Positions 1-47,311 of a stretch of DNA of 47,311 nt are shown here, piece after piece. The notes under the pieces were generated by a model, which saw nothing but the letters and a program-made list of their open reading frames with translations, made no database searches and was not told where the DNA came from. The position numbers and the translations under genes are program-made. The DNA comes from Deltaproteobacteria bacterium (lineage in GTDB: Bacteria; Desulfobacterota; Desulfobulbia; Desulfobulbales; VMSU01), in NCBI GenBank assembly GCA_021782655.1, contig JAJXUT010000007.1:1-47311 (forward strand), in the 5' to 3' direction. Positions within the stretch are counted from its first letter, which is position 1, and each line of letters starts with the position of its first letter.

Positions 1-2
1 GC

Positions 3-1799
3 TTCGTAAGCTCCAGAAACGCCTCCCTCTCCGACCTCCAGACCATCCAAACCCCCAAGGGCGAATACCTGCTGCTCCGCCAGGAGCGCCCCGGCCAGGC
101 CACCCGCGAACTTCTGCCCGGCCTGCTCGCCGAGATGATCCGCCAGGTGCCCTTTCCCAAGTCCATGCGCTGGGGCAGCGCCAAGACCACCTTCGCCCGG
201 CCCATCCAGTGGCTTGTCGCCCTCTACGACGGCCAGATCGTGCCGCTAACGGTGGAGGGCGCGGGCGCGGCGGGCGAGGTGACCTACGGCCACCGCTTCA
301 TGGCGCCGCAAGCGATAACGGTAAGGGATTACGACCAGTACGTGACCGCCCTCCGGGAGGCCGGGGTGCTGGTCGAGCCCGAGGAACGCAAGGCCCGGGT
401 GATGGCCGAGATCGACCGGGCAGCGCGGGCGGCGGGCGGGACGATCCTGCCCGACCCGGAGCTGGTGAACACGGTGGCCAACCTGGTGGAGTCGCCCCAC
501 GCCCTGGCCGGCTCCTTCGATCCCAAGTTCCTGACCCTGCCCCAGGATGCCCTGATCACCTCCATGCGCGAGCATCAAAAATACTTCGCCGTCCTGGACG
601 AGCAAGGCCGGCTCAAGGCCAACTTCGTGGCCGTCAATAACACCCTGGTCAAGGACGTCGCCCTGGGCGCCGAGGGCCATCAGCGGGTGCTACGGGCCCG
701 GCTAGAGGACGGGTTGTTCTTCTTCCGCGAGGACTTAAAACAACCGCTCGCCCAACGGGTGGCGGGGCTCGAAGGGCTGGTCTTCCAGAACCGCCTGGGC
801 ACCATGCGGGAGAAGACCGAGCGGGTGCGGACCTTAGCCCGCGCCCTCGCCGTCCGCCTGGCCCCCGAGCGGGTGGAATTGGTGGATCGAACCGCCTATC
901 TCGCCAAGGCCGACCTCTTGACCGCCATGGTCAACGAGTTCCCCTCCCTGCAAGGGGCGATGGGCCGGGATTACGCCCGCTTAAACGGCGAGGACGAACA
1001 GGTGGCGGTGGCCATCCACGAGCACTATCTGCCGGTGCGGGCCGATAGCCAGTTGCCGGAGGGGGTGATCGGCGCCATCGTCGGCATCGCCGACCGCATG
1101 GACACCATCGCCGGCTGCTTCGGCATCGGCCAGGCGCCCACCGGCTCCACCGATCCCTTCGGGCTTAGACGCCAGGCCCTGGGGCTGATCCGCATCGTCG
1201 AGCGGCACGGCTTTTCCCTCTCGCTCACCGTGCTGATCTCTCAAGCCCTGGAGCTGTACGCCGATAAACTTAGCGAGGGGCGGGAGACGGCCCAGGCCGC
1301 CATCCTGGAATTCATCAAGGGCCGCTACAGCAACGACCAGACGGCCCGAGGCGTCGCACCCGAGGCGGTGGAGGCGGCGGTGTCGGTGGCCTTCGACGAC
1401 CTGACCGACTGCGGACGCCGGATCAAGGCCCTGACCGAGATCAGCCGGCAACCCGCCTTCCCGCTCCTGGCCGGGGCCTTCAAGCGGGTGATGAATATCA
1501 TCAAGGGCCAGCGAGAGGCGGGGGAGATAAACCCCGGCCTATTCGCCGACCCAGCGGAAACCGGCCTGCACCAGGCCTTGATCGAAACCCGAACCCAGGC
1601 CCAGCCCCTGATCGACCAGGGCGACTACCTGGCCGCCCTGACCGCGATCCTGCGGCTCAAAGGCCCGGTGGACGTATTCTTCGAGCAGGTGATGGTGATG
1701 GCCGACGACCAGACGGTGCGGGAAAACCGCCTGCGCCTCCTGGCCGCCATCGCCGCCCTCTTCTTGCAGATCGGTGACCTGTCAAAATTCAGCCGTTAA
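3..1799 (+). CDS. glyS: Glycine--tRNA ligase beta subunit, 5'-truncated by window
   Basis: The reading frame is open from base 3 into the ATG at 135 without a stop, so the gene begins outside the window. About 598 residues are visible of a family that is usually near 690. GlyS is the beta subunit of the heterotetrameric glycyl-tRNA synthetase and charges tRNA-Gly in the cytosol. Visible family signatures include the run around TSMREHQKYFAVLDEQGRL, the VNEFPSLQGAMGRDYA region, the DPFGLRRQALG segment, and the typical C-terminal end LFLQIGDLSKFSR. GlyQ would normally lie immediately upstream, outside the window. The ATG at 135 is an internal methionine, not the start. Confidence 0.96.
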   Translation, partial: FVSSRNASLSDLQTIQTPKGEYLLLRQERPGQATRELLPGLLAEMIRQVPFPKSMRWGSAKTTFARPIQWLVALYDGQIVPLTVEGAGAAGEVTYGHRFMAPQAITVRDYDQYVTALREAGVLVEPEERKARVMAEIDRAARAAGGTILPDPELVNTVANLVESPHALAGSFDPKFLTLPQDALITSMREHQKYFAVLDEQGRLKANFVAVNNTLVKDVALGAEGHQRVLRARLEDGLFFFREDLKQPLAQRVAGLEGLVFQNRLGTMREKTERVRTLARALAVRLAPERVELVDRTAYLAKADLLTAMVNEFPSLQGAMGRDYARLNGEDEQVAVAIHEHYLPVRADSQLPEGVIGAIVGIADRMDTIAGCFGIGQAPTGSTDPFGLRRQALGLIRIVERHGFSLSLTVLISQALELYADKLSEGRETAQAAILEFIKGRYSNDQTARGVAPEAVEAAVSVAFDDLTDCGRRIKALTEISRQPAFPLLAGAFKRVMNIIKGQREAGEINPGLFADPAETGLHQALIETRTQAQPLIDQGDYLAALTAILRLKGPVDVFFEQVMVMADDQTVRENRLRLLAAIAALFLQIGDLSKFSR

Positions 1800-1807
1800 A
1801 CGAGCCA

Positions 1808-2017
1808 ATGCGCGTCAGCCACATCACCGATTACCTGGCCAAGACCAACGCCTTCTTCACCCACTGCGCCCTGTCCGCCAACCTGCAACGGCTGGTGGAC
1901 GGCAACCGCGACCTGTTGGCCAATATCGCCAGCCGGGCCGGCAACGACATCGCCAGTCAAGCGATCGTCGAGTCCCGCCGCCAGATCTACGGCGGGGCGG
2001 TGGATCGTTTAGTCTGA
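1808..2017 (+). CDS. Small hypothetical protein downstream of glyS
   Basis: This is a 69-residue frame starting 8 bases after the glyS stop. I do not recognise it. Nearly every third codon position is G or C, as in the neighbouring real genes, which argues for true coding. The predicted protein is soluble, mostly helical and has two Cys-free halves; it has no signal peptide or membrane segment. No strong ribosome-binding site precedes the ATG, so expression may depend on coupling to glyS. An overlapping frame (1774-2025) is Arg/Pro/Gln-rich and looks like a shadow. Confidence 0.5.
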   Translation: MRVSHITDYLAKTNAFFTHCALSANLQRLVDGNRDLLANIASRAGNDIASQAIVESRRQIYGGAVDRLV

Positions 2018-2050
2018 GGCCCTGACCTTTCAAACCCTAGGAGACCCCCC

Positions 2051-2635
2051 ATGCGTAAAATTATCCTCTTCCTGCTGCTCGGCTTTCTGGCCGTCAACCT
2101 CTCCGGCTGCGGCTACAACACCATCCAGGCCAACGACGAGGCGGTAACCGCCGCCTGGGGCGACGTGGAGGCCGCCTACCAGCGCCGGGCTGACCTGATC
2201 CCCAACCTGGTGGAGACGGTGAAGGGCTACGCGGCCCACGAGAAGGACACCCTGACCGCGGTCACCGAGGCCCGGGCCAAGGTGGGCCAGATCAAGGTGG
2301 GGGCCGAGGTGATGAAGGATCCCCAGGCCTTCGCCAAATTCGAGGCCGCGCAGGGGGGCTTGAGCTCCGCCCTCTCCCGGCTGATGGTGGTGGTGGAGAA
2401 ATATCCCGACCTGAAGGCCAACCAGTCGTTCCAGGACTTCCAGCACCAACTGGAGGGCACCGAGAACCGGATCAACGTCGCCCGGGTGCGCTACAACCAG
2501 GCGGTGCAGACCTTTAACACCTCAATCCGCACCTTTCCCAACAACCTGACCAACAACTTCATGCTCCACCTCTCCCGCCGGGAGCCGTTCAAGGCGGAGG
2601 CGGGTGCCGCCAAGGCCCCGAGCGTCAAATTCTGA
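2051..2635 (+). CDS. lemA: LemA family lipoprotein
   Basis: The 194-residue protein begins with a lipoprotein signal peptide: basic start, hydrophobic stretch, and lipobox LSGC with the acylated Cys near residue 20. The LemA family pattern follows: NTIQANDEAV, then AAYQRRADLIPNLVETVKGY, and a C-terminal helix with ENRINVARVRYNQAVQTFN. LemA proteins are membrane-tethered helical bundles of uncertain role. They are commonly encoded beside TPM-domain proteins, as here. An AGGAG ribosome-binding site lies just upstream. The stop codon TGA coincides with the first bases of the repeat element at 2633-2783. Confidence 0.93.
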   Translation: MRKIILFLLLGFLAVNLSGCGYNTIQANDEAVTAAWGDVEAAYQRRADLIPNLVETVKGYAAHEKDTLTAVTEARAKVGQIKVGAEVMKDPQAFAKFEAAQGGLSSALSRLMVVVEKYPDLKANQSFQDFQHQLEGTENRINVARVRYNQAVQTFNTSIRTFPNNLTNNFMLHLSRREPFKAEAGAAKAPSVKF

Positions 2636-2783
2636 TGGCGTCGCAAAAGGGCCAAGCTACTGCGTTGCGGGGCGGGTTGGCGAGTTCGGCATACCATAAT
2701 TACCTCACTCGCCAAACACACCCCGCGCCTGGCATGTCGGCCCTTTTGCTTAGCCATCGGTTACCTATGGGCGCAATCATCAA
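2633..2783 (+). repeat. Intergenic palindromic repeat, copy 1 (long-centre form)
   Basis: The left end is TGATGGCGTCGCAAAA and the right end reads, on the other strand, TTGATGATTGCGCCCA, giving imperfect terminal inverted repeats. The centre can form a long hairpin (GGCGAGT against ACTCGCC, extended by GC-rich arms). The segment around CCTCACTCGCCAAACACACC is shared with copy 3 at 24231-24363. The right part TTTTGCTTAGCCATCGG is shared with all copies. It fills the gap between lemA and the first TPM gene and ends 20 nt before the GTG at 2804. Confidence 0.85.
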
Positions 2784-2803
2784 TTTTGACCGGGGTACCG
2801 CAG

Positions 2804-3703
2804 GTGCGTATTAACCTCTCACCACCTCGTTTGCGGCTGGCCGTCCTTTGGCTGACGGTGGCCGGGCTCCTGGCCCTGATCGCCCCCGCCTGGGGGCTTG
2901 AGCCGCCTCCCTTCCAAGGCTACGTCAACGACTACGCCCACCTGCTTAAGCCCGAGACGGTGCGGTTGCTTGATCAGGCCTTAAGCGACTTCGACCGCTC
3001 CGACTCCACCCAGGTGGCGGTGCTGACCATTGATTCCCTGGCGGGCGACAGCCTGGAGGACTTCAGCATCCGCACTGCGGAACGCTGGAAGATCGGCCAG
3101 AAGGGCAAGGACAACGGTGTCCTGCTGCTGGTGGTGAAGAATGACCACAAGCTGCGGATCGAGGTGGGCCGGGGCCTGGAGGGGGTGCTTACCGACCTGC
3201 TGGCGGGCCGGATCGTCGATAATGTCATCCGCCCCCTGTTTAAAGAGGGTCGCTACGACGAGGGGGTCAAGGCCGGGGTGGGGACGATCATCCAGGCCTG
3301 CCGAGGCGAATTCAAGGCCGACCCCCGCGCCCTGGCCCGTCTCCGGGGACAGGGGCAGAAGCCGCCGCCGGTCTTGGCCTATTTCCTCTTCGGCTTCTTG
3401 GCCATCGCCTTCTTGGGCCGGATGTCTAGGCCCCTGGGCATGGTGGCCGGGGCGGTGCTGCTGCCGCTCGCCGTCTTCCTCGGGCTGGGCTCGCTCGGCT
3501 GGCTGGCGCTCCTCATCCTCTTGCCCGCCGGGGCCTTGGGTGGCTTTCTTCTGCCCCTTATCATCGCCAACCTGCTCTTTGGCGGCGGGGGCGGCTTCGG
3601 CGGAGGCGGTTTTGGCGGAGGCTTCGGCGGGGGCGGGGACAGCGGCTTCGGAGGCTTCGGAGGCGGTGATTTCGGAGGCGGCGGGGCCTCGGGGGGGTGG
3701 TGA
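2804..3703 (+). CDS. TPM-domain protein with Gly-rich C-terminus (YgcG type)
   Basis: This is a secreted or membrane protein with an N-terminal signal peptide, a TPM (DUF477) domain and a glycine-rich tail. The TPM domain spans roughly residues 35-165, with YVNDYAHLL and LRIEVGRGLEGVLTDL. Two or three hydrophobic segments follow at about residues 185-265. The tail is built of GGGGFGG-type repeats and ends SGGW. TPM proteins have been described as weak phosphatases or as assembly factors; the function here is unknown. A TTG at 2786 would also be in frame. GTG at 2804 is preferred because the signal peptide is then compact and the repeat-to-start spacing matches bamD and ccsA. Confidence 0.85.
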   Translation: MRINLSPPRLRLAVLWLTVAGLLALIAPAWGLEPPPFQGYVNDYAHLLKPETVRLLDQALSDFDRSDSTQVAVLTIDSLAGDSLEDFSIRTAERWKIGQKGKDNGVLLLVVKNDHKLRIEVGRGLEGVLTDLLAGRIVDNVIRPLFKEGRYDEGVKAGVGTIIQACRGEFKADPRALARLRGQGQKPPPVLAYFLFGFLAIAFLGRMSRPLGMVAGAVLLPLAVFLGLGSLGWLALLILLPAGALGGFLLPLIIANLLFGGGGGFGGGGFGGGFGGGGDSGFGGFGGGDFGGGGASGGW

Positions 3704-4350
3704 TGACAGACGCAAAACATTTCTTTTCCGAGCCGGAAAAGTTGCAAATAGCCAAGACCATATCCGAGGTGGAGAAGATCACCGCCGGCGAGATCCGCCT
3801 GCTGGTGGAGGATCGCAGCGACGCCTACCCCGAGGCGACCCTGCTGGGCGGCTTGCTGATTGGCGGGATCGTGGCCCTGGCGATTACCGACCGCTTTTTC
3901 CACGACTCCCTGTGGGCCTATATCCCCTGCGCCTTTGTCTGTTTCCTGCTCGCCGGGGCGCTGCTGAAACTACTCCCCGACCTGCGCCGGCTCTTCGTGT
4001 TCGCGCATCGGGCGGAGCGCCGGGTGCGCGAACACGGGGCGCTGCTCTTTTACGCCCATGGACTGCACAAGACCCGCGAAGGCACCGGGGTGCTATTCTT
4101 GCTCTCCCTGTTCGAACGCAAGGTCTGGATCTTGGCCGACGCCGGCATCTACCAGAAGTTGCGCCAGGAGGAGTTGCAGACCTACACCAGTAAGATCGTG
4201 GCCGGGATCGGCAAGGGCAACAAGACCGAGGCCATCTGCGCCGAGATCCGCCGTCTGGGCGAGACCCTGGCCCGCCACTTCCCGCCCCGTCTAGACGACA
4301 CCGACGAGCTGGCCAACGAGGTCATCGTCGAGGGCCAGCAACCGGATTGA
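3703..4350 (+). CDS. TPM-domain membrane protein
   Basis: The protein has about 215 residues. Its ATG overlaps the stop of the preceding TPM gene (TGATG), implying translational coupling; GTG codons at 3697 and 3700 are in frame but less likely starts. The N-terminus (FFSEPEKLQIAKTISEVEKITAGEIRLLVE) is a TPM-domain start. It is interrupted by two transmembrane segments at roughly residues 47-90. The domain then resumes with FERKVWILADAGIYQKL. It probably works together with LemA and the first TPM protein at the membrane, but no reaction can be assigned. Confidence 0.86.
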   Translation: MTDAKHFFSEPEKLQIAKTISEVEKITAGEIRLLVEDRSDAYPEATLLGGLLIGGIVALAITDRFFHDSLWAYIPCAFVCFLLAGALLKLLPDLRRLFVFAHRAERRVREHGALLFYAHGLHKTREGTGVLFLLSLFERKVWILADAGIYQKLRQEELQTYTSKIVAGIGKGNKTEAICAEIRRLGETLARHFPPRLDDTDELANEVIVEGQQPD

Positions 4351-4365
4351 GCCGGAGGGCGCCGC

Positions 4366-6321
4366 ATGGAGCACGCCGTCACCTTTCTGCCCGCCAACCG
4401 CACGGCCAGGGTGCCAACAGGCGTAAGCCTGATCAAGGCGGCCCGGGCCTTGGGATTGCACATCAACTCCTCCTGCGGCGGGGCCGGGGTGTGCGGCAAA
4501 TGCCGGGTGAAGATCGAGCAGGGCCAGGTCGAGGGCGGGAGCAGCGAGAAACTTAGCGCCGCCGATCTGGCCGCCGGCTACCGCCAGGCCTGCACCGCCC
4601 TGGTGGCCGGGGAGGTCACGGTTCGCATCCCGGTGGAGTCGGGGGCAAGCGGCGGCGCCTTCTCCACCGTGGCCCCGGAGCGGCAGCGGGCCCGGATGCA
4701 CCTCTTCGACCTCGAGGCATTGAAACAGGAGGGGCTGTTCGAGCCGCCGGTGGAGAAGCTCTGCCTGGAGCTGACCCCGCCCAGCCCGGCCGACAACCGA
4801 GCCGACGCCGGGCGGATGATCCAAGGCCTAGCCGAGCAGTACGGCCTGCGCCAGGTGGCCGTCAACCTGCCGGTGCTGCGTCGGCTAGGAAGGGTGATGC
4901 GGGAGAATAATTTCCTGATCACCGTCACCGTGGCCCGCTCGGTGAACGGCAAGTTCCGCAACCAAATCGTCAACGTCCAGGCCGGCTGCTGGTCGGGCCG
5001 CAACTTCGGCCTGGCCATCGACATCGGCACCACCACCATCTACGGCCAGCTCCTCGACATGCACAGCGGCGCCATCCTGGCCGAGGAGGGCGACTATAAC
5101 CCCCAAATCAGCTACGGCGAGGACGTCATCTCCCGGATCGTCTTCGCGGAAAAGGCCGAGGGCCTGGCCACCATGAACGAGCTGGTGGTGGCGGCCATCA
5201 ACAACCTCATCCGCCGTCTCCTGGCCCGGCCCCTGCCACCCTCCCCCGGCCTAAGCGAGACGCCCATCGGCCGGGAGGAGATCAACTCGGTGACCGTGGC
5301 CGGCAACACCACCATGACCCACCTCTTCCTGGGCCTCGCGCCAGACCATATCCGCCGCGCCCCCTACGTGCCGGTCTCCACCTTCTTCCCGCCCCTCCGG
5401 GCCACCGACCTGGGGCTCGACCTGCCCCCCCACGCCCTGGCCCTGGTCTATCCTTCGGTATCGAGCTACGTGGGCGGGGACATCGTGGCCGGGGTCATGG
5501 GCTCCGGCATGTACCGCACCGGCCTGCTCACCCTCTACATCGACATCGGCACCAACGCCGAGATCGTCATCGGTAACCGGGACTGGCTGGTCTGCGCCGC
5601 CTGCTCCGCCGGCCCGGCCTTCGAGGGCGGCGGCATCACCCACGGGATGCGGGCCGCGCGCGGCGCCATCGAGGACTTCAGCTTAAACCCCGAGACCTGG
5701 GAGCCGATGAACATCACCATCGGCGACCGGCCGCCCATCGGCATCTGCGGCTCAGGGCTCTTGATCATCGTCGCCGCCCTGTTCCGACACGGGGCGCTCA
5801 ACCAGGCAGGCCGTTTCAACCCCATCGACACCCCTAGGCTACGGCAGGGCAAGAACGGCATGGAGTTCGTCCTGGCCTGGGAGGCGGACGCGGGCGTCGA
5901 GCATGACATCGTGATCAACGAGGTGGATATCGACAACTTCATCCGGGCCAAGGCCGCCATCTTCGCCGGGGCCAAGACCCTGATCGAGGAGGTGGGGCTG
6001 AGCGTCGCCGATCTCGAACAGATCATCCTGGCCGGGGCCTTTGGCTCCTACATCGACCTCGACGCCGCCATGACCGTGGGCCTGCTGCCCGAGGTCGCCC
6101 CCGAGAAGGTGCTCTACGTCGGCAACGGCTCGCTGATGGGGGCCCGGATGAGCGAGCTTAGCAACCACATCCGCCGGGACGTGGTGGAGGTGGTGCGCAA
6201 GCTGACCAGCTTCGAGCTCTCCGAGGTGAGGCACTTCAAGGATCAGTACGTGGCCTCCCTCTTCCTGCCCCATACCGACATTTCCCTGTTTCCCAAGGTT
6301 AGCCGGTGGCTGAACCGCTAG
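4366..6321 (+). CDS. RACo-like 2Fe-2S ferredoxin/ASKHA protein (DUF4445)
   Basis: This 651-residue protein has an N-terminal plant-type 2Fe-2S domain with C37, C43, C46 and C76 (C-x5-C-x2-C-x29-C). After a linker comes an actin-like ATPase (ASKHA) domain starting with AIDIGTTT at residues 217-224 and ending with the LAGAFGSYIDLDAAMTVGL region. This is the architecture of the reductive activator of corrinoid proteins, which uses ATP to re-reduce inactive cob(II)alamin in corrinoid methyltransferases. No corrinoid protein or methyltransferase is encoded nearby, so the partner must be elsewhere and the exact role is inferred. The downstream phosphoribosyltransferase starts 16 bases before this stop. 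Confidence 0.88.
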   Translation: MEHAVTFLPANRTARVPTGVSLIKAARALGLHINSSCGGAGVCGKCRVKIEQGQVEGGSSEKLSAADLAAGYRQACTALVAGEVTVRIPVESGASGGAFSTVAPERQRARMHLFDLEALKQEGLFEPPVEKLCLELTPPSPADNRADAGRMIQGLAEQYGLRQVAVNLPVLRRLGRVMRENNFLITVTVARSVNGKFRNQIVNVQAGCWSGRNFGLAIDIGTTTIYGQLLDMHSGAILAEEGDYNPQISYGEDVISRIVFAEKAEGLATMNELVVAAINNLIRRLLARPLPPSPGLSETPIGREEINSVTVAGNTTMTHLFLGLAPDHIRRAPYVPVSTFFPPLRATDLGLDLPPHALALVYPSVSSYVGGDIVAGVMGSGMYRTGLLTLYIDIGTNAEIVIGNRDWLVCAACSAGPAFEGGGITHGMRAARGAIEDFSLNPETWEPMNITIGDRPPIGICGSGLLIIVAALFRHGALNQAGRFNPIDTPRLRQGKNGMEFVLAWEADAGVEHDIVINEVDIDNFIRAKAAIFAGAKTLIEEVGLSVADLEQIILAGAFGSYIDLDAAMTVGLLPEVAPEKVLYVGNGSLMGARMSELSNHIRRDVVEVVRKLTSFELSEVRHFKDQYVASLFLPHTDISLFPKVSRWLNR

Positions 6322-7112
6322 GGTTTCCGCTGCTAGCCGGCAACCCCGATCCCTGTTTGCGAGACGGGAAAAACTATCCGCTCACCGTACTTTTGGACGG
6401 AGTTCCAGAGTACCTGTTTGCCAAGGGTGTGGCGCCGGCGTCGGCCCTGATGGCGATGGCCGCCGAGACGGCCCGCCTTTTGTCCGTCCGCTATGCCGGG
6501 CGGCGGTTGCTGCTGGTTGAGGTGCGAGAGGGGGGCGGGATCTTTGCCGGCCTGGTGCATCGGCAGCTGGCGGGCCTGGGCGCGGAGACCGGACTGCGGG
6601 CCGAGCCGGGGAACATCAAGGTGCGGAGCTACGGCCAGGGAAGCCGGGCCACAGCCCCGCGGGTGGTCAAGCCGCTCTGCGACGCCCGGGGCCGGGAACT
6701 CGCCGACTGTTCGAAGTTTGACGCCGTGGTTCTGCTGGACGACCTGATCGACGCCGGGCACACCGCCATCTGGTTGGCGGAGACTTATCTGCCCCGGTTC
6801 GCGGCCCGGGAGGTGGCGGTCTGCACCATGCTGGACAAGGAGCGGCCTCGGGGCCGGGAGGTCGAGGCGGCGCTCTGCCGGATCGTGCTCTCCTCCGGCC
6901 TGCGGGTGGCCGACGACTGGCTGGTGGGTTACGGCCTGGACATGACCGTTCCGGGCGGGGGCGCGACGCCGGACCTGCACCTCTTCCGCCCGCCCCTGCC
7001 CGGCGGGGTTTACGCCTTCAACACCGCCCTTGAGCCGCGACTGACCGCCGCCTACCAAGCCGACCCCCAGGGTCTCCGCCGGCAGCTTGCCTCTTACGTG
7101 AGCGCGGAGTGA
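6306..7112 (+). CDS. Type I phosphoribosyltransferase family protein
   Basis: The 268-residue protein carries the 13-residue PRPP-binding loop VVLLDDLIDAGHT, typical of type I phosphoribosyltransferases, at about residues 145-157. A hypoxanthine-type arrangement surrounds it (KFDAVVLLDD, then a C-terminal VGYGLDM, where purine salvage enzymes often have a similar motif). It may therefore be a purine or orotate-like transferase, but the substrate cannot be read from sequence. The GTG start at 6306 overlaps the end of the RACo-like gene, suggesting one transcript. The gene converges on the M16 peptidase gene 42 bases downstream. Confidence 0.7.
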   Translation: MAEPLGFPLLAGNPDPCLRDGKNYPLTVLLDGVPEYLFAKGVAPASALMAMAAETARLLSVRYAGRRLLLVEVREGGGIFAGLVHRQLAGLGAETGLRAEPGNIKVRSYGQGSRATAPRVVKPLCDARGRELADCSKFDAVVLLDDLIDAGHTAIWLAETYLPRFAAREVAVCTMLDKERPRGREVEAALCRIVLSSGLRVADDWLVGYGLDMTVPGGGATPDLHLFRPPLPGGVYAFNTALEPRLTAAYQADPQGLRRQLASYVSAE

Positions 7113-7153
7113 GCCGCCATGAATGGATCCAACCCGCCTCCCGGACGAGGGGC

Positions 7154-9802
7154 CTATTCGCCGGCCCCCACCGTCACCTGGACGTAACTCTCCGGCTGGA
7201 TGTATCTGGCCGCCGCCTGTCGCACCTCCTCCGCCGTCACCTGGCCGATGGCCGCCAGGTAGCGGTTGCCGAAGTCATGGCCCAGTCCGTAGGTCTCGCT
7301 CAAGGCCAGGTCCAAGGCCTGGGCGCTGTTGGTTTGCAGGCCCAGGTCGTAATGCCCGGCCAGCAGCCCCTTGGCCTTTTCCAGCTCCTCCGCGCTTAGG
7401 GGCTCGGCCCGCACCCGCTCAAGTTCCCGCCACAGGGAGGCAATGGCCTCCACCCGCTTATCCGGGCTGGTGCCGATATAGACCCCGAAGGAGCCGGTGT
7501 CCAGACCCAGCAGGGTAAAGGAAGACAGGCTGTAGGCCAGTCCCTGCCGATCGCGCAACTGACGGAAGAGCCGGCCGCTCTGGCCACTCAAGGCGGTGTC
7601 CAAAAGCTCCAGGGCGTAACGGTCCGGGCCGGTGAGGGTGGGGCCGCCGATAAAGCCGATGACGATGTGCACCTGCTCCTTGTCCTGGGGCCGATGCACC
7701 AGCCGCGGCGGATGCGGGGCGGCGGGCAGATTGATCCTCGGGGGCGCTAGAGCATCCGCCGCCGACCGCCATTGGCCAAACAGGCGGCAGGCCCGTTCGT
7801 GGGCCTCACTGGCCTTGATGTCACCGGCCACCACCAACACCAGTCGCTCGGGCCGGGCGTGCCGCAGATAGATGGCCCGCAGTTCCGAGGCGGAAAAGGC
7901 GGCGATCGCCTCCGCCGCGCCCAAGCCGTTCAAGGCGTAGGGGTGCTCTTGAAACAGGGCCCGGTTGAACTCGACAAAGGCGGTGGCGGTCAGGGAATCC
8001 CGCTGCTGCTTCAAGGCCGCCAGCCGCTCGGGCCTAATCCTGTCCGCCTCCTGGGGGTCGAAGGCCGGGGCGGTCAGGATCTCGGCCATCAGTTCCAGCC
8101 CCTCGCCGAAGAAACGGGACAGGAAGGCCGCCTTGAGGCCGAAGGTGTTCTTCCCCGCAAACCCGGAGAGGTCTCCGGCCATGTCGGCGATCTTGAGCGA
8201 CAGCTCCCGGGCGTTCATCCTGGCGGTGCCCTTGGGCAGCAGGTCGGCGATAAAGGCGAAGGCGCCGTTGCTCTCCCGGTCTTCAGCCATGAGCCCGCCG
8301 GGGAAGACCGCCTGGATGGCCACCGTCGGCACCTGGGGCTCCTCCCGCACCAGCAAGGTGATCCCGTTATCCAGGGTGAAGCGGTGGACGTTGCCGAGAT
8401 AGGAATCAATCAGCGAGGCCGTCGAGTCGGACTGCTCCCGGCCCTCCGTCCGGGCGATGCTGGCCAGCAGTTCTTCCTGGCCGAGGTCGAGGTCGGCCTC
8501 CCTGGGGAGGAGACACCCCACGGTCAGGCGGCGGGGGTCGCAGTACCGGCGGGCCACCCGCTCCAGATCGGCCACGCTTACCGCCCGAATCCGTTCGAGA
8601 TAGGCGTCCTCCCGCGGGTCGCCGGTCAACAGCTCAAACGAGCCCAGCACCCGGGCCTGGCCCTCGACCTTCTCCAAATTGAAGACGAAATCGCTCTCCA
8701 GGTTACGTTTCACCCGCTCCAACTCCCGCTCCTCCACCGGGGTTAAACGCAAGCGGGCCAATTCCGCCAGGCAGGAGTCGATGGCGGCCTTGATCTGACC
8801 GTGCTCCAAGGTGGCGACAATCTGCAACAGGCCTGGATATTTGGGAGTAAAGGCCCAGGAGCGGATACTGTACACCAGGCCCTGCTCGTCGCGCAGGCGC
8901 TGGTATAGCCGCGAGGCATCGCCCTGTCCCATGACCCCGGCCAGGACATCAAGGGCCGGGGTGTCGGGGTGCTCGAAGGCCGGGATGGGGAAGATCAGGG
9001 CCAGTTGCGACTGGTTGACCGCCTCCCGCAAGGCGAAGACCCGAGGCGCCTGGGGCCAGGGTTCCTCGGGGAGCAAGGCGGTCTCGCCCCCCTGGGCGGG
9101 CAGGTGGGAGAAGATCTTCGCCACCTTGGCCAAGGCCTCCGGATGGGGAAGGTCGCCCACCAGCACCACGGTGAAGTTTTCGGGCCGGTAATGCCGGGCC
9201 AGGTAGCGCAGGATGTCCTCCCGACGGAAGGCGGCCACCGACTCGCGGCTGCCGATCACCGGCAGCCGGTAGGGATGCCGGGCGTAGGCGTGGCTCATGG
9301 TGGCGTCGAAGAACTTCACCTCCGGCCGATCGGCGCGCATCCCGATCTCCTCCAGCACCACCAGCTTCTCCCGTTCGAGTTCCTGTTCGTCGAAGACCGA
9401 GTTGAGCACCGCGTCGGCCAGCACCGTAAGCGCCGTCTGCCACTCCCTGACCGGCAGGGTGGCATGATAGACGGTCTGCTCGAAGGAGGTGTAGGCGTTG
9501 ATCTGCCCGCCCCGTTCCTCGATGGCGGCGGCCACCTCACCCGGCCCCCTGGTCTTGGTGCCCTTGAAGATCATGTGCTCGATCAGGTGGGTGATGCCGC
9601 CCTCGTGCGGGCCCTCGTAGATGCTGCCCGCCCGCACCCAGATTTGGACGGTGGCCACCTTGACCCCCGGCGTCTCCTTGACCAGCACGGTCAGGCCGTT
9701 GGCCAGGGTGTCCTTGTAGAGGCGGGGCTTGAGCTGCCGGACGCCGGGGCTGATGGTGGTCATGGCTTCCACAGTGGTCTGGTCGTTGGCCGGTCGGCTC
9801 AT
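7154..9802 (-). CDS. M16 family zinc metallopeptidase, two-domain (882 aa)
   Basis: The N-terminal half has the inverted zinc motif HLIEH (HxxEH) within GGITHLIEHMIFKGT, near residues 64-75, and a downstream Glu ligand region. The second half (FTLDNGITLLVREEPQVPTV onward) is an M16 domain without the motif, as is usual for the non-catalytic partner domain. Both halves are fused in one chain, resembling pitrilysin-like and processing-peptidase-like enzymes that cleave short peptides. No signal peptide is evident. The ATG overlaps the lgt stop (ATGA), so the two are translationally coupled. A substrate cannot be assigned. Confidence 0.93.
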   Translation of the reverse strand: MSRPANDQTTVEAMTTISPGVRQLKPRLYKDTLANGLTVLVKETPGVKVATVQIWVRAGSIYEGPHEGGITHLIEHMIFKGTKTRGPGEVAAAIEERGGQINAYTSFEQTVYHATLPVREWQTALTVLADAVLNSVFDEQELEREKLVVLEEIGMRADRPEVKFFDATMSHAYARHPYRLPVIGSRESVAAFRREDILRYLARHYRPENFTVVLVGDLPHPEALAKVAKIFSHLPAQGGETALLPEEPWPQAPRVFALREAVNQSQLALIFPIPAFEHPDTPALDVLAGVMGQGDASRLYQRLRDEQGLVYSIRSWAFTPKYPGLLQIVATLEHGQIKAAIDSCLAELARLRLTPVEERELERVKRNLESDFVFNLEKVEGQARVLGSFELLTGDPREDAYLERIRAVSVADLERVARRYCDPRRLTVGCLLPREADLDLGQEELLASIARTEGREQSDSTASLIDSYLGNVHRFTLDNGITLLVREEPQVPTVAIQAVFPGGLMAEDRESNGAFAFIADLLPKGTARMNARELSLKIADMAGDLSGFAGKNTFGLKAAFLSRFFGEGLELMAEILTAPAFDPQEADRIRPERLAALKQQRDSLTATAFVEFNRALFQEHPYALNGLGAAEAIAAFSASELRAIYLRHARPERLVLVVAGDIKASEAHERACRLFGQWRSAADALAPPRINLPAAPHPPRLVHRPQDKEQVHIVIGFIGGPTLTGPDRYALELLDTALSGQSGRLFRQLRDRQGLAYSLSSFTLLGLDTGSFGVYIGTSPDKRVEAIASLWRELERVRAEPLSAEELEKAKGLLAGHYDLGLQTNSAQALDLALSETYGLGHDFGNRYLAAIGQVTAEEVRQAAARYIQPESYVQVTVGAGE

Positions 9803-10578
9803 TGCTGCCGCCGACGACGGATGAGGAGGGCGAGCGCCAGGCCGGCGGCGATCATGCCCAGGCTTAGGATCTGGCCCATGGTTAAGACCCCGATGAAACC
9901 AATCTGGGGATCGGGTTCACGGAACAATTCGGCCAGGATGCGGAAGACGCCGTAGGCGATCAAAAACAGGGCCAGCATGGCGCCCGGCCGGTGGGGCCGA
10001 TCCTTGGCCCGCCACAGGATCAGGAAGAGAAGCACCCCCTCCAGCAAACACTCGTAAAGCTGGGAGGGATGCCGGGGGTGAGGGCCGCCGTCGGGGAAGA
10101 TCATCGCCCAGGGCACGTCGGTTTCCCGGCCAAACAGCTCGCCGTTGATGAAGTTGCCCAGCCGGCCCAGGCCCAGGCCGATGGGGATGGTCACCACGTA
10201 GATGTCCGCCGTCTTCCAGAAGTCGAGGCCCCGGGAGGCGCAGAACCATACCCCACCCAGGATGACCCCGATCAGCGCCCCGTGAAACGACATCCCCCCC
10301 TGCCAGGTGGCCGGGATCTCGGCGGGATGATCGAGGTAGTAGGGCAGGTTGTAGAACAGGACGTAGCCTAACCGTCCCCCCAGAATCAGGCTGAGCAGCA
10401 GGGTGAAGTTCAAATTCTCAAAGTGGCTGGCCAGGTGGGTGTCGCCGCTGTGCTCGATCTGACGGCGCACCAGACCGTAGGAGGCCACAAAGCCCAGGAC
10501 GTACATCAGGCCGTACCAACGGATCCGCAGGGGGCCGAGCCGGACCAACACCGGGTTTATATGGGGGTAGGGCAGCAT
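9799..10578 (-). CDS. lgt: Prolipoprotein diacylglyceryl transferase
   Basis: Lgt transfers diacylglycerol from phosphatidylglycerol to the lipobox cysteine of prolipoproteins in the inner membrane. This is the first step in maturing lipoproteins such as the LemA and BamD encoded nearby. The roughly 259-residue protein has about seven hydrophobic segments. It shows the family signatures RWYGLMYVLGF, SFHGALIGVILGG and GLGLGRLGNFINGELFGR, plus HPSQLYECLLEG. The start chosen (ATG at 10578, MLPYPHINPV) has GAGGTGAAT directly before it. An upstream in-frame ATG at 10602 would add eight residues without a ribosome-binding site. Confidence 0.97.
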   Translation of the reverse strand: MLPYPHINPVLVRLGPLRIRWYGLMYVLGFVASYGLVRRQIEHSGDTHLASHFENLNFTLLLSLILGGRLGYVLFYNLPYYLDHPAEIPATWQGGMSFHGALIGVILGGVWFCASRGLDFWKTADIYVVTIPIGLGLGRLGNFINGELFGRETDVPWAMIFPDGGPHPRHPSQLYECLLEGVLLFLILWRAKDRPHRPGAMLALFLIAYGVFRILAELFREPDPQIGFIGVLTMGQILSLGMIAAGLALALLIRRRRQQ

Positions 10579-10762
10579 ATTCACCTCGTCTTTGCAAACC
10601 ATGCTGGCTGGTTAAGGCCGCCGCCCAACCAACCTAAAACTCCAAGTTATCCCCTCCATATAAACAAGAAGCCCGCGCCCGCCAACCGAAAAATCGCCGC
10701 CCGCCCTCAGAAGGCCCACGGCCTGTCCGCGACCCTGGCCTGCCTAAGGCGCGAAAATGCTG

Positions 10763-10791
10763 TTTATCGATGGCGGCAAATACGTTATAGT
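10763..10791 (+). promoter_or_regulatory. Possible trxA promoter
   Basis: A -10-like TATAGT lies at 10786-10791, with a poor -35 region (TTTATC at about 10763) 17 bases upstream. It is the best candidate in the 255-base gap between the divergent lgt and trxA starts. Nothing else is evident in that gap. Confidence 0.35.
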
Positions 10792-10857
10792 GCCAACCTT
10801 GGGCAGGAAACCTCGCCCAAGGCGATCAGATCATCAACAAGGACAAGGAGAAAAATA

Positions 10858-11187
10858 ATGAGCGATGACAAAGTGTTACACGTAAAGGATTCGACATTTG
10901 ACACCGAGGTGATTAATGGCCCCCTGCCCTGCCTGGTCGATTTCTGGGCCCCCTGGTGCGGGCCGTGCAAGGCCATTGGCCCGGTGATCTCCGAGCTGGC
11001 CGCCCAGTTCGAGGGCAAGGTGACGGTCGCCAAGATGAACGTGGACGACAGCCCGGCCACCCCCGGCAAGTATGGCATCCGGGCCATCCCCACCCTGATC
11101 CTGTTCAAGGGCGGCAAGGTGGTGGATCAGATCACCGGCGCGGTCGGCAAGACCCAGTTGCTGGCCATGATCCAAAAGGCCCTGTAA
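10858..11187 (+). CDS. trxA: Thioredoxin
   Basis: This 109-residue protein has the thioredoxin active site WCGPC within FWAPWCGPCKAIGP and the cis-proline loop IRAIPTLILFKGG. It is a cytosolic dithiol reductant for ribonucleotide reductase, peroxidases and other targets. AAGGAG lies 8 bases before the ATG. trxB follows 10 bases after the stop, so the reductant and its reductase are made from one transcript. Length and motifs are normal for the family. Confidence 0.98.
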   Translation: MSDDKVLHVKDSTFDTEVINGPLPCLVDFWAPWCGPCKAIGPVISELAAQFEGKVTVAKMNVDDSPATPGKYGIRAIPTLILFKGGKVVDQITGAVGKTQLLAMIQKAL

Positions 11188-11197
11188 GCCGTTTCGC

Positions 11198-12169
11198 ATG
11201 ACGGCGGAGCAACTCAAGACGGCGTCTGCCCCGGCCCCGGAGGGGCGGATCCATCAGCTCGTCATCGTGGGCGCCGGGCCGGGCGGCCTGACCGCCGGGC
11301 TATACGCCAGCCGGGCCCGGCTGGACGTGCTCCTGCTGGAGAAGGGCGCCGCCGGCGGCCAGATCCTGGTCACCGACCGGATCGACAACTATCCGGGGTT
11401 CGTCGAGGGCTTAAGCGGCTTTGAGCTGGCCGACAAGCTAACCGCCCACGCCCAGCGGTTCGGACTGGAGATCGCCTCCAAGACGGTGGCCAGCATGGAC
11501 CTGGCCGCAGAGATAAAGACCATCAACTGCGAGTGCGGCGCCGTCCTTAGTGCCCAGGCGGTAATCCTCGCCACCGGCGCCCGGCCCAACCACCTGGGGG
11601 CGCCGGGCGAGCGGGAGCTGACCGGCAAGGGGGTGTCCTACTGTGCCACCTGCGACGGGCCGTTCTACCGGGGGCTCGACATCGCGGTGGTGGGCGGCGG
11701 CGACACCGCCCTGCAGGAGGCGGTCTATCTCACCAAGTTCGCCCGGACAGTCACCGTGATCCATCGCCGGACCGAGTTTAGGGCCTCGCCGGTACTACAG
11801 GAGGAGGCCCGGGCCAACCCCCAGATCCGCTTCCTGCTCGACACCCAGGTCGCCGCCGTCCTGGGCGACACCCAGGTGAACGCCCTGCGTCTGCGCCACC
11901 GCGACGGCCGGGAGGAGACCCGCCCCTTGCAGGGGGTGTTCATCTTAATCGGCATCACCCCCAACAACGAGATGCTGCCCCTGGAGCAACTGACGCACCA
12001 ACAAGGGTTCGTGGTCACCGATTGCCTGATGCGCACCAACCTGCCGGGGGTGATGGCGGTGGGCGACCTGCGCCACGACTCGGCCCGCCAGGTGATCACC
12101 GCCGCCGGCGACGGGGCGGTGGCGGTCAAGTCGGTGGAGGCCTATCTGGAAACCCTGCGCCGCCCCTGA
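11198..12169 (+). CDS. trxB: Thioredoxin reductase
   Basis: This is a 323-residue flavoprotein that reduces thioredoxin using NAD(P)H. It has an FAD-binding Rossmann motif near the start (VIVGAGPGGLTAGLY), the redox-active pair in CATCDG at residues 149-154, the NAD(P)-binding motif VVGGGDTALQEA, and the C-terminal FAD motif GVMAVGDLR. The N-terminus is about 15 residues longer than in minimal family members. It is co-transcribed with trxA. A GC-rich hairpin follows the stop. Confidence 0.96.
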   Translation: MTAEQLKTASAPAPEGRIHQLVIVGAGPGGLTAGLYASRARLDVLLLEKGAAGGQILVTDRIDNYPGFVEGLSGFELADKLTAHAQRFGLEIASKTVASMDLAAEIKTINCECGAVLSAQAVILATGARPNHLGAPGERELTGKGVSYCATCDGPFYRGLDIAVVGGGDTALQEAVYLTKFARTVTVIHRRTEFRASPVLQEEARANPQIRFLLDTQVAAVLGDTQVNALRLRHRDGREETRPLQGVFILIGITPNNEMLPLEQLTHQQGFVVTDCLMRTNLPGVMAVGDLRHDSARQVITAAGDGAVAVKSVEAYLETLRRP

Positions 12170-12182
12170 GGAGGGGCGGCCT
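12160..12182 (+). terminator. GC-rich hairpin after trxB (weak terminator)
   Basis: GCCGCCCC and GGGGCGGC form an 8 bp stem around a six-base loop, overlapping the last codons of trxB. There is no T-run afterwards, only CTTAACCTT, so intrinsic termination would be weak. The hairpin could instead protect the trx mRNA end. Confidence 0.4.
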
Positions 12183-12188
12183 TAACCT

Positions 12189-12303
12189 TGATGGCGTCGC
12201 AAAAATCCGATCTCCGGCGTCCGCGTCCAACAGCCGCGGGGATTGGACAGCATTGCGGGGCGGTTTTGCTTAGCCATCGGCTACCTTTTTGCGAGATCAT
12301 CAA
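12189..12303 (+). repeat. Intergenic palindromic repeat, copy 2 (short-centre form)
   Basis: The left end is TGATGGCGTCGCAAAA and the right end is CTTTTTGCGAGATCATCAA, which are inverted copies of each other. The centre has a GTCCAA/TTGGAC hairpin. It is closely similar over its full length to copy 4 at 25239-25352. It ends 19 nt before the bamD ATG at 12323. Confidence 0.88.
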
Positions 12304-12322
12304 CCTTGGGAGTCTGCGCGCT

Positions 12323-13153
12323 ATGAAGTGGGAAGGTTTGCTTGGCTGGCCAGAGGCTGGCAAAAAACTGGCCATATTGATATGTATGGCCTGCACGCTG
12401 GCCACCCTGCCGGGATGCGCGACCCTGGATGGGGTCTTCTCCTTCTTCGGGGTCGGGGGCGGCAAATCGAAGCCCACCACCCCCGATGCCCTGTCCATGC
12501 AAGCCATGGACTATTTCGAAAAGGGCGAGTACAGCGACGCGCTCAAGATCTTCAACGACATTAAGGAGCGCTTTCCGTTTAGCGCCTACAGCATGCTGGC
12601 CGAACTAAAGGCGGCGGACTGCAAGTACTACCTCAAGGATTATCCAGAGGCGGTCTCACTCTACAAGGGGTTCGCGGACAATCATCCCACCAACGAGGCC
12701 CTGCCCTACGTCCTGTTCCAGATTGGCATGTCCTACTACCAGCAGATCGACACCATCGACCGCGACCCAGGGGCCGCGACCGACGCCATCACCGCCTTCG
12801 ACAAGCAACTCAAGGCCTATCCCGACTCGCCCTACCGGGCCGAGGCCGCGGCCCGGCGTCAGGCGGCCTTGAATTTCCTGGCCAATCACGAGTACTACGT
12901 GGCCATGTTCTACATTCGCACCAATGAGCCCCCGGAGGCCGCCTCCCGCTTGCAGTACCTACTCGACACCTACCCCAAGACCTCCATCGCGGTCAAGGCT
13001 CGGAAGCTGATGGCGGAGATCAAGGCCGGCCACCCGCCCACCCGCACCTGGCGGGACTGGATCCCCGATCTCTCCCTGCCCGACTGGCATACCTTCACCA
13101 CCCTGACCCCCGCCGGGGTCAGCACCGCGGCGCCCTCCCCGACTGGGAATTAA
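12323..13153 (+). CDS. bamD: Outer membrane protein assembly factor BamD
   Basis: The 276-residue lipoprotein has a signal peptide with lipobox LPGC (Cys near residue 32). The TPR-rich BamD body follows: AMDYFEKGEYSDALKIFNDIKERFPFSAYSMLAELKAADCKYY, then DNHPTNEALPYVLFQIGMSYY, and RAEAAARRQAALNFLANHEYYVAMFY. BamD is the essential lipoprotein of the BAM complex that inserts beta-barrel proteins into the outer membrane. The frame is open for 45 codons upstream of this ATG, but that part lies in the repeat element and would bury the signal peptide, so 12323 is taken as the start. A C-terminal proline-rich tail follows the last TPR. Confidence 0.94.
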   Translation: MKWEGLLGWPEAGKKLAILICMACTLATLPGCATLDGVFSFFGVGGGKSKPTTPDALSMQAMDYFEKGEYSDALKIFNDIKERFPFSAYSMLAELKAADCKYYLKDYPEAVSLYKGFADNHPTNEALPYVLFQIGMSYYQQIDTIDRDPGAATDAITAFDKQLKAYPDSPYRAEAAARRQAALNFLANHEYYVAMFYIRTNEPPEAASRLQYLLDTYPKTSIAVKARKLMAEIKAGHPPTRTWRDWIPDLSLPDWHTFTTLTPAGVSTAAPSPTGN

Positions 13154-13161
13154 TTCCCAGT
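13142..13161. repeat. Perfect 20-nt palindrome spanning the bamD stop codon
   Basis: ACTGGGAATTAATTCCCAGT is perfectly self-complementary and contains the TAA stop of bamD in its centre. It could be a protein-binding site or an mRNA hairpin at the 3' end. There is no loop, so a classic terminator is unlikely. Confidence 0.7.
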
Positions 13162-13163
13162 TC

Positions 13164-13321
13164 GCATTCAAAACGAATCTGTTCGGTACCCCAGGGGGGG
13201 AAACCTTGGTCAGCGGCGCTCTGCGGCTCAAAGGCGTGACTGATGTCCGCCCTCGTCGCCGCTCGTTTGCCTTCCCGATCTCCCCTCAAGAGGGGGGAAA
13301 CAACAGAGTCGTTTTGAATGC
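13164..13321. mobile_element. MITE-like element with 20 bp terminal inverted repeats
   Basis: GCATTCAAAACGAATCTGTT at 13164-13183 is matched at 13302-13321 by the reverse complement of GCATTCAAAACGACTCTGTT (19 of 20). The 158 bp between outer ends carry no convincing gene; a short frame at 13206-13463 crosses the border and is not supported. No clear target duplication is visible. It could be a small non-autonomous element or a remnant of an insertion. Confidence 0.6.
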
Positions 13322-13428
13322 TTGCTGGAAGTCTGGCTTTTTAATGCAACTTGGAATAGTGGCCGGCGTCGCCAACGGCTTCTTTTGGCGAGACACCATC
13401 AAGGCGGGGCGTCTTTTATTGGGGGGGA

Positions 13429-13998
13429 TTAGGGGCGCGGGAATCTGGGGTTGCCCCGGATGAAGGCCCGGGCCACCGAGCCGGGCAGCAGGTGATTGGC
13501 CGCCTGGCCGCCCAGGAGAAGAAAGTCGTCGTCGGGCAGGGTATTTCTCGCCGCCTGGGCCTTGACCAATTCGTCCTTTAGGTAGGAGATCTGTAGATTA
13601 AGATCGTCAATCTCTCGCTGGTGGGCCAGGCATTGGTCGGCCAGGGACTTATTCTCGCCGGCCAGCCGGCTTAGTTCGCCGTTTTTTTCCTCGATCAACC
13701 GCTGGTGCTCGTGGCGGCGCTCGATCATCTCGGGCCGGTCCTCGGGCGGCGGGACGGCGGCGCTCTCCACCCTTTCGGCCAGGCGCACTTGGCAGCCCTG
13801 CAACTCCTGCCTCAGCAGCTCACACTCCTCTTCCCACTTGCGGGTTAACTCCTCGCTTGCCTGCTCGCCCTTGGCGCGCTGGGATTCCCCCAGGGCCAAC
13901 AGCCGCCGACGTTCGCGCAGGAAGCGTTCTTGCAGAAAGATGAGGGTGGTTCCCGTCCCCAGGCAAAGGCCAAGGAGGACGAAGAGGATGGCTTTCAT
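13429..13998 (-). CDS. Membrane-anchored coiled-coil protein downstream of the MamK-like gene
   Basis: The 189-residue protein is not a family I recognise. Residues 3-22 form one N-terminal transmembrane segment (an anchor, with no lipobox). Residues about 23-79 and 90-150 are charged, Glu/Arg/Leu-rich, with heptad-like spacing typical of coiled coils, split by a proline-rich hinge (VPPPEDRP). The last 30 residues change character, with DDFLLLGGQAANHLLPGS and then a basic, proline-ending tail. The start is 12 bases after the MamK-like stop, so the two genes almost certainly form an operon. A role as membrane anchor or adaptor of the filament is an inference from context. Confidence 0.85.
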   Translation of the reverse strand: MKAILFVLLGLCLGTGTTLIFLQERFLRERRRLLALGESQRAKGEQASEELTRKWEEECELLRQELQGCQVRLAERVESAAVPPPEDRPEMIERRHEHQRLIEEKNGELSRLAGENKSLADQCLAHQREIDDLNLQISYLKDELVKAQAARNTLPDDDFLLLGGQAANHLLPGSVARAFIRGNPRFPRP

Positions 13999-14010
13999 GG
14001 CGGGCCGGAA

Positions 14011-15057
14011 TTAGGCCTCAGGGCCGGAGAACCCTATCTTGTCCCAGTGCTCCGGTGGCAGGTCGAGGCCGAGCTTCAAGGCCCCGGCGCAGCCGGTGAA
14101 GTCCGGGTCATCGACGCAGGTCACCTGCACCGGGCCAAAATCGCCCAACTGCCGCTCCACCATGGCCGCGATGCCCTTGAGCCGCGAACCGCCCCCGGCC
14201 AGATAGATGTTTTTTAACACCTCCGGCTGGCTCTCCGGGTCGTAACCCTTCATGATGGCCACGATATTCTCAACGATGTCCGGGACAATGCTCTCGCACA
14301 CCGCCCGGATCTCACGAGTCAAGTCGTACTCGGCGGGCTTGCCGTCCCGGCGCAGGGTCACCAGCACCGGGGCCTCGGGTTCGCCGACGAAGGCATACTG
14401 TTCCTTGATGGTACGCACCAGGTTGCGGGTGATCTGCACGTCGTAGAACTTCTGCTGAATGGCCGATTCCAGCCGTTCGTCGATGTAATCCCCCGCCTTC
14501 AGGGTGGTGATCTGATCCTTCTGGCCCGGCACCGAGCCCTTTACCCCGCAGATATCCACCGTCCCGGCCCCGATATCGACGATAATGGCGTCGCTCAACT
14601 TGTTGATGGCGTAAGCGACCATGAAGGGCTCGGAGACGATCAGGGCGGTGGACATCAACTCCCTGGCGAGCTGCAACAGCAGTTCCTTGTTGACGATCGA
14701 GGCCCGGGATGGCACCCCGATGATCCCAGCCACCGGCCCCTCAGCCCCCTGTTTCGCCTCGTTGACCACGTGCCGTAAAAGCTCCAGGGCGGCGGTGTAG
14801 TCCTTTTCGCTGCCCTCCCGGATCACCCCGTCCTCCAAGGGATGGTAAAGGGTGAGGGCGGAGCGGTGCCTTAGTGCCTCGTCGCCGAACACCTGAGTCT
14901 TGCCTAGTAATTTTATGCCTATTATGTCCTTAGGATAACCGACGATAGAGCGGGTAATCCCCTGATATCCTCGGCTGGACATCACCGCGGTGCGCGAGGT
15001 GCCGAGATCGACGCCGATGATGAGTGGTTCGTCTGTTGAGTATTGGTCGTCTGACAT
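14011..15057 (-). CDS. mamK-like: MamK-like bacterial actin
   Basis: This 348-residue actin/Hsp70-fold ATPase has phosphate-1 DLGTSRT (17-23), phosphate-2 DIGAGTVD (161-168) and adenosine motif AGGGSRLKG (287-295). The N-terminal run TSRTAVMSSRG...VGYPKDIIGIKLLGK...VFGDEA, the VSEPFMV segment and the C-terminal DPDFTGCAGALKL...LPPEHW closely resemble MamK, the actin that organises magnetosome chains. Glu143 and Asp161 sit at the positions of the residues needed for ATP turnover in Magnetospirillum MamK, and the total length is the same. The start at 15057 has AGGACGG upstream; an in-frame ATG at 15168 would add 37 unsuited residues. No other magnetosome gene is in the window, so the cargo is unknown. 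Confidence 0.88.
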   Translation of the reverse strand: MSDDQYSTDEPLIIGVDLGTSRTAVMSSRGYQGITRSIVGYPKDIIGIKLLGKTQVFGDEALRHRSALTLYHPLEDGVIREGSEKDYTAALELLRHVVNEAKQGAEGPVAGIIGVPSRASIVNKELLLQLARELMSTALIVSEPFMVAYAINKLSDAIIVDIGAGTVDICGVKGSVPGQKDQITTLKAGDYIDERLESAIQQKFYDVQITRNLVRTIKEQYAFVGEPEAPVLVTLRRDGKPAEYDLTREIRAVCESIVPDIVENIVAIMKGYDPESQPEVLKNIYLAGGGSRLKGIAAMVERQLGDFGPVQVTCVDDPDFTGCAGALKLGLDLPPEHWDKIGFSGPEA

Positions 15058-15281
15058 GATGCCGTCCTGTTCTTGATGGGAAAACCCCAGGGTCGCGACT
15101 TTGGTGGCGGGGCGGGGATGGCCATCATCCGGGCCAGGACGAACGGGAAAGGCCCGCCCCTGGGACAACTCGCACCCCTACGTTTAAGGTAAATACAATG
15201 GGGGCGCAAAGATTGTCAAGTGAATTGCGGGGTTGCTAGGCCCAAGCTTGACCGACTCGCTGACTTGCCTGGGATAACCCT

Positions 15282-15310
15282 TTGACCAAGCGGCCTGTCC
15301 ATGCTATGTT
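15282..15310 (+). promoter_or_regulatory. Sigma-70-type promoter of hemL
   Basis: TTGACC at 15282-15287 and TATGTT at 15305-15310 are separated by exactly 17 bases. Transcription would begin near 15317. This also argues against the in-frame ATG at 15301 being the start of hemL, because it would lie upstream of the transcript. Confidence 0.7.
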
Positions 15311-15375
15311 GCGACGATTTTAAGACCCTCAAGCATGGGGGCCGGGCCGCAATCCTTCCCACGGAGATTTTCCTT

Positions 15376-16668
15376 ATGAAGACAGACCTCTCGCGATCAT
15401 TCTTTCACAGGGCGCAACAGTCCATTCCCGGCGGGGTGAGCAGCCCGGTGCGGGCCTGCAAGTCGGTGGGCTGCGACCCGGTGTTCATCGAACGGGCCAA
15501 CGGCTCCAAGGTGTACGACGTCGATGGCAACGAGTACGTCGATTTTGTCTGCTCCTGGGGGCCGATGATCCTGGGCCATAATCATCCGGCGGTGGCCCGG
15601 GCGGTGACTGACGCCCTGGCCAAGGGCACCAGCTTCGGGGCACCCACCCCCCTGGAGGTGGAGTTGGCGGAGCTGGTCTGCCAGGCCATGCCCTCGGTGG
15701 AGAAGGTGCGCTTCGTCAACTCCGGCACCGAGGCCACCATGAGCGCCATCCGCCTGGCGCGGGGCTACACCAAGAAAAACGTGGTGGTCAAGTTCGACGG
15801 CTGCTACCACGGCCACGCCGACGCCTTCCTGGTGCAGGCGGGCTCCGGGGTGGTGACCCTGGGGATCCCCGGCAGTCCGGGGGTGCCGGAGGAGGTGGTC
15901 AGAAACACCATCTCCATCCCCTACAACGACTTCGCCACCCTGGAGGCGACCTTAAGCGACGCCTCCTTAAACATCGCCTGCCTGATCATGGAGCCGGTGG
16001 CGGCCAACATGGGGGTCATCCCGCCCGCCCCGGGCTTCTTGGAGAAGGTGCGCGAGCTGACCGCCCAACACGGCATCCTCCTGATCTTCGACGAGGTGAT
16101 TACCGGCTTCAGGCTGAGCCTGGGCGGGGCGCAGGCCAAGTTCAACGTCATGCCGGATCTTACCTGCATGGGCAAGATCATCGGCGGCGGCCTGCCGGTG
16201 GGGGCCTACGGCGGCAAGAAGGAGATCATGGGGCTGATCGCCCCGGAGGGGCCGGTATATCAGGCCGGCACCCTGTCCGGCAACCCCCTGGCGATGGCCG
16301 CTGGTATCGCCACCTTGCAGACCCTGGCCGCCCCCGGTTTTTATGAGCGGCTGGACGCCAAGGCCTCCGCCTTTGCCGAGGGGCTTTCGTCCCTGGCCGG
16401 CAAATACGGCCTGCCCGCCACCTTGAACCGGGTGGGCTCGGTGCTCACCGCCTTCTTCACCGAGGGCCCGGTCACCGACTTCAAGAGCGCCCTGACCTCC
16501 GATACCAAGCTCTTCGCCGCCTTTTACCGGGAGATGCTGGCCCAGGGCATCTACCTGGCGCCTTCCCAGTTCGAGGCGGCCTTTATCTCCGACGCCCACA
16601 CCCAGGCGGACCTGGATTTGGCCCTGGAAAAAACTGAATTGACGTTCAGAAAATTGGCCAAGCGGTGA
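15376..16668 (+). CDS. hemL: Glutamate-1-semialdehyde 2,1-aminomutase
   Basis: This PLP enzyme converts glutamate-1-semialdehyde to 5-aminolevulinate, the last step of the C5 route into tetrapyrroles. HemA of the same route is encoded at 26178. The 430-residue protein shows [11 protein letters not shown] near the start, [16 protein letters not shown], the cofactor-binding DEVITGFR, and the Schiff-base lysine at residue 267 in [20 protein letters not shown] precedes the ATG at 15376. The frame extends to 15301 but that part overlaps the promoter. Confidence 0.97.
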
Positions 16669-16676
16669 AAAAGCCG

Positions 16677-16705
16677 TTGACTTTCCCCAAACCCCATGCT
16701 ACCTA
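16677..16705 (+). promoter_or_regulatory. Possible promoter of the F0 (atp) operon
   Basis: TTGACT at 16677-16682 is followed after 17 bases by TACCTA at 16700-16705. The -35 box is good and the -10 box poor. It lies in the 131-base gap between hemL and the first AtpI-like gene. The layout resembles the hemL promoter, including the shared CCATGCTA string. Confidence 0.45.
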
Positions 16706-16799
16706 GGATGCTGTTTTTATCATGCAGGATAGCCTAGTTGCGTAAAAATACCCAGATTTATCCGCCCCCGGCCGCCGGAAACCAACCCGAGGCCCGGCG

Positions 16800-17030
16800 A
16801 TGAATCCGTATTCTCCCCGCCGGGATTTGATGCGGCGGCTGGCCGATTTGTCCACCATCGGCTTAAGTTTCGCCTCCAGCGTCTTTGTCGGCTTTGGCAT
16901 GGGTTATCTGCTGGACGAGAAGGTGTTTCACGGCCGTACCACCCCCTGGGGGATGATGATCTTTTTGGGGCTGGGGGTGTTTGCCGGGTTCCGAACCCTC
17001 TATCAGTTGGCGCACCGCAAGGATCTCTAA
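16800..17030 (+). CDS. AtpZ/AtpI family membrane protein of the F0 operon
   Basis: The 76-residue protein has two transmembrane helices. Its pattern (LADLSTIGLSFASSVFVGFGMGYLLDEKVF and GLGVFAGFRTLYQL) is that of the small F0F1-associated AtpZ/AtpI family. These proteins assist c-ring assembly or carry Mg2+/Ca2+ in other bacteria; the exact role here is inferred from family and position. GAGG lies a few bases upstream of the ATG. The next gene begins two bases after the stop. Confidence 0.85.
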   Translation: MNPYSPRRDLMRRLADLSTIGLSFASSVFVGFGMGYLLDEKVFHGRTTPWGMMIFLGLGVFAGFRTLYQLAHRKDL

Positions 17031-17032
17031 CC

Positions 17033-17431
17033 TTGAATACCAGAACCGGCGATTTCTCTCTCTCCGTGGTCCAGGCAATGAACGGGCTGCTGGTGGTCGC
17101 CCTGCCCCTGGCCGCCGGTTTGGCCTTCTCCTGGCCTTTGGCCAAGGCGGTGCTGGTCGGGGCGCTGATTGCCAACCTGAGCTTCCTGCTGCTGAAAAAC
17201 GACTTGACCGGGCTGATGCAGGGGCCGGCCCAGGCGATGAAGATTAGATTTTTTATCAAGTATTACTTGCGGTTGAGCGCCGTGGCGGTGCTCTTGTACT
17301 TTCTGGTTCGCTATGGCCGCCTGTCGGTGGTGGGATTGCTGGTTGGTCTGTCAACCGTGGTGACGGCCATCGTCGTCGCGGCGCTGAGTCAGATCAAAAA
17401 TGTTTATTTTTCAGGAAAGGAGGCTGCGTAG
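17033..17431 (+). CDS. atpI: ATP synthase subunit I (AtpI family)
   Basis: The 132-residue protein has four predicted membrane helices and fits the AtpI family (small hydrophobic, with the late segment VGLLVGLSTVVTAIVVAALSQIKNVYF). The start is a TTG at 17033 with AGGA upstream; an internal ATG at 17078 would delete the first segment boundary. It sits between the AtpZ-like gene and atpB, and AtpI is thought to help build the c-ring. Assignment rests on position and hydropathy more than on strong motifs. Confidence 0.78.
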   Translation: MNTRTGDFSLSVVQAMNGLLVVALPLAAGLAFSWPLAKAVLVGALIANLSFLLLKNDLTGLMQGPAQAMKIRFFIKYYLRLSAVAVLLYFLVRYGRLSVVGLLVGLSTVVTAIVVAALSQIKNVYFSGKEAA

Positions 17432-17436
17432 CCATC

Positions 17437-18575
<1,139 letters not shown>

Positions 18576-18602
18576 TCCCGGTTCGTAACCAAAAGTAGTT
18601 TG

Positions 18603-18634
18603 CGAGAGGCCACAGGGCAACCTGTGGCCTCTCG
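18603..18634 (+). terminator. Hairpin terminator after atpE
   Basis: CGAGAGGCCACAGG and CCTGTGGCCTCTCG form a perfect 14 bp stem closed by a GCAA (GNRA) tetraloop. The T-run after it is weak (GCGTTTAT). It separates the atp operon from rimO, 32 bases downstream, and may terminate or stabilise the atpE message. Confidence 0.65.
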
Positions 18635-18666
18635 GCGTTTATAGGCCGCGGCGCGGGGGAGGCGGG

Positions 18667-20010
18667 ATGGAAAAGAAGGTCTTTGTGGTCAGCCTGGGGT
18701 GCCCCAAAAACCTGGTCGATACCGAGGTGATGCTGGGGCTGTTGGGCCAGATGGGCTACCAGACCTGCGCCGAGCCCGAGGAGGCGGAGCTTATCCTGGT
18801 CAACACCTGCGGCTTTATCCAGTCGGCGGCGGCGGAGGCGGTGGACGAGGTATTGAGGCTGGCGGCGCTCAAGGAACAACGCCCGGGGCTCAAGCTGGTG
18901 GTGGCGGGCTGCCTGGTGCAGCGTTACGGCCAGGATTTGATCCGGGAGCTGCCCGAGGTTGATCTCTTTGTCGGCACCGAGAATTTGCTCGAACTCCCGG
19001 CCCGGGTGGCCGTCTTGTTCCAGGGGTCAAGCCCGTCAAGCCAGACCGCCCTGGGAGGCCCCAGGTTTTTGATGCACAGCGGCCTGCCCCGCCAAGTCTC
19101 CACCCCGCCGCACCGCGCCTATCTGAAGATTACCGAGGGCTGCTCGAACCGGTGCAGCTACTGCGTGATTCCCGCCATTCGCGGCCCGCTGCGCAGCCGG
19201 CCCCTGGATGATGTGCTGGCCGAGGCGGCGCGGCTCGACCGGGCCGGGGTCAAGGAGCTGACCCTAATTGGCCAGGACCTGACCGCCTACGGCCTAGACC
19301 TGGCCGCAAGGGACGCCGGCCTGCCAGAGCTGCTGGCCCGGCTGCTGGCCGAGACCTCTATCCCCTGGCTGCGGCTGCTCTATCTCTATCCCCATCGCCT
19401 CGACGACCGTCTGCTGCGCCTGCTGGCGGACAACGGGCGCCTGACCCCCTACCTCGACATCCCCCTGCAGCACGTCAGCCCCAAGGTCTTGCGGGCCATG
19501 AACCGTCCGGCTCAGGCGGGCGGGATCGAGGAGTTGTTCGCCCGCATCCGGGAACTCCTGCCCCAGGCGGCCATCCGCTCCACCTTCATCGTCGGCTTCC
19601 CGGGCGAGGACGAAGAGGATGTGCGGCAGCTGGAGGATTTTTTGCGCCGAGAACGGCTAGACCACGTCGGGGTCTTCGCCTACTCCAGCGAAGAGGGCTC
19701 GGCGGCGGCCAAGTTGCCGGGCCGGTTGGGGGAAAGGGAGAAGAACCGGCGCCGGGATCGCTTGCTGCGCCTGCAAGCCGAGATCTCCCTGGCCAAGAAT
19801 CAGGCCCTGATCGGCCGGGTGGTGCCGGTACTGGTCGAGGGGGTGAGCGCGGAGACGGAGTTGCTGCTGGAGGGCCGGATGCCGAGTCAGGCGCCAGAGA
19901 TCGACGGTTGCGTATATATTACGGACGGGAACTGCGCCACGGGCGACATGGTGAAGGTCAGAATCACCGAGGCCCACACCTACGACCTGGCCGGGGAGAT
20001 AGTCGGGTAA
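18667..20010 (+). CDS. rimO: Ribosomal protein uS12 methylthiotransferase RimO
   Basis: RimO is a radical-SAM enzyme that adds a methylthio group to an aspartate of ribosomal protein S12. The 447-residue protein has the three expected parts. The N-terminal UPF0004 domain contains SLGCPKNLVDTE and NTCGFI. The radical-SAM core has C159, C163 and C166 (CSNRCSYC). The C-terminal TRAM domain ends DMVKVRITEAHTYDLAGEIVG. Length is normal. A weak ribosome-binding site (GGGAGGCGGG) precedes the ATG. Confidence 0.97.
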   Translation: MEKKVFVVSLGCPKNLVDTEVMLGLLGQMGYQTCAEPEEAELILVNTCGFIQSAAAEAVDEVLRLAALKEQRPGLKLVVAGCLVQRYGQDLIRELPEVDLFVGTENLLELPARVAVLFQGSSPSSQTALGGPRFLMHSGLPRQVSTPPHRAYLKITEGCSNRCSYCVIPAIRGPLRSRPLDDVLAEAARLDRAGVKELTLIGQDLTAYGLDLAARDAGLPELLARLLAETSIPWLRLLYLYPHRLDDRLLRLLADNGRLTPYLDIPLQHVSPKVLRAMNRPAQAGGIEELFARIRELLPQAAIRSTFIVGFPGEDEEDVRQLEDFLRRERLDHVGVFAYSSEEGSAAAKLPGRLGEREKNRRRDRLLRLQAEISLAKNQALIGRVVPVLVEGVSAETELLLEGRMPSQAPEIDGCVYITDGNCATGDMVKVRITEAHTYDLAGEIVG

Positions 20011-20063
20011 AAAAGGCCTCGGGCCGCGTGGCCGATGGACAAGGGGCCTGGCCTTGTTGCGGA

Positions 20064-20339
20064 TCAGCTATCCACCCGCTCCTTCAAGTCCTTGCCCACC
20101 TTGAAGAAGGGCAGCTTCTTGGGCCGCACCGTGATCTGCTCGCCCGTCTTGGGGTTGCGTCCGGTGTACGGTTTGTAGGTCTTGACCACAAAGCTGCCAA
20201 AACCCCGAATCTCGATGCTGTCTCCCCGCTCCAGCGACTCCATCATGGCCTCCAGGATGGTATTTAAAATAGAGCTAGCCTGACGGACGGGCATTTTCAA
20301 TTCCTGCGCTAGGGCCTCGATCAGCTCCGACTTATTCAT
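20064..20339 (-). CDS. ihfB: HU/IHF family DNA-binding protein (IHF-beta-like)
   Basis: The 91-residue DNA-bending protein begins MNKSELIEALAQEL. It carries the dimer-core IRGFGSFVVK and the beta-arm signature GRNPKTGE with the tip proline, and ends PFFKVGKDLKERV. These features fit the IHF beta/HU group; which of the two cannot be settled from one subunit. GGAGGG-type bases precede the start. It lies downstream of the RluB-type gene with a 57-base gap. Confidence 0.93.
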   Translation of the reverse strand: MNKSELIEALAQELKMPVRQASSILNTILEAMMESLERGDSIEIRGFGSFVVKTYKPYTGRNPKTGEQITVRPKKLPFFKVGKDLKERVDS

Positions 20340-20396
20340 ATACCCTCCCGGGGGAAAAGAAAGTTATGGATGTTTGACCGCTATAAGTTCTTTTTA

Positions 20397-21173
20397 TTAT
20401 AGGTCATTTTTTTGTTTGTAAAGAGAAAAATTTTTCTCTGTGGATTTTTTTGCGGGCTTGGACGGGGAAAAGAGGAGGTCGAGGTCGCTGGCGCTAAGCC
20501 GACGGTAGGCGCCCAGGGGTAGATCGCCGAGCCGCAGGTGGCCGTAGGCCAGCCGTTTTAAGTGGACAACCGGGTGGCCTATGGCCGCGAACATCCGTCT
20601 TACCTGCCGTTTCCGACCCTCGTGGATGACGATCGCCAGCCGGGTGCCACCCTCTTCCCCGCCCAGCAACTTGATGCGGGCGGGCCAGGTGCGGCGGCCA
20701 TCCATATCAATGCCCCGCTCAAGGGCGGAGATGGCCGTCGGGCTGGGGCGGCCCTTGACCAAGGCCTGGTAAGTCTTGTTGATCTCGAATTTCGGGTGCA
20801 GGAGCCGTTGGGCCAGGTCACCGTCGTTGGTCAGAATCAAGGCGCCCTCGGTGTCCAGGTCTAGGCGCCCGACCGGGAACAACCGTTCCTTAATCCCCGC
20901 CAACAGCGAGGTGACCACCGGCCGGCCCTGGGGGTCGCTCATGGTGGTGACGTAACCCTGGGGCTTGTTGAGCAGGACGGTGATTTTTTGGCCTGGCGGG
21001 GCGACCGGCTGACCCTTGACCGTCACCCGCTGCCGGTCGGGTTCGATCTTGAGCCCCAACTCGGCGACGGTCAGGCCGTCCACCGCCACCTGGCCCTGGC
21101 GGATCAGCTCCTCCGCCGCCCGCCGGGAGCAAATTCCGGCCCGAGAAAGAAATTTTTGCAGCCGTTCTGACAC
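20397..21173 (-). CDS. rluB: 23S rRNA pseudouridine synthase (RsuA/RluB family)
   Basis: The 258-residue protein has an N-terminal S4 RNA-binding domain (ERLQKFLSRAGICSRRAAEELI) and a pseudouridine synthase domain. The catalytic aspartate is in VGRLDLDTEGALILTNDG, and the C-terminal region contains EGRKRQVRRMFAAIGHPV. The RsuA/RluB/E/F family modifies uridines in 16S or 23S rRNA; RluB is the most common annotation for this length, but the target site is inferred. A short lysine-rich tail follows. Confidence 0.92.
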   Translation of the reverse strand: MSERLQKFLSRAGICSRRAAEELIRQGQVAVDGLTVAELGLKIEPDRQRVTVKGQPVAPPGQKITVLLNKPQGYVTTMSDPQGRPVVTSLLAGIKERLFPVGRLDLDTEGALILTNDGDLAQRLLHPKFEINKTYQALVKGRPSPTAISALERGIDMDGRRTWPARIKLLGGEEGGTRLAIVIHEGRKRQVRRMFAAIGHPVVHLKRLAYGHLRLGDLPLGAYRRLSASDLDLLFSPSKPAKKSTEKNFSLYKQKNDL

Positions 21174-21205
21174 GTTATCTTTTAAGGGCCAAGAGGTGGC
21201 TGGGG

Positions 21206-21640
21206 CTAACGGTAGTCGCCCCGGCGGAATTTTTCCGCCTCAATGGCGCTGACCGTGGCTACCCGGTCGATCAGCCGGGCCAGGGGGTCATGGGGAGGGA
21301 GTTGGGCCCGGATGTCAAGCAGGGCGGTGGTGTCGCCCTCCAGGGCCTCGATCAAGGGCAGGAGGTCGCGGCTGGAGAACTTGAGGTCGCCCAGGGCCTG
21401 GCTGAACGACTCCAGGAGCCCGATGGCGCTCTCGCTGGTCGACACCCCGGCCAGCCGCAGCTCGGGGGCGACTGGCGTCTCCGGGCTTAAGGCCGACGGG
21501 CCGGACAAGGCCTGGGGCTCCTCGGCGGGCAGCAACTGTTCGCTCAGGAGGTCGAAAAACGACCCCGGCGGGCTGGCCTTAGTCTTGGAAGGGGATTTTT
21601 TTTCGACTACCGGTTTCCCAGTCAGGGGATTGATGTACAT
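21206..21640 (-). CDS. Conserved-looking hypothetical protein (144 aa)
   Basis: I cannot assign a family. The N-terminus MYINPLTGKPV is followed by a disordered Ser/Pro/Lys-rich stretch. The body is helical (residues about 65-144) and ends DPLARLIDRVATVSAIEAEKFRRGDYR. This short-start, helical-end layout resembles small accessory or chaperone-like proteins, but no function should be inferred. It lies between the UbiD-family gene and the pseudouridine synthase gene on the same strand. GGAGG sits before the ATG (CTCCGGGGAGGAA region on the plus strand). Confidence 0.75.
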   Translation of the reverse strand: MYINPLTGKPVVEKKSPSKTKASPPGSFFDLLSEQLLPAEEPQALSGPSALSPETPVAPELRLAGVSTSESAIGLLESFSQALGDLKFSSRDLLPLIEALEGDTTALLDIRAQLPPHDPLARLIDRVATVSAIEAEKFRRGDYR

Positions 21641-21733
21641 GGTCGCCTCCGGGGAGGAAAGAGCGGCAAAAATTGCCAGGCGGTTACGGTTGTTGCCTTA
21701 ACCTTGCAATTTCCCGGCCGCTTATCGATCTGG

Positions 21734-23503
21734 CTATCGCCAACGGGCCGGGAGTATCCGGGCGATACGGGCATCTACCTGGGCCTTGGTCTTCAGATCG
21801 ACCTCCAGGACGTGGGGATACCAGGGTTTCATCCGACAGTCGAAGACGATGGGCGGGGTCAGGCCGACGTGAAAGCGCCGAACGGTGGTGGCGGCGCCGT
21901 GCAGGTCGGCGGCCGGCTCGAAGCGGGTGAACACCGACCAGAGAAACCTCTTGAGGCTGACGGTGGCAGCCCGGGCATCGTCCACCAGGATAATCAGGGG
22001 CCAACCGGCCAGCTCCGGGCTTGCCGCCAGCCGTTCAGGCAGGGCCCGGTCACGGGCGAAGGACTCCCCGTCCACCACCAGGGTGCCGGCCAGAAAGGCC
22101 ACCGGGTGGCCGACGCCCGCCGGCAGCTCGCCGGTAAAGGCCTCGGGCAGGACGCGGATCGGCTCCCGGCCCAGGCCCATCATCAGCGCCTTGGAACCCT
22201 TGTTCACCGAAGGGCCGGTGTAGTCCAGGGTATCCTGGGAGACGTTGGCCAGGACGAAGAGGTCAGTCTGCCAGTTGATCCGCTCGAGCACGTGCCGCCA
22301 CAGCCTGGGGAAGTCGGCCACATCCAGGTCGCCGTCGGTGACGATCAAAAACTTGGTGAGCGACAACTGGCCCTCGCCCAGGATGCGCAGGCCGGCGGCA
22401 AAGGCCTCCCGGGGGTAGCGGTCCCTGACCCGGGCGGCGGCCAGGCTGTGGAAGCCGGTGTCGCCGAAGGTCTTTAACTGCCGCACCCCGCCCATCACCA
22501 GGGGAAAGAGCGGGGAGAGCAGGTCTTGCAGGAAGTCGCCGATGTAGTAGTCCTCCTGGCGGGGCTGACCAACCACGGTGGCCGGATAGATGGCCTTCTT
22601 CCGGTGATAGAGGCGCGAGACCTGAAACACCGGGTAGTCGTGGGCCAGGGAGTTGTACCCATAGTGGTCGCCGAACGGCCCCTCCTGACGCCGCAGACCG
22701 GGAGGCACCAGGCCCTGGGCCGCGAACTCCGCCGTGGCCACCAGGGGATGATGGCCGGTGGGGCTGGCCACCAGGGGCAATTTTTGCCCCATGAGCAGCG
22801 AGGCCAAGAGCAACTCCGGGATGTTCTCCGGCAGGGGGGCGATGGCGGCCAGGATCAGGGCCGGAGGGCCGCCGATGTAGAGGGTCACCGGCAGGGCCTG
22901 GCCCCGCTGTTCCGCCTCGTGATAGTGGTAGCCGCCCCCCTTGTGGATCTGCCAGTGGATGCCGGTGGTCTGGTCGTCGTAGCGGTGGATGCGGTACATG
23001 CCCAGGTTGTGGCCGTGGCCGTCCGGGTGCTCGGTATAGACCAGGGGCAGGGTGACGAAGGCCCCGCCGTCGGTGTCCCAGGAGGTGAGCAGGGGCAGTT
23101 CGGTAAGCCGGGGCGGGTCTTGCTGGCACTCCAGCACCGGGGCGCGGCCTACCCGCTTGCTGCCGATGGCCAGGGCCTGACGGAGCAGGCCACGCTTGGC
23201 CCAGATCATCCCCAAACTGGGCGGCCCCAGCCGCTCGGCCAGGTTTACCAGCTCGGCGACGAAGTTCTGGGGCCTACGGCCAAAGGCCAGCTCCAGGCGC
23301 CGGGGGGAGCCGAAGAGGTTGGTGGCCACCGGAAAGGCGCTGCCCTTGACCCTGGTGAAAAGCAGGGCCGGGCCCTGGCGTTCGATCACCCGGCGATGGA
23401 TCTCGGCGATCTCCAGGTAGGGATCGACCTCGACGTCCACCTGGTGCAGCTCGCCCTCGGCGGCCAACAAATCAATATATTTTCCTAGGTCAGTCAGGGG
23501 CAT
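21734..23503 (-). CDS. UbiD-family decarboxylase (menaquinone/ubiquinone type)
   Basis: This 589-residue protein belongs to the UbiD family, whose members use prenylated FMN to decarboxylate aromatic or polyprenylated acids. Family features include the N-terminal domain GPALLFTRVKG...PVATNLFGS, the central MYRIHRYDDQTTGIHWQIHKGGG, GPFGDHYGYN, and late TDGDLDVADFPRLWRHVLERI. It is longer than E. coli UbiD (near 500 residues). In an anaerobe without ubiquinone, a menaquinone (futalosine-route) decarboxylase is likely, but this is inference. A UbiX prenyltransferase would be needed elsewhere. It lies 12 bases after the small 81-residue gene. Confidence 0.88.
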   Translation of the reverse strand: MPLTDLGKYIDLLAAEGELHQVDVEVDPYLEIAEIHRRVIERQGPALLFTRVKGSAFPVATNLFGSPRRLELAFGRRPQNFVAELVNLAERLGPPSLGMIWAKRGLLRQALAIGSKRVGRAPVLECQQDPPRLTELPLLTSWDTDGGAFVTLPLVYTEHPDGHGHNLGMYRIHRYDDQTTGIHWQIHKGGGYHYHEAEQRGQALPVTLYIGGPPALILAAIAPLPENIPELLLASLLMGQKLPLVASPTGHHPLVATAEFAAQGLVPPGLRRQEGPFGDHYGYNSLAHDYPVFQVSRLYHRKKAIYPATVVGQPRQEDYYIGDFLQDLLSPLFPLVMGGVRQLKTFGDTGFHSLAAARVRDRYPREAFAAGLRILGEGQLSLTKFLIVTDGDLDVADFPRLWRHVLERINWQTDLFVLANVSQDTLDYTGPSVNKGSKALMMGLGREPIRVLPEAFTGELPAGVGHPVAFLAGTLVVDGESFARDRALPERLAASPELAGWPLIILVDDARAATVSLKRFLWSVFTRFEPAADLHGAATTVRRFHVGLTPPIVFDCRMKPWYPHVLEVDLKTKAQVDARIARILPARWR

Positions 23504-23515
23504 GGCGACGGAAGG

Positions 23516-23761
23516 CTAAACCTCGGGCTCAAGGCCGGCGGGCTGGGGATCGGTGAGGAACAGGCGGTGATACTCGCCTTCCGAGAGATGCCGCCGCATC
23601 AGGCGCGACAGGTGATCGACCAGGTCGCCTATCTCCGGGTCGCTCAGGCGCGGCAGCAAGGCCGCCAGCAGGGCCGGACGGCTGAAGCGTTCAAGGACGG
23701 CGGCTAGCGACCGTTCGTCAGTGGTCCGATCCCAGCCAAAGCTGATTTCGTGGGCGTCCAT
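23516..23761 (-). CDS. Small hypothetical protein between yjbQ and the ubiD-like gene
   Basis: The 81-residue protein is soluble and helical, with no motif I recognise. It contains the patterned stretch RPALLAALLPRLSDPEIGDLVDHLSRLMRRHLSEGEYHRLF. The spacing to both neighbours is 12 bases, so it is very probably translated from the same mRNA as YjbQ and the UbiD-family enzyme. Codon third positions are GC-rich like its neighbours. Confidence 0.75.
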   Translation of the reverse strand: MDAHEISFGWDRTTDERSLAAVLERFSRPALLAALLPRLSDPEIGDLVDHLSRLMRRHLSEGEYHRLFLTDPQPAGLEPEV

Positions 23762-23773
23762 GCCCAGCTCGGC

Positions 23774-24169
23774 TCAGAGCAACCGCCAGTGAAGCTGGCG
23801 GGAGCGGGGGCCATCGAACTCGCAAAAGAAGATCCGCTGCCAGGTGCCCAGTCGTAAGGCGCCCTGGTCAACGAACACTACCGCCGAACTGCCGACCAGG
23901 GAGGTCAAGGCATGGGCCGGGGAGTTGCCCTCCTGGTGCCGGTAGGCGCTGGACTCGGGGGCCAACCGCTTGAAGATGGCGAGCAGGTCAGCTTGCACCG
24001 CGGGATCGGCCCCCTCGTTGATGGTCACCCCGGCGGTGGTGTGCGGGTTGTAGAGGTAGCAGACGCCGGACGGCTGGCCCAGGCCGGCGAGCTCCTGGCC
24101 TAGTTGACTGGTGACATCGATGAACTCCAGCCGTTTAACGCTGTTGACAGAGATGGTGCCGGTGTGCAT
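23774..24169 (-). CDS. yjbQ: YjbQ/UPF0047 family protein
   Basis: The 131-residue protein has the family signatures HTTAGVTINEGAD, HQEGNSPAHALTSLVGSS and LGTWQRIFFCEFDGPRSR. UPF0047 proteins form trimers with a metal-binding pocket and have weak thiamin phosphate synthase activity in some bacteria; their main role is unsettled. The start at 24169 (MHTGTISV) fits the family. The frame runs back to 24244 through sequence that does not. Repeat copy 3 lies 61 bases upstream. It heads the operon with the 81-residue gene and the UbiD-family gene. Confidence 0.93.
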   Translation of the reverse strand: MHTGTISVNSVKRLEFIDVTSQLGQELAGLGQPSGVCYLYNPHTTAGVTINEGADPAVQADLLAIFKRLAPESSAYRHQEGNSPAHALTSLVGSSAVVFVDQGALRLGTWQRIFFCEFDGPRSRQLHWRLL

Positions 24170-24230
24170 AACTGGAAGACTGGTTATTCTTGCCGGGCGG
24201 CCTGGCCGTCCGGCTTGACAGGCTAACGCC

Positions 24231-24363
24231 TGATGGTTTCGCAAAAAAGTAGCCGATGGCTAAGCAAAAGGGCCGACAGACAAGGCGCGGGGTGTGTTTG
24301 GCGAGTGAGGCCATACATATTCGCCACACAACGCCGCAGATCGGTCTTTTTGCAACGCCATCA
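24231..24363 (-). repeat. Intergenic palindromic repeat, copy 3 (long-centre form)
   Basis: Read on the minus strand it begins TGATGGCGTTGCAAAA and ends CTTTTTTGCGAAACCATCA, giving the same terminal inverted repeats as the other copies. The central CCTCACTCGCCAAACACACC and TCGGCCCTTTTGCTTAGCC match copy 1. It lies between divergently transcribed yjbQ and the precorrin-2 dehydrogenase gene and is oriented toward yjbQ. Confidence 0.85.
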
Positions 24364-24452
24364 CGCCTAAGCCACCTGTAAATTACTATGGAATCCATGT
24401 CAATCATTTTAGGCCGGCGGCCCGCCTTGTCCGCCGCCGGGGGCGAATGCTG

Positions 24453-25160
24453 ATGCGTTACTATCCTGTCTGTCTGCGGATCGAGGGCCGGCGCTGCCTG
24501 GTAGTGGGCGGCGGCGCGGTGGCGGCGCGCAAGGCGCGGGGCCTGATCGAGGCCGGGGCCGAGGTGGTGGTGGTCAGCCCCGAGCTGGGGGCGGGCTTGC
24601 AGCGCCTGCACGGCGAGGGCCGGGTGTCCTGGGTGGCGCGGGGCTACCGGGAGGGCGACAGCCAGGGATTCTTCCTGGTAATGGCCGCCACCGACGACCC
24701 GGCGGTGCAGGGGCTAATCAGGGCCGACGCCAGCCGCCACCGCAGCCTCTTAAACGTGGCCGACGTGCCGGAGCACTGCGACTTCATCCTGCCGGCGCTG
24801 GTGCAGCGGGGGTCGCTCTCCCTGGCTATCTCCACCTCGGGCAAGAGTCCGGCCCTGGCCAAGCGCTTGCAGGGCGAGCTGGGCCAGTGGCTGGGGCCGG
24901 AGTACGCCCTGCTCAACGAGGTGATGGGCCTGATCCGACCCCATGTCCGACGCCGGGGCTGGTCGCAGCCGGAGAACGAACGCCTCTTCAAGGGCCTGAT
25001 TGAGGGCGGCATCCTGGAGATCATCGTCCGGGCGGATGGCCCGGGGTTGCTCGATTACCTGGAAAGGGGTCTAGGCCAGACGCTGCCCGGCGAACTGGCC
25101 GGACAACTGCAAGGATTGCTGGCGGCGGGCAGCGAAAGCCCTATTGTCAAGGGCGGGTGA
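24453..25160 (+). CDS. Precorrin-2 dehydrogenase (siroheme synthase N-domain type)
   Basis: This protein of about 235 residues matches the N-terminal half of CysG, or Met8/SirC. It has an NAD-binding motif CLVVGGGAVAARKARGLIEAGA, the MAATDDPAVQ segment and NVADVPEHCDFILPALVQRGSLSLAISTSGKSPALAKRLQ. The family oxidises precorrin-2 to sirohydrochlorin with NAD+ and may also chelate iron, leading to siroheme or haem d1/alternative haem. ATG at 24453 gives MRYYPVCLRI; an ATG at 24447 is two codons earlier. It is the first gene of a tetrapyrrole cluster with ccsA and hemA. Confidence 0.92.
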   Translation: MRYYPVCLRIEGRRCLVVGGGAVAARKARGLIEAGAEVVVVSPELGAGLQRLHGEGRVSWVARGYREGDSQGFFLVMAATDDPAVQGLIRADASRHRSLLNVADVPEHCDFILPALVQRGSLSLAISTSGKSPALAKRLQGELGQWLGPEYALLNEVMGLIRPHVRRRGWSQPENERLFKGLIEGGILEIIVRADGPGLLDYLERGLGQTLPGELAGQLQGLLAAGSESPIVKGG

Positions 25161-25238
25161 TTCTAGTATCGTTTGTTATTGTCTAACGTTGAGGTGCCGC
25201 TGCCATCAGGCCCCGGCTTGCCATCGGGATTTGAATCT

Positions 25239-25352
25239 TGATGGCGTCGCAAAAGTCCGCTCTACGGCCTCCCCGTCCAACACCTGCGGGGCTTGGACAG
25301 AATTGCGTGGCAGTTTGGCTGGCCATCGGCTACCTTTTTGCAAGATTATCAA
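25239..25352 (+). repeat. Intergenic palindromic repeat, copy 4 (short-centre form)
   Basis: The ends are TGATGGCGTCGCAAAA and CTTTTTGCAAGATTATCAA, with a GTCCAA/TTGGAC central hairpin. It is the close partner of copy 2 at 12189-12303. It occupies the gap before ccsA and ends 20 nt from the ATG at 25373. Confidence 0.88.
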
Positions 25353-25372
25353 TCTTCCCTGGGGCGTCCGCA

Positions 25373-26188
25373 ATGAATATGCTCTTTCCCCTGACCTATC
25401 TCGGCTATCTCCTGGCCACCGCCACCTACCTCCTCTGGTTCATCAACCAGCAGCGAACGGCGCGGCTGGCGGCCCGCTGGCTGCTCACCGCCGCCGGCGT
25501 CCTGCACACCTTAAACCTGGTGGCCAGGTATTTCGAGGCTGGCCACACCCCGATCAGCAACATGCACGAGGCGGTCTCCTTCTTCGCCTGGTCGATGACC
25601 TGGGGCTTTCTCATCTTCCGCTGGCGCTATCGGGTCAAGAACTTCGGCTCTTTTGTCAGCGTTGGCATCACCCTCTTGATGACCGTCGCCGCCCTGGCCT
25701 CCAAGGAGGTCACCCCCCTGCCGCCGGCGATGCGCAGCCTCTGGCTGCCGGTGCACGCCTCCATCGCCCTGATGGCCAACGCCTTTCTGGCCATGGGCTT
25801 CTGCGGCGGGGTCATGTACCTATTGCAGGAACGGGAGATCAAGTCCCGGCGCTTCGGCATCTTCTACGAGCGGCTGCCCTCGCTGGAGGCCTTAGACAAC
25901 CTAAATCAGCACTGCCTGTCCGCCGGCTTCCCGCTGCTTACCTTAGGCATCATCACCGGCTCCTTCTGGGCCAAGCAGGCCTGGGGCAGTTACTGGCAGT
26001 GGGACCCCAAAGAGACCTGGTCGCTGATCACCTGGTTCATCTACGCCGCCCTGCTGCATTTTCGGTTCACCATGGGCTGGCGACGACGGCGGGCCGCGAT
26101 CATGTCGATGATCGGCTTTGCCGCCGCCCTGTTCACCCTCTGGGGGGTCACCTATCTGTTGGGGGGGATCCACGCCTATGTCGGCTGA
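25373..26188 (+). CDS. ccsA: Cytochrome c assembly protein CcsA/CcmC-like
   Basis: The 271-residue integral membrane protein has about eight hydrophobic helices. It shows the haem-handling signature WGSYWQWDPKETWSLITWF, the tryptophan-rich WWD-type motif of CcsA/CcmC/CcmF. This places it in the system II (Ccs) route that delivers haem for c-type cytochromes. The start at 25373 (MNMLFPLTYLGYLL) is chosen because the frame upstream to 25238 lies in repeat copy 4. The gene overlaps hemA by 11 bases. Confidence 0.93.
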   Translation: MNMLFPLTYLGYLLATATYLLWFINQQRTARLAARWLLTAAGVLHTLNLVARYFEAGHTPISNMHEAVSFFAWSMTWGFLIFRWRYRVKNFGSFVSVGITLLMTVAALASKEVTPLPPAMRSLWLPVHASIALMANAFLAMGFCGGVMYLLQEREIKSRRFGIFYERLPSLEALDNLNQHCLSAGFPLLTLGIITGSFWAKQAWGSYWQWDPKETWSLITWFIYAALLHFRFTMGWRRRRAAIMSMIGFAAALFTLWGVTYLLGGIHAYVG

Positions 26189-27482
26189 TAGTCTGTTGAT
26201 CGTCGGGGTCAACCACAAGGTGGCCCCGGTCGAGATCCGCGAGAAGCTGGCCCACAATGCGGGCTGCGAAAACCCGGTGGTGACGATCAAGACCCTGCCC
26301 GGCTGCCGGGAGTGCTGTTTTCTGGGCACCTGCAACCGGGTGGAGGTGATCTGCGCCAGCCACGCCCCGGAAGACACCGCCCGGCTCATCCGCCAGCATC
26401 TGTTCTCCGGGGCCGGTCTGTCCGAGGCCGAGATCGAGCGCTACAGCTACCTGCACATCGGCAGGGAGGCGGTCAACCACCTCTTCCGGGTAGCGGCGAG
26501 CTTGGACTCCATGATCGTGGGCGAGCCGCAGATCCTGGGCCAGCTCAAGAAGGCCTACCGGGCCGCTGCCGAGCTCAAGACCGTGGGCCCGGTGTTAAAC
26601 AAGTTCATCAACAAGTCCTTTTCAGTGGCCAAGCGGGTGCGCACCGAGACCAACATCGGCGGCAGCGCGGTGTCCATCAGCTATGCCGCAGTGCAACTGG
26701 CCAAGAAGATCTTCGGCTCCTTAAACGACAAGCGGGTGATGCTGGTCGGGGCCGGCGAGATGGCGGAGCTAGCGGCGGAGCATCTAATCGCCCAGGGCAT
26801 CGCCGGGGTGGTGGTGGCCAACCGCACCCTGGAGCGGGCCATTACCCTGGCCCAGCGCTTCAACGGCACCGCCGTCTCCCTGGAGGGCCTGAGCGGGGAG
26901 CTTGAGAACGTCGATATCCTGATCAGCTCCACCGGGGCCACCGGCCTGGTGCTGATGCGCGACGACGTCAAGCCCATCATGCGCCAGCGGATGAACCGGC
27001 CCCTGTTCCTGATCGACATCGCGGTGCCCCGGGACCTCGATCCCAAGCTCAACGACTTGGACAACGTCTATCTCTACGACATCGACAACCTAAAGGACGT
27101 GGTCGAGGTCAACAAGTCGGAGCGCCAGAAGGAGGCGGACAGCGCCAGCCGGATCGTGGACGAGGAGACCGCCAAGTTCCAGCTCTGGCTGGAGGGCATG
27201 GGGATGACCCCGACCATCGTCGCCCTGCGCAACAAGGCCGATACCCTGCGCCAGGCGGAGCTGGAGAAGACCCTTTCTCAACTCAAGGAACTCTCCCCCA
27301 AGCAGGTCAAGGCCATCGAGGTGCTGGCCGCCTCGCTCATCAACAAGATGCTGCACCACCCCATCGTCTTCCTCAAGGCCAAGGGTGGCGCGGATGAACA
27401 GGCCGAGCGCCTGGACTCCATCCGGCAGATCTACGGCCTTGACCCCGAAGAATCGAACCTTGACGAAGAAGATCAGGTATAA
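26178..27482 (+). CDS. hemA: Glutamyl-tRNA reductase
   Basis: HemA reduces glutamyl-tRNA to glutamate-1-semialdehyde with NADPH, which HemL then converts to 5-aminolevulinate. The 434-residue protein has IVGVNHKVAPVEIREKL at the start, the catalytic cysteine in GTCNRVEV, DSMIVGEPQILGQLK, the NADP-binding VMLVGAGEMAELAAEHL, and the C-terminal dimerisation helix. The true start at 26178 overlaps ccsA; earlier in-frame codons encode unrelated sequence. Clustering of haem synthesis with cytochrome c assembly is functionally coherent. Confidence 0.97.
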   Translation: MSADSLLIVGVNHKVAPVEIREKLAHNAGCENPVVTIKTLPGCRECCFLGTCNRVEVICASHAPEDTARLIRQHLFSGAGLSEAEIERYSYLHIGREAVNHLFRVAASLDSMIVGEPQILGQLKKAYRAAAELKTVGPVLNKFINKSFSVAKRVRTETNIGGSAVSISYAAVQLAKKIFGSLNDKRVMLVGAGEMAELAAEHLIAQGIAGVVVANRTLERAITLAQRFNGTAVSLEGLSGELENVDILISSTGATGLVLMRDDVKPIMRQRMNRPLFLIDIAVPRDLDPKLNDLDNVYLYDIDNLKDVVEVNKSERQKEADSASRIVDEETAKFQLWLEGMGMTPTIVALRNKADTLRQAELEKTLSQLKELSPKQVKAIEVLAASLINKMLHHPIVFLKAKGGADEQAERLDSIRQIYGLDPEESNLDEEDQV

Positions 27483-27520
27483 CGGGTGGTTGCCTTCCCC
27501 TCGCCCGGGTCGGAAAAACA

Positions 27521-27549
27521 TTGACTCAGATGATAATAATTACTAATAT
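27521..27549 (+). promoter_or_regulatory. Promoter and PerR/Fur-type operator of the regulator gene
   Basis: TTGACT (27521-27526), a 17-base spacer and TAATAT (27544-27549) form a near-consensus promoter. The spacer contains TGATAATAATTACTA (27531-27545), an AT-rich imperfect palindrome resembling Fur/PerR boxes. Binding there would occlude the polymerase, so the regulator probably represses itself. Confidence 0.65.
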
Positions 27550-27579
27550 AGCTGTAACCAGGCGCTAAGGCTCATATCC

Positions 27580-27993
27580 ATGCTAGAGGATACCTCGCTT
27601 AGAATAACCAGGCAGCGGCGGGTGATTTTGGAGGAGCTGCGCGCCGTGACCTCGCATCCCACCGCCGACGAGATGTACGAGATGGTGCGGCGGCGGCTGC
27701 CCAAGGTCAGCCTGGGCACGGTCTATCGCAACCTCGAGATCCTGGCCGAGAGCGGGGTTGTGATGAAGATCGATGTCGGCGGCACCAAGAAGCGTTTCGA
27801 CGGCAACGTGGCCGTGCACCACCACCTGCGGTGCGTGGCCTGCGGCCGGGTGGACGACGTGGATCTGAACCCCGGGGTTGATCTGGAGGCCTTGGCCGCC
27901 GCCCGGACGGATTACGACATCCTCAGGCACCGGCTGGAGTTCGTGGGCGTCTGTCCGGCCTGCAAGCCCAAGGAGGGCCAGGGCCGGGATTAG
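27580..27993 (+). CDS. perR: PerR/Fur family transcriptional repressor
   Basis: This 137-residue metalloregulator has a winged-helix domain (LRITRQRRVILEEL...VSLGTVYRNLEILAESG), then the histidine-rich metal site VHHHLRCVACGRVDDVD, and a second Cys pair CPAC near the end for structural zinc. The short length and the immediately following rubrerythrin, superoxide reductase and ferritin genes favour a PerR-type peroxide sensor over an iron Fur. The assignment is from context. The probable autoregulatory operator lies at 27531-27545. Confidence 0.87.
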   Translation: MLEDTSLRITRQRRVILEELRAVTSHPTADEMYEMVRRRLPKVSLGTVYRNLEILAESGVVMKIDVGGTKKRFDGNVAVHHHLRCVACGRVDDVDLNPGVDLEALAAARTDYDILRHRLEFVGVCPACKPKEGQGRD

Positions 27994-27995
27994 GC

Positions 27996-28024
27996 TTGCC
28001 GGGCAGACGGGATCGGCCTATAAT
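27996..28024 (+). promoter_or_regulatory. Sigma-70-type promoter of rubrerythrin
   Basis: TTGCCG (27996-28001) and a perfect TATAAT (28019-28024) are separated by 17 bases. It overlaps the first bases after the perR stop, so the rubrerythrin genes can be transcribed independently of perR. Nearby TTTGATAACAATTTT could be an operator half, but this is weak. Confidence 0.7.
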
Positions 28025-28077
28025 AAAACTGGCGCTTTGATAACAATTTTCCAACCAATTGACCAAGGAGAACGCGC

Positions 28078-28653
28078 ATGGCAAGATTAAAGGGAACGGA
28101 AACCGAAAAAAACCTCTTAAAGGCCTTCGCCGGCGAGTCCCAGGCCCGCAACCGCTACACCTACTTCGCCTCCGTGGCCCGCAAGGAGGGTTACGTGCAG
28201 ATCTCCCAGATCTTCGAGGAGACGGCCAGCCAAGAAAAAGAGCACGCCAAGCGGCTCTTCAAGCTCCTGGAGGGCGGCGAACTGGAGATCACCGCCAGCT
28301 TCCCCGCCGGGGTCATCGGCACCACCCTGGAGAACTTAAAGGCCGCCGCTAGCGGCGAGCATTACGAGCAGACCAGCATGTACCCCGACTTCGCCAAGAT
28401 CGCCAAGGCGGAGGGCTTCCCGGACATCGCCTACATATTCATGGCCATCGCGGTGGCGGAGCGGCAGCACGAAAAACGCTACCTCGCCCTGGCGGCCAAC
28501 ATCGAATCTGGCCGGGTGTTCAAGCGCGAGGACAAGGTCACCTGGCGCTGCGCCAACTGCGGCTATCTGCACGAGGGCAAGGAGGCCCCGGAGACCTGCC
28601 CGGCCTGCGCCCACGAGCGGGCCCACTTCGAGTTGCTGGCCGAAAACTGGTAA
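28078..28653 (+). CDS. rbr: Rubrerythrin
   Basis: Rubrerythrin reduces hydrogen peroxide in anaerobes with electrons from rubredoxin or NAD(P)H-linked reductases. The 191-residue protein has the N-terminal four-helix diiron domain (ligands including Glu20, Glu53 and His56 in ETASQEKEHAKRL, and AVAERQHEKRY in the second pair). The C-terminal rubredoxin-like FeCys4 domain has C158, C161, C174 and C177. The CAAGGAGAA ribosome-binding site is strong. Confidence 0.97.
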   Translation: MARLKGTETEKNLLKAFAGESQARNRYTYFASVARKEGYVQISQIFEETASQEKEHAKRLFKLLEGGELEITASFPAGVIGTTLENLKAAASGEHYEQTSMYPDFAKIAKAEGFPDIAYIFMAIAVAERQHEKRYLALAANIESGRVFKREDKVTWRCANCGYLHEGKEAPETCPACAHERAHFELLAENW

Positions 28654-28698
28654 TTCCAAACGTCCCACCCCTAATAATTTCAAAAAGGAGAAATCGTC

Positions 28699-29073
28699 AT
28701 GGCCAAAAAGAACGAGATCTACCGTTGTGAACTGTGCGGCAACATGGTCGAGATGGTGCATGTCGGCGGCGGCGAGCTGGTCTGCTGCGGTCAGCCGATG
28801 ACCCTGCTGGCCGAAAACAGCGTGGACGCCGCCAAGGAGAAACACGTCCCGGTGATCGAGAAGGCGGCGGGCGGGGTAAAGGTCAAGGTGGGGGCGGTGG
28901 CTCACCCCATGACCGACGCCCACTTCATCGAGTTCATTGAGCTGATGGCGGGGGAGGCGGTCTATCGTCAGGATCTCAAGCCCGGCGACGCCCCCGAGGC
29001 CTTCTTCGCCGTCCAGGCGGACAACCTCTCGGCCCGGGCCTACTGCAACCTCCACGGGCTGTGGAGGAGTTAG
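28699..29073 (+). CDS. dfx: Desulfoferrodoxin (superoxide reductase)
   Basis: This 124-residue two-iron protein reduces superoxide to peroxide without producing oxygen. The desulforedoxin-type FeCys4 site is C10, C13, C29 and C30. The catalytic Fe(His4Cys) site matches the canonical positions: His49, His69, His75, Cys116 and His119, with the Glu47-Lys48 pair next to it. It stands between rubrerythrin, which would remove the peroxide formed, and ferritin. AAAGGAGAAA precedes the ATG. Confidence 0.98.
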
Positions 29074-29076
29074 GCC

Positions 29077-29592
29077 ATGCTTAGCGAGCGGATGCAGGGG
29101 GCGCTAAACGAACAGATCAACGCCGAGCTTTACTCCTCCTACCTTTATCTGGCGATGAGCTCGCATTTTTCCTCGGCAAACCTGGCGGGCATGGCGAGCT
29201 GGATGCGGGTGCAGGTTCAGGAGGAGTTGTTCCACGCCATCAAGATGTACGACTTTGTCAACGAACGTGGCGGCCGGGCGATGATGAAGGCCATCAGCCA
29301 GCCGCCGGGGGCCTGGGATTCGGCCCTGGCGGTCTTCGAGGCCGGACTGGATCACGAACGCAAGGTCACCGGCCTGATCAACAACTTAGTCGATGTGGCC
29401 ATCGCCGAGCGGGACCACGCCACCTCCATCTTCCTGCAGTGGTTCGTCACCGAGCAGGTCGAGGAGGAGGCCAACGCCAGCGGCATCGTCAGCAAGCTCA
29501 GGATGATCGGCCATGACGCCAGCAGCCTCTTCGCCCTGGATCAGGAGCTGGGGCAACGGGTGTTTGTCATGCCGGCCACCCCAACGGCCTAG
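29077..29592 (+). CDS. ftnA: Ferritin (FtnA type)
   Basis: This 171-residue ferritin oxidises and stores iron and starts three bases after the dfx stop. The ferroxidase ligands lie in NEQINAELYSSYLYLAMSS (first Glu), QVQEELFHAIKMYDFV (Glu and His) and VTEQVEEE in helix 4. No haem-binding methionine pattern typical of bacterioferritin is seen. It removes Fe(II) that would otherwise feed Fenton chemistry during peroxide stress. Confidence 0.96.
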   Translation: MLSERMQGALNEQINAELYSSYLYLAMSSHFSSANLAGMASWMRVQVQEELFHAIKMYDFVNERGGRAMMKAISQPPGAWDSALAVFEAGLDHERKVTGLINNLVDVAIAERDHATSIFLQWFVTEQVEEEANASGIVSKLRMIGHDASSLFALDQELGQRVFVMPATPTA

Positions 29593-29634
29593 GAGAGCGG
29601 CTCAGGCCGCCCGCCTGTTTGAGGCCCGTATCGC

Positions 29635-29675
29635 GGCGCCGGCCCGGAGCGAAACCAGGGCTGGCGCCTTTTTTT
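29635..29675 (+). terminator. Rho-independent terminator after ftnA
   Basis: GGCGCCGGCCC pairs with GGGCTGGCGCC (one G-U pair) around a 12-base loop and is followed directly by seven T residues. It closes the perR/rbr/dfx/ftnA transcript. Confidence 0.93.
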
Positions 29676-29750
29676 ATGCCGCTTACTTGGACGTCCGCAG
29701 CCCAAGAGAAGGCGGATAGAAATCCACAACCTTATGTAAGGAGAAGATAA

Positions 29751-30944
29751 ATGGCGATCACCAAGATCAAAGACGACCTGTACTGGGTGGGGGCGGTGGA
29801 CTGGGACGTGCGCGACTTCCACGGCTACGCCATCTACAAGGGCACCACCTACAACGCCTATCTGGCGATGGACGAGAAGATCACCCTGTTCGACACGGTA
29901 AAGGCCAATTTTTACGAGGACCTGTTGTTTCACCTTCGGGAGCTTATTGAGCCCAGCAAGATCGACTACCTCGTGGTCAACCACGTGGAGATGGATCACT
30001 CCGGCTGCCTGCCCAAGATCATCGAGCTGGTCAAGCCGGAGAAGGTGTTCTGCTCGCCGATGGGCGAGAAGGCGCTGCTTGAACACTTCCACCGCCCGGA
30101 CTGGCCCTTGCAGGTGGTCAAGTCGGGCGACAGCATCCGCCTGGGCAAAAAGACGGTCACCTTCCTCGAGACCCGGATGCTGCACTGGCCGGACAGCATG
30201 TTCTCCTATATCCCCGAGGACAAGCTCTTGATCTCCAGCGACGCCTTCGGCCAGCACGTCGCCACCGCCGAGCGCTTTGTTGACGAGGTGGAGCTGGGCG
30301 AGGTGATGCGCCACGCCGCCAAGTACTACGCCAACATCCTAAACCTCTTCTCCCCCAACGTCCAGAAGCTGCTGGCCCAGGTGGCGGAGCTGAAGCTCGA
30401 CATCGACATGGTGGCCCCGGATCACGGCCTGATCTGGCGCGGCAACCATCAGGTTATTCTGGAGGCCTACGACCGCTGGAGCCGGCGGGAGACCACCCGC
30501 AAGGCCCTGGTGATCTACGACTCGATGTGGCACAGCACCACTAAGATGGCCAAGGCCATCGCCGGGGCGATCAGCCGCGAGGGGGTGGCGGTGAAGATGA
30601 TGAACCTGGCGGTCACCCACCGCAGCGACATCATGACCGAGATCCTTGATTGCCGGGCCCTGGTCTTCGGCTCGCCGACCTTGAACAACGGCATCCTGCC
30701 CCGGATGGGGGATTTCCTGACCTACCTGAAGGGCCTGCGGCCCAAGGGCAAGGTGGGGGCCGCCTTCGGCTCCTTCGGCTGGAGCGGCGAGGCGGTGAAG
30801 ATCATGAACGAGGCAATGGAGGGAATGGAGGTCAAGGTGCTCGACCCAGGGCTCAAGGTCAGAAACGTGCCCACGGACGAGGATTTTGGCAAGTGCAAGG
30901 CCCTGGGCGCCAAGATCGCCGCCGCAGTCAAAGAGCTGGGCTGA
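29751..30944 (+). CDS. Flavodiiron protein (rubredoxin:oxygen/NO oxidoreductase type)
   Basis: This 397-residue enzyme has an N-terminal metallo-beta-lactamase-like diiron domain with ligands His78, Glu80, Asp82, His83 (HVEMDH), His145, Asp164 and His225. The C-terminal FMN-binding flavodoxin domain starts near KALVIYDSMWHSTTKMAKAI. Flavodiiron proteins reduce oxygen to water or NO to N2O in anaerobes, with electrons from rubredoxin. No rubredoxin domain is fused, and none is adjacent. All diiron ligands are present. TAAGGAGAAG precedes the ATG. The HEAT-protein gene follows six bases after the stop. Confidence 0.96.
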   Translation: MAITKIKDDLYWVGAVDWDVRDFHGYAIYKGTTYNAYLAMDEKITLFDTVKANFYEDLLFHLRELIEPSKIDYLVVNHVEMDHSGCLPKIIELVKPEKVFCSPMGEKALLEHFHRPDWPLQVVKSGDSIRLGKKTVTFLETRMLHWPDSMFSYIPEDKLLISSDAFGQHVATAERFVDEVELGEVMRHAAKYYANILNLFSPNVQKLLAQVAELKLDIDMVAPDHGLIWRGNHQVILEAYDRWSRRETTRKALVIYDSMWHSTTKMAKAIAGAISREGVAVKMMNLAVTHRSDIMTEILDCRALVFGSPTLNNGILPRMGDFLTYLKGLRPKGKVGAAFGSFGWSGEAVKIMNEAMEGMEVKVLDPGLKVRNVPTDEDFGKCKALGAKIAAAVKELG

Positions 30945-30950
30945 TCCGTC

Positions 30951-31640
30951 ATGGCGGGAGGGGTTAGGGAGTTAACCCGGCAGGTGGCCGCCTGGCTCAA
31001 GGGGCCTGATTTGGCCACGGCCCTGGCCCAGGTGGGCGCCCTGCCCCCGGACAAGCTCGTCAAGCCCCTGTTCTCCTGCCTGTGCGCCCCCGAGCCACGG
31101 CTCAAGTGGCACGCCGTCTCGGCCTTCGGCCAGACGGTGGCCGCCTTGGCCGGCCGGGAGCTGGAGGCGGCCCGGGTGGTCATCCGGCGCTGCATGTGGA
31201 TGCTAAACGACGAGTCGGGCGGCATCGGCTGGGGGGTGCCGGAGGCGATGGCCGAGGCCCTGGCCCGGCACCCAGGCCTGGCGGCGGAGTACACCCACAT
31301 CCTGGTCGCCTTCATGCGCGAGGACGGCTTCTATCTGGAGCTGCCCGCCCTGCAACAGGGCCTGCTCTGGGGGGTGGCCCGGCTGGCCGAGATCGAGGCC
31401 CGGCGGCTTCGGGAGCGGGAGGCGGCTCGTTACCTGCGGCCCTACCTCGACTCCGGCGACCAACTGGTCATCGGACTGGCCTGCCTGGCCCTGGGACGTT
31501 TGGGCGACCGGCGGGATATCCCCGCTATCTCCTCCCACCGCGCCCTTACCACCCCCAGCACCATCTACCAGAACGGAGAGTTTATAACCCGCACCGTGGC
31601 CCAACTGGCCGAGGAGGCCATCAGCCTTCTGGGCGGCTGA
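30951..31640 (+). CDS. HEAT-repeat protein (DVU0298 family)
   Basis: The 229-residue all-helical protein resembles the DVU0298 family of Desulfovibrio, of which a structure is known but no function. It has HEAT-like helices, a conserved MWMLNDESGGIGWGVPEAMAE segment, and a late LGRLGDRRDIPAI repeat. It begins six bases after the flavodiiron protein stop, so the two are co-transcribed. That position suggests a role in oxygen or NO response, but the role is unknown. Confidence 0.87.
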   Translation: MAGGVRELTRQVAAWLKGPDLATALAQVGALPPDKLVKPLFSCLCAPEPRLKWHAVSAFGQTVAALAGRELEAARVVIRRCMWMLNDESGGIGWGVPEAMAEALARHPGLAAEYTHILVAFMREDGFYLELPALQQGLLWGVARLAEIEARRLREREAARYLRPYLDSGDQLVIGLACLALGRLGDRRDIPAISSHRALTTPSTIYQNGEFITRTVAQLAEEAISLLGG

Positions 31641-31648
31641 TGGCTTAC

Positions 31649-32389
31649 TTAAAGCGGACGACGGCTTAACACCTGCCCCTGTGTGCCGATGACCACCACC
31701 TGGGCGGGAATCTCCCGGCCCGCTAAGGCCAGGGCCCGTTTCAGGATCGCGGCCATTCCCTGGCAACAGGGCACCTCCATGATCGCCACCAACAGGGACT
31801 TGATCCGGCCTTGGGTGATGACCTGGGCGAATTTTTGCACGTAGCCCTCCGGGTCGTCGAATTTGGGACAGCCCAGCATCACCGCCCGGCCCGCCAGCAA
31901 CTCAGCGTGAAAGCCGGGATAGGCGACCGGGACGCAGTCGGCGGCCACCAGCAGTTCGGCGTTGGCCAAAAAAGGGGCGTCCGCCGCCACCAGACGGATC
32001 TGAACCGGCCAGTGGCTCAGGCCGGAGGCCCCTGCCGGCCGGAGGCTTACCGGCTGGTTGGCCGTCTGGCAGGGGCTGGGGGCGAAGACCTGTGCCACCG
32101 CCCCCGGACAGGCGTGAACAGGTGGCGCCCCGGCGGCCTTCGGCTGCTTGCCGAGCAGCTCGGCCACCGCCTCCTCGTCGAACTCCGTGGCCTCCCGCTC
32201 CACGATCCTGAGCGCCCCGGTCGGGCAGCCGCCCAGGCAGGCGCCCAGACCGTCGCAGTATTTGTCCGCCATTAGCCTGGCCTTGCCGTCCACCAGGCGC
32301 AGGGCGCTCTCAGCGCAGTCCACGATGCACTGGCCGCAGCCGGTGCACTTCTCCTCGTCGATCTCGATGATCTTTCTTTTCACCAGCAT
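31649..32389 (-). CDS. Ferredoxin-domain protein of the hcp cluster
   Basis: The 246-residue protein starts with two 4Fe-4S binding motifs: CTGCGQCIVDC (about residues 15-25) and, after a spacer, CDGLGACLGGCPTGAL. The C-terminal half has no clear domain but contains scattered cysteines (HACPGAV, CPKFDDPEG, VPCCQG). Small ferredoxins beside hcp commonly supply electrons to Hcp. The gene is the last of the minus-strand hcp transcript. Confidence 0.87.
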   Translation of the reverse strand: MLVKRKIIEIDEEKCTGCGQCIVDCAESALRLVDGKARLMADKYCDGLGACLGGCPTGALRIVEREATEFDEEAVAELLGKQPKAAGAPPVHACPGAVAQVFAPSPCQTANQPVSLRPAGASGLSHWPVQIRLVAADAPFLANAELLVAADCVPVAYPGFHAELLAGRAVMLGCPKFDDPEGYVQKFAQVITQGRIKSLLVAIMEVPCCQGMAAILKRALALAGREIPAQVVVIGTQGQVLSRRPL

Positions 32390-32398
32390 AGTCAGCTC

Positions 32399-33094
32399 CT
32401 ATTGACCAAGTATTTTTTTACCTTCCAGGCGGCCATTCACGGTAGCCAGCCCTTGACTTAAGGCCAAGGCCGCCCGGCCGCCGGCCGGGGTCTTGGCCAG
32501 GTGGACGATCCTGGCCAGAAGCCAGGCATCGTGCAGCACCCTTTGGTTGGCGCTGGCCTCCGGGCCGGGCGGCGCTCCCAGCTGTTTTAGCAGTTCGTTC
32601 ACCTCGGCGGCCAGGCCGGGGTTGGCCTTCAGCTCGGCCAAGAGGGCCGGGGCCGCTACTGGCTCCCGCCTTTCCCCGGCCGTCACCTCTCCGTCCAGCT
32701 CGGCCAACAAGGCGGCCAGGACCACCACCGCCTTGTTGGCCTCCTCGGTCTTGGCCAGTTGCTCGGCGTAGCGAGCCGCCCGGCTGGCCTGGCCGATCTT
32801 GGCGAAATCGGCCCCCAGCCTGCCCTTCATGGCCAGGGCGGCCCGTTCCAGCAGCAGGTCCTGTTTCTGGGCCAGCATCTCGGGGGAGAGGCTGCCCAGA
32901 CACTGCTCGGCAAAGGGGCAGTACGAGGCACAACCGAAGTCGAGGCGCGGGTTGAGCAGCTCGTGGCCGCATTGCCGGCAGCGGCGGCGGCTGTCATCCT
33001 TGAAGAATTCCACCGCCCCCCCGCACTTGGGGCAATGGCTCTCGAAGATCGCCTCTCCATCCCAAAAACGGCTGTCTTGTCCAGGGCATTGCAT
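32399..33094 (-). CDS. Zinc-ribbon protein with decayed HD-like domain, hcp cluster
   Basis: The 231-residue protein begins CPGQDSRFWDGEAIFE, then a zinc ribbon (C21, C24, C39, C42), followed by C55, C59 and C65 in a CASYC-type motif. In related proteins that I recall from sulfate and metal reducers, this N-terminal part is followed by an HD phosphohydrolase domain. Here the positions that would carry the HD pair read LAELDGEV, and the later His-rich motif is absent. The C-terminal region keeps only a helical scaffold with the VLHDAWLLARIVHLAKT segment. It is probably non-catalytic. The next gene on this strand is 9 bases away. Confidence 0.78.
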   Translation of the reverse strand: MQCPGQDSRFWDGEAIFESHCPKCGGAVEFFKDDSRRRCRQCGHELLNPRLDFGCASYCPFAEQCLGSLSPEMLAQKQDLLLERAALAMKGRLGADFAKIGQASRAARYAEQLAKTEEANKAVVVLAALLAELDGEVTAGERREPVAAPALLAELKANPGLAAEVNELLKQLGAPPGPEASANQRVLHDAWLLARIVHLAKTPAGGRAALALSQGLATVNGRLEGKKILGQ

Positions 33095-33129
33095 GGTTAG
33101 GCCTCGTCAGGAAACAGGGGTCAAGATTC

Positions 33130-33182
33130 AGGAGCAAGGGGGAAGACGACGGTTAACTAACGCCCTCTTCCCCCTTGCTCCT
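33130..33182 (-). repeat. 17 bp perfect inverted repeat between hcp and the zinc-ribbon gene
   Basis: AGGAGCAAGGGGGAAGA at 33130-33146 is exactly complementary to 33166-33182, with a 19-base loop. There is no T-run on either side, so it is not a classic terminator. It may attenuate transcription or protect the mRNA end of hcp, giving more Hcp than downstream proteins. Confidence 0.75.
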
Positions 33183-33201
33183 CTAGTGTTGTCCTTTTAT
33201 C

Positions 33202-34830
33202 CTACCCCAGGATGGCCCGCAAGTCATCCGCCGGGGTGGTGATCGGTTTGATCTGGAAGTTTTTAACCAGCACCTCCAGGACGTTGGGGGTGATAAAGGC
33301 AGGCAGGCTCGGCCCCAGGCGGATGTCCTTAATGCCCAGGTGGAACAGGGTCAGGAGGATGGCCACCGCCTTCTGTTCGTACCAGGAAAGCACCAGGGAG
33401 AGGGGCAGGTCGTTCACCCCGCAGCCAAAGGCCCCGGCCAGGGCCACGGCGATCTGGATGGCGGAGTAGGCGTCGTTGCACTGGCCCACGTCCAGCAGCC
33501 GGGGGATGCCGCCGATCTCGCCCAGTTGCTGGTCGAAGAAACGGAACTTGCCGCAGGCGAGCGTCAAGACCAGGCAGTCCTTGGGCACCTGTTCCACGAA
33601 CTCGGTGTAGTAGTTGCGGCCCGGTTTGGCGCCGTCGCAGCCCGCCACCAGGAAGAAGTGGCGGATGGCCTTGGCCTTGACCGCCGCGATCACCTGGTCG
33701 GCCACCGAGAGCACGGCGTTTCTGGCAAAGCCGACCAGCACCGCCCCCCGGTCGGTATCCTCGCTAAAGCCGGGCAGCGAAAGGGCCTGGTCGATGACCG
33801 GGGCGAAATCCTGATCTCCGATGTGCCGCACCCCTGGCCAGGCCACCAGGCCGCTGGTGAAGATGTGGTCGCGGTAGGCGTCCTTAGGTTTTTGGATGCA
33901 GTTGGTGGTCATGACGATGGCGCCGGGGAACTCGGCGAACTCCTTGCCCTGGTTCTGCCAGGCAGTGCCGTAGTGACCGTGGAAGTGGCCAAACTTCTTC
34001 AGTTCCGGGTAGCCGTGGCAGGGTAGCATCTCGCCGTGGGTATAGACGTTGATCCCCGTGCCCTCGCTCTGCTTGAGGATGGCGGCCAGGTCTTGCAGGT
34101 CGTGGCCGGAAACCAGGATGGCCTTGCCCTTTTTCGCCCCCAGGGGCACGGAGGTAGGCTGCGGATGGCCGAAGAACCCGGTGTTGCCGGCGTCGAGGAG
34201 CTGCATGGCCCGCAGGTTGATCTCCCCGCATTTGAGCACCAGGCCCACCCAGTGGTCGAGCGGCAGGCCGGGCCGCAGCAGTTCGCTTAGGGCCTGATGG
34301 ATGAAGGCGTAAACCGTCTCGTCCTCCTGGCCCAGGATGCGGGCGTGATCGGCGTAGGCCGCCACCCCCTTGAGCCCGTAGAGCAGGATCTGCTTGAGCG
34401 AGGTGATGTCCGGGTTCTCGGCGCGGTCCGCCGCTGGGCCTATTCCCTCGGCCTGAGCAGCAAGCCCAGCAAGATCGGGGGCGGGAACGAAGTTGGCCGC
34501 CGCCTCCGGGAAGGAAGGCGCCTGTCCGGCGTTCTTAAGCCGGACGCGCAGGGAATCCCTTAGTTCCACCGCCCGGCGGATCAGGGCCGCCAGTCGCTCG
34601 GGGTCGAAGTTGACGTTGGTCAGGGTGGAGAAGACCGCCTCGCAGGTGAAGAGGTTGATCTCGGGATCGGAAAGGCCGTGGCTCCGGGCGGCTTGGGCAT
34701 AAAGGCTAAGGCCCTGGACGGCGTGGATCAGCAGGTCTTGCAGGGCCGCGACCTGGTCGTTCTTGCCGCAGACCCCGGCGGTGATGCAGGCGGTTCCGTG
34801 GGCGGTTTGTTCACACTGGTTGCAGAACAT
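33202..34830 (-). CDS. hcp: Hybrid-cluster protein (class I), hydroxylamine/NO reductase
   Basis: This 542-residue protein holds a [4Fe-4S] cluster at the class I N-terminal motif C3, C6, C15 and C21, and a hybrid 4Fe-2S-2O cluster deeper in the fold. Motifs include HGHYGTAWQNQGKEF, GFARNAVLSVADQV, VAGCDGAKPGRNYY and DVGQCNDAYSAIQIA. Hcp reduces hydroxylamine and NO and is central to anaerobic nitrosative stress. Its start has CAAGGAGGAAA. An FNR/HcpR-type site and -10 box lie upstream. Confidence 0.97.
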   Translation of the reverse strand: MFCNQCEQTAHGTACITAGVCGKNDQVAALQDLLIHAVQGLSLYAQAARSHGLSDPEINLFTCEAVFSTLTNVNFDPERLAALIRRAVELRDSLRVRLKNAGQAPSFPEAAANFVPAPDLAGLAAQAEGIGPAADRAENPDITSLKQILLYGLKGVAAYADHARILGQEDETVYAFIHQALSELLRPGLPLDHWVGLVLKCGEINLRAMQLLDAGNTGFFGHPQPTSVPLGAKKGKAILVSGHDLQDLAAILKQSEGTGINVYTHGEMLPCHGYPELKKFGHFHGHYGTAWQNQGKEFAEFPGAIVMTTNCIQKPKDAYRDHIFTSGLVAWPGVRHIGDQDFAPVIDQALSLPGFSEDTDRGAVLVGFARNAVLSVADQVIAAVKAKAIRHFFLVAGCDGAKPGRNYYTEFVEQVPKDCLVLTLACGKFRFFDQQLGEIGGIPRLLDVGQCNDAYSAIQIAVALAGAFGCGVNDLPLSLVLSWYEQKAVAILLTLFHLGIKDIRLGPSLPAFITPNVLEVLVKNFQIKPITTPADDLRAILG

Positions 34831-34893
34831 GAGTTTCCTCCTTGGGCTTTGATGGGCGGGTGTCCGGGGCCGATGTCCCGGGGCTTTGAGGCC

Positions 34894-34937
34894 AGGATAG
34901 GAGAAGCTGGCGGATAAAACCTTGACCTAAATCAAGG
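34894..34937 (-). promoter_or_regulatory. hcp promoter with FNR/HcpR-type operator
   Basis: The palindrome CCTTGA-CCTAAA-TCAAGG (34920-34937) has TTGA and TCAA six bases apart, the spacing of FNR/CRP-family sites. On the minus strand a TATCCT -10-like box lies at 34899-34894. With transcription starting near 34887, the site is centred close to -41.5, as in class II activation. The family of the regulator is inferred; none is encoded next to it. Confidence 0.65.
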
Positions 34938-34958
34938 GGGAATGAAAATTTTGCTTTG

Positions 34959-34980
34959 CCCGGCCTGGCGCGAGGCCGGG
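34959..34980. repeat. GC-rich hairpin between hcp and the phosphoesterase gene
   Basis: CCCGGCCT and AGGCCGGG form a perfect 8 bp stem with a six-base loop. It sits in the 274-base gap between divergent genes, upstream of the hcp operator. No other element is evident except the hairpin before the phosphoesterase start. Confidence 0.6.
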
Positions 34981-35086
34981 GCCTGCCACCCTCAGCCAGC
35001 GCCGCCGCAACTTTTTAACCGGCCAGGGTGGGGTTTTTGTCGATATTCAGGCCCCGGCCTGGTAAAGCTGTTTAGCCGTCCGGTTT

Positions 35087-35100
35087 AAGGGCGCACCCTT
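35087..35100 (+). promoter_or_regulatory. Hairpin covering the phosphoesterase ribosome-binding site
   Basis: AAGGG-CGCA-CCCTT can pair in a 5 bp stem that includes the only Shine-Dalgarno-like bases before the ATG at 35105. This may lower translation. The stem is short, so the effect is uncertain. Confidence 0.35.
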
Positions 35101-35104
35101 CGTC

Positions 35105-35947
35105 ATGCGCAAAATATTCCGTCTCCGTTATCTGTTCCCGCTGCTGTCGCTCCTGGCCGTCCTCTACGGCTGGCAGGTGGAGCCCCGGCTGCTAACCGTG
35201 CAGCGGGTGCTAATCCGCGATTCCGTCCTGGCTAAAGCCTGGCCGGGGCTGACCATCGTCCAGATCTCCGACCTCCACCTCACCAGGGAGGGGCCATATC
35301 AGGAGCGGCTGCTCGCCAAGATCAACCGCTTAAAGCCCGATCTTATCCTGATGACCGGCGACTACAAGCAGTGGCTCAAGCCCCCCGGCCCGGCCCAGCG
35401 CTTTCTCTCCCGGCTTTCCGCCCCCCTGGGCGTCTATGGGGTGCTGGGCGACGCCGATCAGAGCCAGGATCAGGCCTACTGCGCCTACTGCCACCCCGGC
35501 GACGACTACCACTCCCGCCTGACCCACCCGGTGATCCTGCAAAACGAGATCCGCACCCTGCCCTGGCGGGGAGGCACCATCACCGTGGCCGGGGCCGATT
35601 TCGGGGCGGAAGGCGACCAGTGGCTGGCCGGGCTCGAGGCCGCCCCGGACTCCGGCCCGATGCTAGTTTTAAGCCACCAAAGCAAGCCCTGGAACGACCT
35701 GCCGCCGGGCCGGCACCTCCTGTGGCTCTCTGGCGACACCCACGGCGGTCAGATTCGGCTGCCCGCCTGGTTCTGGCGGCTCTTCCCCTACAAGCCCGAC
35801 CCCGCCCACATGGGCGGCCTGTACGGGAACGGCCGGGGCGGCTGGCTACTGGTAAACCGGGGGATCGGCGAGACCGCCTGGATGCCGATTAGGATCGGGG
35901 TGCCGCCGGAGATCGATGTCATCACCTTTGGCCCGCCGCGAGGATGA
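35105..35947 (+). CDS. Membrane-anchored metallophosphoesterase with altered metal site and CxxCH motif
   Basis: The 280-residue protein has an N-terminal membrane anchor (about residues 10-22) and a calcineurin-like fold: QISDLHL (Asp56, His58), MTGDY (Asp86), LSHQSKP (His191) and GDTHGGQI (His213). Two canonical motifs are changed. The usual GNHD is GDAD (115-118) and the usual GHTHGGQ is GDTHGGQ (Asp211). A CAYCH motif (126-130) directly follows GDAD; it looks like a c-haem site but could bind another metal. The substrate is unknown. The downstream lipoprotein gene overlaps by four bases, so the two are coupled. Confidence 0.85.
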   Translation: MRKIFRLRYLFPLLSLLAVLYGWQVEPRLLTVQRVLIRDSVLAKAWPGLTIVQISDLHLTREGPYQERLLAKINRLKPDLILMTGDYKQWLKPPGPAQRFLSRLSAPLGVYGVLGDADQSQDQAYCAYCHPGDDYHSRLTHPVILQNEIRTLPWRGGTITVAGADFGAEGDQWLAGLEAAPDSGPMLVLSHQSKPWNDLPPGRHLLWLSGDTHGGQIRLPAWFWRLFPYKPDPAHMGGLYGNGRGGWLLVNRGIGETAWMPIRIGVPPEIDVITFGPPRG

Positions 35948-36540
35948 AACCCATGATCCATCCGTTCCGCAAGTCCGTGTCTGGGGTTAGCCAGCGACTC
36001 TTGCTCCTGGCCATCCTGCTCCTGGCCGGCTGCCAGAGGTCGCCCCAGACGCTGATCCTAAACGACTTCGAGACCCCGGCCGATCTGGACCGAATCGTCT
36101 GGCGCTGCCGCACCACCTTTAGCCTGAGCAGCCGCTACCGGACGCACGGCAAGAGCGGCCTGCTGATGACCATGTACCCCGATCCCTACCCCGGAATGAG
36201 TCTCAAGCTGACCCCGGAGGAGCGGGATTGGCGGGGCTACCGTTACCTGGCCCTGGAGGTGATCAATCCGGGGGCGACGCCGGTTGCCCTCTGCTACCGG
36301 ATCGACGACCAGGCCAACCCAGATTACAAGGAGCGGGTAAACGGCGTCTTCCGCCTGGCGCCGGGGGTAAACCATCTGCGCCTAGAGCTTGCGGCCCTGC
36401 GCACCTCGGGCAGCAGGCGGCCCTTGCTCTGGCGGCGGGTCGACAAGGTGCTCTTCTTTGTTGTCTCACCCCCAGCCAAGGTGGAGTTGGGGGTTGATTA
36501 TCTCCGGCTGGAAAAATTTACTGCTGACGAACGACATTAA
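35944..36540 (+). CDS. Lipoprotein with carbohydrate-binding-like body
   Basis: The 198-residue protein has a signal peptide ending in lipobox LAGC (Cys near residue 30). The body is beta-rich, beginning LILNDFETPADLDRIVWRC and containing WRGYRYLALEVINPGATPVALCYRIDDQ and VNHLRLELAAL. This pattern resembles galactose-binding/CBM-like jelly rolls, as in CIA30-like proteins; the match is by eye only. Translation is coupled to the phosphoesterase through the ATGA overlap. Confidence 0.75.
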   Translation: MKPMIHPFRKSVSGVSQRLLLLAILLLAGCQRSPQTLILNDFETPADLDRIVWRCRTTFSLSSRYRTHGKSGLLMTMYPDPYPGMSLKLTPEERDWRGYRYLALEVINPGATPVALCYRIDDQANPDYKERVNGVFRLAPGVNHLRLELAALRTSGSRRPLLWRRVDKVLFFVVSPPAKVELGVDYLRLEKFTADERH

Positions 36541-36581
36541 TCTGCGACACCATATTGTCACTCTTTTTTGTCGCCCCTGGC

Positions 36582-36860
36582 CATGCAGCGGACGTTCCTT
36601 GAGGACTACGAGCCCGGCGGCACCTTCTCTCTCCCCGAGTCCTTGCGCGCCGACCTCCATGCCCTGGGCCGCACCTCGCCTGATGAAAGCAAGGAGCCTT
36701 CGCCCAGTTGGTGCCGGGCGGTGATTCCGCCCAGGCCGAGATGGTACTGGATGCCTTGCAACGTCTGCATGAGGGCAATGTGGCCAGGTATCGGCTGAAG
36801 TTTTCCGATTCCCAGGCCTGGAAGCCGATGCGGGATCGGCAGCAAACAAAGAACCGCCCC
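36582..36860 (+). pseudogene. Frameshifted coding remnant next to the tRNA
   Basis: Two frames join by a shift near 36690. The first reads MQRTFLEDYEPGGTFSLPE...LHALGRTSPDE. The second continues PGGDSAQAEMVLDALQRLHEGNVARYRLKF before it degrades. I do not recognise the family. The remaining parts of 36541-36933 show no other gene. It appears to be a decayed gene beside a tRNA, a common insertion site for mobile DNA. Confidence 0.45.
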
Positions 36861-36933
36861 GCAACGCTGCCAATGTCCCACCACTTCAAAAGTTCGTACC
36901 GAAGACAGCAAAACATAGCAATAGTTGCCCCGA

Positions 36934-36976
36934 AACAAAAAAAGGGTTTTCCCCCAGTAACGTGAGGAAAACCCTT
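36934..36976 (-). terminator. Rho-independent terminator of tRNA-Leu
   Basis: On the minus strand AAGGGTTTTCC pairs with GGAAAACCCTT, and the stem runs into a T-run of seven (CCCTTTTTTTG). It begins 11 bases after the tRNA CCA end. Confidence 0.9.
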
Positions 36977-36986
36977 GATTTTTTAA

Positions 36987-37073
36987 TGGTGCCGAAGGCG
37001 AGACTCGAACTCGCACATCCGTACGGACACTAGACCCTGAACCTAGCGCGTCTACCAATTCCGCCACTTCGGC
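36987..37073 (-). tRNA. tRNA-Leu (anticodon CAG)
   Basis: The minus strand folds as a class II tRNA. The acceptor stem is GCCGAAG/CTTCGGC with A73 and an encoded CCA. The D-loop is GGCGGAATTGGTAGACGCG. The anticodon arm is CTAGG-TTCAGGG-TCTAG, giving CAG. A long variable arm (GTGTCCGTACGGATG) precedes the T arm GCGAGTTCGAGTCTCGC. The overall pattern is characteristic of tRNA-Leu. Confidence 0.97.
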
Positions 37074-37194
37074 ACAAACGGAAGCAAGATAATTTTTTTA
37101 CCTGGTCATGTCAAGAAGATTCGGTCAACCGCGACGACCGCAACTAGAATTGCCGATCTCAAGCAGCCCTTCTCTCGCCCCCGATGGGTCATGG

Positions 37195-37223
37195 TTGACA
37201 AGCCCGACACTTTGGAATAGTTT
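37195..37223 (+). promoter_or_regulatory. Possible promoter of aroD-aroE
   Basis: TTGACA at 37195-37200 is followed after 17 bases by TAGTTT at 37218-37223. The -35 is perfect and the -10 weak. It lies in the gap between tRNA-Leu and aroD; no gene is seen in that gap. Confidence 0.45.
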
Positions 37224-37325
37224 GACTCCCAATAAACACCAACGTTGCTGCTCTAGCAGATTAACCAACAGCCAAAACCGATACCGTCACCCAGACTAAG
37301 GCATAAGTTCAGCGGTGATTTAACC

Positions 37326-38066
37326 ATGGCTCAAGTCGAAGGCTATCGCGCCATGCCCACCAACATCCCCCGCCCCCACGGCAAGCTATGCGTGTCGCTG
37401 TCCGGCGACCACGAAGACGAGATCCTGGCCCTGGCCCTGAAGGCCGAGCCCCTGGCCGATGTCCTGGAGATCCGCCTGGATTCGATGCGTAAGCCGTCCG
37501 CGGCCCCCTTCGCGGGCCGCCTAGCAAAACCGCTCCTGTTCACCAACCGGGCCAGTTGGGAGGGAGGCGGCTTCGCGGGCCCAGAGGAGGAACGCCTCGC
37601 CCTGCTGCGCCAGGCGGCGGAGGCCAAGGCCGCCTATATCGATATCGAGCTCAAGACCGAGGCCGGGCCCAGGAATGCCCTGATCCGGGCGGCCAAGGAC
37701 AACGGCACCCAGGTCATCGTCTCCTGGCACGGCTTTAACGGCACCCCCTCCGCCCCGGCCCTGCGCTCACTCCTCCAGGAACAGTGCCAAAGCGGCGCCG
37801 ACATCGGCAAGATCGTCACCACCGCCCACGGTTTCCAGGACGTGCTGCGGGTCTTGAATCTTCAGATCGAGGCCGCCGAGATCGGCCTGCCGCTGATCGC
37901 CTTCTGCATGGGCCAAGCCGGGGTGATCAGCCGGGTCGCCACCCTGGGACTGGGCGGATTCATGACCTACGCCGCCGCCGACCACGCCCCAGCCACCGCC
38001 CCCGGACAATTGCCCGCCTCCTCCCTGGCCCGCATCCTGACCGAGCTAGGAAGCCATGCCGGTTGA
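37326..38066 (+). CDS. aroD: 3-dehydroquinate dehydratase, type I
   Basis: This 246-residue class I enzyme dehydrates 3-dehydroquinate to 3-dehydroshikimate in the shikimate route through a Schiff base. The lysine is residue 162 in ADIGKIVTTAHGFQD and the general-base His is 135 in VSWHGFNGTP. EIRLDSM, TNRASWEGG and IAFCMGQAGVISRVA also fit the family. GGTGA seven bases upstream supports the ATG at 37326; ATG at 37353 is possible. The gene overlaps aroE by 11 bases, joining two consecutive steps. Confidence 0.95.
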   Translation: MAQVEGYRAMPTNIPRPHGKLCVSLSGDHEDEILALALKAEPLADVLEIRLDSMRKPSAAPFAGRLAKPLLFTNRASWEGGGFAGPEEERLALLRQAAEAKAAYIDIELKTEAGPRNALIRAAKDNGTQVIVSWHGFNGTPSAPALRSLLQEQCQSGADIGKIVTTAHGFQDVLRVLNLQIEAAEIGLPLIAFCMGQAGVISRVATLGLGGFMTYAAADHAPATAPGQLPASSLARILTELGSHAG

Positions 38067-38868
38067 CGGCCAGACCGAGCTTTACGGCATCCTGGGCCAG
38101 CCGGTCAGCCACAGCCTAAGCCCGGCCATGCACAACGCCGCCTTCAGGCACCTTCACCTAAACAAGATCTACCTGCCCTTCCCAGCCCAGGACGCAAAAA
38201 TGGCGGTGACGGCGATGAAGACCCTGGGGATCAGGGGGGCGAGCGTCACCATCCCCCACAAGCAGGCGGTGATTCCCGTTCTCGACACCATCGACCCCCT
38301 GGCGGCCAAGATCGGGGCGGTAAACACCTTGATCTTCCGGGACGGGGCGGCGCACGGGGTCAACACCGATTGGCTGGGGGCCAACACCGCCCTGGCCCAA
38401 ATCGCCCCCCTGGCCGGCAAGTCGGCCCTGCTGCTCGGCGCCGGCGGCTCGGCCAGGGCCATCGGTTTCGGGCTGATCCAGGCCGGGGTCAGCCTCACCA
38501 TGGCCAGCCGCACCCCCAGCCGAGGCCAGGCCCTGGCCGGGGACCTAGGCTGCCCCTGGCGGCCGCTGGCTGACCTCGATGACTTCACCGCCGATCTCTT
38601 GATCAACGCCACCTCGGTGGGCATGGGCCCAAATAGCGGCCAAACCCCGGTGCCCGCCAGACTGCTGACCAATTTCGGGCTGGTGATGGACATCGTCTAT
38701 AGCCCGCTGGCCACCACCCTGCTTAAGGAGGCCAAGGCGGCCGGCTGCCAGACCGTCAACGGCCTGGAGATGCTGCTCTATCAGGGATCGGCCCAGTTTG
38801 AGCTGTGGACCGGGCTCAAGGCGCCGGTAGAGGTCATGCGCCAGGCGCTGCTTACGAGGATTGGATAG
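38056..38868 (+). CDS. aroE: Shikimate dehydrogenase
   Basis: AroE reduces 3-dehydroshikimate to shikimate with NADPH, directly after the AroD step. The 270-residue protein has GQPVSHSLSPAMHNAAF (substrate serines), the catalytic lysine in VTIPHKQ, NTDWLGA, the NADP-binding LLGAGGSARAIGFGL and NATSVGMGP. It overlaps the end of aroD, which implies translational coupling. Confidence 0.97.
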   Translation: MPVDGQTELYGILGQPVSHSLSPAMHNAAFRHLHLNKIYLPFPAQDAKMAVTAMKTLGIRGASVTIPHKQAVIPVLDTIDPLAAKIGAVNTLIFRDGAAHGVNTDWLGANTALAQIAPLAGKSALLLGAGGSARAIGFGLIQAGVSLTMASRTPSRGQALAGDLGCPWRPLADLDDFTADLLINATSVGMGPNSGQTPVPARLLTNFGLVMDIVYSPLATTLLKEAKAAGCQTVNGLEMLLYQGSAQFELWTGLKAPVEVMRQALLTRIG

Positions 38869-38880
38869 GGAGGAAAGGCC

Positions 38881-39552
38881 ATGCCACGCCATCTGCAACG
38901 GGAAATCGAAAACTTAAAGAACAAGATCGTCACCATGGGCGGCGAGGTGGAGGATCGGGTTTACAAGGCGACCCTGTCGGTGATCAAACGCGATCTGGTC
39001 ATGGCCCAGGCGGTGATCAACGCCGACCGCAACATCGACAACCTGGAGGTGGACATCGAGGAGGACTGCCTGAAGATCCTGGCCCTGCACCAGCCGGTGG
39101 CCATCGACCTGCGCTTCATCATCGCGGTGCTCAAGATCAACAGCGACCTGGAGCGGGTGGGCGACCTGGCGGTGAACATCGCCGAGCGCAGCATCTTTCT
39201 GGCCTCCCAGGACGAGCCCATCGACATGCCCTTCGACGCGGTCGATATGTCCACCAAGGTGGAGAAAATGCTGACCCAGAGCATCGACTCCCTGGTCAAC
39301 CTGGACGTGCGCCTGGCCAGGCAGGTGCGGGCCAGGGACGAGGAGATCGACACCATCAACCGCACGATGTACGGCCAGGTCAAGGGCCTGTTCCAGGACC
39401 ACCCCGAGCGGGTGAATGCCCTGCTGCACGCCATCTCCATCTGCCGCCATCTGGAGCGAATCGCCGACCACGCGAGCAACATCGCAGAAGACGTGATCTA
39501 CCTGGTCAACGCCGAGATCGTCCGCCACACCCCGGAGGTATTCGAGGAGTAA
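38881..39552 (+). CDS. phoU: Phosphate-signalling regulator PhoU
   Basis: The 223-residue protein is built of two PhoU three-helix bundles. Metal-coordinating patterns fit the family: DRNIDNLEVDIEEDCLKI and DLRFIIAVLKINSDLERVGDLAVNIAE, repeated later as ICRHLERIADHASNIAEDVIYLV. PhoU links the PstSCAB phosphate transporter to the PhoR kinase and represses the Pho response when phosphate is plentiful. No pst or pho genes are in the window. A GGGAGGAAAGG ribosome-binding site precedes the ATG. It is probably independent of aroE or read through from it. Confidence 0.96.
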   Translation: MPRHLQREIENLKNKIVTMGGEVEDRVYKATLSVIKRDLVMAQAVINADRNIDNLEVDIEEDCLKILALHQPVAIDLRFIIAVLKINSDLERVGDLAVNIAERSIFLASQDEPIDMPFDAVDMSTKVEKMLTQSIDSLVNLDVRLARQVRARDEEIDTINRTMYGQVKGLFQDHPERVNALLHAISICRHLERIADHASNIAEDVIYLVNAEIVRHTPEVFEE

Positions 39553-39559
39553 GACCCTC

Positions 39560-40391
39560 TTGATCCCGCCCTCCATGACCCTTGCCAAGATCATTCAAAA
39601 ATTTGTCCCCTGCCGCCAAGACCCGGAGGCACTGGCCCCCATAACGATCGGCATCACCACCTTCGCCGCCAGATTTTACACCTATTTTGCGCCACTGCTC
39701 GCCAGGATTAGAGAACTAGACCAGCAAAGCGAGGTGGTGGTGGCCATCAACGGCGAGCACCAGCAGGAGTTCGACGAGAACTATCGAGCCGAAATCCTAA
39801 AATTCATCGCTGAACAACCAAGGGTATATCCCGTTTTCTTCCCCTCCTTCCGGGGCTTAGCGAAACTCTGGAACACCGTGGTCATCCATGCCAGCCAAGA
39901 CTACATATTGATGCTCAACGACGACCTGTCGATCACCGCCGCCGATTGTCTGGAAAAAATCAAATTACATATCCCCGCAACGGCTACCGGTCGTTCACCA
40001 TCAATCAGTCTTGGTCGCATTTTTTGTTAAGTAGGCAGGAGATTGAGCAGTTGGGCTATTTTGATAAAAGATTCCTGTGGATAGGCGAAGAGGACGGGGA
40101 CCTGACCTGGCGTTATCTTGACGAATACCGCAGACCAATCGCCAACTTGCGGATCAGGGGAATAGAAAACCACGCCGAGCAAACGGTGTACAGCTATAGG
40201 CCCACCAACATCAGTTGTCACTCGGGCACCAAATACAGCCTGTTTAACCGCCAATTCTGCCGGCAGAAATATCTACCGGACCCCAACGGCAAGGCCGGCA
40301 TGTTCGAGGCCCCGGTACGGATGGCCGACCCAGGGCCACAGTTCAGTATCCCAACGAACGCTTCTACCGTGCCCGCAAAAACGACCTGTAA
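39560..40391 (+). pseudogene. Glycosyltransferase (GT2-like), broken by two frameshifts
   Basis: The first frame (39560-40030) carries a GT2-type start, ITIGITTFAARFYTYFAP, and DYILMLNDDLSIT. It ends after a frame change near the A6 run at about 39955. The second frame continues with FTINQSWSHFLLSRQEIEQLGYFDKRFLWIGEEDGDLTWRYLDEY. A second shift near 40330 is needed to reach the natural-looking end QYPNERFYRARKNDL. Both shifts go in the same direction, as if a single base had been lost each time. Either the gene is dead or the sequence has homopolymer errors. Confidence 0.7.
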
Positions 40392-40413
40392 CCCTTAAGG
40401 CCAACACACCCGC

Positions 40414-41430
40414 ATGGGCCTCCAAACACCCATAACGCCAACCCCCGAAGACTCCCGGCTACCCCTGGTTCGCATCGCCAAGGATTGGGACTGGCCAGAC
40501 CTGCTCCGCCAAACGCCCGGCAATCGCGGAGTCTGGGATGGAGTCCGTTTTACCACCGATAACGTTGACCAGTGCGAGGCCCTGGTGGTGCTCAACAACC
40601 GCCTGGAAACCCCAGTGCGCGCCCGTTGCCCTCCCGGACGGGTCTGGGCCTTGATGCAGGAGCCCTACATCAAGGGATTCACCGACTGGATGGCGGAAGG
40701 GCATGCGGCCTTCGACCGGGTTTACACCAACTGCCCCCCCTCATCCGACCCCAAATACCTCACCTCCCAACCGGCGATCCCCTGGCATGTCAACCGCAGC
40801 TTCGACCAACTGCTCTCCTGTCCCCAGCCGAAAAAGACCGGCACACTCTCCTGGGTGGTGGGCAACTGCCGTGACCTTCCCGGACATATGAAACGCCTTG
40901 CCTTCCTGCGCCGGGTTAGGGAAGACAAGGGCCTGGCTATCGACCTGTACGGGCGGGCGATTAAATACCTGGACGACAAGTGGGATGGCCTGGCCCCCTA
41001 CCGCTACTCCATCGCCGCCGAAAACACGGCATGGCCTGACTATTGGACGGAAAAGATCGCCGATTGCTTCCTTACCTGGACCGTACCCTTTTATCATGGC
41101 TGTCCAAATCTTGAAAAATACTTCCCAGCCGATTCCTTTATCAGGATCGATATAGAAAACCCTGAACAAACAATCGCAACAATAAAAAGCTGCCTAACCA
41201 AAGATGACTGGAACCGCCGATTGCCAGCCATTGAAGAGGCAAGACGGCTGGTTATGTACGAATATCAAATCTTCCCTTTCCTGGCCGGCTTGTTAAAAAA
41301 AGAATCCCCGTTTAGCAATCAACCTAAAAGCGAACATATCGTTCCCGCTTATCAGCGCAGCATGACTACCAGGACAAGACGATTGCTCTACAAGATAAAA
41401 AAGCACTACCTGCGAGCAACCACCAGATGA
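40414..41430 (+). CDS. Glycosyltransferase family 10 (fucosyltransferase-like)
   Basis: The 338-residue protein has the GT10 C-terminal signature YRYSIAAENTAWPDYWTEKIADC followed by WTVPFYHGCPNLEKYFPADSFIRID, as in alpha-1,3/4-fucosyltransferases. The N-terminal half is divergent. It probably decorates lipopolysaccharide or a capsule with fucose or a related sugar donated by GDP. The stop overlaps the ATG of the next gene. The base composition becomes AT-richer toward the C-terminus (about 41100-41430), consistent with transferred DNA. Confidence 0.82.
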   Translation: MGLQTPITPTPEDSRLPLVRIAKDWDWPDLLRQTPGNRGVWDGVRFTTDNVDQCEALVVLNNRLETPVRARCPPGRVWALMQEPYIKGFTDWMAEGHAAFDRVYTNCPPSSDPKYLTSQPAIPWHVNRSFDQLLSCPQPKKTGTLSWVVGNCRDLPGHMKRLAFLRRVREDKGLAIDLYGRAIKYLDDKWDGLAPYRYSIAAENTAWPDYWTEKIADCFLTWTVPFYHGCPNLEKYFPADSFIRIDIENPEQTIATIKSCLTKDDWNRRLPAIEEARRLVMYEYQIFPFLAGLLKKESPFSNQPKSEHIVPAYQRSMTTRTRRLLYKIKKHYLRATTR

Positions 41431-42260
41431 AAATCAGCGTCATCATCTGTTTTTACAACCGTCTGTCCCTGCTCCCCGCCTGTCTCGATTCCTTACGCAA
41501 CTCCGCAGATCACCTTAATGAGGTGATAATCGCCGACGACGGCTCGGAAGAAGAGGTGGTGGCCGCCCTACGGTCGTTAGTTAAACAATATCCCTTCCCT
41601 ATCATCCACTCCTGGCACCCTCGGCAGGGGCCGCGCCGATCCGCCGCCAGGAACAACGGCATCCGCCAGGCTACGGGCGATTATCTCCTCTTCCTCGACG
41701 CGGATTTCGCGCTGTTGCCCGGCACGATTCACAGCCATATCGAGGCCGCCAGGCCGGGACATTTCGCCAGCGGGCGCTGCAAGTACACCACCGAAGAGCA
41801 GTGCCAAAAGATCGTTGCCGAAGGGGCCTCGGAATCCCTTCTGGAGGCCATCTACACCCAACTGCCCAACGATCCGATAGAAAAAGAACACCGCCGCTTC
41901 GTGCGCTATTCGCTCCTACGCCGGCTACGGCTGGCCCCGGCGAAGAAGGTAATGTTCGGCGGGCATTTTTCCGCCTTCAAGAAGGACATCGAGGCGATAA
42001 ACGGTTACGATGAAAACTTTGTCGGCTGGGGGGGGGAGGATTTAGACTTCGCCCTGCGCCTGGTGCGCTCTGGAGTCCTGGGCACCTCGGTGATCAAGAC
42101 CGCCCGGATGCTGCACCTGTGGCATCCGAGCGAAATGGTGGGCAAGCACTGGAAGGAAGGCGCCAACATGGGATATTTCTCACGGCGCCACATCCCGGTA
42201 GCTTGTGAAAATGGTCTGGCAAAACCGGCTTCCACCCGGTCAAATCTAATCCCGTCTTAG
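41427..42260 (+). CDS. Glycosyltransferase family 2 with GT7-like C-terminal domain
   Basis: The 277-residue enzyme starts with ISVIICFYNRLSLLPACLDSL, DDGSEEE and the nucleotide-sugar/metal motif LLFLDADF, all GT2 features. Its C-terminus has GGHFSAFKKDIEAINGYDENFVGWGGEDLDFALRL, the acceptor-binding part of GT7-type (galactosyl- or N-acetylgalactosaminyl-) transferases. The sugar and acceptor cannot be read. It overlaps the GT10 gene by four bases (ATGA), so both are made together. Confidence 0.88.
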   Translation: MKISVIICFYNRLSLLPACLDSLRNSADHLNEVIIADDGSEEEVVAALRSLVKQYPFPIIHSWHPRQGPRRSAARNNGIRQATGDYLLFLDADFALLPGTIHSHIEAARPGHFASGRCKYTTEEQCQKIVAEGASESLLEAIYTQLPNDPIEKEHRRFVRYSLLRRLRLAPAKKVMFGGHFSAFKKDIEAINGYDENFVGWGGEDLDFALRLVRSGVLGTSVIKTARMLHLWHPSEMVGKHWKEGANMGYFSRRHIPVACENGLAKPASTRSNLIPS

Positions 42261-42447
42261 CTGGGGAGAATCTCATTTCTCTTGATATTGTCGCAGCAAC
42301 CAAGGGGGGAAAATAAGCCATCATCAACCACCCCTTTGTCCTCCTGACCCAACGCCAAAGGTAACCAGCAACGGCCACTGCACTTGCCGCGTTTAGCGCA
42401 ACGCTGCTCCCGCCGTCTGGTTGACCAAATTGTTAACGAGGCGTAAT

Positions 42448-42711
42448 TCATTCATAGTGTGACCACATTCTCAGCACTTTAACGACATTAAGGTCTTCTG
42501 AAACTTGATAAACTAACCGGTGCCGAATGTTGATCCGCCGTGAATAAGCGCCGGATAAATCACCAACCAATTTTTCATAAGGTGGTGGATTTTGAAATGG
42601 ATTTTCACGAATAACCATCAAAAGCGCCTGCGTTTTTTCTTTCAGATCTGCGGAATATAATTTCTGTGCATCGTTCTGGGCGTGCTTCGTGTAAACCAAT
42701 TCCCAAATCAC
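42448..42711 (-). CDS. yoeB: YoeB/Txe-type mRNA interferase toxin
   Basis: The 87-residue toxin belongs to the RelE/YoeB group, which cleaves mRNA on the ribosome. Typical parts are YTKHAQNDAQKLY at the start, NPPPYEKLVGDLSGAYSRRINIRHRLVYQV in the core, and the catalytic-type C-terminus VLRMWSHYE. The GTG start overlaps the antitoxin stop (GTGA), ensuring coupled, lower expression. The surrounding DNA is less GC-rich than the core genome. Confidence 0.93.
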   Translation of the reverse strand: MIWELVYTKHAQNDAQKLYSADLKEKTQALLMVIRENPFQNPPPYEKLVGDLSGAYSRRINIRHRLVYQVSEDLNVVKVLRMWSHYE

Positions 42712-42950
42712 CAGTCCAACTCCTTATCACATTCACTAACTGGAGTCTGCAACCCTTCCATAATGGACTCGCGCATGCCTGGAACGGACAGCAAATACAT
42801 GGTTTCTTGGATTGATGCCCAATCTTCTGTAGAGACGAGCACGGCATTATTTCGTTTGCCGGTAATGACTACCGGTTCATGGTTTATGGCCGCTTCGTCA
42901 ATGATGCGGTAGAGGTTTGAGCGTGCTTGGCTTGCCGTTAGTGTATGCAT
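42708..42950 (-). CDS. yefM: YefM-type antitoxin (Phd/YefM family)
   Basis: The 80-residue antitoxin has the Phd/YefM pattern TLTASQARSNLYRIIDEAAINHEPVVITGKRNNAVLVSTEDW and a variable C-terminal region that wraps the toxin. GGAGAAAACC directly precedes the ATG at 42950. The longer frame to 43004 would start within the promoter. It neutralises the adjacent toxin and normally represses the operon. Confidence 0.93.
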   Translation of the reverse strand: MHTLTASQARSNLYRIIDEAAINHEPVVITGKRNNAVLVSTEDWASIQETMYLLSVPGMRESIMEGLQTPVSECDKELDW

Positions 42951-42973
42951 GGTTTTCTCCTTGATTGGTATAT

Positions 42974-43004
42974 TTGCCGTACGGCAATGCGTACGTTTTG
43001 TCAA
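42974..43004 (-). promoter_or_regulatory. Promoter and palindromic operator of the toxin-antitoxin operon
   Basis: On the minus strand a perfect TTGACA lies at 43004-42999. The palindrome TTGCCGTACGGCAA at 42974-42987 falls over the expected -10 position. The core GTAC recurs just upstream in GCGTACG. Binding of the antitoxin there would block transcription. Confidence 0.55.
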
Positions 43005-43019
43005 GATGATGTAAAGCCG

Positions 43020-44201
43020 CTAACTGTTTTGTTGCCCTGGCCGGTTTGACGGTGAGAGCGCTAACAGTTGCTCATAAATGGCCGCCACCCGGGCCGCGAC
43101 CGCCTCCCAACTCAAGGCCTGGGCCGTCTTTCGGGCGCTTGCCTGCATACTTCGATAACGAGTCTGATCGCCCAGGCAACCCCAGAGCGCGGCATCGACC
43201 TGCTTCCTGTCCAACCTCTCAACCACGAAGCCGTTTTCAGCTTCCCGCACCAGATCCCTGGCCCCCACCTGACTACTGACAATGACCGGCAGAGCGGCGG
43301 CCATCGCCTCGGCCACCACCATACCAAAGGTATCAAAACCAGAGAGCAGTACCAGCAGGTCGCCAGCCTGGTAGATCGAGGCCATGTCCCGCCGCACCCC
43401 AGCGAAACAAACGGCATCCCCGATTCCCAGCTCCCCGGCCAGTTGCTTGAATTTTCTCTCCCTGCCCTTGCCGACCACCAACACCTTAACCCTCTGGCCC
43501 CAGGCCTTTTTCTTCATCCGGGAGACGGCCTCCAGCAGCAGGTCTAAGCCTTTAAGCTCAAAATTCATGGCCACAAAAAGGATAACCACATCGTCCTTGG
43601 CCAGACCCAACTCCAGCCGCAGCCCCTCCCGCGCCCCCTCCTCCCTGGGCTTAAAAAAAGCTCCATCTACCCCGGGATGAACGGTCTCCACCAAGGCGCC
43701 GGGCAAGGGATAGCTCCGCAGCAAACACGCCTTGGCCAGGGAAGATACCGGCAGCACCGCCCGGCAGGGGGTCGGCCCGGCCAGCATCCGTCTTTCCAGC
43801 CAGCAGGTGGCCAGATCAAACAGGCTTAACACCCGCTTGCCCCTTATCTCCCTAACCCAAAAACGGTGGGGCACAAAATGCTGGGAGCAGATATCGGCCC
43901 GCAGGATGCGCTCGTGGGCGTGGATGAGGGAGAAATCCCCTGCCGCCGCGATAGCCCGGCTGGCAGACCAGGCAAAGCTGAGCGGGGTTAGCCACTTGGG
44001 AAACGGGATAACCGACAGCCGGTGAAAGGTGAGCGCGGACTTAGTAGCGCCCTGCCAGGCCTGGGCAAAGACGTGCAGGTCAAAACGGGAGGTCTGGGCC
44101 AACCGCTCGGTCAGTTCCAGCACAAAACGCTCGCCGCCGCCCACCAGTCCATATTTGGGCACCACCACCGCTATCTTGGGCCGCGTTATCACCCCAGCCA
44201 T
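43020..44201 (-). CDS. Glycosyltransferase family 4 (LPS core type)
   Basis: The 393-residue GT-B enzyme begins KIAVVVPKYGLVGGGERFVLELTERLA. The C-terminal domain has VILFVAMNFELKGLDLLLEAV, the nucleotide-sugar-binding segment YQAGDLLVLLSGFDTFGMVVAEAMAAALPVIVS, and the EX7E-type region. It resembles WaaG-like core glycosyltransferases. It overlaps the O-antigen ligase gene by 13 bases and ends the minus-strand operon. Confidence 0.9.
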   Translation of the reverse strand: MAGVITRPKIAVVVPKYGLVGGGERFVLELTERLAQTSRFDLHVFAQAWQGATKSALTFHRLSVIPFPKWLTPLSFAWSASRAIAAAGDFSLIHAHERILRADICSQHFVPHRFWVREIRGKRVLSLFDLATCWLERRMLAGPTPCRAVLPVSSLAKACLLRSYPLPGALVETVHPGVDGAFFKPREEGAREGLRLELGLAKDDVVILFVAMNFELKGLDLLLEAVSRMKKKAWGQRVKVLVVGKGRERKFKQLAGELGIGDAVCFAGVRRDMASIYQAGDLLVLLSGFDTFGMVVAEAMAAALPVIVSSQVGARDLVREAENGFVVERLDRKQVDAALWGCLGDQTRYRSMQASARKTAQALSWEAVAARVAAIYEQLLALSPSNRPGQQNS

Positions 44202-45445
44202 ACCGAGGCGTCAGGGTCGGGCGGCCAGCGGGAAACGCAGGTCAGCAGGGCCAGGCCAAGGCACAACAGCATATCCAGATGGCCTAGAAAAACGGGCTGA
44301 AAAAGGCCATAAATGCAGAAACTGATCAGCAGGGCGACAATCGTGCCCCCAAACATCCTAATCTCCTCATCCCCGCCCAGGGTGGCGACCGCCCAGCCCT
44401 CCCTAAAGGCGGTGAAGATAAGGGCGGCAAACAAAACCAAGCCCACCAGTCCAGTGCGTACCGCGACATCCAGCCACATATCGTGGGGGTTCGAGATCGG
44501 CTCGTCGGGCTTGCGAAACAGCTTCGGCACCCTGGCCATGTACGCCTGGTGATCGATGAACTTGGAGTCGCCGTAGGTGCTGATGCCAAAACCAATCCCG
44601 GTTAGGGGATGATCCTTAACCACCAGCAGGGAGATATAGTTGATGGTAAGCCGCGCTATATAGCCATTTCTGGTGGTGGTGTCTTGCTGGCGAAAGTGCA
44701 ACAACACCGCCAGCCCCACGGTCAAGGTCAAGATCACCGCTACCCAGAGGATCCTTTTTTGGCGCCAAAAAAGCGCCAGGCAGGCAAAGGGCGCGGCGAG
44801 CAGTATAGCCCTGGTCTGTACCATGACAACCGTGGTCAACAACGCCACCAGACAGGCCAGTGCCCCGGCCAACTCCCCCCCCGTCAGCCGACGCCGCCGC
44901 AAGAGGGCCAAGGCTAAGATGGCGGCGTAAAACATCTTGAAACCAAATTCCCCCACCGGGTACTCGGAGTCAGAGAGGATGAAACGCTCGCTTAAGGAAT
45001 GGCCGCCCGCCACGTAAAACCGATAAAGTTCGATCAGGGAGGCGAGCGAGCAAGAGATAACCAACACCCAAACGATGGCCAAGAACCGTTTCCGGCTGTC
45101 CACCACCCTTACCAGGGCTAGGTAAAGGGCGATATACTCCAGGAGATTGGTACGGAAATCGTGGAGGCTGGTCTTTAGGTCGATGGCGAAAAACAAACCG
45201 AAAAACGCCCAGGCGGAAAACATCGCCACCGGCAAAAAAAAGGGCGTGCGCAGCCAACCGACATCCCGGTGTCTAACAATCTCGCCCAAGGTCAGGGCCA
45301 TGGCCAGATAGTAGCAACCCTCCATGATCGTGGTGGCGTGCGGGAAGGGAATCAAGGCGATCACCACCCACAGCAAAACAAAAATCACCTGGCCCGTAGG
45401 CCCTGGGGCATCAGCATCCGTGCGGGTCAGAGCCTCATCAACCAT
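44189..45445 (-). CDS. O-antigen ligase/polymerase family membrane protein (Wzy_C)
   Basis: The protein of about 418 residues has ten to twelve predicted transmembrane helices. The large periplasmic loop carries a Wzy_C-type motif, LVVKDHPLTGIGFGISTYGDSKF, followed by NPHDMWLDVAVRTGLVGL. Such proteins attach (WaaL) or polymerise O-antigen on lipid A-core. The ATG at 45445 is preferred over a TTG at 45454, because GGGAT precedes it. The gene overlaps the heptosyltransferase gene by eight bases. Confidence 0.88.
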   Translation of the reverse strand: MVDEALTRTDADAPGPTGQVIFVLLWVVIALIPFPHATTIMEGCYYLAMALTLGEIVRHRDVGWLRTPFFLPVAMFSAWAFFGLFFAIDLKTSLHDFRTNLLEYIALYLALVRVVDSRKRFLAIVWVLVISCSLASLIELYRFYVAGGHSLSERFILSDSEYPVGEFGFKMFYAAILALALLRRRRLTGGELAGALACLVALLTTVVMVQTRAILLAAPFACLALFWRQKRILWVAVILTLTVGLAVLLHFRQQDTTTRNGYIARLTINYISLLVVKDHPLTGIGFGISTYGDSKFIDHQAYMARVPKLFRKPDEPISNPHDMWLDVAVRTGLVGLVLFAALIFTAFREGWAVATLGGDEEIRMFGGTIVALLISFCIYGLFQPVFLGHLDMLLCLGLALLTCVSRWPPDPDASVWLG

Positions 45446-46550
45446 CACTGGCAATCCCTTTAGTAAACCTTACGCCCACGCCTGATAACGCCTGCCTCAT
45501 GGTCGGCAGCACCTCATCAACACCCAGTTCATCCAGGCAACGGCTCACCATGCCGCCCTGGCAGCCGGTATCCTTGCAAGGCACACAGGGCAGGTTTTTG
45601 GTTATCACGGTGTGATCGGCACCTCTAGGCGCCCAGATCGCCGCCGGAGACGGCCCGTACAGCCCTACCGTGGGGGTGCCTACCGCGGCGGCGATGTGGA
45701 GCCCGGCGCTATCCAGCCCCAAAAAAACCCTGGCCCGCCGCAGCAGGGCCGGCAACAGGGCGATGCTGGTCTTACCAGCCAAGTTATAAACCCGCCCGTC
45801 CAAACCGTCGGTAATTGCTTGCGCCCTCGCCCGCTCCGCCGGGGCGCCGGTCAGCACCACGCTTAGGTCAAACTCCTCAAGCAGACCACGGAGCAATTCC
45901 ACCCACTTTTCCCTTCCCCACTCCTTATATGCCCACCGGGAAAAAGGTTGCACGGCCAACATCGGCCTCGCCACCGGGACGCCCTCCTCAACAAGCAGCC
46001 GTTCAGCCGCCTCCCGGTGCTGGGGCAGGGGTTCCATCACCGGGTCCTTATGTTCGGTGTTGATGCCGTAACCGGAAACGGTATCAAGGTAATACTCGGC
46101 GATATACTGATTTAAGCCTCCAACAGGCAAGAGCAGATGAGTGAAGAGGGGAGCACGCCACCAGTTGCAAGGCGGATGATACCGCCCCACCCGTTGGGCG
46201 GCGCCGGACATGAAGGCTAAGATCGACCCCCGGCTGCTGGTGCGGAGATCGACGGCCAGATCGAAATGAAACCCGCGCACCCGCCGCCAAAAATCGCCCT
46301 GGTAACGCAACTCCCCCCAGAGGGAACGCCGACGTTTATCCACAGTGATCACCTGATCTATCCAGGGGCAGCATTCCGCCAGACCGCCGGCCTTCTCATG
46401 CACCGCGAGCACCACCTTGGCGTCCGGAAAATTCTCCTTCAAGGCCCGGGCGCAGGGAAAGGAATAAACCACATCTCCGATGTCGCCTAGCTGAATCAAC
46501 AGGATATGACGCAAACCCTCCCGTCTTATCATTCCACCCTTGCGCAACAT
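45438..46550 (-). CDS. Glycosyltransferase family 9 (heptosyltransferase)
   Basis: This GT-B enzyme of about 370 residues belongs to the ADP-heptose:LPS heptosyltransferase family. It has ILLIQLGDIGDVVYSFPCARALKENFPDAKV at the start and VFLGLDSAGLHIAAAVGTPTVGLYGPSPAAIWAP in the donor domain. A cysteine-rich segment, CVPCKDTGCQGG...CLDEL, occurs near the end and also appears in other family members. ATG at 46550 has GGGGTG upstream; a GTG at 46556 is two codons earlier. Confidence 0.93.
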   Translation of the reverse strand: MLRKGGMIRREGLRHILLIQLGDIGDVVYSFPCARALKENFPDAKVVLAVHEKAGGLAECCPWIDQVITVDKRRRSLWGELRYQGDFWRRVRGFHFDLAVDLRTSSRGSILAFMSGAAQRVGRYHPPCNWWRAPLFTHLLLPVGGLNQYIAEYYLDTVSGYGINTEHKDPVMEPLPQHREAAERLLVEEGVPVARPMLAVQPFSRWAYKEWGREKWVELLRGLLEEFDLSVVLTGAPAERARAQAITDGLDGRVYNLAGKTSIALLPALLRRARVFLGLDSAGLHIAAAVGTPTVGLYGPSPAAIWAPRGADHTVITKNLPCVPCKDTGCQGGMVSRCLDELGVDEVLPTMRQALSGVGVRFTKGIASDG

Positions 46551-46552
46551 GT

Positions 46553-47311
46553 TCACCCCACAGACAGGGAGTTGACAATAACCTCCCTGAAGGCCTGACG
46601 TGTGCAGCCGGCGGCATAATTCAACGCCGCCTGCCGATATCGCTCCCTCTCGTCAGGGCCAAAGCCCATGGCCCCAGTCATGGCGGTGGCCAAGGAAGAC
46701 TCCTTCCCCGGCTCGACCAGCAGCCCCAAACGATGATCGCGCACCCGACGCCCCAACAGGGCGTCGTCCGAGACGATAACCGCCTTGCCGGAGGCCGCCG
46801 CCCTGGACAACACGGCGCTGGAACCAAAATGGCCACAATAGGGCAACAAGACGATATCCGCCGCCGCGAAACAAAGCTCCTCCTCTTCCTGGGTCACATA
46901 ACGGTTCAGTACCAAGGCCCGACCCTGGGCCGCCAACTCCGCTGAGCCCCGCAACAAGTCCTGGTCATCCGCCACCACCCCCGCCTGGAGGAGAAAAACT
47001 CCCTCCATCCCTGGCTGACGCATGGCCGCATGAACCAGATGCAGCCCCTTCCGGCGGGTGCCAAGACCGTAGTGGAGAAAAACGAAAGCCTCCGCCGGCA
47101 GGCCCAATCGCTGGCGGGCCAACGACTTGTCCCGGCCATACTCGCCGCTAAAGGGATCCGGCAGCCGACTTACCCTTACCCCCTTGACCTTATCTACCAA
47201 GTACTCGTCAAGCAGGTAAAGGTTGTTGAACCAACCCTGACGGCATAGCCTATTGAAACCCCAGGCTTTAACAAGATTGCCCGGCGGCCAACCGCGATCG
47301 GCCAAAAATCG
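46553..47311 (-). CDS. Glycosyltransferase family 4, C-terminal part (cut by window edge)
   Basis: The frame is open to the last base of the window (a TTG at 47305 is not the start; the codons before it are also sense). About 252 residues of the C-terminal GT-B domain are visible: FVFLHYGLGTRRKGLHLVHAAM, then the donor-site region ADIVLLPYCGHFGSSAVLSRAAASGKAVIVSDD. It overlaps the heptosyltransferase start and is the upstream gene of the four-gene operon. Confidence 0.87.
   Translation of the reverse strand, partial: RFLADRGWPPGNLVKAWGFNRLCRQGWFNNLYLLDEYLVDKVKGVRVSRLPDPFSGEYGRDKSLARQRLGLPAEAFVFLHYGLGTRRKGLHLVHAAMRQPGMEGVFLLQAGVVADDQDLLRGSAELAAQGRALVLNRYVTQEEEELCFAAADIVLLPYCGHFGSSAVLSRAAASGKAVIVSDDALLGRRVRDHRLGLLVEPGKESSLATAMTGAMGFGPDERERYRQAALNYAAGCTRQAFREVIVNSLSVG

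Follow-up and report, generated by a model that had tools for sequence, protein, structure and literature searches.

A conserved MamK-family actin gene and its membrane coiled-coil partner beside hemL in Desulfobulbales

The two genes at the locus and their products

The window, that is, the whole 47,311-nucleotide stretch of the deltaproteobacterial contig JAJXUT010000007.1, from a sulfur-cycling bacterium, that was analyzed, encodes an actin-like protein of the MamK family and, immediately after it, a small protein with a membrane helix and a coiled-coil stalk (Table 1). An earlier sequence-only reading of this DNA placed the pair between bamD and hemL, and Pfam matches confirm both neighbors. 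The bamD homologue is found at this place in the window and at one other family locus (L033) and is missing from most other family loci, so it is probably unrelated to the system. Scans of the mamK strand for promoters and terminators yielded nothing. Elsewhere in the window (40414–44201) there are glycosyltransferase genes, including a GT10 fucosyltransferase-like gene (40414–41430) and a gene for a GT4-type enzyme (43020–44201).

Table 1. Positions of the features of the mamK locus in the window
Feature	Positions	Strand	Description and basis
mamK-family actin-like gene, A-type copy	14011..15057	-	348 aa, ATG at 15057; profile, PDB match, tree
Probable ribosome-binding sequence AGGACGG before mamK	15062..15068	-	read from sequence
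E143 codon, ATP-turnover residue in MamK	14629..14631	-	same column and number as Magnetospirillum MamK
D161 codon, ATP-turnover residue in MamK	14575..14577	-	same column and number as Magnetospirillum MamK
Partner gene: membrane helix, coiled-coil stalk, conserved tail	13429..13998	-	189 aa; 12-bp gap, alignment, model
N-terminal membrane helix of partner, residues 4–22	13933..13989	-	hydropathy averages 2.35 across 19 residues; the stretch that follows has net charge +3
Conserved tail of partner, HLLPGSVARAFIR, residues 169–181	13456..13494	-	family consensus HYLPGSVVRxLM
hemL, divergent neighbor, marks the syntenic locus	15301..16668	+	PF00202
bamD (YfiO) homologue, convergent neighbor	12188..13153	+	PF13525

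The window protein scores 474.5 bits with the NCBIfam model for MamK (NF040964; cut-off 400 bits). The next NCBIfam families, BeeR (188.7 bits) and MreB (65.8 bits against a cut-off of 293), both fall far under their own cut-offs, which places the protein outside the MreB family, and the Pfam model for ParM scores 14 bits and no more, which places it outside the ParM/AlfA group. Its top PDB match by phmmer is Magnetospirillum MamK (5ljv; E = 7e-114); when the AlphaFold model (pLDDT 92.2) is used as a Foldseek query, the same structure ranks first (E = 9e-45, 51% identity, TM 0.90/0.96), with other actins at TM values of 0.81/0.80 (BeeR) and about 0.8 (MreB). The short strings on which the sequence-only reading was based (TSRTAVMSSRG, VGYPKDIIGIKLLGK, VSEPF, and LPPEHW) are all present in the 348-residue open reading frame, and its choice of MamK rather than MreB or ParM is borne out by the profile, the PDB match, the fold, and the tree (vide infra).

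Every nucleotide-site residue tested is kept in the window protein, including E143 and D161; these two align with Magnetospirillum MamK in both column and numbering, as that reading had stated. Mutation of these residues in actins abolishes ATPase activity (PMC5059902). Selection on the gene is strongly purifying (pN/pS 0.045 versus the nearest relative), and its G+C content is similar to that of the surrounding DNA. The sole other match of the MamK model in the window genome is MreB, a separate gene on another contig (G000:C56), so MreB is encoded alongside MamK. The window gene belongs to the MamK family of proteins; we limit the assignment to the protein family, with no magnetosome role implied, because no mam cluster surrounds the gene or was detected in the genome.

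The partner gene starts 12 bp past the mamK stop codon, forming a two-gene unit that is probably co-transcribed, and the description of a membrane coiled-coil protein as the single operon partner is supported. From the positive charge that follows the N-terminal helix and the positive-inside rule, the C-terminus is predicted to be cytoplasmic. The AlphaFold model contains two long helices (residues 2–80 and 89–153) followed by a tail, modeled with low confidence, in which short strands and one helix appear; heptad periodicity is weak in the stalk of the window protein (p = 0.4) and clear in most homologues. Neither Pfam nor NCBIfam has a family that covers the protein, and no DNA-binding domain was found in it. 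In an alignment of 21 homologues from four families, identity in the stalk drops to about 20%, while the C-terminal end is conserved (consensus GSHYLPGSVVRxLM), with H169 and P172 of the tail invariant (21/21). A fast-diverging stalk with a conserved tail is the pattern expected if a spacer connects a membrane anchor to a short docking motif, and the anatomy of the partner would fit such an arrangement.

Conservation of the locus and its tandem form in other families

We ran the MamK model on 194 genomes of the order, and 44 exceed the cut-off. In the window's family, mamK lies beside hemL and ATP-synthase genes in all nine assembled loci, which represent four genera; the catalytic residues are unbroken in all nine of these hemL-type copies, and the coiled-coil gene is next after mamK at each locus (in two, a contig end cuts the gene). 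From G071, a tenth genome of the family, only contig-end fragments of the two genes are available. The recurrence of the same gene order in independent relatives argues against the suspicion, raised alongside the sequence-only reading, that the region might be an assembly chimera. The mamK of one genome of the same genus (G046; L034:6314–7360) has an in-frame stop codon that would drop the last ~25 residues; either the sequence is in error there or the gene is truly truncated.

A profile of the partner finds near-full-length matches in 26 genomes, each adjoining a mamK, and a coiled-coil homologue is located downstream of every A-type mamK wherever the contig continues. Apart from these, the profile has genuine matches to fragments at contig ends, to a second coiled-coil copy next to mamK-B in G042, and to the decayed locus of G109. 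Among 395 genomes of the phylum, the profile identified no genuine carrier outside the order. Weaker matches from G003, G036, and G034, and from four genomes that do not belong to the order, were rejected: these are proteins of ~500–540 residues (530–540 in the latter four genomes) that match in the helical region alone and lack the tail.

The window's family has the A copy only, with its site intact. In three other Desulfobulbales families (f3, f14, and f5) the order is mamK-A, coiled coil, mamK-B, that is, two actin genes flank the coiled-coil gene. This tandem form is found in Desulfurivibrio alkaliphilus AHT2, for which the genome is complete (3,097,763 bp, one contig) and in which the three genes lie near 2,982,895–2,985,700 of the chromosome; no MamI was found in that genome, and no MamB, MamE, MamP, or MamQ beyond generic paralogues. 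D. alkaliphilus AHT2 is a cultured species described as a non-motile curved rod (PMC5016858), and magnetotaxis would be useless to a non-motile cell.

The tested residues are kept in all 16 B copies. In four f3 genomes, the A copies have lysine in place of E143, and the A copies of D. alkaliphilus and one relative have lost both D17 and D168 (D17K with D168T). The loss of catalytic residues in some A copies versus the intact B copies suggests that the tandem families assemble mixed filaments in which one subunit is regulatory. The A-type tandem copies with lost catalytic residues are among loci L050, L053–L056, and L059. In G109, a Desulfurivibrio relative, one open frame (L177:3795–4487, reverse strand) joins fragments of mamK-A, the coiled-coil gene (with a HYLPG tail), and mamK-B; this is apparently a collapsed tandem locus or an assembly artefact.

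Magnetosome genes and the ancestry of the hemL-linked mamK

The searches for magnetosome markers covered five proteins, MamI, MamB, MamE, MamP, and MamQ. No mam gene besides mamK was found in the window, including the flanks of mamK, in agreement with the sequence-only reading. A search of the rest of the genome had been proposed with that reading, and for the five markers the outcome is the same: no MamI was detected, and MamB, MamE, MamP, and MamQ are absent except for generic paralogues. The same searches do detect these markers in G005, a genome from the same family, and in other cluster-bearing genomes. MamI, the specific marker, is absent from the window genome and from 10 of the 11 other genomes tested, and, with the exception of G005, the family genomes examined in addition to the window genome (seven or eight) lack all five markers.

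The matches that were discarded as generic include a weak MamQ match in the window (2051–2635), which is a LemA protein with a similar score in most relatives; the MamE and MamP matches in the window genome, which are HtrA/DegP-type proteins with PDZ domains; and a MamB match of 189.6 bits (G000:C45), which is a CDF transporter with counterparts in the cluster-free genomes of the family. No BMC shell proteins, a possible cargo, were found in 12 genomes.

G005 contains a magnetosome cluster (contig C2, about 41–86 kb; L036, L157, and L158) with three MamI-like genes, MamQ-, MamB/M-, and MamE-type genes, feoB, coiled-coil genes, and a HEAT-repeat gene. It encodes two MamKs: one is hemL-linked (contig C17) and 74% identical to the window protein; the other belongs to the cluster and is 39% identical. 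Since both are present in one genome, the hemL-linked gene is not simply the magnetosome MamK of the lineage in a new location. Magnetosome clusters also occur in two further Desulfobulbales genomes, both of family f5 (L058 in G086:C14 and L060 in G081:C29); in G081, two highly different MamK-like genes lie next to each other, and one of the pair may be Mad28.

On trees, the kind of analysis suggested with the sequence-only reading, the window protein is located within the MamK clade and apart from MreB. In a tree of 77 rows, the hemL group is a clade (support 100/99), and the hemL group together with the tandem A and B copies is also a clade (100/99) that holds, in addition, the cluster MamK of G009 and a sequence of unknown context (L052); a topology that leaves these two out is not rejected (p-AU 0.40). 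The adjacent clades are magnetosome-cluster MamKs from Nitrospinota/Nitrospirota, SAR324, Gammaproteobacteria, Alphaproteobacteria, and Magnetococcales. Because the clade sits among magnetosome MamKs, an ancient magnetosome ancestry of the window gene is likely. The MreB root is a long branch, so the position of the root is uncertain, and the direction, out of magnetosomes rather than into them, is likely but not proven.

A second non-magnetosome group, located beside a gene for N-acetylmuramoyl-L-alanine amidase, forms a separate clade (99/99), and a single origin for all of the non-magnetosome MamKs (Desulfobulbales and amidase groups) is rejected (p-AU 0.002); thus, at least two separate lineages carry MamK-family actins outside magnetosome clusters. 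The members of the amidase-linked group (L062:9020–11213, L063–L070, and most of L125–L150) are about 42% identical, adjoin and often overlap an Amidase_3 gene, and are hosted by Desulfobulbales, Nitrospirae, Rokubacteria, Aminicenantes, and Gammaproteobacteria. Some exceed the NCBI cut-off for MamK with no magnetosome genes nearby; they may represent a cell-wall actin system.

A proposed membrane-tethered MamK filament and its relation to known systems

The locus probably encodes a true MamK-type actin and a dedicated membrane anchor that act outside magnetosome biology. From its family and residues, the actin would polymerize with ATP into filaments; from genetic linkage and anatomy, the coiled-coil protein would be situated in the inner membrane and dock the filament via its tail (HYLPGSVVR), so that the filament is held along the membrane. 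The docked filament might then position or segregate a non-magnetosome cargo or shape the cell. The gene most likely derives from a magnetosome MamK that was retained without the rest of its cluster; a duplication in an ancestor of several Desulfobulbales families would have produced the A and B copies that flank the coiled-coil gene, with the window's family retaining the A copy and the anchor only, at the hemL locus. In a broader account, Desulfobulbales would have taken over a MamK cytoskeleton that originated with magnetosomes and made it an independent system, tethered to the membrane by an anchor protein of its own. Several families would have gone on to use two actins, with catalytic residues lost from some A subunits (E143K or D17K with D168T), and the filaments would now organize a structure that is not a magnetosome, also in cells that do not move. 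For this account, we consider the balance to be even.

The sequence-only reading had offered two choices, a filament for a different cargo and a displaced magnetosome gene. Recent displacement is not supported by the synteny in nine genomes, the tandem orthologues in other families, or the coexistence in G005 of the hemL-linked gene with a 39% identical cluster MamK; the filament for a different cargo is favored. A related proposal, that mamK is left over from a lost cluster or was transferred and has little or no present function, would fit the placement of the clade among magnetosome MamKs, the explanation given for mamK in non-magnetotactic bacteria (PMC5955933), the decayed locus in G109, and the stop codon in G046. 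However, strong purifying selection, conserved synteny in nine genomes, G+C content like that of the surroundings, a constant partner with a conserved tail, an intact active site, and presence in three further families contradict a loss of function, and we judge this proposal quite unlikely as a whole; its ancestry part may still hold.

Nor do we expect that the organism is magnetotactic with a cluster on missing or unrecognized contigs that is served by a distant MamK, as in the mamK-like gene of AMB-1. At 92% completeness and in 140 contigs, the assembly might conceivably have missed a cluster; AMB-1 has a second mamK outside its island (PMC2818848), and G005, in the same family, has a magnetosome cluster. 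However, the absence of the five markers recurs in the other family genomes tested besides G005, the cluster in G005 has a separate MamK, and the complete genome of the non-motile D. alkaliphilus has the A/coiled coil/B arrangement without the markers, which makes this very improbable. A membrane-tethered filament that sets or senses curvature, with no cargo moved, would agree with the curved-rod shape of D. alkaliphilus (PMC5016858), with the tracking of membrane curvature by the magnetotactic chain system via MamY or Mad28 (PMC13052382, PMC12713370), and with the failure to find a shell-type compartment as cargo; still, this is an unlikely explanation, given that MreB is also present and that just one carrier has a described shape. 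In par operons, an actin-like gene has a small partner gene downstream, and the two-gene unit resembles this organization; nevertheless, an actin for segregating a plasmid or other element (ParM/AlfA-like) is hardly credible given the MamK score, the 14-bit ParM match, a partner with a membrane helix and no DNA-binding domain found, and a chromosomal locus with conserved housekeeping neighbors and G+C content like its surroundings.

The preferred reading, a MamK-type actin with its own anchor, bears on the use of MamK as a marker for magnetosome genes: in their survey, Uzun et al. (2020; PMC7449369) selected MamK as the best protein for finding clusters in databases, and three of the genomes in which they report magnetosome clusters are from Desulfobulbales. 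The NCBI model names the window gene MamK, although no magnetosome genes are detectable in the genome, and a stable, conserved MamK system is present in organisms of this kind, one of them a cultured, non-motile species whose genome is complete. The role of a MamK filament without magnetosomes can now be tested directly, as can the question of whether the cytoskeleton of a bacterial organelle is reusable when the organelle is gone, and the conserved tail of the partner is a defined candidate for a MamK-binding peptide. In the literature searched, which left out most subscription journals, we found no report of the pairing of mamK with the coiled-coil gene or of the conserved tail, nor any of the A/B tandem or of a mamK locus linked to hemL.

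The system shares with the MamK of magnetosome clusters (Magnetospirillum, NF040964) its family score, about 50% identity, its fold, and its ATP-site residues, including E143 and D161, but it differs in lacking a mam cluster, in having a membrane coiled-coil partner in place of MamJ and mam neighbors, and in forming its own clade. MamK-like of Magnetospirillum magneticum AMB-1 (PMC2818848) is also encoded away from the main island; it shares its islet, however, with six further mam-like genes, and its host is magnetotactic; the window locus has no such genes. With reference to Lefevre et al. (2013), Lin et al. (2018; PMC5955933) state that mamK had already been noticed in non-magnetotactic genomes and give transfer or relics of clusters as the proposed explanations; ours is an observation of the same category, here of a conserved system under selection and with a partner.

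Bbp (big bacteria protein) is a MamK-related actin of giant bacteria; it occurs without magnetosomes and is also reported from Desulfobulbales (PMC10580974). By its description, it is intermediate between MamK and MreB and is encoded in an operon with a Kelch-domain protein, whereas the window protein falls within the MamK clade and its partner is a membrane coiled-coil protein, so the locus lacks both hallmarks of Bbp. Mad28, again compared by description, is the second actin of deep-branching magnetotactic clusters and forms a distinct clade; the window protein well exceeds the MamK cut-off and has no cluster. Another member of the Desulfobacterota, Solidesulfovibrio magneticus RS-1, combines MamK and Mad28 with the coiled-coil proteins Mad20, Mad23, Mad25, and Mad26 (PMC12748827); as would be the case at the window locus, actin-like proteins work there with coiled-coil proteins, but these serve magnetosomes and are encoded within the cluster. 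By analogy, the partner, which has no family match, may work similarly to MamY, the membrane anchor of the magnetosome chain in MamK-based positioning (PMC13052382).
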